DNA of 41,938 nucleotides, from NCBI GenBank assembly GCA_021797795.1, contig JAJZZB010000013.1, positions 1 to 41,938 on the forward strand, written 5' to 3'. The DNA is from Actinomycetes bacterium (lineage in GTDB: Bacteria > Actinomycetota > Acidimicrobiia > Acidimicrobiales > Bog-793). The position numbers were made by a program, and so were the translations under genes. Below are positions 1-41,938 of the stretch, in pieces (the stretch's first letter is position 1; each line of letters begins with the position of its first letter). Below the pieces are notes generated by a model. It saw nothing but the letters and a program-made list of their open reading frames with translations. It did no database searches and was not told the origin of the DNA.

Positions 1-109
1 CACGATCGCGAGCCTTTGAGCAGGACGTTCGCGCTGGTCAGCGCCTATTTACCGAAGAAGTTCCAGAGGGTCCGACGGGCAGCTCATCGAGATAGCCCGG
101 AAACTACCG

Positions 110-743
110 CTAGTGGTGTCCTGGCGATGGTAGGCGAACCGCTCCTGGCGTGCCCCGCTCGAGGTCCTGGCGGCGGGCCTTACGGAGGGCATCGCCGCGT
201 CCTTGGTGTTCGTCGTTCGGCGTGACGTAGTCAGACCGGCATGCAGGCGCACGGAGGGTACTCGGTGTGGACCCGGGTGAGCTCGTGCTCCAAGAGCGCC
301 GGATCACCGATGCGCCCAAGGTGTGGCCACTCGCCCTTCACGTGGCCGAAGAGCGTCTCGATCCACGCCTGGCCGGTCGGGGTGTGGGGGCGTCCATGGT
401 GCTGTGCGACGGCCATGGCGGCCATGAAGTCCTTCGTCGCGTCGCTCTTCACCTGCCGGGTCTTGACGGCCTCGGTCAGCTGCGCGATCTCGGCGCGCGG
501 AGCCTCGGGCGCCCTGTCGCGCTCTTTGGTCGGGCGTCCCGGCTTCGCCGCCGCTGCGGCGAGCACCGCGTCCTTCACCGCCCGGCGGATGTCGATGATC
601 GTGGAGACGTCCACAGTCCACTTGCGGGCCGCTTCGGCGGGGGTGATCTCGCCGGTGGTGATCTGCAAGAAGATCTCGCCCCTTGTCTCCAGGCTCAAGG
701 TCCGCGGACGACGGCGCCCTGCTCCTGTGCTCTCCTCGGCCAC
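110..743 (-). pseudogene. IS3-family transposase remnant, OrfA fused to the OrfB tail
   Basis: The N-terminal ~85 residues look like IS3 OrfA (LSLETRGEIFLQITTGEI, then AARKWTVDVSTI and a KPGRP linker). They run straight into the C-terminal end of an IS3 OrfB integrase domain (HHGRPHTPTGQAWIETLFGH, EWPHLGRIGDP). The DDE catalytic core that should lie between is missing, so an internal deletion fused the two ends. The frame-0 ORF stops near 231, but the OrfB tail (YVTPNDEHQGRGDALRKARR) continues in another frame to about 110, so there is also a 3' frameshift. This is a dead element, not a working transposase. The assignment rests on recognised family motifs; subgroup is not resolved. Confidence 0.8.
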
Positions 744-1239
744 TGCATGCTCCCCTCGGTTGGATCGAGGAGCCGGTCAGTCTCGCTTCGTTTCGCGATG
801 GACCTCCCGCGTCGAAGTCAGAAGTAGGACAGCGGTGCCGTTGATGGTGTAGCGCCACTCGCGGGAGTCGTGGCCGAGTCGGCACGGTCGACGGACGAGG
901 CCAGCGTCCTTCGTCTGCCTCACCGGGGGGAGGGGTGTCCAGCGGCCCGAGCGGCAGTGATCCCTATCCGGGGCGACCCGCGACTGCTCGATCGGCTCAT
1001 CGACCTGCTGGGGTGGCGCAGCAATCAACCTGGGCAGCGCGGCCACAGCTGCCGACGCGGGTCAGCGAGCGGCTGACCAGCTGCGATCTTCGCGGCAATG
1101 TCGTCCGACTCGCCAGACGGCGTGCTGGGACAGCGGACTGCCGGGTGACGGCACTCGGTGCGTTCGATAAAGGGAAACGTCGCCGCTGGACCAGTGCTGG
1201 CAGAGCCATTGCGCGGGTGGCTGTCCCCGGTCGCCTCCA
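744..1239. other. Intergenic stretch with no supported gene
   Basis: About 500 bases lie between the IS3 remnant and the 3' end of the D-2-hydroxyglutarate dehydrogenase-like gene. Short ORFs exist in several frames but none has a recognisable motif or a convincing ribosome binding site. The stretch may hold further eroded transposon DNA; I could not identify any. Confidence 0.5.
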
Positions 1240-2679
1240 TCAGGTCCCAAAGAGCACGCCCGGGTTGAGCAGCCCGGCCGGGTCCAACGCCGCCTTTATG
1301 GAGACCATCGCCCGGATGTCGGCTGCCGACCGCGTTAGCCCCAGCCACCGCGCCTTGGCCCGGCCGATCCCGTGCTCGGCACTGATGCTCCCGTGGTGGG
1401 CGGCCACGAGCCGCAGGATCCAGGCGTCGAGCTCGTCGTCGACCGGGGCGGGCCCGATCACGTTGACGTGAAGATTGCCGTCAGCGATGTGACCGAACAC
1501 CACTAGACGGGCGGCCGGGCATGCCTGTGACAGGCCCGCCCGCAGGGCCCGGTCGAAAGGCACAAGCTGCGCGGCGGGCAGGCTGACGTCGAGCTTGTGG
1601 GGGACTCCCGCCGCGGATATGGCCTCGGTTAGCCGCTCGCGATAGGACCACAGGGTCGCCAGCTGCCTAGGTTCCGTGCCGACCGCCACACGCTCGGGGT
1701 CGGCAAGCCTGCCCAGGATCCCGCCCACCTCGTCTACCACGTCGCCGTGTCCGCTCGCCTCGACGAACAGCGTCCATGGCGGGGTCTCCGAGAAGAGGTC
1801 CGGCAGGCCCGTGTGCTCGAGCACCAGTTGGAACCCGCTGCGGTCGACGGCCTCGACTGCGTGAAGCGAGGGCAGCCGCCGGAACAGCTCGGTGGAGAGC
1901 TCTACGGCGCCGCCGAGGTCGTCGCAAGCGCACAGGGCGACGGCGCGCTCCGGCAGCTGCGGCACTAGGCGGAGGCGGAGCTGCGTGAGGATGCCCAGTG
2001 TCCCCTCGCTGCCGCACATCAGTCCCACGAGGTCGTAGCCGCAGTTGTCCTTCACCAGGCCGCCCATGCGCGACACCAATGTGCCGTCGGCGAGCACCAG
2101 CTCGGCCCCGACCAGCTGGGAACGCATTGGCCCGTAACGCAGGACGTGGATTCCGCCGGCGTTGGTGGCCACCATGCCGCCGACGGTGGCGCTGGCGCGG
2201 GCCGCGAGGTCGACCCCGAATGCGAGCCCAGCACCGGCAGCCGCGGCGTGCACGCGATCGAGGGTCACTCCCGCGCCGACCGTCACCTGTGCGGCCGCGG
2301 CGTCCACCTCGCCGACGCGGTCGAGGCGGCGCAGGCTCAGGAGGACGGCCGTGGCGTCGGCCTCCCCGCCTGCGGGAGGCACCCCACCGCCGACCAGCCC
2401 GGTGTTGCCCCCTTGCACGACGATTGGCGTCCCGTGGCGCGCGCAGGTCCTGATGACGGCCGCCGCCTCGGTCGGCGTGCCCGGCCTGACTACGAGGCGC
2501 GCCGGGCCGCCCCACCTCCCCGTCCAGTCGACCTCGTACTGGGCGCGGAGCGCGGGGTCAACCAGCACATGGGACGAACCCACGACGGCGGTGAGCTCGT
2601 CCTGCAGCAGGTCGGAGCGTCCGTCAGCCCACCGCTCAGCCGCCAGCGGTAGCACCTGCCTTGCTCGGTCTTCAGGCAC
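1240..2679 (-). CDS. FAD-binding D-2-hydroxyglutarate dehydrogenase-like (GlcD family)
   Basis: Flavoprotein of the GlcD/D-lactate dehydrogenase/D2HGDH family, 479 aa, the usual size. The N-terminal half has the PCMH FAD-binding fold (VVRPGTPTEAAAVIRTCARH, VQGGNTGLVGGGVP, GMVATNAGGIHVLRYG, DNCGYDLVGLMCGSEGTLGI). The C-terminal FAD-oxidase domain has the metal/substrate motif GHIADGNLHVNV and the terminal SAEHGIGRAK. It oxidises a D-2-hydroxyacid and passes electrons to an acceptor. The family alone does not fix the substrate. The gene starts with GTG two bases after the stop of the HOT gene, so translation is probably coupled, and that neighbour makes D-2-hydroxyglutarate the best guess (inference). 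Glycolate or D-lactate remain alternatives. Confidence 0.85.
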   Translation of the reverse strand: MPEDRARQVLPLAAERWADGRSDLLQDELTAVVGSSHVLVDPALRAQYEVDWTGRWGGPARLVVRPGTPTEAAAVIRTCARHGTPIVVQGGNTGLVGGGVPPAGGEADATAVLLSLRRLDRVGEVDAAAAQVTVGAGVTLDRVHAAAAGAGLAFGVDLAARASATVGGMVATNAGGIHVLRYGPMRSQLVGAELVLADGTLVSRMGGLVKDNCGYDLVGLMCGSEGTLGILTQLRLRLVPQLPERAVALCACDDLGGAVELSTELFRRLPSLHAVEAVDRSGFQLVLEHTGLPDLFSETPPWTLFVEASGHGDVVDEVGGILGRLADPERVAVGTEPRQLATLWSYRERLTEAISAAGVPHKLDVSLPAAQLVPFDRALRAGLSQACPAARLVVFGHIADGNLHVNVIGPAPVDDELDAWILRLVAAHHGSISAEHGIGRAKARWLGLTRSAADIRAMVSIKAALDPAGLLNPGVLFGT

Positions 2680-2681
2680 CG

Positions 2682-3953
2682 TCAGCGGCCGCGCAGGGAC
2701 TGCTCGAAGATGCTGCGGACAGCCGACTCGTCGACGGGGCGGGGGACGACGGACAGTTGGCGCTGCTGTTTCATGGTGCCGGCCGCCAGGGCAGGGATGT
2801 CGTCGTTGCCGAACCCGAAGGTGCCGATCCCGGCGGGCACGCCGATGTCGGCGAAAAGCTCGCCCAGAGCGGAAGGCAGTGCCTCGGAACCCATTTCGAC
2901 ATCGACGGGTCTGCCCTGCAGCAACGATGCGGCGCGAAGGTGGCGCTCGCGACAGGCCGGGAACGTGAAGCGGAACGAGGCCATGGCCGTGGAAGCGACC
3001 GCCTGCCCGTGCGGCACCATGGGCATCTCAGGGTATCCCGCCGCGCGGTACGAACGGACCTGGCCCGCCACCGGATATGCGTTGGCGTGCGGCAGGTGCG
3101 TGCCGGCATTCCCAAACCCGATGCCTGCGTACGTCGACGCCAGCATCATCCCGCCGCGGGCCGCCAGGTCCGTCCCGTTGACCACTGCTGACCGAAGGTG
3201 CTCCCCCACCAGCCGGATCGCCTCCTCGCACCACCGGTCGCTGATCGGGTTCGACCCACAGAACGCGGCGCGCTTCGCCGGGGACTCGAAGGCCGGACGG
3301 GCGTCGAACGACTTGGCGGTGTAGCTCTCGAGCGCGTGGCTCAGCACATCGATGCCGCATGCCGCGGTCACCTCCGATGGCAGCGACAGCGTGGTGGCCG
3401 GGTCGACCACCGCCATCACCGGACGCAGCCGCGCCGTGCTGATCCCCGCCTTCAGTCGCATGCTGAGCAGGTCCACGACACAGATCGTCGTCGCCTCGGA
3501 CCCCGTCCCTGCCGTCGTCGGCACAGCGATCAGCGGCAGCAGCGGCCTGTCGGGGACCCGCCCCCTGCCGATCGGCGGGGCGACGAAGTCCATTAACGTT
3601 CCATCCTGGGTAACCAGGAGGTTCACTGCCTTGGCGGTGTCGATAGCCGACCCCCCGCCGAGCGCCACCAGCCCGTCCCACGTCCCGCCCCGCGCGAAAG
3701 CCGCCGCCTTGTCGATGCTGTCGTCCGTCGGCTCGACCGCCACCTCGTCGAACACGTCACAGCCGATGCCTGCCGCGCGCAGGATCGCCGCGACCTCGTC
3801 GGCCAAGCCCGTCGCCGCCACCCCCGGGTCGGTTAGCAACAACGCACGCCGCACGCCGTACTGTGCGACATCCCACCCCAGCTCGGCGATCGCCCCGACC
3901 CCGAACTTGATCGGCGGAGCGGCCCACGTGAACACGGTCTCGGTCCTCAACAT
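2682..3953 (-). CDS. Hydroxyacid-oxoacid transhydrogenase (HOT, iron-type ADH family)
   Basis: Iron-containing alcohol dehydrogenase superfamily, 423 aa. It carries the nucleotide-binding GGGSAIDTAKA and the metal ligands in GIDVLSHALESYT and GNAGTHLPHANAYP. Several stretches are specific for the ADHFE1/HOT branch: VAVEPTDDS, FVAPPIGRGRVP, GSNPISD, AGIGFGNAGTHL and ACRERHLRAASLL. HOT enzymes oxidise 4-hydroxybutyrate to succinic semialdehyde while reducing 2-oxoglutarate to D-2-hydroxyglutarate, using a bound NAD. The next gene downstream encodes a D-2-hydroxyglutarate dehydrogenase-like flavoprotein that could regenerate 2-oxoglutarate. The ATG at 3953 has a GGGGAAG upstream. A plain iron alcohol dehydrogenase or maleylacetate reductase is less likely given the HOT-specific blocks. 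Confidence 0.85.
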   Translation of the reverse strand: MLRTETVFTWAAPPIKFGVGAIAELGWDVAQYGVRRALLLTDPGVAATGLADEVAAILRAAGIGCDVFDEVAVEPTDDSIDKAAAFARGGTWDGLVALGGGSAIDTAKAVNLLVTQDGTLMDFVAPPIGRGRVPDRPLLPLIAVPTTAGTGSEATTICVVDLLSMRLKAGISTARLRPVMAVVDPATTLSLPSEVTAACGIDVLSHALESYTAKSFDARPAFESPAKRAAFCGSNPISDRWCEEAIRLVGEHLRSAVVNGTDLAARGGMMLASTYAGIGFGNAGTHLPHANAYPVAGQVRSYRAAGYPEMPMVPHGQAVASTAMASFRFTFPACRERHLRAASLLQGRPVDVEMGSEALPSALGELFADIGVPAGIGTFGFGNDDIPALAAGTMKQQRQLSVVPRPVDESAVRSIFEQSLRGR

Positions 3954-4043
3954 CTGCTCTGTGCTTCCCCTGTCTCGCTGGGCGGTCTTTCGTTCGGTGC
4001 CGCCCCTTGTCCACTGTGACCGCTCCTCGGCCCGTGTGGCTGG

Positions 4044-5582
4044 TCAAGTCGTCTGCACGGGTGCCGAGGCCTCGACCGCCAACACATCGGGGGAGGGGGC
4101 GAGGTGGCCGGCAGCGGCGGGTCCGCCTCCCCAAAGCTGCTCTAGGGACTTCCCCTTTGTCTCGATGCCGAACACAGCGGTGTTGACGATGCCGAGGAAC
4201 GACATGACGATCAGCGGCACCATCGCCATCTGCACTCCCCAGTGGCCGATCATCACAGGGAGCAGGAGCGTCCCCGCCACAGCGCTGAGCCGACCGGCAC
4301 CGGCACAGATGCCGGCACCCGTGCCGCGGATCCTCGTCGGCCACAGCTCACCGAGGAGGAGGTTGTCCGTCGACGCCGGGCCCAGCCACACCGCCAGCTG
4401 CACGAGGGCGAAGAGAGCCAGCAAGAGCGGGACCGCCGGGGGGTAGACGAGCACGTACGTTACTAGCGCGGCGCACACCCCGGCGTACCCCAGGTAGTTC
4501 ACGAACTTGCGACCCTGTCTGTCCACCATGAGAAAGATGAGGGCGATGCCGAGCAGGCCGGCGAGCTGCATCAGGAGGTTGCCGAGGGCATCACCGGAGT
4601 CCGTCTTCGAGTAGCCGACGCTCTTTAGGATGGTCGGTAGGAACACTGATAGCGCGTAGAACGGGGCACCTTCGAACACGTAGTTCAAGAGCCCGTAGGT
4701 GGTGTTGCGCTTGTAGGGGCCGAAGAGCTCGTGCCACGGGCGGTGCCCGGCGGTCCGCGCGCTGTACGCGCCTTGACCGCCGTGCTGCTTGGCAGCCGCC
4801 ACGACGGGTGCGCCCACGGTGACGGCGGCCGCAGCGTCGCGTGGCAGGGGTTGGCCCGTCTCGTCCGGTCGGCCGGCCTGGCTTGTCTGGTCGCGGAGCT
4901 TGTCGATGGCGGCATACGCCTCGGCGTGGCGGCCCTGGGAGGCGAGCCAGCGGGGCGATTCAGTCATCGAGCGCCGAGCTACCAGCACGACGACGGCAGG
5001 GATGGCGCCGCTCGCCAGCATCCACCGCCACGCGTCGGCTCCGGTGGTGTTGAGCAGCACGAACCCGACGGCGAACGACACCAGCTCACCTGACAGCCAG
5101 GCGAGGCCCCAATTGAGGGTGAGCAGCCGTCCCCGGCTCTTGCTCGGCATTGCCTCGGCGATGATCGGCGACGCCAGCGCGTAGTCGCCGCCGATCCCGA
5201 CCCCGAGCAGGAACCTGACCACTCCGAGCTCGATGTAGTTGCGGGTGATGGCGGAGATGAGGGCGAAGACGATGAAGAAGACGACGTCGATGATGAACAT
5301 CATCCGCCGGCCGACCCGGTCGGATATGCGGCCGAAGACGACGGCACCGACAAAGTTGCCGATCAGGATCGCCGACGCCACGAAGCCTACCTGGAAGGTA
5401 CCCATGTGGAACTGGCCCTTGAGCTGGAGTAGGCCGAGGGAAATGATCGTGATGTCGTAGCCGTCGAGGAAGACGCCGCTGATCGATAGGAGCAGCAACT
5501 TGCGCTGGCCCCTGCCCAGACGGCGCCCCTCGAGCCGGTGAAACCCACCGTCCCCATCCAGTTGCGCGGTCGTCACGGACAT
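4044..5582 (-). CDS. MFS transporter, metabolite:H+ symporter/sugar-porter type
   Basis: About 512 aa when started at ATG 5582, which is preceded by GGAGGGAGGGG; the ORF track's longer start at 5654 lies inside the promoter and lacks such a site. The protein has ~12 hydrophobic segments, the TM1 motif LDGYDITIISL typical of metabolite:H+ symporters, the loop motif GRISDRVGRR, and ESPRWLASQGR at the end of the first half. A hydrophilic central loop of ~90 residues separates the halves. It is the first gene of the HOT/D2HGDH operon and probably imports the carboxylic or hydroxy acid that the operon degrades (inference). Substrate unknown. Confidence 0.85.
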   Translation of the reverse strand: MSVTTAQLDGDGGFHRLEGRRLGRGQRKLLLLSISGVFLDGYDITIISLGLLQLKGQFHMGTFQVGFVASAILIGNFVGAVVFGRISDRVGRRMMFIIDVVFFIVFALISAITRNYIELGVVRFLLGVGIGGDYALASPIIAEAMPSKSRGRLLTLNWGLAWLSGELVSFAVGFVLLNTTGADAWRWMLASGAIPAVVVLVARRSMTESPRWLASQGRHAEAYAAIDKLRDQTSQAGRPDETGQPLPRDAAAAVTVGAPVVAAAKQHGGQGAYSARTAGHRPWHELFGPYKRNTTYGLLNYVFEGAPFYALSVFLPTILKSVGYSKTDSGDALGNLLMQLAGLLGIALIFLMVDRQGRKFVNYLGYAGVCAALVTYVLVYPPAVPLLLALFALVQLAVWLGPASTDNLLLGELWPTRIRGTGAGICAGAGRLSAVAGTLLLPVMIGHWGVQMAMVPLIVMSFLGIVNTAVFGIETKGKSLEQLWGGGPAAAGHLAPSPDVLAVEASAPVQTT

Positions 5583-5626
5583 CGGCCCCTCCCTCCGTCG
5601 GCCCCAGCTGAGGAGCCAGCTCGTAT

Positions 5627-5645
5627 GTAACATGTAGCATGTCAC
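5627..5645. promoter_or_regulatory. Candidate GntR operator dyad
   Basis: GTAACATGTAGCATGTCAC is an imperfect 19-bp inverted repeat around the exact arms ACATG/CATGT. It sits in the 208-bp gap between the transporter start (5582, leftward) and the GntR regulator start (5791, rightward). FadR-type GntR proteins bind short dyads of this kind in divergent promoters. Binding by the neighbouring regulator is inferred. Confidence 0.55.
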
Positions 5646-5790
5646 TCTGCTCACACTGGGTCAACCCCCGAAAGGGACAGCTGAGGGAACCGCTGGTCCA
5701 GCACCGAACAGGAGCGCAGGCGGGCAGGCAGGCACGCGAGGTGGGCGACGCGACGGACCGAGTAGTACATTCGCCACTGGTGAGCCGCCG

Positions 5791-6501
5791 GTGAGCCCAC
5801 AGGTAGATCTCGTGGAGAAGCACGCCATCGCTGGACTGCACCGGCTCGTGCCAGCGCGGCCGGGCAACGAGCAGATCGTGGACCTGCTGCGACGAGCCAT
5901 CGTCGAGGGGAGCCTGGAGCCAGGCGCCCTATATTCGGTGCGCGAGATCGCGGAGGTGCTCGGAGTCTCACGGACGCCCGTCCGCGAGGCGTTCTTGCAA
6001 TTGGCAAAGGACAACACAGTGCGCTTCGAGCGCAACCGTGGGGTTCGGATCGTAGAGATGTCTCCGCAGGACTTGGCGGAGATCTTCGAGATGCGCGAAT
6101 GGCTTGAGGTGCCGGCCGCGGCACATGCCGCCGAACAGAGGACGGCGGCACAGCTGAGGTCGATGGAAGCATCGTTGGCGACCATGCAACGGGCGGTGGA
6201 GGTCGATGACGAGGCCGCCCTGTGGCGCAACGACCGTAAGTTCCATGACGCGGTGCTGAGGGCATCGGGCAACACGCGGCTGGCGGTCTACGTCGATGGC
6301 CTGCGAGACGTGGTGCTCCGTCGAGACTCCACCACCGTCCGCCATGGGCGGACGCCCGCTGCCATATTGGCCGAGCACCTTCCGATCCTCGAGGCGATCT
6401 CCCGGCGCGATGGCCCCGCAGCTGCCGACGCTATGGCGGCACATCTGCGCGCCACCCGGCAGATCCTGCTCGGCTCCGAGCATCCGCCTGCCGAGGTCTG
6501 A
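5791..6501 (+). CDS. GntR-family transcriptional regulator (FadR/FCD subgroup)
   Basis: 236 aa. The winged helix (residues ~25-90) shows VDLLRRAIVEGSLEPGALYS and VREIAEVLGVSRTPVREAF, the GntR signature. The rest is an all-helical FCD ligand-binding domain with EMREWLEVPAAAHAAE, the metal-site region NDRKFHDAVLRASGN and EHLPILEAI...AAADAMAAHL. FCD domains often bind small carboxylates through a metal held by Asp and His. It is divergent from the transporter-HOT-D2HGDH operon and probably represses it until the hydroxyacid substrate is present (inference). The start is GTG. Confidence 0.9.
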   Translation: MSPQVDLVEKHAIAGLHRLVPARPGNEQIVDLLRRAIVEGSLEPGALYSVREIAEVLGVSRTPVREAFLQLAKDNTVRFERNRGVRIVEMSPQDLAEIFEMREWLEVPAAAHAAEQRTAAQLRSMEASLATMQRAVEVDDEAALWRNDRKFHDAVLRASGNTRLAVYVDGLRDVVLRRDSTTVRHGRTPAAILAEHLPILEAISRRDGPAAADAMAAHLRATRQILLGSEHPPAEV

Positions 6502-6544
6502 CGGCTCTCGGCGGCCTTGGCGGGGCACCGCCGGACGGGGCCCC

Positions 6545-6862
6545 ATGCCTCGATCGGTCAGGCACGTCACCACCACTCGGGCTTCGGGCACCAGAGCAAT
6601 CGTGCTCGCCCGCTACGCCCGCAAAATGCATCCGGCCGATGCCATCGATCACTGGGCCTTCGCGTCGCTCAAGACCTCGCCCGGAGCGCCGGCCTTCTAC
6701 GACCATCGCAGTGCGGCAGGCGACACCCATCACTCCGCGCTCCGACATCTCGGCGACCGTCTCGGTGGCATCCTCCAGGGCTGCCTCGCCACCCACACTC
6801 TCCACAGCGAGACGACCGCTTGGGGCCGTCGAGCAGAGGCCGAACTCACACGAGCTGCTTGA
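6545..6862 (+). pseudogene. C-terminal fragment of an IS110-family transposase
   Basis: The frame contains TTRASGTRAIVLARYARK, then MHPADAIDHWAFASLKTSPG, FYDHRSAAGDTHHSALRHL and GDRLGGILQGCL...TAWGRR. These are the last ~100 residues of the IS116/IS110/IS902 transposase (C-terminal Transposase_20 side). The N-terminal RuvC-like DEDD half is absent: the sequence joins abruptly behind the GntR stop. After the stop, the DNA continues GCTTGACAGTTACTGCCG and TGGGATATC, which resembles typical IS110 right ends. Only a dead 3' fragment remains. Confidence 0.8.
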
Positions 6863-6882
6863 CAGTTACTGCCGTGGGATAT

Positions 6883-6913
6883 CTACTCACGCCCGCCCAG
6901 CGGGCGTGAGTAG
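6883..6913. repeat. Perfect 14-bp-arm hairpin at the end of the IS110 fragment
   Basis: The arm CTACTCACGCCCGC and its exact reverse complement flank a 3-base loop (CCA). There is no T-tract, so an intrinsic terminator is only one option. It lies at the apparent right end of the IS110 remnant and 120 bases downstream of the NagZ-like gene's stop (leftward). It could be the palindromic target the IS110 element chose, part of the element's own end, or a terminator for the leftward operon. Confidence 0.7.
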
Positions 6914-7035
6914 AGGGCGTCGGGCGTCGGGCGGCGTCTCTGAGCCACCCGTGGGTGGTTTGCCGCGCCGGAGAGCCCACGCACCGCCATGCTGCGAGCG
7001 ACTCGCCGTTCTCCTCGCCGGGTGGAGAGCGGGAC

Positions 7036-8220
7036 TCAGCCGCCCTTCAGGGCGAGGATGCGCCGCACCGAGGCCTGCACCTGCCCGAGCGGGAGCGCCC
7101 CCGCTGCGACCGCCTGCTCGAGGGCCGCCACCGTCGGTTCGAAGTCGCCCGGCGAGGTGACCATCGCCATGTCGGCGCCGGACTCGATGGCCTTGGCGGC
7201 TGCCTCCGGGGCGGTGTAGCCGGCCGCCTGGATGGCGCCGGTGTCCAGGCTGTCGGTGAGGATGACCCCCCTGAAGCCGAGGTGGCGCAGGTAGGCGTAG
7301 GCGGCCGGCTCGAGCGATGCGGGGGAGCTGCCGAGGCCCGGCACGGTGGCATTGCTCATCATGATGACCGGCACGTGCCCCGAGATGGCGGCCTCGAAGG
7401 GCACGAGGTCGCGGTCCTCGAGCTGAGAGAGCGGAGGGACGCGGGCGGGACCGAGGTCGGTGTCGGCGCTCACGTGCCCGAGGCCGGGGAAGTGCTTGCC
7501 GACGGCCAGCACGCCTCCCTCGCGCAGGCCCTCGAGGAAGGCGACCCCGTAGGAGGCGGCCGCCGCCGGGTCCTCGCTGAAAGAGCGCAGGTTCTCTGCG
7601 CCGACGGTCTCGGTCGCCGGGGCGGCGTCGAGGACGGGCGCGAGGTCCATGTCGAGGCCGAGCCGCCTCATCTCCTGCGCCCGTCGGGCGATGAGGCGGC
7701 GCACCTGTGCCGGCGACATGCTGGCGGCCATCTCCCTCGGCCAGGGAACCGCACCGATGACCTCGGAGAGCCGTGCCACTCCGCCGCCCTCCTCGTCGGT
7801 CGAGACGAGCGGGCGCACCTCGGCCGCGGCCACCAGCCGGGCGATGCCGGCGCGGATGGCGGGACCCGAGCCCGCCGGGGGCTGGCCGAACAGGACGAGA
7901 CCCCCCGCCCCGGCGCGCACGGCGGTGGACGACGAGGCGAGGTCGGAGAAGCTTCCGCCCACCATCACGAGCCGGGCGAGCAGCTCCTCCTCGCTCCAGC
8001 CGGCGAGCGACGTGGTCGTCGGCGTGACGGTGGCGGACGGCGGGGCCGTCGTGGTCGAAACGCTCGTCGTGGACGCCTGGGCGCTCGGCGGCGTCCCGTC
8101 GCTCGGCGCCTGACCCGAGGCCGCGCAGCCGCCGAGCAGCCCGACGAGGACGAAGAAGCCGAGAGGGCCGAGCAGAGCGCGACCCGGGCGTCCCTCTCCT
8201 GGGTCAACCCGGTGCGTGAC
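7036..8220 (-). CDS. GH3-family (NagZ-like) lipoprotein
   Basis: The ORF track starts at 7968, but the frame stays open to GTG 8220, which is preceded by GGGGAGGG. The longer form (394 aa) gains a lipoprotein signal (MTHRVDPGEG, a hydrophobic stretch, then lipobox LGGC with Cys32) and a Thr/Ser/Pro linker, so I prefer it. The glycoside hydrolase 3 barrel has VSTDEEGGGVARL, LGLDMDLAPVLD, AVGKHFPGLG and the nucleophile region VILTDSLDTGAI. Family members remove N-acetylglucosamine from cell-wall fragments. The usual KHFPGHG...DSH catalytic dyad reads KHFPGLGHVSADTD here, so the acid/base His is replaced by Asp. The 5' end overlaps the methionine aminopeptidase gene by 17 bp. Confidence 0.85.
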   Translation of the reverse strand, partial: VTHRVDPGEGRPGRALLGPLGFFVLVGLLGGCAASGQAPSDGTPPSAQASTTSVSTTTAPPSATVTPTTTSLAGWSEEELLARLVMVGGSFSDLASSSTAVRAGAGGLVLFGQPPAGSGPAIRAGIARLVAAAEVRPLVSTDEEGGGVARLSEVIGAVPWPREMAASMSPAQVRRLIARRAQEMRRLGLDMDLAPVLDAAPATETVGAENLRSFSEDPAAAASYGVAFLEGLREGGVLAVGKHFPGLGHVSADTDLGPARVPPLSQLEDRDLVPFEAAISGHVPVIMMSNATVPGLGSSPASLEPAAYAYLRHLGFRGVILTDSLDTGAIQAAGYTAPEAAAKAIESGADMAMVTSPGDFEPTVAALEQAVAAGALPLGQVQASVRRILALKGG

Positions 8221-9166
8221 CGCCCTCCCCGCCGGTCAGCACCTCTGGCTTCCCGCCCACGACGACGAGCGTGTGCTCGAATTGGGCGCTTCGGGCACCG
8301 TCTGGCATGGCGGCCGTCCAGCCGTCGTCCCACAGCCGCGCGCCGAAGGCGCCGGCGTTGATCATGGGCTCGATCGTGAAGGTCATGCCCTCCTCGACGA
8401 GCGTGTCCGCACCCGGGTCGAAGAAGTGAGGGATGGACAGGCCGTTGTGGAAGACCGTCCCGATGCCGTGCCCGGCGAAGGACCGCACCACGCTGAAGCC
8501 CGAGGCCTCCGCCTGGCGCTGGACCGCCCGTCCGATGTCGGAGACCGGGTGGTCGGCTGCGGCGGCGTCGATCCCGAGGGCGAGGCAGCCACGGGTGACC
8601 TCGAGGAGGCGCGCCGACACCGGGTCGAGGGCTCCGACGCCGAAGGTGGCGTTGTTGTCGCCGTGAACCCCCTCGAGGAAGACGGTGAAGTCGGCGTTGA
8701 CGATGTCGTCCTCGGTGAGGGGCCGGTCGTCGGGGATGCCGTGGCAGATGACCTCGTTCACCGACGTGCAGATCGACTTCGGGAAGCCCCGGTAGTCGAG
8801 CGGGCTCGGGTAGGCGCCGAAGCTGGCGCAGGCTTCGTGGGCGACGGCGTCGAGCTCGTCAGTGGTCACCCCCGGTGCCACCGCCGTCCCGGTCGTCTCG
8901 AGCACGGCCGGCGCAACCCGTCCCGCCCGCCGCATCCTCTCGATGGTGGCGGCGTCCTTCACGAACGGCTCGCGCGTCCGCTTCGGCCGGCCGTCCTCGG
9001 CGTAGTCGGGCCGCTCGATCCCGACCGGCACCTGGCGCCGGGGGCTCGTCGCCCCCGGACGCACCGTCTCGCCCGGGGCGCGGTGGCAGCGCTTGAATTT
9101 GCGGCCGCTGCCGCACCAGCACGGGTCGTTCGAGCGGATCGTCACCTCCGCCTCGCCTCGAGCCAT
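8204..9166 (-). CDS. map: Type I methionine aminopeptidase with N-terminal SEC-C zinc motif
   Basis: 320 aa. The N-terminus has a SEC-C type motif (NDPCWCGSGRKFKRCH), which binds zinc and occurs in many actinobacterial MetAPs. The pita-bread catalytic domain follows: the five metal ligands are visible in NADFTVF (Asp), HGDNNATF (Asp), SFAGHGIG (His), FTIEPM (Glu) and AQFEHT (Glu). SICTSVNEVICHGIPDDRPL is the family signature. It removes the initiator Met from nascent proteins. ATG 9166 has GAGGTGGAG directly upstream and overlaps the preceding HTH gene by 25 bp. An alternative GTG at 9145 would give a 4-bp GTGA overlap. Confidence 0.93.
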   Translation of the reverse strand: MARGEAEVTIRSNDPCWCGSGRKFKRCHRAPGETVRPGATSPRRQVPVGIERPDYAEDGRPKRTREPFVKDAATIERMRRAGRVAPAVLETTGTAVAPGVTTDELDAVAHEACASFGAYPSPLDYRGFPKSICTSVNEVICHGIPDDRPLTEDDIVNADFTVFLEGVHGDNNATFGVGALDPVSARLLEVTRGCLALGIDAAAADHPVSDIGRAVQRQAEASGFSVVRSFAGHGIGTVFHNGLSIPHFFDPGADTLVEEGMTFTIEPMINAGAFGARLWDDGWTAAMPDGARSAQFEHTLVVVGGKPEVLTGGEGGHAPG

Positions 9167-9345
9167 CGCTCCACCTCGGGGCGGAGCCAGAGCTTCGGCC
9201 GTCCGACACCGAGATCGACCACCGGTCGCGGCATGTCGGGGTAGCGGCGCTGGTAGGTGCTGACGCTGTTCGGATGGGCGAGCTTCATGAGCACGGCCAG
9301 CTCCTGGGCGTCCGCCAGATCGTCGGTGTCGACGACGGGACTCAT
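9142..9345 (-). CDS. Small AlpA/excisionase-like HTH protein
   Basis: 67 aa with the layout of short winged-helix DNA-binding proteins: DLADAQELAVLMKL, then SVSTYQRRYPDMPRPVVDLG and LWLRPEVERWLEARR, as in AlpA/MerR-like HTH_17 proteins. It is the first gene of an operon with map and the GH3 lipoprotein. Such small HTH proteins often sit upstream of housekeeping genes in actinobacteria. Target unknown. There is no Shine-Dalgarno; see the promoter entry for a likely leaderless start. Confidence 0.75.
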   Translation of the reverse strand: MSPVVDTDDLADAQELAVLMKLAHPNSVSTYQRRYPDMPRPVVDLGVGRPKLWLRPEVERWLEARRR

Positions 9346-9357
9346 GAGCCTAGTCTA
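9346..9357 (-). promoter_or_regulatory. -10 element (TAGACT) for a probably leaderless transcript
   Basis: On the reverse strand TAGACT fits the actinobacterial -10 pattern TANNNT and ends six bases before the ATG at 9345. That spacing puts the transcription start at or next to the A of the start codon. No ribosome binding site is present. Leaderless mRNAs with this geometry are common in actinobacteria. Confidence 0.5.
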
Positions 9358-9389
9358 ACCCCCTAGACAGCCCCGGCGGGGCGCCGGTG

Positions 9390-10607
9390 TCAGTCCGCCA
9401 GCGCCGGGAGGGTGCTCTCGACCACCGCCCTCGCCACCACCCTGCTGCCGAGGAGGGCGACCATGCTCGCGACGAGGGCGATCCCCCCGCCGACGGCGAA
9501 GGAGAGGCTCGGTCCGGCCGCGTCGACGAGCACCCCGCCGAGCGCCGCTCCGGCGGAGGCCCCGAGCTGGAGGGCGCTCGCCACCCAGCTGAAGGCCTCG
9601 ACGGAGACCGACGGCGCCGCGGTGCGGCCGACCAGGTCGTAGAGCAGGCTGAAGCCCGGGGCGATGGCGCTGCCGGCGAGGAAGAGCAGGGCGTACAGCG
9701 GGCCGACCCCGGTCGCCGACACGAGCAGGGCGAAGCCCATCGCCGCCGTCGCCATGAGCGGGGCGACGGCAAAGGCGCCTGCGTGGGCGACCCGGGAGCC
9801 GAACAGCAGACCTCCCACGAGCGAGCCGGCGCTCCACAGGACGAGCAGCAGGCCGGCTTGGTGGGCGTCGTGGTGACGACCGGCGAAGGCGACGACCGCT
9901 ACCTCGACGGCTGCGATGGCGGTGAGGAAGAAGCCGGCGGTGAGCGAGAGGACGTTCAGCGCCGGTGTGCGCGCCCGCGGCCGCGGGACACCGTCGAGGC
10001 TTGTGTGGCGGTGGGGGTCGGACCGCCCGGCCGTGGCCGGGTGCGTCGTCACGGCGAGCGTCCCGGCCAGGCCGAAGACGCCGCTCAGCACGAGCGCTGC
10101 CCCCGGGCTCGCCAGGGTGCTCGACAGGGCGACGAGCGCCGGGCCGACCATGAAGGTGACCTCCTGCAAGGTGGCGTCGATGGCGTAGAGGCTGCTCGTC
10201 TGCTCGGCCGGCACGAGGTGGCGCCAGAGGCTCCGGACGGCGGGTGCCACAGGGGGCAGGCTGAGGCCGGTAGCGGCCGCCAGCAGGAAGAGGGGGAGGC
10301 TGTCGCCGACGGGGACGAGCGCCAGGGCGACGAGGCCGGCGGTGTTGCCGACGCTCGCCGTCACGAGCACCGGGCGGCGTCCGAGGGTGTCGGCCAGGCG
10401 CCCGAGAGCGGGTGAGCCGAGGGCGGTGCCGAGCACGAACGAGGCGGTGACCGCCCCGGCGCGGCCGTAGGAACCGGTGCCGTGTGCCACCCGGAGGATG
10501 ATCGCCAGGTTCACCATGGCGACCGGCAGGCGGGCGACGAGCGAGGTGGCGAGGAGGAAGCGGACTCCGGGGGCGCGCAGCACCACCTTGTAGCCGGCCC
10601 GGGTCAC
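9390..10607 (-). CDS. MFS transporter
   Basis: The ORF track gives 594 aa, but its N-terminal third is an Arg-rich shadow of the MerR gene. The real protein starts at GTG 10607 (VTRAGYKVVLRAPGVRF) behind a G-run and is 405 aa. It has 12 predicted hydrophobic segments, the loop-2 motif GRLADTLGRRPVLVTASVG and a second-half repeat starting ALNVLSLTAGFFLTAIAAVE. No substrate-specific motif is recognised. It is oriented with the MerR/EmrB pair upstream, 50 bp away, and might belong to the same transcript. Confidence 0.85.
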   Translation of the reverse strand: MTRAGYKVVLRAPGVRFLLATSLVARLPVAMVNLAIILRVAHGTGSYGRAGAVTASFVLGTALGSPALGRLADTLGRRPVLVTASVGNTAGLVALALVPVGDSLPLFLLAAATGLSLPPVAPAVRSLWRHLVPAEQTSSLYAIDATLQEVTFMVGPALVALSSTLASPGAALVLSGVFGLAGTLAVTTHPATAGRSDPHRHTSLDGVPRPRARTPALNVLSLTAGFFLTAIAAVEVAVVAFAGRHHDAHQAGLLLVLWSAGSLVGGLLFGSRVAHAGAFAVAPLMATAAMGFALLVSATGVGPLYALLFLAGSAIAPGFSLLYDLVGRTAAPSVSVEAFSWVASALQLGASAGAALGGVLVDAAGPSLSFAVGGGIALVASMVALLGSRVVARAVVESTLPALAD

Positions 10608-10657
10608 CCCCCCATCTTGTCCGCGCCTCTCGGGGCCCCGGCGCCGCCGGGGCAGGC

Positions 10658-11158
10658 TCACCTCGGCGGCCGGAAGGAGCTGTGGGCGAGACGTCCAGAG
10701 GGCGCCCGCAGCCGCCGGCGGTGGCGCTCGATCCGCTCGTCGAGCTCGGCGAGGAAGGCGGACAGGCGCTCGAGCTTGGCGGTCACCTCGCCCCGGACGC
10801 CCTCGAGGACCCGCTCGGCCTCCTCGAGGAGGGCCTTCTGCTCGGTCGCGTCGGCTCCACCCCGGTAGCGGGTGCGGAGGGCGTCGAGACGGTCCTCGGC
10901 CGAGATGACGTTGCGGATCTCGTCCAGGTTGAACCCCATGAGCGACTGAAGCTCCCGGATCCGCAGCACGCGCCGCACATCGGCGTCGCAGTAGCGACGG
11001 TTGTGGCCGGGCTGATGGGCAGCGGGCACGAGGAGCCCGACCTCCTCGTAGTAGCGCAGTGTCCGCTCGGAGACATCCGCCCGGGAGGCGACCTCGCCGA
11101 TCCCGTAGCGGGCGTCCCGCTCCTCGTTCTCGCCCGGCGGGCGGGCGCGCTCGCTCAC
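10658..11158 (-). CDS. MerR-family transcriptional regulator
   Basis: 166 aa. The MerR winged helix is clear: YGIGEVASRADVSERTLRYY, EEVGLLVPAA, HNRRYCDADVRRVLRIRELQ and SLMGFNLDEIRNVI, followed by a long dimerisation coiled coil (LLEEAERVLEGVRGEVTAKL). There is no cysteine cluster for metals, so a drug or other small molecule is the likely signal. Its GTG start (11158) overlaps the stop of the EmrB-type transporter by 4 bp (GTGA), so the two are translationally coupled. It probably controls the efflux gene through the dyad at 13051-13072. The track's 790-aa ORF merges this gene with a shadow. Confidence 0.9.
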   Translation of the reverse strand: MSERARPPGENEERDARYGIGEVASRADVSERTLRYYEEVGLLVPAAHQPGHNRRYCDADVRRVLRIRELQSLMGFNLDEIRNVISAEDRLDALRTRYRGGADATEQKALLEEAERVLEGVRGEVTAKLERLSAFLAELDERIERHRRRLRAPSGRLAHSSFRPPR

Positions 11159-13026
11159 GGCTTGCGACCGGCACGCTGCCGGCCGACCTGGGGGCGCCGG
11201 GGGCGCTCGCGCCGCGCCGTCGCGGCCGTGCTGGCGCCCCGGCGTGCCGGGGTGCGCTCCTCGTTCATGACCGTTGCCAGCGTGCCCGGCACAGCGGACG
11301 TCACCGCCTCGGAGCCTTCCACGTAGTGGTACTTGCCGCCTCGCAGCCAGGAGGCCACCGCCGCCACTGCACAGGCGGCGACCGAGAAGTCGAAGGCCTC
11401 TCGCAGCCCGTTCATGAACGGTGCCGACACGAGGCGCGGGAAGAACGACCGCCCGGTGAGGTAGGCCGCGTGGGCCCGGGAGAGGTGCGACAGGCTCGGG
11501 CCGAGCAGGTGCGACATCGGGTTGTAGCCGAGGAAGGCGGCGAAGAGGGCGCCTGTCGGCGGGAGGTGGGAGACGGCGCCAGCCGCCGCGGCCGGCACGC
11601 CCTGGGCGCGCAGGCCGTGGTAGAGGGTGGCCGGGAGCTCGGCCGCGAGGCCGGTGATGATGAGGGTGAAGAAGATGCCGATCGAGAGCACCATGGCCGA
11701 GTTCTGGAAGGTGGCCGTCATCCCCGAGCCGGCGCCCCGCTGGTCGGGCGGCAGGCTGTTCATGATCCCCGCACGGTTGGGCGAGGAGAACAGGCCCATG
11801 GCGAGGCCGTTCAGGAGGAGCAACAGGGCGAACCAGGTGTAGTTGAAGTTCGCCGGCAGGAGCTCGAACAGGGCGAAGCCCGCCGCTGCGGCGATCATCC
11901 CGCCCGTCGCGAACGGCCGGGCGCCGAAGTGGTCCGAGAGGAAGCCCGAGACCGGGCCGGCGATGAGGAAGCCGAGCGTGAGCGGCAGCATGAAGATGCC
12001 GGCCCACAGCGGGGTCTGGCTGAAGCTGTAGCCGTGCTGGGGCAGCCAGATGCCCTGCAGCCAGATGATGAGAATGAACATGAGCCCGCCCCGGCCGAGG
12101 GCGGCCAGGAGGCTCGCCACGTTCCCGGCGGCGAAGGCCCGGATGCGGAACAGCGGCAGGCGGAACATCGGGTTGGCGACCTTGGTCTCGATGTAGGCGA
12201 AGACGACGAGCAGCGCTGTGCCGCCGCCGAGGGCGGCGAGGACGAGCGGGTTGGTCCATCCCATCGAGTGGCCGGCGTAGGGCTCGATGCCGTAGGTAAT
12301 GCCGACGAGGACGGCGACAAGGCCGACGGCGAAGGTGATGTTCCCCCACCAGTCGATCCTGGAGGGCGTCCGCACGCCGCGCTCGACGAGCTTGAAGTAG
12401 GCCCAGATCGTGCCGAAGATGCCGAAGGGCACCGAGACGAGGAAGACATAGCGCCATCCGATCGGGCCGAGGACGCCGCCGAGCACGAGGCCGATGAACG
12501 AGCCGCCGATCGCCGCCACCTGGTTGACCCCGAGGGCGAGCCCGCGCTGGTTGGGCGGGAAGGCGTCGGTGAGGATCGCCGAGGAGTTGGCGAACAGCAG
12601 GGCGCCACCGACTCCCTGGAAGACCCGCATGACGATCAGCCAGAGGGCCCCTGCGGTGCCGTGCAGCCAGGTGAGGGCGAGCAGGATCGAGAAGACGCTG
12701 AAGACGGCGAAGCCGAGGTTGTACATGCGGACGCGACCGAACATGTCGCCGAGGCGGCCGAAGCTCACGACGAGCACGCTCGTCACCACCGAGAAGCCCA
12801 TGAGCAGCCAGAGGAAGTAGCTCGAGTTGCCCGGCGTGAGCGGGTCGAGCCGGATGCCCCGGAAGATGTCGGGAAGGGCGATGAGGATGATGGACTGGTT
12901 GATGACCACCATCAGCATGCCGAGGGTCGTGTTGGAGAGGGTCAGCCACTTCCCCTTGTAGGGGTCGTCGGTCTCCTGCGGCGCGGCGTCCCGCGGCGCC
13001 TCGACGAGTCCGTCGCGTTCTGTCAT
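11155..13026 (-). CDS. DHA2-type (EmrB/QacA) multidrug efflux transporter
   Basis: About 623 aa from ATG 13026. Fourteen hydrophobic segments can be traced. Family motifs include LMVVINQSIILIALPDI in TM1, SFGRLGDMFGRVRMYNLG, the antiporter motif region GVGGALLFANSSAILTDAFP, and NQRGLALGVNQVAAIGGSFI in TM5. A ~60-residue basic, Arg/Pro-rich cytoplasmic tail ends the protein. Proton-driven drug export is expected. The coupled downstream MerR gene suggests inducible expression. The ORF track start (13053) lies within the promoter palindromes and is less likely. Confidence 0.88.
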   Translation of the reverse strand: MTERDGLVEAPRDAAPQETDDPYKGKWLTLSNTTLGMLMVVINQSIILIALPDIFRGIRLDPLTPGNSSYFLWLLMGFSVVTSVLVVSFGRLGDMFGRVRMYNLGFAVFSVFSILLALTWLHGTAGALWLIVMRVFQGVGGALLFANSSAILTDAFPPNQRGLALGVNQVAAIGGSFIGLVLGGVLGPIGWRYVFLVSVPFGIFGTIWAYFKLVERGVRTPSRIDWWGNITFAVGLVAVLVGITYGIEPYAGHSMGWTNPLVLAALGGGTALLVVFAYIETKVANPMFRLPLFRIRAFAAGNVASLLAALGRGGLMFILIIWLQGIWLPQHGYSFSQTPLWAGIFMLPLTLGFLIAGPVSGFLSDHFGARPFATGGMIAAAAGFALFELLPANFNYTWFALLLLLNGLAMGLFSSPNRAGIMNSLPPDQRGAGSGMTATFQNSAMVLSIGIFFTLIITGLAAELPATLYHGLRAQGVPAAAAGAVSHLPPTGALFAAFLGYNPMSHLLGPSLSHLSRAHAAYLTGRSFFPRLVSAPFMNGLREAFDFSVAACAVAAVASWLRGGKYHYVEGSEAVTSAVPGTLATVMNEERTPARRGASTAATARRERPRRPQVGRQRAGRKP

Positions 13027-13030
13027 GCAC

Positions 13031-13072
13031 TTAACGTTAACGGAATACAGCACCTGACGTTCACGTCAGGTG
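13031..13072. promoter_or_regulatory. MerR operator dyad and adjoining palindrome
   Basis: Positions 13051-13072 form a perfect inverted repeat: CACCTGACGT, a 2-base gap, then the exact reverse complement. This is the usual form of a MerR-family operator. Just downstream (toward the efflux ATG at 13026) lies a second perfect palindrome, TTAACGTTAA (13031-13040). The dyad overlaps the last codons and stop of arsC, so the efflux promoter starts within the end of the ars operon. Binding by the MerR protein of this operon is inferred. Confidence 0.7.
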
Positions 13073-13500
13073 GTGGCGCCCTCCCCCTCGGGCATGCCGC
13101 CGACGAGCTGGACGACGAGCCGTCTCACCCGCCCGGCGATGTCGTCACGGATCGAACGCACGGTCTCGAGCGGCTTGCCGGCCGGGTCCTCCACCTCCCA
13201 GTCGACGTGGCGGGTGCCCGGGTAGATGGGGCAGCTGTCGCCGCAACCCATGGTGACGACGACGTCGGAGCGCCGCGCCACCTCGTCCGAGAGGGCGGCC
13301 GGCCGTGCGGACGAGAGGTCGATGCCGATCTCGGCCATGACCGTGACGACGGCCGGGTGCAGCGTGTCGGCCGGGGCCGAGCCGGCGGAGGCGACCCGGA
13401 TCCTGCCGGCGGCTTCCCGCTCGAGCAGGGCGGCGGCCATCTGCGAACGCCCGGCGTTGTGGACGCAGACGAAGAGCACCTGGGGCGTTCTGCTCGTCAC
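13066..13500 (-). CDS. arsC: Arsenate reductase, thioredoxin-coupled LMW-phosphatase type
   Basis: 144 aa from GTG 13500; the track's 400-aa ORF has a shadow N-terminus. The phosphatase-like P-loop is VCVHNAGRSQM (nucleophile Cys), and the redox cysteines appear in VTMGCGDSCPIYPG, followed by WEVEDPAGKPLETVRSIRDDI. This arrangement is that of arsenate reductases that use thioredoxin or mycothiol/mycoredoxin for recycling. It reduces arsenate to arsenite in the cytoplasm. The GTG overlaps the ACR3 stop by 4 bp (GTGA). Its product is exported by the neighbouring ACR3. Confidence 0.93.
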   Translation of the reverse strand: MTSRTPQVLFVCVHNAGRSQMAAALLEREAAGRIRVASAGSAPADTLHPAVVTVMAEIGIDLSSARPAALSDEVARRSDVVVTMGCGDSCPIYPGTRHVDWEVEDPAGKPLETVRSIRDDIAGRVRRLVVQLVGGMPEGEGATT

Positions 13501-14618
13501 GTCCCCTCCCCTGCTCCCGCCGGCGCGGTCACCGGGAAGAGCCTGCGGCGGGCTGCCAGCGAGACGTAGACCAGCGAGACGAGGACCGGCACCTCGACGA
13601 GGGGGCCGACGACCCCGGCGAGGGCCTCGCCGCTCGTCACCCCGAAGACGCCGATGGCGACGGCGATGGCGAGCTCGAAGTTGTTCCCCGCTGCGGTGAA
13701 GGCGAGCGTCGCCGTCCGCGGGTAGGCGAGGCCGAGCGCCCGCCCGAGGGCGAACGACCCGAACCACATGAGGCCGAAGTAGGCGACGAGTGGCAGCGCG
13801 ATGCGGGCGACGTCGCCGGGCCGGCTCGTGATGGTGCGGCCCTGCAGGGCGAAGAGGATGACGATCGTGTAGAGCAGCCCGTAGAGGGCGAACGGGCCGA
13901 GGCGGGGAAGCAGCCTCGTCTCGTACCACTCCCGCCCCTTCGCCCGCTCGCCGAGGAGGCGGGTGAGGGCGCCGGCGACCAGCGGGACGCCGAGGAAGAT
14001 GGCGACGGTCTCGGCGACCCGCCAGAACGACAGGTGCAGGCCGGCTGACGACAGCCCGAGCCATCGCGGCAGGAGCCCGAGGTAGAAGTATGCGAGGAGC
14101 GAGAAGGCGGCGATCTGGAAGAGGGAGTTCAGCGCGACGAGGACGGCGGCGGCCTCCCGGTCGCCACAGGAGAGCTCGTTCCACACGAGGACCATGGCGA
14201 TGCACCGTGCGAGGCCGACGATGATGAGCCCGGTCCGGTAGGCGGGTTCGTCGGGGAGGAGCAGCCATGCGAGGCTGAACATCACCGCCGGGCCGACGAC
14301 CCAGTTCATGACGAGGGAGGCCACGAGCAGGCGGCGGTCTCGGGTGACCGCCTGCAGCCGGCCGTAGCGGACCTTGGCGAGGACCGGGTACATCATGACG
14401 AGCAGCCCGAGGAAGATCGGGAGCGAGGTCCCCGAGGTCACCTGCACCGAGTCGAGCATCCGGCCGATGCCGGGGACAGTCCTGCCGAGGCCGAGCCCGG
14501 CTGCCATGGCGAGGAGGATGAAGACCGGGAGGAAGCGGTCGAGCGCCGACAACCGGGCGACGACGGCTTGCTCGCCCTGCGGGAGCGGTCGCTTCTCGAG
14601 GGTGGCGGCCTCGCTCAC
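13497..14618 (-). CDS. ACR3-family arsenite efflux transporter
   Basis: The ORF track gives 448 aa, but the first 75 residues overlap another gene and are compositionally odd. Starting at GTG 14618 (VSEAATLEKRPL) gives 373 aa, normal for ACR3. Ten hydrophobic segments are visible, with the conserved arsenite-related Cys in LARCIAMVLVWNELSCGD and the conserved Glu in AAGNNFELAIAVAIG. It exports As(III), using the proton gradient, after ArsC reduction. It lies in the order Cys-rich protein, ACR3, ArsC, all leftward and tightly packed. The ribosome binding site for this start is weak. Confidence 0.93.
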   Translation of the reverse strand: MSEAATLEKRPLPQGEQAVVARLSALDRFLPVFILLAMAAGLGLGRTVPGIGRMLDSVQVTSGTSLPIFLGLLVMMYPVLAKVRYGRLQAVTRDRRLLVASLVMNWVVGPAVMFSLAWLLLPDEPAYRTGLIIVGLARCIAMVLVWNELSCGDREAAAVLVALNSLFQIAAFSLLAYFYLGLLPRWLGLSSAGLHLSFWRVAETVAIFLGVPLVAGALTRLLGERAKGREWYETRLLPRLGPFALYGLLYTIVILFALQGRTITSRPGDVARIALPLVAYFGLMWFGSFALGRALGLAYPRTATLAFTAAGNNFELAIAVAIGVFGVTSGEALAGVVGPLVEVPVLVSLVYVSLAARRRLFPVTAPAGAGEGT

Positions 14619-14646
14619 CTGGGCCGCCGAGAGGTCGCCGTGGCGC

Positions 14647-15087
14647 TCAGCAGCATGCGGGCGCGCTCGCCGGGCGCGAGGGGGCGTCCTGCTCGCCGGC
14701 GCAGCAGGACGGCTCACCGGAGGCGTCGTCGTCGAGGATGGCGTGGGCCCCCCGCGGCTCACCTGACGGGGAGCGCACCGAGACCTCCTCCTGGACGACG
14801 GGGCAGCAGGTCGTCTGCCCCTCGCTTGTGAGAGCGAGGGCACCGGCGACAGGGCGCCGGCCGCCGGCGGACTCTTCGGTCGTCCCGACCTCGATCCCGG
14901 GGTGGTTCGGGCCGTCAGCGGCGGTCGTGCCCCCTTCGAGCACGGCGAGCCTCAGCGGGCGATGGACCACCGCGGAGCCGCCGAAGACGGGCCGCACCGT
15001 GCGGGATGTCGTTCCGGGCAGGGTCGAGGAGAGGTCGACCGCCTCACCGAGATCCGCCAGGCTCAGGGCGCGCCGGACACGGGCCAT
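14647..15087 (-). CDS. Cys-rich protein of unknown function, first gene of the ars operon
   Basis: 146 aa from ATG 15087, which has AGGAGG seven bases upstream, the best ribosome binding site in this operon. The N-terminal half (MARVRRALSLADLGEAVDLS, then FGGSAVVHRPLRLAVLEGG) is not a family I recognise. The C-terminal half carries three vicinal cysteine pairs: TTCCPVV, PSCCAGE and the C-terminal PACC. Vicinal Cys pairs bind As(III) in ArsD and in some ArsR proteins, but no ArsD fold signature is visible. It is the promoter-proximal gene before ACR3 and ArsC and divergent from arsR. A metallochaperone or As-sensing role is a guess from the cysteines and location only. Confidence 0.65.
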   Translation of the reverse strand: MARVRRALSLADLGEAVDLSSTLPGTTSRTVRPVFGGSAVVHRPLRLAVLEGGTTAADGPNHPGIEVGTTEESAGGRRPVAGALALTSEGQTTCCPVVQEEVSVRSPSGEPRGAHAILDDDASGEPSCCAGEQDAPSRPASAPACC

Positions 15088-15107
15088 CGCTCGTCCTCCT
15101 GATAGCA

Positions 15108-15157
15108 TTGACACACGTCGATGCGTTCATGATGCTCGATACATTCACAGCTGTCAA
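15108..15157. promoter_or_regulatory. Divergent ars promoters with facing TTGACA boxes
   Basis: Consensus -35 boxes TTGACA occur on both strands: 15108-15113 pointing right (arsR) and 15157-15152 pointing left (ars operon). With 17-bp spacers the -10 regions are GATGCT (right) and CATCAT (left), so the two promoters overlap almost completely in the 81 bp between the genes. The shared core also has the near repeats CGATGCGTTCAT and CGATACATTCAC, candidate ArsR half-sites. One bound repressor would shut both promoters. Confidence 0.5.
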
Positions 15158-15168
15158 TGGGAGGCGCA

Positions 15169-15519
15169 GTGAGACGGACACCGGTCTTCGAGCCGGCAGC
15201 CGACGCCGAGGCGTGCTGCCCCTCCGTGCTCGCGGCTCCGCTCGATGCCGGCCCGGCGGCGACGCTCGCCCAGGGCTTCGCGGCCCTCGCCGACCCCATC
15301 CGGCTCCGGCTGCTCTCGATGCTGGCAGCCGCGCCGGCCGGAGAGGTCTGCGTGTGCGACTTCGTCGCCCCCCTCGCGAGGTCCCAGCCGACGGTCTCCC
15401 ACCACCTGAAGGTGCTGTCGGACGCCGGCCTCGTCCGGGGCGAGCGCCGCGGGAGATGGGTGTGGTACTCGCTCGAGCGGGCGCGCCTCGTGGAGCTGCG
15501 TGACGCCCTCGAGGGCTGA
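15169..15519 (+). CDS. arsR: ArsR-family arsenic-responsive repressor
   Basis: 116 aa from GTG 15169, chosen because GGGAGG sits four bases upstream; ATG 15157 has no such site. The winged helix is typical: FAALADPIRLRLLSML, the metal-site helix EVCVCDF (the ELCVCDL-type As(III) motif), then SQPTVSHHLKVLSDAGLVRG and GRWVWYSL. An extra N-terminal Cys pair (EACCPS) could supply a third ligand, as in some actinobacterial ArsR proteins. It is divergent from the Cys-rich protein/ACR3/ArsC operon, which it should repress in the absence of As(III). Confidence 0.92.
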   Translation: MRRTPVFEPAADAEACCPSVLAAPLDAGPAATLAQGFAALADPIRLRLLSMLAAAPAGEVCVCDFVAPLARSQPTVSHHLKVLSDAGLVRGERRGRWVWYSLERARLVELRDALEG

Positions 15520-16009
15520 GGCGTTGACCGGTCGGTCGTCCCGCGATGATTGGCTGAAGGCTGTGCGACGGTGAGGCCGAGGTTCTCCCGACCGAGGGCG
15601 CACGAGCCGGCGGATGCCGAGTAGGTCTCGGCGCCCGGCGCTGACGCGGGCAGACCATGCCGAGGACGGCGGGTAGCGGACCGCTTGCCGGGGCCAGGAG
15701 GACGAAGGCACCGAGCCGGGCAGAGGGACATAGGGTTGGAAGCGCCGACCTGCTCGCGTCGGTGCGTGACCACATCGCCCCGAGGCGAGGACCGGAAAGG
15801 CCATCGACGTGCTGAGGTGCTCGGAGCCGGTCCTCGGAGGCGGGCGGTCGGGGCGGCGGCGCTGCAAGGCATCGCTGCGGTGCTCCGGCGGCCCGGTCGG
15901 GCGGATCCGGCGGCGAGGGGCGGCGCGGTGAGCCCCTGTGGCGCTCTCTGCCTGTCGCGCGCCGGCGTCCGACTCTCGAGGCCGACAGGGCCCCTTCGCC
16001 GGGGAGTAC
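15520..16009. other. Intergenic stretch with no supported gene
   Basis: About 490 bases lie between the arsR stop and the 3' end of the convergent MFS gene. All ORFs here are Arg/Pro/Gly-rich and lack motifs. I see no clear hairpin with a T-tract. Confidence 0.5.
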
Positions 16010-17305
16010 CTACCGTGCCTGGCGGGGACGGCTCCCCAGGCCGAATTGCAAGAGGGCGAAGGTGGCGACGGGGCCGAGCATGACAAGGGTCATCCCCCGG
16101 TAGCCGATGGCCGGGACGACCGCTCCGAGGACGAGCGGCACGACCACCGAGGTGAGGTTGCTGCTCCCGAGGAGCGTGGCGTTCGCCCGTGGGAGGTCGG
16201 TGACCGCCGTGCTCTCGGCGACGAGGGCGAGGGCGATCGGGAAGGTGAGGCCGTGGGGCACCCCGAGCATGGCCATGGCACCGAGATAGGCGAGCTGGCC
16301 CTCACCCACCCCGAGCAGCACCAGTCCGGCCGCGGTGAGGGCGGCGGAGACCCACAGCAGCCCCACCTTGCGGCGGACGGGGGCGCGCCAGGCGACGATG
16401 GCACGCGAGGAGAGGGAGAAGACGAAGAAGACCGTGAAGCCGAGCTGGGCTCGGGCCGGGCTCGCCCCGTAGCCGGCCCGGGCGACGAGGGCGCCGAAGA
16501 CCGTGATCCCGGCAAAGGGCACGGCGTAGAGCAGCTGGGCGACGAGTGCGATGCGGCCGCTCCCGGTGGAGAGCAGACCGGCCCGACGGCGCCCGGTGCT
16601 CGGCAGCGCCGGGCGCGGCGTCTCGCTCGCGACGTCGCCGGCCGTGTCGACGGCAAGCCCCTCCTCGGCCTCACGAGCCGCAGGGGCTGCTCGGCCCTCC
16701 TCGACTCGGCGGCGCCGGCTCCCGACGAGGATGAGCCCGGCGCCGACGACGGGCAGGATGGCGAAGGCGAGGTAGGGGACCCGCACGTCCTGGCGGGCCG
16801 AGCTGAGCAGCACCGTCTCGAGCAGGGGGCCGACGGCGAGGCTGACGCTCAGGGTGGCCGTGTAGACGGCGATGACCCGCTCCCGCTCCCCCGCACGGAT
16901 CGCGACGACAGCGTTCAAGAGCCCCGGCATCGCGATGCCCCCTGCGATGCCGAGGAGGAGGACGCCTGCGGCGAGGACGGCGAAGGAGGAGGCGGCCGCC
17001 ACCACGAGGAGCGACACCGCCAGGCCGACCATGCCCGCGGCGGCGGAGACCGCAGCACGCTGGTGGGGTACCCGGCGTGAGACGAAGAGGGTCACGAGGG
17101 CGACCATCAGGCCCGTGACGGCTCCGAGGACGCCGATCTCGGTAGCCGAGATGTGGACGTCGTCGCGGGCGAGGAGGGAGAGCGTCGTCATCGCCATGTT
17201 CTGGGTCATCCGGAACAACGCCGCGGCAGCGAGGAGGACGGCGAGCAGGCCGGCATGGCGGAGATGCGGGCGGCCGCGCTCGATCGACGGGGACGGCCGG
17301 GGCAC
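16010..17305 (-). CDS. MFS transporter
   Basis: 431 aa with about 12 hydrophobic segments: HLRHAGLLAVLLAAAALF (TM1), VLGAVTGLMVALVTLFVSRR with the loop-2 region, and ATLLGSSNLTSVVVPLVLG near the end. A central hydrophilic loop (~residues 195-245, EEGRAAPAAREAEEG) separates the halves. No family-specific substrate motif is recognised. It stands alone, divergent from the glycosyltransferase gene and converging on arsR. A role in arsenic resistance is possible but nothing in the sequence supports it. Confidence 0.85.
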   Translation of the reverse strand: MPRPSPSIERGRPHLRHAGLLAVLLAAAALFRMTQNMAMTTLSLLARDDVHISATEIGVLGAVTGLMVALVTLFVSRRVPHQRAAVSAAAGMVGLAVSLLVVAAASSFAVLAAGVLLLGIAGGIAMPGLLNAVVAIRAGERERVIAVYTATLSVSLAVGPLLETVLLSSARQDVRVPYLAFAILPVVGAGLILVGSRRRRVEEGRAAPAAREAEEGLAVDTAGDVASETPRPALPSTGRRRAGLLSTGSGRIALVAQLLYAVPFAGITVFGALVARAGYGASPARAQLGFTVFFVFSLSSRAIVAWRAPVRRKVGLLWVSAALTAAGLVLLGVGEGQLAYLGAMAMLGVPHGLTFPIALALVAESTAVTDLPRANATLLGSSNLTSVVVPLVLGAVVPAIGYRGMTLVMLGPVATFALLQFGLGSRPRQAR

Positions 17306-17459
17306 CGGCCGAACCCTACTGGGAGGCGTCGGAGGCCCGATCGACGCGACCGAGGTGCGCGGAAAGTCGAACGGGAGCCGCGTAGCCTCTCAACCCGTGA
17401 GCCAGTCGGCGGTGATGGGCCTCGAGGCCCGCGGGGAGGCCGGCGCCTCGGAGGGCCCG

Positions 17460-19037
17460 ATGGGCGCAGGACGCAGACGCATCACCGCCCTCGCGCTCGC
17501 GCTCGTCGTGGCCGCCGCCGCCGCCTCTCTCGGCTACGAGCTCTCGGTCCACCACTTCCTCTTCGGCAACACCGAGTACGACGACGGCGTCTACCTCGGC
17601 GCCGCCGTCGCTCTCGTGCACGGGCTCCTGCCGTACCGCGACTTCGTCTTCGTCCAGCCGCCCGGGTCGACGCTCCTCCTGGCGCCGACGGCTCTTGTCG
17701 GTCTGGCCGCCGGCACGCGCGACGCCATGATGCTGGCTCGGCTTCTCACCGCTGGCGTCGAGGTGGCGAACGTCGCCCTCGTCGGCTGGCTGCTCCGCCG
17801 CCGCGGGGCGGCCGCCGTGCTCGTCGGCGGTGGCTTCCTCGTCGCCTACCCCGCCAGCCTGTTCACGGCCCACACCGTCCTGCTCGAGCCCTACCTGGAC
17901 CTGTTCTGCCTTATCGGGGTGACGCTGGCCCTCGGCGCCGAGAAGCACTTCGGCGGCTGGCCGCGCCTCGCGCTCGCCGGCGTGGCCTTCGGCTTCGCCG
18001 GGGCGGTGAAGGTCTGGGCCGTGGCACCTTTCCTCGTCCTCGTCCTTGTCGTCCTCGTCGCTCGTGGCGGCGGGTGGAGGAAGCTGGCTGCTCTTGTCGG
18101 CGGCGCGGCCGTCGGTTTTGCCGGTCCCGTGCTGCCCTTCCTCATCTCCGCCCCCGCTGCCATGGTCCGCCAGGTCCTCATCGCCCAGGCGGTTCGGCCG
18201 AAGACCGCACGCAGCGGCGCGGCGGAGCGGCTGATCGGGCTGAGCGGCATCGACCGCGGCCCGTTCCACGCCACGATGAGCGACGCCGTGGTGGCGGTGC
18301 TGCTGTACGGGGCGCTGATCGTCCTCGGACTCGTGCTCGGGCGGGGGCGGCGCAGCCCGCTCGAGGTGTTCGCCCCCCTTGCCGCTGTTGCCGTCGCCGT
18401 GCTGCTCTTCCTGCCGAACGAGTGGTTCTACCACTACCCCGCCTTCGAGGGTCCCTTCCTCGCCCTCAGCCTCGGGCTCGCCGTCGGTGCCATCGTCCGG
18501 TCCGGACGGTCGGGAGCCCTGGCGGCCGGCGGCCTGGCGCTGGCCGCCATCGGTTGGTTCGCGATTGGGACCGTCCACCTCGAGGGGACGCTCGGGCGCC
18601 TGCCCTATCGCGACCCGGGCCCCTCGCTCGAGGCGTTGGTCCCGCGCCAGGCCTGTGCCGTCGCCAACTCGTCGAGCCTGCTTCTCGAGTCGAACCGCTT
18701 CCTCGCCTCGAGAACCTCCTGTCCCTTCGTGCTCGACCCGGCGGGCCTGTGGTTGACCGAGCAGCCGGGGCACACCCTTGCGGCGGCGCGCCGCCTCGAC
18801 AGCGGGCGCTGGCTCGCCGTCTTCCAGCGGGCGGACTACCTCGTTGGGATCCGGCCGGGGTCGGCCGATCGGATCGCCTGGACTGCGGGGCTTCGCCGCT
18901 ACGTCGCCCGGGACTTCTGCGAGGTGAGGCCGTACCTCTACGTGCGGCGGAGCTACCTCACCCGCCATCTGGCGGTGCGCGACGGACCGCTCGCCATGGG
19001 CTGCTACCTGAGCAGGTTCGGCGTCCGCCGGGCGTGA
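17460..19037 (+). CDS. GT-C fold membrane glycosyltransferase (polyprenyl-sugar dependent)
   Basis: The track ORF starts at 16872 inside the opposite gene. The best start is ATG 17460, with GGAGGG five bases upstream, giving 525 aa; GTG 17397 and ATG 17415 are alternatives. The first membrane helix (RRRITALALALVVAAAAASL) is followed by the extracytoplasmic loop NTEYDDGVYLGAAVALVHG, with the acidic pair typical of GT-C enzymes, then LPYRDFVFVQPPGSTLL. Around ten further membrane segments and a C-terminal extracytoplasmic domain (~residues 390-525) with several Cys follow. Such enzymes use polyprenyl-phosphate sugars to glycosylate envelope glycans or proteins. Acceptor unknown. Confidence 0.75.
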   Translation: MGAGRRRITALALALVVAAAAASLGYELSVHHFLFGNTEYDDGVYLGAAVALVHGLLPYRDFVFVQPPGSTLLLAPTALVGLAAGTRDAMMLARLLTAGVEVANVALVGWLLRRRGAAAVLVGGGFLVAYPASLFTAHTVLLEPYLDLFCLIGVTLALGAEKHFGGWPRLALAGVAFGFAGAVKVWAVAPFLVLVLVVLVARGGGWRKLAALVGGAAVGFAGPVLPFLISAPAAMVRQVLIAQAVRPKTARSGAAERLIGLSGIDRGPFHATMSDAVVAVLLYGALIVLGLVLGRGRRSPLEVFAPLAAVAVAVLLFLPNEWFYHYPAFEGPFLALSLGLAVGAIVRSGRSGALAAGGLALAAIGWFAIGTVHLEGTLGRLPYRDPGPSLEALVPRQACAVANSSSLLLESNRFLASRTSCPFVLDPAGLWLTEQPGHTLAAARRLDSGRWLAVFQRADYLVGIRPGSADRIAWTAGLRRYVARDFCEVRPYLYVRRSYLTRHLAVRDGPLAMGCYLSRFGVRRA

Positions 19038-19073
19038 GCCCCGCCGAGCCCGCCGCCGGCCTGCCTCGTGGAG

Positions 19074-19349
19074 TCAGGTCCAGCAGGCACCGCACCGTGA
19101 GGCGCCCGAACCGGTGCGAGAGCGTGCCCACTCCTGCAGCTCGGCCTCGCTCTCGGCGCAGACCTTCTGGTAGCTGGTCGTCCAGCTCCTCGGGTGCGCC
19201 GGGCCCCCGCCGATGGTGTAGCAGTCGGCGTGGTGGAGGACGAGGTAGTCGTCCCCCGGGTTGCGGGCACAGTTGAGGACGAAGCCGCGGGGGTGCCGCC
19301 GGGTCCAGGCCAGGTAGCCGGTGTCGTCGTCAAGGAACTCCTGCACCAT
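19074..19349 (-). CDS. Small conserved protein of unknown function
   Basis: 91 aa from ATG 19349 (MVQEFLDDDTGYLAWTRRHP). The remainder, FVLNCARNPGDDYLVLHHAD, CYTIGGG, SYQKVCAESEAELQEWA and the terminal CGAC, resembles a family of short actinobacterial proteins with the pattern GYLAW...GFVLN...YLVLHxAxCxTI...KVCA. I know no function for it. It lies downstream of the FAD oxidoreductase in the same direction and convergent with the glycosyltransferase. The ORF track start (19442) adds 31 residues of unlikely composition. No clear Shine-Dalgarno; the start codon is embedded in the palindrome TGCACCATGGTGCA. Confidence 0.6.
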   Translation of the reverse strand: MVQEFLDDDTGYLAWTRRHPRGFVLNCARNPGDDYLVLHHADCYTIGGGPAHPRSWTTSYQKVCAESEAELQEWARSRTGSGASRCGACWT

Positions 19350-19505
19350 GGTGCAATGGTGGCACCGGGAGGGCGTCCCTGCAGGACCGCCGGCGGATCC
19401 TCTCCCGCCCGCCCGGGCCATGGCGTCCCGACCGGCCGTCACAGGGGATGCACGAGGCTTGGGGTGGGAGGCGAACCGGCGGAGTGCTCTCGGCCGGGCT
19501 CGCCG

Positions 19506-20903
19506 TCAGCGGCCGGAGATGAGGTGGGCGACCCGGCCGACGAGGGAGGTCTGGTCCGTTCGCCACTCCCTCCGGTCGGCCATCTCCATCATGGCGTTGA
19601 CGCCGCGCACGCCGACGAAGCGGAGCGGCTCGGGCGGCCACGGGCGCCCGAGGCCGCCGACCCACGGGAGGCGGGTGAGCTCGGTGTCGCGCCGGAGGAT
19701 GAGATCTGCGAGGGTGCGTCCAGCCAGGTTCGCCGCCGCCACCCCCTCTCCGACGTAGCCGCCACCCCAGGCGAGACCCGTCTCAGGATCGATCCCGACT
19801 GCCGGGGCCCACCGGCGAGGGGCGCCCAGCACCCCCTGCCAGGCGCCGGCGACCGTGACGTCGGCGAGGACGGGGAACAGCGACACGAGGCGCTCGCGCA
19901 GTGACCGCACCGCGTCGCTCGAGGGCGGGTGCTCCGCGTCGGTGCGCGAACCGTACCGGTAGGGCGTGCCCCGGCCGCCGAGCGCGATCCGCCCGTCGCC
20001 GGTCCGCTGGATGTAGACGAAGCGACGTGCGCCGTCGAGCATGGTCTCGGCCTCATCCCAACCGAGAGCGCTCCAGGTCTGCGGGCTGAGCACCTCGGTC
20101 GCGATCATGCAGCTCGTGATCGGCAGCATCAGGCGGCGCTGGCCGGCGAGGGTCGCCGTGTAGGCCTCGGTTGCCCGGACGACGAACTTCGCCCTCACCT
20201 CGCCTGCGGCGGTGCGGGCGAGGTGAGGCCCGATCTCGGTGACCCTGGTCCCCTCGTGGATCGTCGCCCCGAGGCGTTCGACGACCTCGCCGAGCCCGAC
20301 TGCCAGCTTGGCTGGCTGGACCCTGGCGCAGTGGGGGCTGTAGCGCGCACCGACGGCCCGGTCCACCGCCACGCGCTCTGTCGTCGCCGGCCCGTCGAGG
20401 AGCACGCTGTCCTCGGTCCCGAGCCCCCATGCCCGGTCCTCTTCGACCTCGGCCCGCACCTTCTCGAGCTGGAGCGGCGTCTGCGCCACTGTCAGGGTGC
20501 CGCCCTTTCGGAAGTCACAGTCGATGCCCTCGTCCGCTGTCACCTTGCCGATCTCGTCGACGGTGGCCTGGATGGCGCGCTCGAGCGCGAGGGCGCCGGA
20601 TCGGCCGCCGAGCGCGGCCCAGTGCTCGCGGTCCCCGGCGATCCTGCCTTCGACCCACCCGCCGTTGCGTCCGGACGCCCCGAAGCCGACGACCTCGGAC
20701 TCGAGCACCACCACCTCGAGCGACGGGTCGGTCTTGAGGAGCGAGTAGGCGGTCCACAGGCCGGTGAAGCCGGCCCCGACGACGCAGACGTCCGCCTCCC
20801 GGGAACCCTCGAGACGGTCATGTCGACGAGGCGACGGGGCGATCTGGGAGTACCAGAACGAGATCGCACGGTGCGTCGGCCCCCCGAGCCCGGTGCCGGT
20901 CAT
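19506..20903 (-). CDS. FAD-dependent oxidoreductase (DAO/gamma-glutamylputrescine oxidase-like)
   Basis: 465 aa. The dinucleotide fold is ADVCVVGAGFTGLWTAYSL, followed by EVVVLESEVVGFGASGRNGG, the classical DAO-family FAD motif. The C-terminal FAD contact is AWGGGYVGEGVAAANLAGRT. The N-terminal block (FWYSQIAPSPRRHDRLEG, resembling SYW-like starts) and the overall layout resemble amine/polyamine oxidases of the PuuB/OrdL type rather than glycine oxidase. It oxidises an amine or amino acid. ATG 20903 has AGGAGAGGG upstream. The amidase gene is divergent, 238 bp away, so the two may act on one amine/amide pathway (inference). Confidence 0.85.
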   Translation of the reverse strand: MTGTGLGGPTHRAISFWYSQIAPSPRRHDRLEGSREADVCVVGAGFTGLWTAYSLLKTDPSLEVVVLESEVVGFGASGRNGGWVEGRIAGDREHWAALGGRSGALALERAIQATVDEIGKVTADEGIDCDFRKGGTLTVAQTPLQLEKVRAEVEEDRAWGLGTEDSVLLDGPATTERVAVDRAVGARYSPHCARVQPAKLAVGLGEVVERLGATIHEGTRVTEIGPHLARTAAGEVRAKFVVRATEAYTATLAGQRRLMLPITSCMIATEVLSPQTWSALGWDEAETMLDGARRFVYIQRTGDGRIALGGRGTPYRYGSRTDAEHPPSSDAVRSLRERLVSLFPVLADVTVAGAWQGVLGAPRRWAPAVGIDPETGLAWGGGYVGEGVAAANLAGRTLADLILRRDTELTRLPWVGGLGRPWPPEPLRFVGVRGVNAMMEMADRREWRTDQTSLVGRVAHLISGR

Positions 20904-21141
20904 GCCCTCTCCTTCGAAGCTGGTCGTGGTTGTCGCAGGACCCCTGACGGGAAAGAGACGACGCGAGGCCCGCCCTGTCGGACGCTACCGCTCCCGCCCG
21001 CCGGGCGGCACCCGGCGGGCCGGGCCCGATGCCAAGCCGCCCACCGTCCAGAGGTCTCTTGACGCGCGTGCGTGGGCCTGGTAGAGCCGGCTCGCAGCCG
21101 AATCGGCAGGGCTTTCACTGCCAGAGCGCCGGGGGAGGCGC

Positions 21142-22563
21142 GTGACCGCTCAGGAACCACAGCTCCACCTGCTCTCGGCCGTGGAGCTCGGCGGGCTGCT
21201 CCGGACCCGGACCGTGTCGGCACGAGAGGTGCTCGCCTCCCACCTTGATCAGGTCGAGCGGCTGAACGCGGCGGTGAACGCAGTCGTGACGCTCACCGCC
21301 GAGCGCGCCCTCGAGACGGCTCGCCACCTCGACGAGCGAATGGTGCGAGACGGGCCGGTCGGCGTGCTTCACGGGATCCCTGTCGCCCACAAGGACCTCG
21401 TCGAGACGAGGGGTGTCCGGACCACCTACGGCTCGCCGCTGTACGCCAACCACGTGCCGGACTTCGACGCTGCCGTGGTGGAGAGGATGGCGTCGGCGGG
21501 AGCGGTCTCGATCGGCAAGACGAACACGCCGGAGTTCGGCGCCGGGTCGCAGACCTTCAACCCCGTGTTCGGGCCGACGCGGAACCCCTACGACCACAGA
21601 AAGACGGCTGGCGGGAGCAGCGGAGGGGCCGCCGCCGCCCTCGCGACCGGCATGGTCGCTCTGGCCGACGGCTCGGACATGGGCGGGTCGCTCCGGAACC
21701 CCGCCAGCTTCTGCAACGTCGTCGGGTTCCGCCCGACCGCCGGCCTCGTCTCGAAGTGGCCGACGAAGTCCGGGTGGTCCGCCCTCGACGTCACGGGCCC
21801 GATGGCGCGATCGGTGGAGGACGCCGCGCTCCTCTTGAGCGCCATCGTTGGGGACGACCCACGGCTGCCCCAGGCCCTCCCCGTCTCGGGAGAGACCTTC
21901 GCTCCCCCCCTTTCGTCCGACGTCTCGAATGTCCGGGTGGCCTGGAGCCGAGACCTCGGCGGGGTGCCGGTGAGCAGGGAGGTCACGGCGGTTCTCGAGC
22001 GGTCCGGCCGGTCCGCCATGGCGCAGCTCGGGTGGCATCTCGACGAGCTCGACGTGGACTTCAGCGGTGCCGACGAGGCCTTTCGGACCTGGAGGGCGTG
22101 GTACCAGGCCCTCTCACTCGGCGAACTGCACCGCCACCATCGAGAGCAGATCAAGGCGGATCTCGTCTGGGACATCGAGCGGGGACTGCGCGTGACCGGT
22201 GAGGATCTGGCGCGGGCCGAGGTGCTGAGGGGCGACCTCTATGCCCGGGTGCAGGCCCTGATGAGCGAGTACGACATCCTCGCGCTGCCAGCCACCCAGG
22301 TGCCGCCCTTCTCGGTCGAGCTGGCCTGGGTGACCGAGATCGAGGGCGTCCCACAGGAGACGTACCTCGACTGGATGCGCTCGGCGTACTACGTCACCGT
22401 CACCGGGCTGCCGGCCGTCTCGGTGCCCTGCGGCTTCACCGACGACGGGCTGCCGGTCGGACTGCAGCTCGTCGGCAGGCCTCGGGGAGACAGACGGCTG
22501 CTCGAGCTGGCCCATGCCTTCGAGCTGGCTGCCGGAGCGTCCGCACGTCGCCCGCCGATGTGA
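21142..22563 (+). CDS. Amidase signature family hydrolase
   Basis: 473 aa from GTG 21142, with GGGGGAGG four bases upstream. The Ser-cisSer-Lys triad is present: Lys84 in PVAHKDLVETRG, cis-Ser159 in AGGSSGGAAAALA, and nucleophile Ser183 in DGSDMGGSLRNPASF. Lys84 to Ser159 to Ser183 spacing matches characterised members. The C-terminal region has LALPATQVPPF and GLPAVSVPCGFTDDGLPVGL. It hydrolyses a carboxamide to acid plus ammonia. Substrate cannot be read from the signature. It is not a GatA, as there is no gatB/C nearby. Divergent from the FAD oxidoreductase. Confidence 0.9.
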   Translation: MTAQEPQLHLLSAVELGGLLRTRTVSAREVLASHLDQVERLNAAVNAVVTLTAERALETARHLDERMVRDGPVGVLHGIPVAHKDLVETRGVRTTYGSPLYANHVPDFDAAVVERMASAGAVSIGKTNTPEFGAGSQTFNPVFGPTRNPYDHRKTAGGSSGGAAAALATGMVALADGSDMGGSLRNPASFCNVVGFRPTAGLVSKWPTKSGWSALDVTGPMARSVEDAALLLSAIVGDDPRLPQALPVSGETFAPPLSSDVSNVRVAWSRDLGGVPVSREVTAVLERSGRSAMAQLGWHLDELDVDFSGADEAFRTWRAWYQALSLGELHRHHREQIKADLVWDIERGLRVTGEDLARAEVLRGDLYARVQALMSEYDILALPATQVPPFSVELAWVTEIEGVPQETYLDWMRSAYYVTVTGLPAVSVPCGFTDDGLPVGLQLVGRPRGDRRLLELAHAFELAAGASARRPPM

Positions 22564-22578
22564 CCGGCTGGTTGCGAG

Positions 22579-22599
22579 ACCCGGCGCTCAGCGCCGGGT
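22579..22599. terminator. Stable hairpin after the amidase gene
   Basis: ACCCGGCGC and GCGCCGGGT form a perfect 9-bp stem with a TCA loop, 16 bases after the amidase stop and 17 bases before the end of the convergent regulator fragment. There is no long T-run, as is common for actinobacterial terminators. Confidence 0.6.
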
Positions 22600-22615
22600 T
22601 CGGGGAGGGGGTCGA

Positions 22616-22937
22616 TCAGGCGACCGACTGGCGGAAGCTGCGGCGATAGGCGGCCGGTGAGGCCGTGAGGACCGACCGGAAGTGCTGTCGCGGGTTCGCG
22701 CCGGCTCCGAAGCCGGACTCGCGGGCGACCTCGTCGACGGTGAGCTGCGTCGTCTCGAGCAGCCTCTGTGCGAGGAAGACACGCTGGCGCGTGATCCAGC
22801 GGTGCGGCGGCTCGCCGGTCGCCGTCACGAACCGGCGGGCGAAGCTACGAGGGCTCATCATCGCTCGACGGGCGAGGTCCTCGACCGCGATGGGCTCGCC
22901 CAGGTGCTCCTCGATCCAGGCGAACGTGCCACTCCAC
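22616..22937 (-). pseudogene. C-terminal fragment of a GlxA-type AraC-family regulator
   Basis: The frame reads FAWIEEHLGEPIAVEDLARR, then MMSPRSFARRFVTATGEPPH, RWITRQRVFLAQRLLETTQL, TVDEVARESGFGAG and SPAAYRRSFR. This is both helix-turn-helix units of an AraC-type DNA-binding domain, of the kind found in GlxA/FtrA proteins. The expected N-terminal DJ-1/PfpI-like domain (~200 residues) is absent; upstream DNA has no matching frame. The track's 81-aa ORF starts at an internal Met within the first helix-turn-helix. I regard it as a truncated remnant. Confidence 0.75.
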
Positions 22938-23550
22938 CTTGTGCCATCGGCGGCTCGGTGCGAGGACCCGTGCGTCCTTCTTCTCTCGACGCACTGGCAG
23001 GAGTGTCAATGGTGGTCAGCGAGCAGCGTGCCGTGATGTCGGCTACGTTGCCCGACGCCGGGGACTCCCTCGCCCTCGGCATGACCCCCACCGTGAGAGA
23101 GCGGCGCCCTCATTCCCCCGAAGAGGGCGCCGCCTCTCGCGTGCGGGACGGGTCCCGGAGAGGCGAGGCGATGAGCGCGAGCGTCTGCGGGGGAACGCGT
23201 CCCGCGCTCCCCCGCCAGGGTGCGCAGCACCCTTGACCGCCTGGCGGGCGACGGCTACGGCCGCCTGGCGTCGGAGATCGACGCGATCTTCTTCAATCTC
23301 GGGGGCGTGATCATCGAGATCGAGGGCAGAGGCGCCTTCGTACGGCGGAGTCGGTGGCTCGCTCCTGCCTCGCGGCGTCCCTCGACATTCTCCTGCAGGA
23401 GCGTCAGCCTCCTCCGGTCTGTCGTCTGGTCGAACTGGAAGCCGCCTCGTCGTCAGCGCTTCGAGCGCGCCAGCCGTGCCAGCTCGACTCGGCTCTGGGG
23501 AACAGGTTGCCGCTGGCCCGGCTCGCTGGGGCAAAACGAGTGGCTTCGCG
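22938..23550. other. Gene-poor stretch with a strong hairpin
   Basis: No intact gene is supported between the AraC-type fragment and cobA. A hairpin lies at 23095-23138: GCGGCGCCCTC and its exact complement, extended by CTCTC/GAGAG with one bulge, around a 12-base loop. It has no T-tract. At 23277 a short + frame reads IDAIFFNLGGVIIEIEG, which resembles the start of a HAD hydrolase with the nucleophile Asp changed to Asn; it then loses similarity. It may be a gene relic, but the match is too short to call. Confidence 0.5.
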
Positions 23551-24282
23551 TCAGACGAACTGGTTGTCCGCCAACGCTCCCAGGGTGGCTCCGCCGAGGG
23601 CGGCCACTGCACCGATGACGATGACGGCCGGCGACGTCACGTCGAGCGACGCCAGTCCTTCGAGCTTGGCGCGCACGACGTGCTGGCCCGGGGTGCAGGC
23701 TCGCTCGATCACAGCGAGCGGGGTGTGGGCGGCCAGCCCTCCGCTGATCAGGTGCCTGGCGATCGTCTCACGCTGTTCGACTCCCATGAGAATGACGAGC
23801 GTCATGCCGCGGCGGCACAACTCGGCAAAGTCGATCTCCGGGTCGAGCCCGGCGTGTCCGGTGACGATGACGGCCCCGCAGGCAATGCCGCGGTGGGTGA
23901 CGGGGATTCCGGCAACCGCTGGAGCGGCGATGGCGCTGGTCACGCCGGGAACGATCTCGACCGGCACGCCTGCCTCGCGCAGCACGATCAACTCCTCTCC
24001 ACCCCGGCCGAAAACGAACGGGTCCCCGCCCTTCAGCCGGACGACGCAGTCATGACGCTTGGCGAGCGAGACGAGCAGGGCGTTGATGAGCCCCTGCGAC
24101 GCCGCCATCCCCTTGTGCTTGCCGACGTCGATCCGCTCTGCACCCGAGGGGATGAGCGCCAGCACGTCTTGGGCGACGAGGCGGTCGTGGACGACGACCT
24201 CCGCCCTCTCGAGTAGGCGGAAGCCCCGCATCGTCAGGGTGTCGACGCCGCCCGGTCCGGCACCGACGAGATAGACCGTCAC
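23551..24282 (-). CDS. cobA: Uroporphyrinogen-III C-methyltransferase (SUMT)
   Basis: 243 aa from GTG 24282 (VTVYLVGAGPGGVDTLTMRG); the track's 357-aa form has a shadow N-terminus. SUMT motifs are in order: RLLERAEVVVHDRLV, GKHKG, LKGGDPFVFGRGGEEL, EIVPGVTSAIAAPAVAGIPV and GVEQRETIARHLI. It uses two S-adenosylmethionines to make precorrin-2, the entry to siroheme and cobalamin. It follows the siroheme reductase and the F420 protein in the same direction (193-bp gap), so siroheme supply for that reductase is the likely purpose. The oxidase/ferrochelatase-side partner is the SirC gene at 28920. Confidence 0.93.
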   Translation of the reverse strand: MTVYLVGAGPGGVDTLTMRGFRLLERAEVVVHDRLVAQDVLALIPSGAERIDVGKHKGMAASQGLINALLVSLAKRHDCVVRLKGGDPFVFGRGGEELIVLREAGVPVEIVPGVTSAIAAPAVAGIPVTHRGIACGAVIVTGHAGLDPEIDFAELCRRGMTLVILMGVEQRETIARHLISGGLAAHTPLAVIERACTPGQHVVRAKLEGLASLDVTSPAVIVIGAVAALGGATLGALADNQFV

Positions 24283-24475
24283 GACTCGACCGTTCGGCGC
24301 AAGAGGTCGCCGAGGCACCCGCCCCGCCTGTCCCCGCCTCGTCGGCCGATGACGCTCAGCACGTGACTGAAGGGTTGGGAGGGGACGCCGTCGGCCACGG
24401 AGCGGCGGGCTTCTCCACACGGCCGGAGACGTCCCGCCTGAGGATGGGAGTGACGCCTCTGAGCCGGGCACTCCA

Positions 24476-25822
24476 TCAGCAGGTGACTTCGAAGTGGTGG
24501 CTGCGAAACTTCGCCGGCGCCTGGACCGACCGTTCACCGCCCGCGTAGAGATCGAGGTGCTCGGTGTAGCTTGTCCAGAGCGGTCCCTCGGGGTCGAACG
24601 GCCGGGCGAGAGAGCGCACCGCACGATTGCGGTCCCTCGCCGCGGCCCGCACGACCGGCGAGAGGTCCTCGAGGGGGCGCACGTCGAGTGCTCGGGTCAC
24701 CGCCTCCCAGGCGTCCCTGCCTGCCTCGGTCCGCACGAGCACGGTGGAGCGGCCGGGCTCGCTCGCGAGGTTCCCGACGGCGAGGTCGGCACCGAGCCCC
24801 GTGAAGTCCGCGCACTCGTCGCAGCCCTTCAGACTCGCCGCATGGAACTCCTTCACCGGACGGCGCAGCAGCTCGGTGGTCGCCGAGCGCACGACCAGAT
24901 CACCGTCCCGCACGTCGACCCGAGCCGCTTGCGACGTCGCCACGCCGGCCGCACCGACCGCCTCCTCGAGCTTGTCGGGCTCGAACGACCTGGTGCAGAA
25001 CAGCCCGATCGCCAGCACCGCGGCGCCCGCCGACGACCGCCGGTACTTCCAGGGGAATCGCTGGAGCGCCCGCAGCACGCTGACCTGGCACGGCGTTCCG
25101 ACGAACGCGATCCGCGCCACACCGTTCGGCAGGGGCTCGTTGAGGACCGTGAGGGGGTGGGACTGGTGATAGACGCTCCCGGCGGCGGCGCGTACCTCCT
25201 CCGGCGAGGTCGCCAGGAAGGGCTCGCCGTGGAAGGCGTCGATCCGACGGGTCACGATCGCGCCGTCGATGAAGCCGGTCGAAAGCAGCTGGCACAGGAG
25301 CGCGGTGACCGCGCCCCCGTCCTGGACCTCGGCCGCCCTTGTACGTCCCGTGACCGACCAGGCCGAGTCGATGCGGCCGAGCTCGATCGGGACGGCCGTG
25401 TCACCTGCTGCCCTCGACCCGCTGGCGTCGGTCGCGTAGGCGTGCAGCGCCTCGGTCCTCAGCCCGGCGAGCGGGCAGTAGTCCCAGCACGCCGAGCAGC
25501 CGGTGCACATCTTGACGAGAGTCGGCTTGCCGTCCTCGGCGACGCCGATCGAGCGCGACGGGCAGGCGGCGATGCACCCTCCGCAGCCCACGCAGCGCCC
25601 GGCATCGATGACCGCGGCGGCGGTCTTGTGGAACCAGATCTTGTCGGGCAGCTCGGGCACGCCGCCGGCGAGGGCGATCTCGTCGCGCAGGTCCGCCGCC
25701 GGATCGCCCAGCGGGGACCGCCATTGCTTCATCGCAGGGGCGCCCGCCCCGCGGTCCGCGCCGGCCCGGCGGTCCTCGACGAGGCTCATCGTGGTGCTCA
25801 TGTGCTCTTGGGCTTGGTTCAT
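24476..25822 (-). CDS. FrhB-type coenzyme F420-binding protein with 2x[4Fe-4S] ferredoxin domain
   Basis: 448 aa from ATG 25822, with GGAGGTG upstream; the track's 618-aa version has a shadow N-terminus. Residues ~60-125 form a bacterial two-cluster ferredoxin: CVGCGGCIAACP (Cys77,80,83,87) and CTGCSACWDYCP (Cys106,109,112,116). The rest is an FrhB/FdhB F420-dehydrogenase beta subunit: QDGGAVTALLCQLLSTGFID, AAGSVYHQSHPL, FVGTPCQVSVLRAL, AIGLFCTRSF and KGCDECADFTGLGADLAVGN. Family members bind FAD and F420 and pass electrons from F420H2 to Fe-S clusters. Its ATG overlaps the stop of the siroheme reductase by 4 bp (ATGA), implying coupled synthesis and a functional complex. The same domain order forms the N-terminal half of methanogen F420-dependent sulfite reductase. 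Confidence 0.88.
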   Translation of the reverse strand: MNQAQEHMSTTMSLVEDRRAGADRGAGAPAMKQWRSPLGDPAADLRDEIALAGGVPELPDKIWFHKTAAAVIDAGRCVGCGGCIAACPSRSIGVAEDGKPTLVKMCTGCSACWDYCPLAGLRTEALHAYATDASGSRAAGDTAVPIELGRIDSAWSVTGRTRAAEVQDGGAVTALLCQLLSTGFIDGAIVTRRIDAFHGEPFLATSPEEVRAAAGSVYHQSHPLTVLNEPLPNGVARIAFVGTPCQVSVLRALQRFPWKYRRSSAGAAVLAIGLFCTRSFEPDKLEEAVGAAGVATSQAARVDVRDGDLVVRSATTELLRRPVKEFHAASLKGCDECADFTGLGADLAVGNLASEPGRSTVLVRTEAGRDAWEAVTRALDVRPLEDLSPVVRAAARDRNRAVRSLARPFDPEGPLWTSYTEHLDLYAGGERSVQAPAKFRSHHFEVTC

Positions 25823-27495
25823 CGCGCACCTCCGTCCTTGGGCGGGGTTGCACGCGACGGCCCGCAGTTCCTTCCGCCCTCGGGCCGTTGGCCGCCGGTC
25901 CTCGCCACCTCCGCGGGGTGCGGTGCCGTTCCCACGCCCCTCCATGGCGTGAGCGTCTCGGAGAGGTCGTCGAGAGCCAGCTCGCCGCTGGCGACCGCGG
26001 TGAGGAGGGAGGTGATGCCGTCGACGGCGGCATCGGTCGGAACATCGCCCCTCGTCCACCGGGCGAGGCGTGCCGCCCCGGCGTCTCCCCCCAGCGCGAC
26101 GTCGAACCCGTCGTAGTAGTCCTCCCCGTCCTTGCCCATGGTGGCGCGGATCCCTATGTGGGCGGTCGGGATCTGCGCACAGGACGCCTTGCAACCTGAC
26201 ATGTGGATCCGCAGGCCGTCCAGGCGGTCCCACCCCTCTCGGGGCACTTCGGCGCGCAGGTGGTCGATGAGCGCTTGACCGTGAGGCTTCATGGCTTGGA
26301 TGGCGAACTTGCAGAACGGCGCGCTCGTGCACGCAACCACGCCCCGCTCGAAGGGGTCGGGCACAGGCTTCAGGCGCTCGAGCAACGGCTCGGCGAGCAG
26401 TGCGTCGACATCGGCGACCCCCGTCAGGATCACGTTCTGGCGCTGGGTGAGGCGCACCCGTCCGTCGCCGTGGAGCCGGGCACAGCGCGCGAGCTCGAAG
26501 AGCTCGTCGGCCGAGAGCCGACCCAGGGGAACGCAGAGCCCCACGTAGCTCGTGCCCTGTCGGTCTGGATGCACCCCGACGTGGTCTTCAGCGCGCCAGG
26601 TAGTGAGGTCCTCGCCCGCTGTCGGGGCGGCGAAGCCCAGGCGGGCACGCACCTCGGTGGCGACGCGATCGGGGCCGAGCTGGTGGACGAGGGCGCGGAA
26701 CCGGTTGAGGCCCGGGTTCTCGTAGTCGCCGTGCTCGGCGTACATCTGGAGCGCGGCGCGCACCACGGAAGGTGCCTGGTCGCGCTCGCAGAACAGGTCA
26801 AGCGCGGTCGCGAGCCGCGGATAGTCCGAGAGCCCGCCGCCGGCGTGGACGTTGAAACCGAGCGTGCCGCCTCTGCGCGCGGGAGTGAAGGCGACGCAGT
26901 GGATCCTGGCGACAGCGCAGTCCGTCGGGCAGGCGGTGAGCACGACCTTGAACTTGCGGGGGAGGAACGCGGTCAACCGGGGCTCGTCGCGGGCGATGGC
27001 ACCGATGGCGTCGACGATCGGTCCGACCTCGAAGGCCGCGTGCGGGTCCACGCCATCAACGGGGCAGGCCGTGACGTTGCGCATCGAGTTGCCGCACGCT
27101 TGCAGGGACCCGAGGCCCACCTCCCCGTAGCGCCGCCAGATCTCGGGGAGGTGCTCGAAGCGGATCCAATGGATCTGGAGGTCCTGGCGCGTCGTCACCT
27201 CGCCGAAGCGGTCCGGTTCACCCTGTGACCCCTCGGCGTGTACGGAGAAGTCGCGGACCACGCCGGCGAGCACGTCGACCTGAGCGGCCGTGAGCCGTCC
27301 GCCGGGGATCCGGGTGCGCAGCATGAAGGTGCCCTCGAAGCGGTCGTCGTAGACGCCGACCAAGCGGAGGCGAGCGTTGCCGACGCTGCCGCGGTCAGAG
27401 GGGTGCAGGTCCTCCCAGTGCCGTGGGCCGGCGGCCACGATCGCTGCCAGAATCTCCTCTGGGACCTGCTCGGCATGGAAGAGGGGTTCACGCAT
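25819..27495 (-). CDS. Siroheme/[4Fe-4S] sulfite or nitrite reductase
   Basis: 558 aa from ATG 27495 (GGGGAG six bases upstream). It has the duplicated ferredoxin-type nitrite/sulfite reductase layout: half-domain 1 with TFMLRTRIPGGRLTAAQ and ITTRQDLQIHWIR-like VTTRQDLQIHWIRFEHLPEIW, QACGNSMRNVTACPVDGVD, then a second ferrodoxin-like half (YVGLCVPLGRLSADELFELA, RLTQRQNVILTGV). The siroheme/cluster ligands are ACTSAPFCKFAI (C-x5-C) and HMSGCKASCAQIPTAHIG (C-x3-C). It performs the six-electron reduction of sulfite to sulfide or nitrite to ammonia. A nearby cysH relic and siroheme genes favour sulfite. Unusually, its coupled partner is an F420-binding protein rather than a ferredoxin or NADPH flavoprotein. 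Confidence 0.9.
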   Translation of the reverse strand: MREPLFHAEQVPEEILAAIVAAGPRHWEDLHPSDRGSVGNARLRLVGVYDDRFEGTFMLRTRIPGGRLTAAQVDVLAGVVRDFSVHAEGSQGEPDRFGEVTTRQDLQIHWIRFEHLPEIWRRYGEVGLGSLQACGNSMRNVTACPVDGVDPHAAFEVGPIVDAIGAIARDEPRLTAFLPRKFKVVLTACPTDCAVARIHCVAFTPARRGGTLGFNVHAGGGLSDYPRLATALDLFCERDQAPSVVRAALQMYAEHGDYENPGLNRFRALVHQLGPDRVATEVRARLGFAAPTAGEDLTTWRAEDHVGVHPDRQGTSYVGLCVPLGRLSADELFELARCARLHGDGRVRLTQRQNVILTGVADVDALLAEPLLERLKPVPDPFERGVVACTSAPFCKFAIQAMKPHGQALIDHLRAEVPREGWDRLDGLRIHMSGCKASCAQIPTAHIGIRATMGKDGEDYYDGFDVALGGDAGAARLARWTRGDVPTDAAVDGITSLLTAVASGELALDDLSETLTPWRGVGTAPHPAEVARTGGQRPEGGRNCGPSRATPPKDGGAR

Positions 27496-27964
27496 CGCCA
27501 CTCCCCATCTCGAGGCGGCGGGCCTCATCAATGGCACCCGCGCTCGGTCGTCTCGCTCCCCGCCCGGCACCGGCACGGGGGTCGTCCCCGGGGGTGCTAG
27601 CGGGCGTCGTCGGTGCGTGGCCGATGCGGGCGGTCCCCGTGACCAAACAGCGGCGGGCGCGCCCGCCCTTTTGTGTCGGGACGGTCCTCGGCATGGTCGT
27701 CGGTTCCCCCGGCAAGGAGATCACGTCTGCGGGGCGGGGCATTCGGCCCTGTCTGTGTCCAGAACTCGCCGTCACGTCGGCCGTCGCCCCGCGCGAGGCG
27801 GACGGCGCTCGGTGACCGGTGTCACGGCCCGTGTCGGCTCGTCGCCGCACGTCAGGTTCATCGTGGACGTGGCGCGAAAAGGGCTCTGTTCTGCGGGATG
27901 GACCCAGCGGGACCCGCGGCACCAATGGTCGACCGTCCAGTTTGTGCGTCCACGCCATGACGTC
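27496..27964 (-). other. Long 5' leader region of the siroheme reductase operon
   Basis: Between the predicted promoter (-10 at 27965-27970) and ATG 27495 lie ~460 bases with no convincing gene; the ORFs on either strand are Arg/Pro/Gly-rich. GC-rich hairpins are present, including the GGCGGGCG palindrome at 27653-27668. The region could hold a cis-regulatory RNA or simply be the scar of a lost gene; I could not match it to a known riboswitch. Confidence 0.4.
27653..27674 (+). terminator. Palindrome GGCGGGCGCGCCCGCC followed by CTTTT
   Basis: A perfect 16-bp palindrome followed on the + strand by a short T-run resembles an intrinsic terminator reading rightward, though its loop would be minimal. 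No rightward gene ends nearby. On the leftward transcript it would be a hairpin in the leader. Confidence 0.3.
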
Positions 27965-27994
27965 AATATATGACTAAATTAGTCACCTTTTCAA
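27965..27994 (-). promoter_or_regulatory. Promoter with embedded TGACTAAATTAGTCA operator
   Basis: On the reverse strand: -35 TTGAAA (27994-27989), an 18-bp spacer, and -10 TATATT (27970-27965). The spacer holds the perfect 15-bp dyad TGACTAAATTAGTCA (27971-27985), which touches the -10 box. A protein bound there would block or remodel RNA polymerase. The form resembles operators of Rrf2-family (IscR/NsrR/CymR-like) regulators, but no such regulator is in the window. It drives leftward transcription toward the siroheme reductase. Confidence 0.6.
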
Positions 27995-28014
27995 CTACGA
28001 AGCCGTTGGGGCTG

Positions 28015-28450
28015 CTGGGTCCTTCGGGCAGCCGTCGAGACCGCCGTCGGTGCCGGTGGCGAACGGGTTCACCTGACCAGCCCGGAGGCGGCGTCCCACG
28101 AGACGACCGGGGCGGCCGTCCTCTCGCGTCGGCCGTCGCGAGGCGAGCCATGCCAGCTCGCCCTCGAGAACGAGGCGCAGGGGACGACCATGCGCAGGCC
28201 GCAGCGACGGGTCGACCCGCACGGGGCGCTGGCCGCCCCCGGACCCGGGTGCGTCACCGTCAGGTCGAGCCCGTAGCGCGCCGGTGCCTCGTCGGCGAAG
28301 TCGGGCCTCTCCTCGAGGTGCGCCCCGCTGTCGTCGAGACCGCCGCTCCGAGGCCGGCGGACCGTCGGGTCGATCACCGCGACGTCGTGGAACGGCGCGG
28401 CGAGTACCAGGTCCGTCCCGAGCCGCTCGATGGCCCGCTCGGTCCGGGCG
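28015..28450 (-). pseudogene. cysH: Decayed cysH (APS/PAPS reductase)
   Basis: Across two frames the reverse strand spells a CysH: ERAIERLGTDLVLAAPFHDV, AVIDPTV, then DFADEAPARYGLDLTVTHPG, PCGSTRRCGLRMVVP, RTAAPVVSWDAASGLV and, shifted, QVNPFATGTDGG. Functional homologues read like ...LASFQDxVLID..., FLDTGxHFxETLDFxxxV, CCxLRKVxPL and APIVxWD.. VNPLATWTxxDV. Here the cysteine pair is broken (RRC), a frameshift separates the VSWD and NPFAT blocks, and the C-terminal ~80 residues with the second Cys pair are gone, ending at the operon promoter. CysH normally reduces activated sulfate to sulfite, directly upstream of sulfite reductase in assimilation. Confidence 0.7.
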
Positions 28451-28599
28451 CCCGAGTGCGCAGGAGGGTACCGGTCGTGGCCTGCTCGTGGCGAGCCTTG
28501 CTCGTCAGTGTGGCCGTCGCCTCGGTCACCGGGGCTCTTCGAGGAACGGAGCGGATCGTCTTGCGGGGCGGGCGTCCGCACCGGCTCGAACGACCCGTC

Positions 28600-28643
28600 T
28601 TGTGGCGGCGCCGTCCCGCCGCTATACATGACTTGCCAGGTCA
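28600..28643 (+). promoter_or_regulatory. Rightward promoter with TGAC-N7-GTCA element
   Basis: -35-like TTGTGG (28600-28605), a 17-bp spacer and -10 TATACA (28623-28628), followed immediately by TGACTTGCCAGGTCA (28629-28643). The outer halves (TGAC/GTCA, 7 bases apart) match those of the perfect dyad at 27971-27985, and both elements touch a -10 box. This would place the 58-codon ORF and sirC under the same regulator as the siroheme reductase operon (inference). Confidence 0.4.
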
Positions 28644-28737
28644 GGTTTAGGATCCGGCTCGCATACCGACGAGTGCGATCGGCGGGCGACCACGACGGTC
28701 GTGGCCCCGGTCAGCGACGACCCGACGGGACCACACG

Positions 28738-28914
28738 ATGATCATCGACACCATGACCGCGAAGACTCCCGCAGGCACCACGGACGTCCCTCGGTCGGGC
28801 GTCGGCCTCTACACCCCGGACACCGCGAGCCTCGTCCTCGAGGACGAGGGCACCAACGCCACAGTCGTCGCCGGCAGTCTCGGCGACCTCCGCTTGGCCG
28901 AGCCGGCGACCTGA
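28738..28914 (+). CDS. 58-aa protein of unknown function upstream of sirC
   Basis: Too short for the ORF track. The frame ATG...TGA encodes MIIDTMTAKTPAGTTDVPRS, then GVGLYTPDTASLVLEDEGTN and a short tail. Nearly every third position is G or C, like real genes here, and the stop lies 5 bases before the sirC GTG, which suggests translational coupling. An alternative start is ATG 28753. It has no cysteines, no membrane segment and no known domain, so it is not a CysX-like ferredoxin. Its position with siroheme synthesis hints at a link to sulfite/nitrite reduction. Confidence 0.55.
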   Translation: MIIDTMTAKTPAGTTDVPRSGVGLYTPDTASLVLEDEGTNATVVAGSLGDLRLAEPAT

Positions 28915-28919
28915 CGTTC

Positions 28920-29534
28920 GTGCCCAGCGACCACTATCCCGTCAGCCTGCTGCTGGCCGGCCAACCTTGCCTGGTGGTCGGGGGCGGGTCGGTGGCCGTC
29001 CGCAAGGCAGAGGGACTCGCCCGGAGCAGGGCTCGGGTGACGGTCGTCGCCTCCGACATCGACCCGGCGATCGAGCTGCTTCCCGTCGCCGTCGAGCGGC
29101 GCCCCTACCGGCGAGGGGAAGCGGGCCGCTACCGGCTCGTGATCACGGCCACCGGAGTCCCCGGGGTGGATGCCTCGGTGGCCGCCGACGCCGCAGCGGC
29201 AGGCGTCTGGGTGAACTGCGCCGACGACCCCGCCCATTGCACGTTCCTGCTGCCCGCCGTCCATCGCGACGGGCCGGTGACCGTGGCCGTGTCCACCGGC
29301 GGAGCCAGCCCCGCCCTCGCCACCTGGCTCCGGCGCCAGATCGTCGGAATACTCGGCGAAGGGCTGGGAGGGCTGGCCGAGGTGTTGGAGGAGGCCCGGC
29401 GGAGGGTCCAGGCGTCCGGCCGGCCCACCGAATCGCTCGACTGGCATGGCTTCCTCGACGGTCCGCTCACGAGGCTTGCCCTGGACGGCCGACTTGACGA
29501 GGCTCGCAAGCTCCTTGACGAGGCGGTCCGCTGA
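28920..29534 (+). CDS. Precorrin-2 dehydrogenase/sirohydrochlorin ferrochelatase-type (SirC/Met8/CysG-N)
   Basis: 204 aa from GTG 28920 (VPSDHYPVSLLLAGQPCLVV). The NAD fold is CLVVGGGSVAVRKAEGLARS, then RVTVVASDIDP, RLVITATGVPGVDASVAADA, VWVNCADDPAHCTFLLPAV and VTVAVSTGGASPALATWLRR, the SirC/CysG signature. It oxidises precorrin-2 to sirohydrochlorin and may or may not insert iron. With CobA at 23551 it covers two of the three siroheme steps. It is divergent from the siroheme reductase operon and shares its predicted operator type. Confidence 0.9.
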   Translation: MPSDHYPVSLLLAGQPCLVVGGGSVAVRKAEGLARSRARVTVVASDIDPAIELLPVAVERRPYRRGEAGRYRLVITATGVPGVDASVAADAAAAGVWVNCADDPAHCTFLLPAVHRDGPVTVAVSTGGASPALATWLRRQIVGILGEGLGGLAEVLEEARRRVQASGRPTESLDWHGFLDGPLTRLALDGRLDEARKLLDEAVR

Positions 29535-29987
29535 CCTCGGAGGACTGCAAGCCGAGCCGGGCACACTCAGACAACCATCGACGGCACCTGAGGGACCCGA
29601 TTGGAGGGTTGCGGGCGATGCGCCGCAGTTGTTCGCCTGCGGCGGCGGCCTTTGCGAGCAGGCATGCGGTCCGTGGCTGCGCGGCCTCGCCGTCGCGGAG
29701 GCGGCGCCTCGGCCACCCGACCCGGCAGGGCCGGCCGGGCTTCGTGACGAGTCCGATGCGGCGATGCGAAGCAGCTCCTCACCCAGGTGAAGGCGCTGTT
29801 GCGGGCCCTGATGCACACGGTCGGCGTAGAGGACGCGCATCGAAGCTGACCGGAACGGGCTCGTGCTGGACGATGGCGGCGGCGCTCGACGCTCCGTCGC
29901 CCACCGCGAGGGCTGCCCCGGGCGCCTTGTCACCCGATCTGCGGATGAGCCCGAACTCCACGCAACAAGCTCGGGGTACTCCGCCAC
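29535..29987. other. Intergenic stretch with no supported gene
   Basis: About 450 bases between sirC and the 3' end of the giant surface protein gene. Short ORFs on both strands lack motifs and have unlikely composition. Confidence 0.5.
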
Positions 29988-32900
29988 TCAGTGGTTGCCC
30001 GGATTCCCGAAGGTGGCCTGGTCGAGTGCCTTGATCGCCTCGAACAGGCTCTGACGCGAGCCGGAGGCGAGAGCCTGATCGGCGCCCTGCACAGCCGCCG
30101 CGTACTGGGACCAGTTGCCCGAGCCGTTGGCGAAGTCGAGAAGGCTCGTGAGCAGGTGAAGCCTCACGTCGGCAGCGAGGCGGCTCTGCTGGCTCTCGCG
30201 GTAGGAGTTCGGCGCAAGCAGGTGCTCGGCAGCTACCAGCGACGGGCTGGTGCCGGAGGCCGAGGCGAGGGCCTGGGCGAGGGGCGGGCTCAGGTAGCCA
30301 GCGATGCGGAGGTAACAGGTGAGCTGAGCGGCGGTCTGCTGGAGGTGGTGCTGGCGACCGGAGCTGGCGGGGAGGTCCGGATGGGTGGCGAGCCACTGGG
30401 CGAGGCGGAGCTGGCTGAGCCAGTAGCTCGATCCGAGCGGACGAGCCCCGAGCGGGGCGGTGACGACGACAGGGGTGGTGAGGACGGGCGCCGAGAGGGT
30501 GTCGGCGTCGGTGACCGAGGTCGTGACAAGATCCAGGCAGGCCGCCGGGAAGGTATGGGAGAAGCCGGTCGGCGAGGCGGAGTAGGGGTACCACCCCGTC
30601 GCAGGGTCGACCGGCCCGCTCGGTGTGGCGGCGGTCAGGGTCGTCGGGGAGGTCCCGTCGGCCCAGTCGGTCTGGAAGGTGAGCACCGCCTCCGGTGAGA
30701 TGTGCAGGGCCGTCGCCATCCAGGTGACCGGCGTGCCGACATGGGTGAAGACGGTGCCAGCCGTGCCGATCTGGCCGCCGCCCACGCTCTCGACGACGCT
30801 CGCCCCGGCGGTCGGGGCGAGGGTGGTCCCTTTCGGGGCGACGTCGTTGACCGTCACCGAGGTGCTGTGGGACACCGATGTCCCGTCGGTCTCGGCGATT
30901 GACACGTCGATCGGCTCGGTCACAGAGGGTCTTCCGGAGGGATCGAGGACCTCGTAGGTGTGGGTCGCCGAGAAGTGGCCGCCGGGCCCGACGACGACGG
31001 TGCTCGGCGGCGTGGCGTCACCCCAGGTGATCGTCGCCGTCTCGGTCTCCCCCGGCTCGGTGGCGGCGAGTGTGCCCTGCACGGTGACCGGGGTCATCAG
31101 GTTGGCGGTCGACGGCGAGACCTTGAGGGAGGCAATGGAGAGAGGCGTGTCGAGCACGGTCACCTGGCCGGTGGCCGGGGTGACGCCGCTGACCGAGGCG
31201 GTGACCGTGTAAGGGCTGGCGGTGCTCCCGGCGGTCTCGTCGGCGTAGGTGTGGCTGGCCTGGTACTGGCCGTTCGAGACCGTCACTGTCGAGGTTGTGC
31301 CGTCACCCCAGGCGATTTGGACGGTGGTCGCCGGGCTGTTCTCGACAGAGCCCGATGCCGTCACGCCGCCCCCCTCGTCGACCCAGGTGCGATCGAGCGA
31401 GAGGGAGATCGACGGCGCGGGCGTGGGCGGGGTCGTGCAGGTGCCCGTGTTGGTTCCGCTGTAGAGGCCGTCCAGGGTGCCCTGGCTCAGGCTGTGGTCG
31501 GTGGTGCTGGTGAGCGTCGAGTCGAGGGAGGTCGGCGAGGGGCCGGTGAAGCTGACGTCGTGGCCGAGCGAGCTCACCTGGATGCTCGTCGGGGACTGAG
31601 TCCCCTTGACGTAGCTCACTGTCGTCATGGCGCAGGTGATGGAGGTGGGCGCGGCCGGGTCGACGGCGTGAATCCGCCGGACCAGCTGGCCCGGGCGGGC
31701 ACCGGGCGGCACGGAGAGCCCGGCGGTGTCGAGTTGGGCCTTGACCGACGGATCGGCAAAGAGGTGGCGCGCCGAGGCGACCACGTCGGAGAAGGGCTGC
31801 GTGCAGAGCGGGGTGCCCTCGATGGCCGGGTCGGAGGAGCACAGCCCCTTGATGGTGAAGCTCGGCACGATCGTGACGCAGCCGAGGAGTCCACAGGGCC
31901 TCCAGCCGGGGAAGTCGTAGCCGTCGAGGGCGTACTGGAAGATGGCGGTGGTCGGGATGTCGAGCCAGCCGAAGCCCGACTTGTTGAGGCCAGCGTTGAC
32001 GCTGTTGACCCTCGAGGCGACCTGCTGGTAGAAGGAGAAGACCTTCTGCCAGGCCGGAGGTCCACCGCTGCCGAGGAATTGGAAGCCGGACTGGATGTCG
32101 CTCACCATCTGGTCGGCGCTGCCGGCGACGTAGGTCTGGTACCAGGCCGAAGTCGCCGTCGTGGCGGTGTGGACGGCCCCGGTGATGTGGGCGCCGGCCG
32201 TCTGGAACGCGGCCGAGGCCGTGTTGAACCAGTCGGTGAGGTTGAAGCCGGGATTGCTCAGGTCGAGGGACCCGGTGGCGTTCACACTGCCACTCAGGCC
32301 GCCCACGTCGATGGACCCGGAGAGGTGGAGCTTCTGGGTGCCGACGTCCAAGGTGAGGGTGCCAGATCCCCAGACGGACGCCTGGGTGGGATCGGTGTTG
32401 TAGGTGGCCGGATCGAGGAGCTGCCCGCCGCCCGAGATGTCGACCTGGACCGTGGTGGCGTTGATGGTGAAGCTCAGGTTGGTCGGCTGGAAGCTGAGCG
32501 GGCCGGCGGACCAGCCCGAAAGATGACCCTCCCCGGTGATCCCACTCGAGCTGATCGAGAGGAAGACGCTGGCGAGACAGGAGCTCGAGTCGCTCGAGCA
32601 GACCGAGCTGCGTGAGGGAGGGCTGCAGTCCGAGATCTGGCCGGTCGGGGCCGTGCCAGCGACGGCGGTGGCGCCCGAATTGGTGAGGACGAGGTCACCC
32701 GAGAGGTAGAGACCCTGGGAGAGGCAGAGCTGGGCATTGCTCACCGAGGAGTAGGAGAAGTAGAGGTTCCGGAGGGCAAGCGGGGGAAGGGAGCTCGTCG
32801 AGACGTCCTTGCCGCTCACCTCGTTGTAGAGGTCGACTAGGTCGGCCATGGTGATTCCGCGGTGGCTGCCGATCGCGAACCCGAGGAGGTTCACGTACGG

Positions 32901-35288
32901 CGGGGTGCCCTGCACAGCGAGGTCGACGGAGACCCCGAGGTCGGTCGAGCCGATCGTCACCGCCCCGTGCGCCCCGAGGGTGAGCGAGCCCCCGCCGCTC
33001 GAGCTGAGGCCGATCTGGAGGACGAGATCGTTGATGGTGAGGAACGAGGCCGGGTCGGGCAGGGTCCAGCCGCTCGTCGCGTTGCCGCCGGTGAGCTGCG
33101 CGGTGAGGCTGACCGAGGCGGACCCGCTCGAGGCCCCGATGGAGCCGGTGACCGACACATCCAGGCAGACGTCGCCCGATGGAAGCGAGCTCTGAAGGCC
33201 CTGGGGGCAGGTTTGCTTGCCCCCCTGGCCTGGCGCGAACAGCTCCATGTCCCCGCCGGCGCTGACCGAGAAGCTGCCCTTGGCCTCCGAGATCGAGAAG
33301 TGGAGCCTCACCTGTTGGATCGGCCCGGCCGAGATGGTGATCGTCGGGAGGTGGACCGTGAGGCTGGTGGTCGTGCCGCCGAACAGAGGGATGTGACCGT
33401 CGATCACGACCGGCCCGGTCAGCAGGTTGGTGCAGGCGGTCCCCGAGACCTTGAGCAGCCCGCAGAGGCCCGTCTGGATGGAGCCCGGCAACGTGACGCT
33501 CGCCGAAAGGTCCACTCCCCGGCGCATCTTCAAGGTGAACGAGCAGTTCGGGTCGCTCGAAGCACAGAGGAGGGGCTGGAAGTAGGCGAGGCTCGGCGCG
33601 TCGAGCTGGCTCGAGGGGATCGACAGGTCGGCGGTGGAGACGACGAGAGCGAGGCTCGGGAGGGTGAAGTTGGGCTTGAGAGTCGAGCCGAGGAGGTCGT
33701 CCAAGGTGAGGTTTGTCGAGGTGGGTCGGACGGCCACGAGCAGCGAGCTGGACGAGCCGACCTGGGCGCGAACGAGGATGTCGGCGCTGTAGGAGCCCGA
33801 GCCGAGCGTGACCGAGGCCGTCCCCTGCACGGCGATCGTGACTGAGCCGGTGCCAGGGACCTCAAGGGCGACGTCGAGCCCGGACACCTGGAGGTCGGGG
33901 GTGCCGGAGGGGAAGCTCGGCAGGCCCATGTCGCCGGCCAGGGTGGCAGCGTCCAAGGTGGCCGACGTCGTGAGCCCGACGCTGAGGCCGCTGCCGGAGC
34001 CGAGTCTCGCAGAGACAGTGAAGCTGGACCCGTCGACCGTGGCCTTCGCGTCGAGGCTCGCTGCCGTCGTGGCGCCGACTGACCAGCTGACGGTGGTGCT
34101 GTCGAGGGTCAGCCAGCTCTGGCCGAAGGCCTTGGTCACCTTCCCGAGCGAAGCGTCCATGGCCACGGTCACCCCGCCTGAGGCTTTGGTGATGGAGAGG
34201 TCGGCGGTCACCGGCACCTGGCCAGACCGCGGGAGCGTCACGTAGGCGGAGCCGCTGGCGCTCGCCGTCCAGGTGCCGGAGCCGCCCTTGATCGAGAGGG
34301 TGAGCGCGCTCAGGCTGAGCCAGCTCGGGGTCGACACGGTCGGGGTGACCGAGGCGGAGAGATCAAGACCGACGCTCACCGAAGGCGCCGAGGAGAGGCT
34401 GAAGCTGGCCGACTCTGTGAGGGCCCCCTCTAGGGTTACGCCGCTCGGGCTGACGCCGAGGTCCGTGAGGCCGGTCGCTACGGCTCCGCTCGCGGCGAGC
34501 GCGCCCCGGAAGCTGAGCCCGGACCCGGCGACCGAGAGGTTGTGCCCGAGGAAGCTCGCGGCCGAGCCGGGAAGCGTGGCGGTGTCGAGCGTGGTGCCCG
34601 AAGAGGAGGTGGTGAACGCGAGGAGCGCGCTCGAGAGCTGCACGCCGGGCCCGGGCGAGCCGGCCGAGACCAGGCTCGAGAGGCCGACGTCTCGAAAGCT
34701 GAGGACGACGGAGAAGGTCGGGCTCGTCGCCGTCGCCGACGACCAGCTCCCGACGACGAGGAGGCCGGCCGGCTGGCCGAGCACGTTCGTCGCCCCCGAG
34801 GCGCCCTGGAGGGTGAGCGTCGTGCAGCCGCTCGTCGCGCTGGAGGGCTCGGTCGCAAGGGAGAGTTGGCTGGCATCGAGCTGGGCAAAGCTGCTCGGGC
34901 CGATCGGCAGACTCACCGTTGTGGTCCCGGCGTCGGCCTCGAGAGCAGAGGCAACCGCCGAGCAGGTCATCGAAGTGACGTTCACCAAGGTGGTGCCGCT
35001 GGCGGTGACACCCGGGCCGGTGACGTCGGCGCTCAAGGTCGCGGTCGCCTGGGCACGGCCGACAAGCAAGAGGAGGGCGACGGCTATCCCCGCGAGAAGC
35101 CCAGCGGCGACCACGAGCATCAAGGCGAGCGGGGCCCGTGGTCGACGCGCCTTACCCGAGCCGAGATGCGCCGTTGTGCCAACCTGAGCTGCCGCCGAAC
35201 TCTCGCCCCCTGCCGTGCCGTCCACTCGGCTGCTCCCCCATCTGCTGCTCCCCAGATGGCGACCGCCGTCCCCAGCTTCGGTCGCCAC
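29988..35288 (-). CDS. Giant membrane-anchored surface protein with PKD-like domains
   Basis: 1766 aa, starting at GTG 35288 with GAAGGG upstream. A short Gly/Ser-rich cytoplasmic N-terminus (~1-50) is followed by one hydrophobic segment (~53-77, APLALMLVVAAGLLAGIAVA) ending AQA, a signal peptide or anchor. The next ~1200 residues are Ser/Thr/Gly-rich, low in charge, with repeating beta-strand-like units (SVGLDLSASVTPTVS, SLDAKATVDGSSFTV). Around 1300-1600 lie three PKD/Ig-like modules: QIAWGDGTTSTVTV...SHTY, ATITWGDATPPSTVVV...THTY, and FQTDWADGTSPTTL. The C-terminus is helical and has no LPXTG signal. Probably an adhesin or envelope-layer protein; no enzymatic motif seen. It has no operon partner. 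Confidence 0.75.
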   Translation of the reverse strand: MATEAGDGGRHLGSSRWGSSRVDGTAGGESSAAAQVGTTAHLGSGKARRPRAPLALMLVVAAGLLAGIAVALLLLVGRAQATATLSADVTGPGVTASGTTLVNVTSMTCSAVASALEADAGTTTVSLPIGPSSFAQLDASQLSLATEPSSATSGCTTLTLQGASGATNVLGQPAGLLVVGSWSSATATSPTFSVVLSFRDVGLSSLVSAGSPGPGVQLSSALLAFTTSSSGTTLDTATLPGSAASFLGHNLSVAGSGLSFRGALAASGAVATGLTDLGVSPSGVTLEGALTESASFSLSSAPSVSVGLDLSASVTPTVSTPSWLSLSALTLSIKGGSGTWTASASGSAYVTLPRSGQVPVTADLSITKASGGVTVAMDASLGKVTKAFGQSWLTLDSTTVSWSVGATTAASLDAKATVDGSSFTVSARLGSGSGLSVGLTTSATLDAATLAGDMGLPSFPSGTPDLQVSGLDVALEVPGTGSVTIAVQGTASVTLGSGSYSADILVRAQVGSSSSLLVAVRPTSTNLTLDDLLGSTLKPNFTLPSLALVVSTADLSIPSSQLDAPSLAYFQPLLCASSDPNCSFTLKMRRGVDLSASVTLPGSIQTGLCGLLKVSGTACTNLLTGPVVIDGHIPLFGGTTTSLTVHLPTITISAGPIQQVRLHFSISEAKGSFSVSAGGDMELFAPGQGGKQTCPQGLQSSLPSGDVCLDVSVTGSIGASSGSASVSLTAQLTGGNATSGWTLPDPASFLTINDLVLQIGLSSSGGGSLTLGAHGAVTIGSTDLGVSVDLAVQGTPPYVNLLGFAIGSHRGITMADLVDLYNEVSGKDVSTSSLPPLALRNLYFSYSSVSNAQLCLSQGLYLSGDLVLTNSGATAVAGTAPTGQISDCSPPSRSSVCSSDSSSCLASVFLSISSSGITGEGHLSGWSAGPLSFQPTNLSFTINATTVQVDISGGGQLLDPATYNTDPTQASVWGSGTLTLDVGTQKLHLSGSIDVGGLSGSVNATGSLDLSNPGFNLTDWFNTASAAFQTAGAHITGAVHTATTATSAWYQTYVAGSADQMVSDIQSGFQFLGSGGPPAWQKVFSFYQQVASRVNSVNAGLNKSGFGWLDIPTTAIFQYALDGYDFPGWRPCGLLGCVTIVPSFTIKGLCSSDPAIEGTPLCTQPFSDVVASARHLFADPSVKAQLDTAGLSVPPGARPGQLVRRIHAVDPAAPTSITCAMTTVSYVKGTQSPTSIQVSSLGHDVSFTGPSPTSLDSTLTSTTDHSLSQGTLDGLYSGTNTGTCTTPPTPAPSISLSLDRTWVDEGGGVTASGSVENSPATTVQIAWGDGTTSTVTVSNGQYQASHTYADETAGSTASPYTVTASVSGVTPATGQVTVLDTPLSIASLKVSPSTANLMTPVTVQGTLAATEPGETETATITWGDATPPSTVVVGPGGHFSATHTYEVLDPSGRPSVTEPIDVSIAETDGTSVSHSTSVTVNDVAPKGTTLAPTAGASVVESVGGGQIGTAGTVFTHVGTPVTWMATALHISPEAVLTFQTDWADGTSPTTLTAATPSGPVDPATGWYPYSASPTGFSHTFPAACLDLVTTSVTDADTLSAPVLTTPVVVTAPLGARPLGSSYWLSQLRLAQWLATHPDLPASSGRQHHLQQTAAQLTCYLRIAGYLSPPLAQALASASGTSPSLVAAEHLLAPNSYRESQQSRLAADVRLHLLTSLLDFANGSGNWSQYAAAVQGADQALASGSRQSLFEAIKALDQATFGNPGNH

Positions 35289-36039
35289 TGCACTGCCCTT
35301 CGATACCTAGCAGCGACAAGCCCAGGCTGTCAACACCGGGCCCGGACGTTGGCGACGACAGGTGGACGATGTGTTTGACATAGCGCCTTCGGACCGAGGC
35401 CAGGTCAAGAGGTATGTGCCGTCTCCGAGCACCAGCTCCATCGGCACACATGCCAACGTGTCGAAACCTGGCACCGCCCAGATGAGTCCGAGGTTCTGAT
35501 GACATGGAGCTCCACAGCCACCAGGCAGACCTTGCATGACTACCTTGAGTACTCCGGGCGGGTGTGGTGAAAGGTGGTAAGCGTCTATCCATGTGACCTG
35601 ACTTGGGTTTGATCACGCGCCAGAAGTCGGGCTTGCACGTGTCGAACGGCCGATGGTCACTATGGCCAGTAGGAGTCTCCTTGCTCGCGAGCCGCGCACC
35701 ACGTTGACCGGTCTTACTCCTACCATTGGTGGTATCGATGCTGGGAACGCCTTCCCGCGGCGCCCCCTTTCTGAGCCATTCTCATGCCCACGAGTTCGAT
35801 GATTCCGGTCTGTACAGTTCATCGGCGAAGGAGCGCCTTTTGTGGCTCTACGCAACGAGACGTGGGTGACGCCCTCAGATTCTCGCAGTAGTCGGAGTGT
35901 CCCATTGGACTCCTGAGTGGAGCAAGGGGCGCATCCGGTAGTTCTCGAATCTATGCATGCCATGGCCGATCAACCGGTCCCGAGCAGATGTCGATCCCGC
36001 CCGCCGTTTCGCTGTCCGGTCTCGACCCGACGAGGGTGG
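35289..36039. other. Lower-GC intergenic stretch upstream of the giant gene
   Basis: About 750 bases with visibly lower GC than the rest and no supported gene. TTGACC at 35408-35403 on the reverse strand could be a -35 box for the giant gene, but no good -10 sits at the right distance. The stretch leads into the mobile-element remnants and may be foreign DNA. Confidence 0.45.
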
Positions 36040-36330
36040 TGTTGGAGGTCGGATGCGACTCGAGGTGACGCGCTGCCTCGCCCGTCCAAGCGCGGACCTC
36101 GGCGTCTCTCAAAGAGCAACGAGATCGGCCGACTGAGCCCCGACGCGTTGGCGAACTTCGGTGCGGGGAGGTAGTTGTCGGCCTGCTCACAGATGTTGAG
36201 GTACGGACACGGTCCTGGGACTGGGTGGTGAGCGCAGCGTCATGCGCGACGCGGGCATTCACCATCTCGACTTCCAGCCAGGCGACGCGATCTGGCGTGA
36301 TGGGCCGGTTGGACCTCGAAGACATTCCTT
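36040..36330 (-). pseudogene. Tyrosine recombinase C-terminal remnant
   Basis: In broken frames the reverse strand reads CPYLNICEQADNYLPAPKFA, then RDAEVRAWTGEAARHLES. This resembles the C-terminal Cys-containing tail of actinobacterial transposon-type tyrosine recombinases (pattern CxxANICEQCDNFxxAPEF... RDDAExRGWxxEAARH). At least two frameshifts separate the pieces and the catalytic region is absent. Identification rests on a short stretch. Confidence 0.45.
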
Positions 36331-36439
36331 GATGGTGGCCGGCGCGGTCATGTTGACTCTTGACTGTCCCTCCAGAGCCGTCGGGTCCGGCACAAAGGGT
36401 CGTCTCTGTACCCGCGGCGCCCGAGCGCGGCGCGCTGGG

Positions 36440-36890
36440 TGTGTCGGCGGACGTCGTAAGGGCTGCATTGGCGAGCTTCACCTGTGAAAGTGGTCCACCG
36501 TGACCGTGACGTCGGCCAGGACCGCGAGGACGCCTTTCAGGTACCGGGCGTGGGGGTCGATGGCAACCGCCTCGACCCGCTGGCGCCAGGAGGCTTTGGC
36601 CTGGCAGAGCCAGTAGGCCACGTCTCCCGGTTCCTTCCCCACACGTCGAGTAGCTGGGCGCCTCTGACGTCGACAGATCTCGTCGCGTACAAGCTGTGGT
36701 GGTCCTTGTTCGCAGCGAGCACCTCGTGCTCGTCGATGTCGAGCGCCCGGATGCTCGCGACGCGGCCGGGATCCTCGACGAGGGGCTCCCCGTGACGTCG
36801 GAGGCAACCCATCGCCGTCGCCCACGCGACACCGAAGTCCCTCGCCACCTCGGCGACGGAGCGGCCGTCTTCCCGGGCAGGACAAAGCGT
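36440..36890 (-). pseudogene. ISL3-family transposase remnant
   Basis: Three frames carry consecutive ISL3 transposase blocks: ARDFGVAWATAMGCLRRHGE, ASIRALDIDEHEVLAANKDH (first catalytic Asp region) and RGAQLLDVWGRNR; then RVEAVAIDPHARYLKGVLAV with VTVTVDHFH (second Asp); then, after another shift, VKLANAAL. Both ends of the element are missing. It lies directly before the Ddn-like gene's 3' end. Confidence 0.75.
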
Positions 36891-36912
36891 CCCGACGTCG
36901 GACGAAACGAGG

Positions 36913-37374
36913 TCAGCGATCTCCGTCGAGGACGAACACCGGGTGATCGCAGGCGATCCGAATCAGCTCCTCGTCGCCCGCGTCAGGGCCCACACCCCCG
37001 AAAAACTGCCCCACCTCCAGCTTCCACCGACGGAGGTAGGCACGAAGGACAGGGGGCTTCTCGTCGTCGGCCAGCTCGGTCGCCCTGCGCTCCTCGCGGT
37101 GGCGCCCCAGCACGAGGGCGAGCCGCCCGTTGTCGGCACGGACGTTTCGGGCCCACTGGGTGTCGCCGCGAGGCGAGACGAGGTACTCCCGGCCCTCGTA
37201 GCTGAGGACGTTGACCGGTGCTCGCCGCACAACGCCGCTGCTGCGGCCTCGCACCTCAAGTATGCGGCTGCCCCACAGGCTGACCCCTAGTCGCATCGCT
37301 GCGATCAGCATCGGGTTGGCGACCTCGCGGGCGATCGTCCCGGGTCTCTTGTACCTCGCAGGCACTTCGGTCAT
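36913..37374 (-). CDS. Deazaflavin (F420)-dependent nitroreductase-family protein
   Basis: 153 aa from ATG 37374, with AGGAG eight bases upstream. It matches the Ddn/DUF385 split-barrel family: LGVSLWGSRILEVRGRSSGV, RAPVNVLSYEGREYLVSPRG, DTQWARNVRADNGRLALVLG and the C-terminal DHPVFVLDGD. Members bind F420 and reduce or detoxify small molecules, or have roles in redox stress; some variants bind other flavins or heme-like ligands. It is the last gene of the DUF2568-TetR operon, 63 bp after tetR, so it is probably induced together with it. A second F420 link in this window besides the FrhB-like protein. Confidence 0.87.
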   Translation of the reverse strand: MTEVPARYKRPGTIAREVANPMLIAAMRLGVSLWGSRILEVRGRSSGVVRRAPVNVLSYEGREYLVSPRGDTQWARNVRADNGRLALVLGRHREERRATELADDEKPPVLRAYLRRWKLEVGQFFGGVGPDAGDEELIRIACDHPVFVLDGDR

Positions 37375-37437
37375 CGGATGGCTCCTGTCTCCTGGTGAAG
37401 CGAACAGTGTTCGGCACTGACGCGCTCGGTCGGCTGC

Positions 37438-38064
37438 TCAGAGGTCACCGGTCGACGTGGCTCGTTCGAAGGCGCGTGCGCCGGCCCGCCAGGCTGCATC
37501 GAGGTCCGAGCCCGCCGGATAGCGGCCGTCGAGCTCGAGGACGACCATGCCGTGGGCGAAGGACCACAGTGCCTGGGCCAGCGCCGGGTCGCCGGTGACG
37601 ACGTAGAAGGGATTGCCGGCCCACTCCTCCAGCCCGGCGGGCAGCTCGTCTCGAGCGAAGGAGGACTGCGTGGCGAGACGGTAGACCGCCGCGTTCGCGA
37701 CGCAAAGAGCGCGGTAGGCGACGAGCAGTCTCGCAATGGGGCTGCTCGAACCGGGTTCGTGGAGGGCTGAGTGGGTGGCCTCGCCGATCTCCGCCAAACC
37801 GTCGGTGACGAGCGCCACCTCGATCGCCTTCTTGCTGGCGAAGTGCTTGTACAGCGAGGGGGCCTGGATACCGAGCCGGTCGGCGATCCGGCGCATGGTG
37901 AGGGCATCGGCGCCTTCGGCCTCGAGGATCGTCCTCGCCGCGTCGATGATTTCCGCGGTCCGGCTGGACTTCTCGACGGGCACCTCGGGTCGGCGGAGCT
38001 CGCCGGGGAGGAGGCTCGTGGCGAGCTGTGTGGCGGGAGCACGGGGTCCGAAAAGAGGCGTCAT
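37438..38064 (-). CDS. TetR-family transcriptional regulator
   Basis: 208 aa from ATG 38064; the track's 279-aa ORF extends into the upstream gene. The N-terminal HTH is clear: SSRTAEIIDAARTILEAEGA, DALTMRRIADRLGIQAPSLY, KHFASKKAIEVALVTDGLAE. The C-terminal domain (~100-200) resembles TetR_C_33-type (PIARLLVAYRALCVANAAVY, ALAQALWSFAHGMVVLELDG). Its ATG overlaps the DUF2568 stop by 4 bp (ATGA). The operon promoter holds two dyads that are likely its own operators, so autoregulation is expected. Confidence 0.92.
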   Translation of the reverse strand: MTPLFGPRAPATQLATSLLPGELRRPEVPVEKSSRTAEIIDAARTILEAEGADALTMRRIADRLGIQAPSLYKHFASKKAIEVALVTDGLAEIGEATHSALHEPGSSSPIARLLVAYRALCVANAAVYRLATQSSFARDELPAGLEEWAGNPFYVVTGDPALAQALWSFAHGMVVLELDGRYPAGSDLDAAWRAGARAFERATSTGDL

Positions 38065-38480
38065 CGCGCCAAGGTGGGCACTGGGTCGCCGGCGCGCTTC
38101 GCGGGGTGCACGAGCGACGCGTTGACGAGGGCCACGGCCCCAAGACTGGCTGCCAGCGTCACGTGGCCCGGCGCGCCGAGGCCGATGATCACCACGCCGA
38201 ACGGCGCAGCCTCTGCGGCGAGCGCGGTCCGACCGCAATGCCGCCGCCGAGCCTTGGGGGCGAGGTACTGGGACCATACGACCAGGGCTCCCAGCGGGGC
38301 GAGTGCACTAAACGCCGCCCGGAGGGGCACAGGTCCGGCTATCGACGCGCCCGAGTAGGCGAGCGAGGTATACATGGCCATCTCGACCGCGAACCGGACT
38401 GCCAGGTCGACCACTCGGACTCCCGACGTGCTCGAGGGGACCCGGTGGCCTGGACTCGTTAAGGGAGCGGGAGGGCGCAT
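38061..38480 (-). CDS. DUF2568 (YrdB-like) membrane protein
   Basis: 139 aa from ATG 38480, which has GAGGA seven bases upstream; the track start (38540) would lie upstream of the promoter's -10 box. Four membrane helices are predicted: VDLAVRFAVEMAMYTSLAYS, LGALVVWSQYLAPKARRR (APKARR is the family hallmark), EAAPFGVVIIGLGAP, and AASLGAVALVNASLV. Function of DUF2568 is unknown. It is often paired with TetR regulators in actinobacteria, as here. Confidence 0.8.
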   Translation of the reverse strand: MRPPAPLTSPGHRVPSSTSGVRVVDLAVRFAVEMAMYTSLAYSGASIAGPVPLRAAFSALAPLGALVVWSQYLAPKARRRHCGRTALAAEAAPFGVVIIGLGAPGHVTLAASLGAVALVNASLVHPAKRAGDPVPTLAR

Positions 38481-38492
38481 CCGGGTTCCTCG

Positions 38493-38540
38493 GCTAACGT
38501 TGTTAGCTGCCAGTATGGCTAACGCCATTAGCGCTGTCAA
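38493..38540 (-). promoter_or_regulatory. TetR-controlled promoter with two operator dyads
   Basis: On the reverse strand: -35 TTGACA (38540-38535), 17-bp spacer, -10 CATACT (38517-38512). Dyad 1, GCTAACGTTGTTAGC (38493-38507), covers the expected transcription start; dyad 2, GCTAACGCCATTAGC (38518-38532), fills the spacer. The dyads share the half-site GCTAAC and their centres are 25 bp apart. This is a textbook layout for repression by the TetR protein of the same operon. Confidence 0.8.
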
Positions 38541-38558
38541 GACTCTTGCCGAGTGTTG

Positions 38559-38698
38559 TTACCGGCGTAACTCGACGCGGATGGCTGTGGCCCAGTCGGC
38601 GGCGTTCATCGGGGACGGCTTCAGTTCCGGCGGCCGAGTTGAGGCCGGCCCCGCGAGGCGGACGCCACGGAAGGCGCAGCCGGGTCGCCTCCCGAGCA
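38559..38698 (-). pseudogene. 3' end of an unidentified gene cut by the IS256 element
   Basis: The reverse frame reads FRGVRLAGPASTRPPELKPS, then PMNAADWATAIRVELRR and a stop, with strongly G/C-biased third positions like real genes. Its upstream part would lie where the IS256-type element now begins (38699). I do not recognise the family. Confidence 0.4.
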
Positions 38699-40168
38699 TG
38701 TCCTGACTTCTGTTGAAGTTCGGCGGTGGCCATGCCTTGTTCAAGCCGCCTCGGGAGCGTAGCTCGGCGGTGTAACAGTCTCGTCTGCGGTGCGCTTGGC
38801 GACCTCGCGGCGAACGGCGTCGACGAGGACCGGCATCTGTGTGCAGCCCTTCACGCGACGGAATGAGCGCTCCGCCTCGAGCATGCCGGCGGCAACCCAT
38901 CGCTTCTTCATCGAGCCGTCCTTCCAACGCTTCACGCGGCCGATCGTCGTCTGAGCGACCGAGATCATCGACTCGATGCAGTTGGTGCTCGTGAGCGTCC
39001 TCGCGAGCGTGCCGGTGACGCCGAGGCGGCGGACGGTGAACATGTCCTCGAGTCCTTCTCGAAGCGACCCAGCTGCGTCGGGGTGCTCAGCCTCGAGCTC
39101 TGTGGCGAGGCGGCGTGCTGCGTTGAGCCCCTTTGCGGCGTCCGGCTGGGCGAAGATCACCGCCAGACGACGGTCGACCGTCTCGCCGAGCTCCTTTGGC
39201 AGGTGGTCCTTCACATTGCGGCGCTTGTGCAGCGTGCAGCGCTGCACGACGGCCTGGTCTCCGAACACCTTGCGCACTCCTGCTCCGAGCGCCTTGGCGC
39301 CGTCCAGCACGACGAGGAGGCCGTCAGGCGCTGACAAGCCCCGGGCGACCAAGTCGGCGAGGAGGTTCGTCACGACCGTCTTGTTCTCGGTGTCGCCGAG
39401 CCACAACCCGACCGGCACCTTCCTGCCGTCGGTCGTGACGACAAGGGCACAGACGAGGCACTGGCGGGCGACCTCCACGCCGTCGACCATCAAGACAGCG
39501 ACGTCGAGGGAGGAGAGGTCGCGCCCCATGAGCTCTGCCATCGCCTGCTCGGTCGCCTGGACGAAGCGGCGGGAGACGGCCGAACGCCCGGTCGCCTTCG
39601 CTTTCTCCTCGATCTTCGAGCTGAGCGGCTCGGAGACGTCTCCATGCCGGCGGGTGGCGACCCCGGCGAGCATGCGCTCGCAGACGAGCTGAGTGAGGAG
39701 ATCCCGCGACGAGAACACTGCCCAGCTGGCGAGCTCGACCTCCTCGCCCTCGGTGCTGCGTGCCCGCGGTCGCTCGACCTGCACGGTGCGGCTACCGAGC
39801 ACGACCGAGCCGGTCGTCGTCCCGTGCCAGTTGGCGCTGCGGCCCGGGATCTTCGCGTGCTTCGGCCCGATGCGGGCCGTCAGCTCGGCAGCCATCATCT
39901 GGCCCATGACGACGAGGCCGACATCGGCGCAGAAGCCGAGCAGTCCCTCCTTCACCGCCGCCCCGACGTCGCCGAGCGCGACGACGGCCTCGAGCGGCAG
40001 ACCTGCCAGCTGAGCGGCCTCCTCCGGTGCTGCGACGGTCACGACAGGTACCTTCTTCTTCACGGTGGTCCCCTTCCTGTGGGTGGTTCTTGGTGGAACG
40101 CCCGACACCTACCAGATGGCAGGTCTCAGGCGGGGGACCACCGCCTCACTTCAACAACTCTGGGGACA
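38699..40168. mobile_element. IS256-family insertion sequence
   Basis: One transposase gene lies between imperfect terminal inverted repeats. The left end has GTTGAAGTTCGGCGGTGG (38712-38729); the right end, read inward, has GTTGAAGTGAGGCGGTGG. Outside these, both ends carry TGTCC (38699 and 40168), which I take as the tips, so ends are approximate. The 8-bp flanks (CCCGAGCA and ATCTCGGC) are not direct repeats, so either the ends are misplaced or the element has recombined or caused a deletion after insertion. Confidence 0.8.
38741..40063 (-). CDS. IS256-family (mutator) transposase
   Basis: 440 aa from GTG 40063 (VKKKVPVVTVAAPEE), preceded by GGAAGGGG; the track's start at 40108 is less likely. 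The DDE triad is visible: DVAVLMVDGVEV (Asp), LLVVLDGAKALGAGV (Asp) and LTSTNCIESMISVAQ (Glu). The CTLHKRRNVKDHLP C-x2-H motif between the second Asp and Glu is typical of mutator transposases. No frameshift or stop interrupts it, so the element may be active. Confidence 0.95.
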   Translation of the reverse strand: MKKKVPVVTVAAPEEAAQLAGLPLEAVVALGDVGAAVKEGLLGFCADVGLVVMGQMMAAELTARIGPKHAKIPGRSANWHGTTTGSVVLGSRTVQVERPRARSTEGEEVELASWAVFSSRDLLTQLVCERMLAGVATRRHGDVSEPLSSKIEEKAKATGRSAVSRRFVQATEQAMAELMGRDLSSLDVAVLMVDGVEVARQCLVCALVVTTDGRKVPVGLWLGDTENKTVVTNLLADLVARGLSAPDGLLVVLDGAKALGAGVRKVFGDQAVVQRCTLHKRRNVKDHLPKELGETVDRRLAVIFAQPDAAKGLNAARRLATELEAEHPDAAGSLREGLEDMFTVRRLGVTGTLARTLTSTNCIESMISVAQTTIGRVKRWKDGSMKKRWVAAGMLEAERSFRRVKGCTQMPVLVDAVRREVAKRTADETVTPPSYAPEAA

Positions 40169-41079
40169 ATCTCGGCGAACGTCTCCACCCTGCAGACACC
40201 CGAGCCGTCCTTCCCCGAAGTTCTTTACCACTACACAGGCGCCGAAGGGCTGCTCGGAATTCTCACGGACATGCGATTCCGGCTGTCCGATGTTGAGTTC
40301 CTGAACGACTCAAGTGAGCTGGTCTACGCAGTAGACGAGGTCGAGGTGGCATTGCGCGGCGTTGCAGAGAAGATCGATCCTGGCGGCAACTTGAGTTGGG
40401 CAGACACTCGCCAGGGGCTTGCTGTGTTGTTCCGCAGCGCAGCGGCGGAACTGGCCGCAAGAAAGAGCAACTTCGGGATCTTCGTAGGCTGTCTCTCGGC
40501 TCGGAGCGACTCACTCAGTCAGTGGCGAGCGTACGGAGGCTACGCGCTAGGTCTGCGCACCAGCGCTCTGATGGCGCTCTCTCTCGACGAGCTGTCTGGA
40601 ACCGACGAGGAGCAGCGTATTGGCAGGACAGCTGATCGGCAGCCTCCGGTTCCCATTTCCTTGAAGAGAGTTGAGTACGGCATCACCAGCTTGCACGAGC
40701 ACGACTGGATCAGGCCGTCACCGAGATGAACACCCCAATTGCCGGCTTTCCCGGATCGTATGGCAGTGTGAGGCTTCATCGCTTTCTCATGCCGGTGTTA
40801 GCAACGATCAAGCATCCCTCATTCGCAGACGAGATTGAGTGGCGACTGGTACTCGCAAATGCCTTCGCTTTGGCGGAGGTGCGGACGTCGTTCCGCGTCG
40901 GAGATTTCGGCTTTGCTCCGTACATCGAGGTGCCACTACCGGCTGAGTCCGTTGCGGAGGTTGTGGTGGGTCCGTCTCCGCATCCGGAGATCAGAAAGGC
41001 GGGTGTCCAGAGGCTGCTCAGTCGTCTGGGTCTGCCATCCGTGGCCGTAACTGGGTCTGACACCCCACTTCGAAGCTGA
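40169..41079 (+). pseudogene. DUF2971 gene, 5'-truncated by IS256 and frameshifted
   Basis: From the IS edge the frame reads SFPEVLYHYTGAEGLLGILT, DVEFLNDSSELVYAVDEVEV, FGIFVGCLSARSDSLSQWRA and YGGYALGL, the DUF2971 signature. No ATG, GTG or TTG lies in frame before LYHYT, so the start codon was lost to the IS element. Near 40700, in the repeat CACGAGCACGA, the frame shifts: the first ORF ends WIRPSPR (40729) and the natural continuation (ARLDQAVTEMN, then ATIKHPSFADEIEWRLVL, FRVGDFGFAPYIEVPL) is in the +2 frame to 41079. DUF2971 proteins are of unclear function; some occur in defence-rich islands. Confidence 0.75.
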
Positions 41080-41191
41080 TTCCACTTCCAGTGACCTGTC
41101 AGCTTGATCATCTCAAGAATTGGTCGATTCGGGAATTTCCGGCGCGCGCCGCGCGTTCGACCTGGTAGAACCCCTCGGGAAGGAGCTAGCT

Positions 41192-41303
41192 ATGGCGCGT
41201 CGCGGTCGGCCGACGGTGGAGATCACCCTCAGCGGTGATGAGCGCAGGACCCTCGAACGCTGGGAGCGGTCACCGCTGAGCTCGGGGTGAACCCGGTGAC
41301 GGT
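41192..41303 (+). pseudogene. IS630-family transposase N-terminal remnant
   Basis: AAGGAG precedes ATG 41192, which starts MARRGRPTVEITLSGDERRT and LERWERS, an IS630-type N-terminus. A deletion and frameshift then join it to AVTAELGVNPVTV, the helix-turn-helix piece normally ~30 residues later. The rest, including the DDE domain, is missing. The remnant joins directly to a rhodanese-like tail. Confidence 0.7.
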
Positions 41304-41417
41304 CTGCCCGAGTGGCGCCAGGCGGGGCTCCCCGTCGCAGTGGGGGGTGTCTCCTACCAAGACGGGAGTGAGGAAGAGCCGGTGTCCGGCAACAAGAGAA
41401 AGCGAGCAGCTCGATGA
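41292..41417 (+). pseudogene. C-terminal tail of a rhodanese-domain protein
   Basis: Frame beginning near 41301 reads GLPEWRQAGLPVAVGG, then VSYQDGSEEEPVSGNKRKRA and a stop. The first block is the typical end of a rhodanese domain (GGMxAWxxAGLPV). Its TGA overlaps the ATG of the DsrE-like gene by 4 bp (ATGA), so it was an operon partner. The 5' part, with the active-site Cys, is gone and replaced by the IS630 remnant. Confidence 0.55.
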
Positions 41418-41764
41418 AGGTCCTCGTCGTCTTGAACGATCCGCCCTATGGCACCGAACGCTCCTACAACGGGCTCCGCCTCGCCGGGTCGCTTTCCCGA
41501 CGTGAAGGGGTGGAGGTCCGGCTGTTCCTCTTCGGCGACGCGGTGGGCTGCGCACTCGCGAACCAGAAGGTTCCCGACGGCTACTACCACCTCGACCGTA
41601 TGGTGACGGCCGTCATCCGCCACGGCGGCGAGATCGGCTGCTGTGGGACCTGCATGGACGCCCGCGGCCTCACTGACCAGTTGCTGGTCGACGGTGCCCG
41701 GCGCTCGACGTTGGAGGAGGCCGCCGATTGGGCGATCTGGGCCGACAAGGTGGTGACCTTCTGA
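41414..41764 (+). CDS. DsrE/F-like sulfur-relay family protein
   Basis: 116 aa: MKVLVVLNDPPYGTERSYNG, LRLAGSL, VEVRLFLFGDAVGCALANQK, then GGEIGCCGTCMDARGLTDQL and WAIWADKVVTF. This is the DsrE/F/YchN fold. The Cys cluster (CCGTC) is where related proteins bind sulfane sulfur. It sits between a rhodanese tail (ATGA overlap) and a sulfide:quinone oxidoreductase start (TGATG overlap), so it probably carries sulfur atoms in sulfide oxidation. Confidence 0.88.
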   Translation: MKVLVVLNDPPYGTERSYNGLRLAGSLSRREGVEVRLFLFGDAVGCALANQKVPDGYYHLDRMVTAVIRHGGEIGCCGTCMDARGLTDQLLVDGARRSTLEEAADWAIWADKVVTF

Positions 41765-41938
41765 TGGTTGCCCGAGTGCGGATCGTGATCGCTGGCGGCT
41801 CCTTCGGCGGGCTCGCCACCGCCTACGAGCTGCGCCGGCATCTCTCTCCCGAGGGCGCCGAGATCACGCTCCTCGCCAGCGACAACCAGTTCCGCTTCGT
41901 GCCCTCATTCCCGTGGGTCGCCATGGGCCGGCGCAGCC
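41764..41938 (+). CDS. Sulfide:quinone oxidoreductase-type FAD enzyme (partial, runs off window)
   Basis: The first 58 residues are present: VRIVIAGGSFGGLATAYELR (FAD-binding Rossmann motif), then EITLLASDNQFRFVPSFPWV and AMGRR. The FVPSFPWVAMG block is typical of SQR/FCC-like NDH-2 family enzymes. The ATG overlaps the DsrE stop by one base. SQR oxidises sulfide to sulfane sulfur and reduces quinone at the membrane. The rest lies beyond the right edge. Confidence 0.85.
   Translation, partial: MVARVRIVIAGGSFGGLATAYELRRHLSPEGAEITLLASDNQFRFVPSFPWVAMGRRS

Follow-up and report, generated by a model that had tools for sequence, protein, structure and literature searches.

The window (the whole 41,938-nucleotide stretch of DNA analysed here) is contig C314 of G000, a draft MAG of 3.8 Mb in 324 contigs that is 93.75% complete. 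The genes of interest lie in it in the order precorrin-2 dehydrogenase, dead cysH, siroheme sulfite/nitrite reductase (SiR), FrhB-like protein and uroporphyrinogen-III C-methyltransferase (SUMT), and the features are as follows:

23551–24288, minus strand: SUMT, for siroheme synthesis (Pfam TP_methylase; NCBIfam cobA_cysG_Cterm above cutoff).
24476–25681, minus strand: FrhB-like protein with an N-terminal 4Fe-4S ferredoxin domain (Pfam FrhB_FdhB_N/C and Fer4).
25819–27495, minus strand: SiR, intact (Pfam NIR_SIR and NIR_SIR_ferr; PDB alignment; pN/pS).
27965–27991: predicted palindromic regulatory site, upstream of SiR and downstream of the dead cysH (motif score 48.8, the best in the set; zero-mismatch match in the genome scan).
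28006–28535, core 28072–28443, minus strand: cysH remnant (tblastn and frameshift-aware alignment to the intact CysH of relatives; CysH tree).
28623–28649: the palindrome again, in the former promoter region upstream of the dead cysH (score 28.4, not a seed; zero-mismatch match in the genome scan).
28917–29534, plus strand: precorrin-2 dehydrogenase of the CysG N-terminal type (NCBIfam cysG_Nterm above cutoff).

A 1766-residue open reading frame with no Pfam match (29988–35288, minus strand) adjoins the cluster, and a Mutator-family transposase gene is present on the same contig (38741–40108).

The original prediction placed a dead cysH directly upstream of SiR, and this was borne out. The four CysH motifs that it reported in two frames are all present on the minus strand: DFADEAPARYGLDLTVTHPG, PCGSTRRCGLR and APVVSWDAA are contained in the open reading frame at 28069–28629, and NPFATGTD is in a different frame just downstream of it. 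When the window was searched by tblastn with the intact CysH proteins of relatives, the best match was to that of G042 (45% identity over 129 amino acids, E = 1e-23). The frameshift-aware search that had been proposed likewise found CysH similarity: a frameshift-tolerant alignment to G042 CysH scored 323 and 12 shuffled controls scored 155 or less, which rules out a chance resemblance. This alignment covers residues 26–201 of the 246-residue reference, and 91 of its 166 aligned positions are identical. Several frameshifts flank the middle segment on both sides, the Cys-Cys pair of intact CysH (PRCCELRK) is Arg-Cys in the remnant (RRCGLRM), and the alignment stops short of the GC-x-P/KTECGLH catalytic C-terminus, just as a broken Cys pair and a missing C-terminal end had been described. 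Our best estimate of the remnant's extent, ~28006–28535, slightly exceeds the 28015–28450 first given. The open reading frame has no PAPS/APS reductase match among the Pfam (PF01507) or NCBIfam cysH models at E ≤ 1, and a tblastx search there returned nothing but noise from GC-rich frames. Judged by its alignments, the remnant is a genuine cysH pseudogene; the titles and abstracts that were searched contain no description of a pseudogenised cysH in acid mine Actinobacteria.

The neighbouring reductase and siroheme genes, by comparison, are intact, again as predicted: SiR has a pN/pS of ~0.2 against close relatives and is under purifying selection, and both siroheme genes match their Pfam or NCBIfam models. 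SiR carries the cluster/siroheme motifs C-x5-C (CTSAPFC) and C-x3-C (CKASC). Among solved structures its best matches are plant nitrite reductases (1e-61), followed by M. tuberculosis NirA/SirA (4e-39), and in NCBIfam it scores best against the ferredoxin-nitrite reductase model, though below that model's cutoff. The anion site reads LPRKFK (Lys-x-Lys) both in this SiR and in a second copy on contig C73 of the same genome, whereas tobacco nitrite reductase (3b0l) has LPRKWN, with Asn where SiR has Lys; according to PMC10229431, the two anion-site lysines are a conserved feature of sulfite reductases. By its domains, Cys motifs and Lys-x-Lys, SiR fits an assimilatory siroheme sulfite reductase, sulfite being its predicted substrate. 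The FrhB-like protein aligns at 1e-35 to structures of F420-dependent sulfite reductase (Fsr), in their FrhB half, and is the likely electron donor of SiR. We infer that the two form a two-protein sulfite reductase driven by F420H2 or ferredoxin, which could be a split F420-dependent sulfite reductase in Actinobacteria; no actinobacterial FrhB-SiR pair is described in the titles and abstracts searched. At all loci examined, the gene after SiR encodes an FrhB-like protein that includes a ferredoxin domain.

In the profile search of G000, PF01507 had a single strong hit, which lies on contig C206. This CysH (L010:9741-10418) is complete at 226 residues, matches PF01507 at 1e-36 and NCBIfam phosphoadenylyl-sulfate reductase at 1e-67 (227.8 bits; cutoff 154), and keeps the CC pair, the GC motif and KTECGLH. 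The claim of a sulfate assimilation pathway interrupted at APS/PAPS reductase is consequently not supported, and another cysH in the cell, which the original prediction had listed as one alternative, is what we find; as far as the gene content of the genome tells, the pathway is not cut at APS/PAPS reduction. The wider genome search that it proposed thus recovered a second cysH, and it found no Sat, CysD or APS kinase in the G000 draft assembly. In G001, which belongs to the same genus, cysD and then an APS kinase-like frame are on one small contig, and in the related G007 cysD-cysN-cysC lie in a row, so a single gap in the assembly could be enough to conceal all of cysDNC; sulfate activation may be absent from the genome, but such a gap is an equally likely explanation. 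Almost every intact CysH of the family, that of C206 included, has C-A-P-T (or C-A-P-V) in place of the CxxC of its 4Fe-4S site, and one of the four usual cluster cysteines, the fourth, is therefore missing (Thr in most, including C206), with CC and KTECGLH retained.

In the family members G004, G005, G006, G011, G017 and G019 (whose contig terminates inside SiR) the genes have the order uppS-precorrin-2 dehydrogenase // cysH-SiR-FrhB. The comparison of the locus in relatives, also suggested at the outset, thus puts an intact cysH in the slot of the remnant; the precorrin-2 dehydrogenase gene is the divergent neighbour that marks this ancestral slot and has the same position in relatives. On C206 of G000, and in G001, G007, G009, G018 and G023, only uppS and cysH are found, with no dehydrogenase, SiR or FrhB beside them. 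Whole-genome searches of G001, G009, G018, G023, G003, G012 and G021 found no PF01077. Genomes that have cysH and no PF01077 sulfite/nitrite reductase include three that are >90% complete (G003, G018 and G023) as well as G001, G009 and G021. The C206 locus is best read as the ancestral uppS locus after loss of SiR, FrhB and the dehydrogenase. The window locus is its reverse, with living SiR, FrhB and siroheme genes and a dead cysH, and each half-locus seems to supply what the other lacks. The second SiR-FrhB cluster of G000, on C73, has 86% nucleotide identity to that of the window over 3.7 kb.

A scan of genome contigs returned seven SiR loci in MAGs titled Actinomycetes bacterium, of which six (L112–L117) are 86–90% identical to the window SiR and the seventh 69%. 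The operonic SiRs of its own family are 42–50% identical to it, and the SiR of G007 is 64% identical. The background identity, from few sampled genes in two of these six MAGs, has a median of 52% and a maximum of 68% between G000 and G042 (n = 10 sampled reciprocal best hits), and a median of 48% and a maximum of 72.5% between G000 and G044 (n = 4). The CysD proteins of G042, G043, G045 and G046 are 64–65% identical to G001 CysD, and those of family members 71–87%. In the CysH tree the remnant groups with G042, G043, G045 and a G041 fragment (clade support 0.93), and C206 CysH falls in its own family, apart from the remnant. Because the SiR identity is far above the genomic background and the remnant groups with another lineage, the window cluster was probably acquired horizontally.

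Some of the related clusters have also lost cysH. In locus L113 (G041) a C-terminal piece is all of cysH that precedes SiR; its identity to G042 is 77% over 62 residues, and it reads KTERGLH instead of KTECGLH. L116 (G044) has cysH scraps before SiR, and C73 of the window's own genome has an 18-residue scrap there. These scraps before three related SiR copies look like the same decay at other stages. For L114, L115 and L117 a remnant was rejected because the dehydrogenase and SiR genes are immediate neighbours there, and cysH is elsewhere, where it adjoins cysD; candidate remnants in L118 and L112 were likewise rejected, their alignments being no better than shuffles. Intact cysH genes are found at other places in G042, G043, G045 and G046.

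The palindrome listed above, TGAYY-N5-RGTCA with A/T-rich flanks (matrix built from 16 upstream sites), precedes both SiR copies (C314 and C73), and C206 cysH has a weaker match (score 26) that is among the motif seeds. The matrix also picked out sites immediately before cysD in G001, G006 and G007, which had been held out from motif building, and none in 209 kb of other G000 contigs. The scan of the G000 genome gave 8 forward and 8 reverse matches and a reversed-pattern control gave 0; several of the two-mismatch sites look like chance. In the same genome, palindromes also precede a DsrE-like gene, a DUF4395 gene and cysO-cysM (L230:3124-3620, L231:4457-5080 and L232:5200-6467), and these sites recur in G001 or match without mismatch. 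The cysO-cysM pair consists of ThiS-family and PALP genes and adjoins a gene whose start is glutamate racemase-like. Since the palindrome is common to SiR, cysH, cysO-cysM and the cysDNC of relatives, SiR is apparently still a member of a sulfur regulon. A long leader (27496–27960) separates the SiR start from the palindrome and is partly conserved with C73 (74% over 147 bases); an Rfam search of 23500–29700 gave no match, so the leader corresponds to no known riboswitch.

The explanation that we consider probable as a whole is that G000 has a native cysH on C206 together with an acquired window cluster in which a redundant cysH has decayed. The ancestral family locus would have been uppS-precorrin-2 dehydrogenase // cysH-SiR-FrhB, reduced in the native C206 locus to uppS and a living cysH, and the window cluster (dehydrogenase // cysH-SiR-FrhB-SUMT) would be a version probably acquired by horizontal transfer. 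The acquired cysH, redundant with the native copy, would then have decayed, and, with the native SiR gone, selection would have maintained SiR, FrhB and the siroheme genes. The palindrome between the dead cysH and SiR may be the control element of SiR itself, in which case the loss of cysH would not have been polar. Sulfite made by C206 CysH would be reduced by SiR with electrons that probably come from F420H2 or ferredoxin via FrhB.

Three other explanations were weighed against this one. The original prediction took the decay as a hint that the reductase had been kept for a different job, and cysH might indeed have died in a cell that no longer assimilates sulfate and whose SiR was recruited for nitrite reduction or sulfite detoxification. 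The apparent lack of Sat, CysD and APS kinase in the assembly would agree with this, as would the closeness of SiR to plant nitrite reductase structures and to the ferredoxin-nitrite reductase model (below cutoff). However, the intact cysH on C206, the Lys in LPRKFK where 3b0l has Asn (two lysines being conserved in sulfite reductases; PMC10229431) and a regulatory site in common with cysteine and sulfate-assimilation genes all argue against it, and we regard a change of job as unsupported and improbable. It is about equally doubtful that the cluster is an old, vertically inherited one whose cysH was duplicated to C206 before the operonic copy decayed. The dehydrogenase // cysH-SiR-FrhB order common to the family and the intact cysH genes at other places in G042, G043, G045 and G046 fit such a relocation, but C206 cysH occupies the ancestral place beside uppS and clusters with its own family, the remnant clusters with another lineage, and the SiR identity is far above the genomic background.

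The window contig could also come from another actinobacterium in the community, with C206 cysH then being in a different cell. No window gene was matched in 417 kb sampled from same-genus G001, so the assignment of the window to G000 rests on composition; close SiR homologues are present in other MAGs, and G001 (76% complete) has no SiR. Against such mis-binning, the tetranucleotide profile fits G000 best (0.94 for the window, with 0.90 for the next genome, and 0.91 for C73) and the cluster is present on two separate G000 contigs, so we give mis-binning only a small chance.

If native cysH plus an acquired cluster is the correct reading, a pathway operon has been rebuilt at different places from two incomplete halves, one native and one acquired, and a single locus is a misleading guide to the pathway. 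Conservation of the SiR-FrhB pair points to an assimilatory sulfite reductase linked to F420 beyond the archaea, and the palindrome in common is a testable sulfur regulon in uncultured Actinobacteria. A broader idea, which we offer tentatively and think rather less likely to be right than wrong, is that in acid-water Actinobacteria the SiR-FrhB-siroheme cluster is a mobile, F420H2-driven two-protein assimilatory sulfite reductase that plugs into hosts with only a native cysH and sheds its own cysH each time, the separated steps being co-expressed by a common regulator with a TGAYY-N5-RGTCA operator.

Redundant-gene decay after transfer or displacement is similar in that one member of a functionally equivalent pair is pseudogenised; it differs in that here the losses at the two loci are complementary and several related cluster copies show decay of the same gene. 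Fsr resembles the SiR-FrhB pair in combining an FrhB-type domain with a siroheme reductase and in its two conserved anion-site lysines. Fsr is, however, a fused protein with a single repeat, whereas the window, like all relatives examined, has separate SiR and FrhB open reading frames and a reductase of the two-repeat plant nitrite reductase/NirA-like type. In Mycobacterium the cysH and SiR genes are adjacent. The window is like the actinobacterial cysH-SiR clusters of Mycobacterium and Corynebacterium glutamicum in that cysH adjoins a sulfite reductase gene in a cysteine pathway context. It differs from the C. glutamicum assimilatory cluster, fpr2-cysIXHDNYZ (PMC1266029), in that its cysH is dead, with the living copy on another contig, and in having an FrhB-type partner rather than Fpr2. 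Regulons of the Rrf2 family (IscR/CymR type) likewise have a short palindrome before genes of cysteine biosynthesis and sulfur assimilation, and the palindrome found here seems to resemble Rrf2/IscR type 1 sites.
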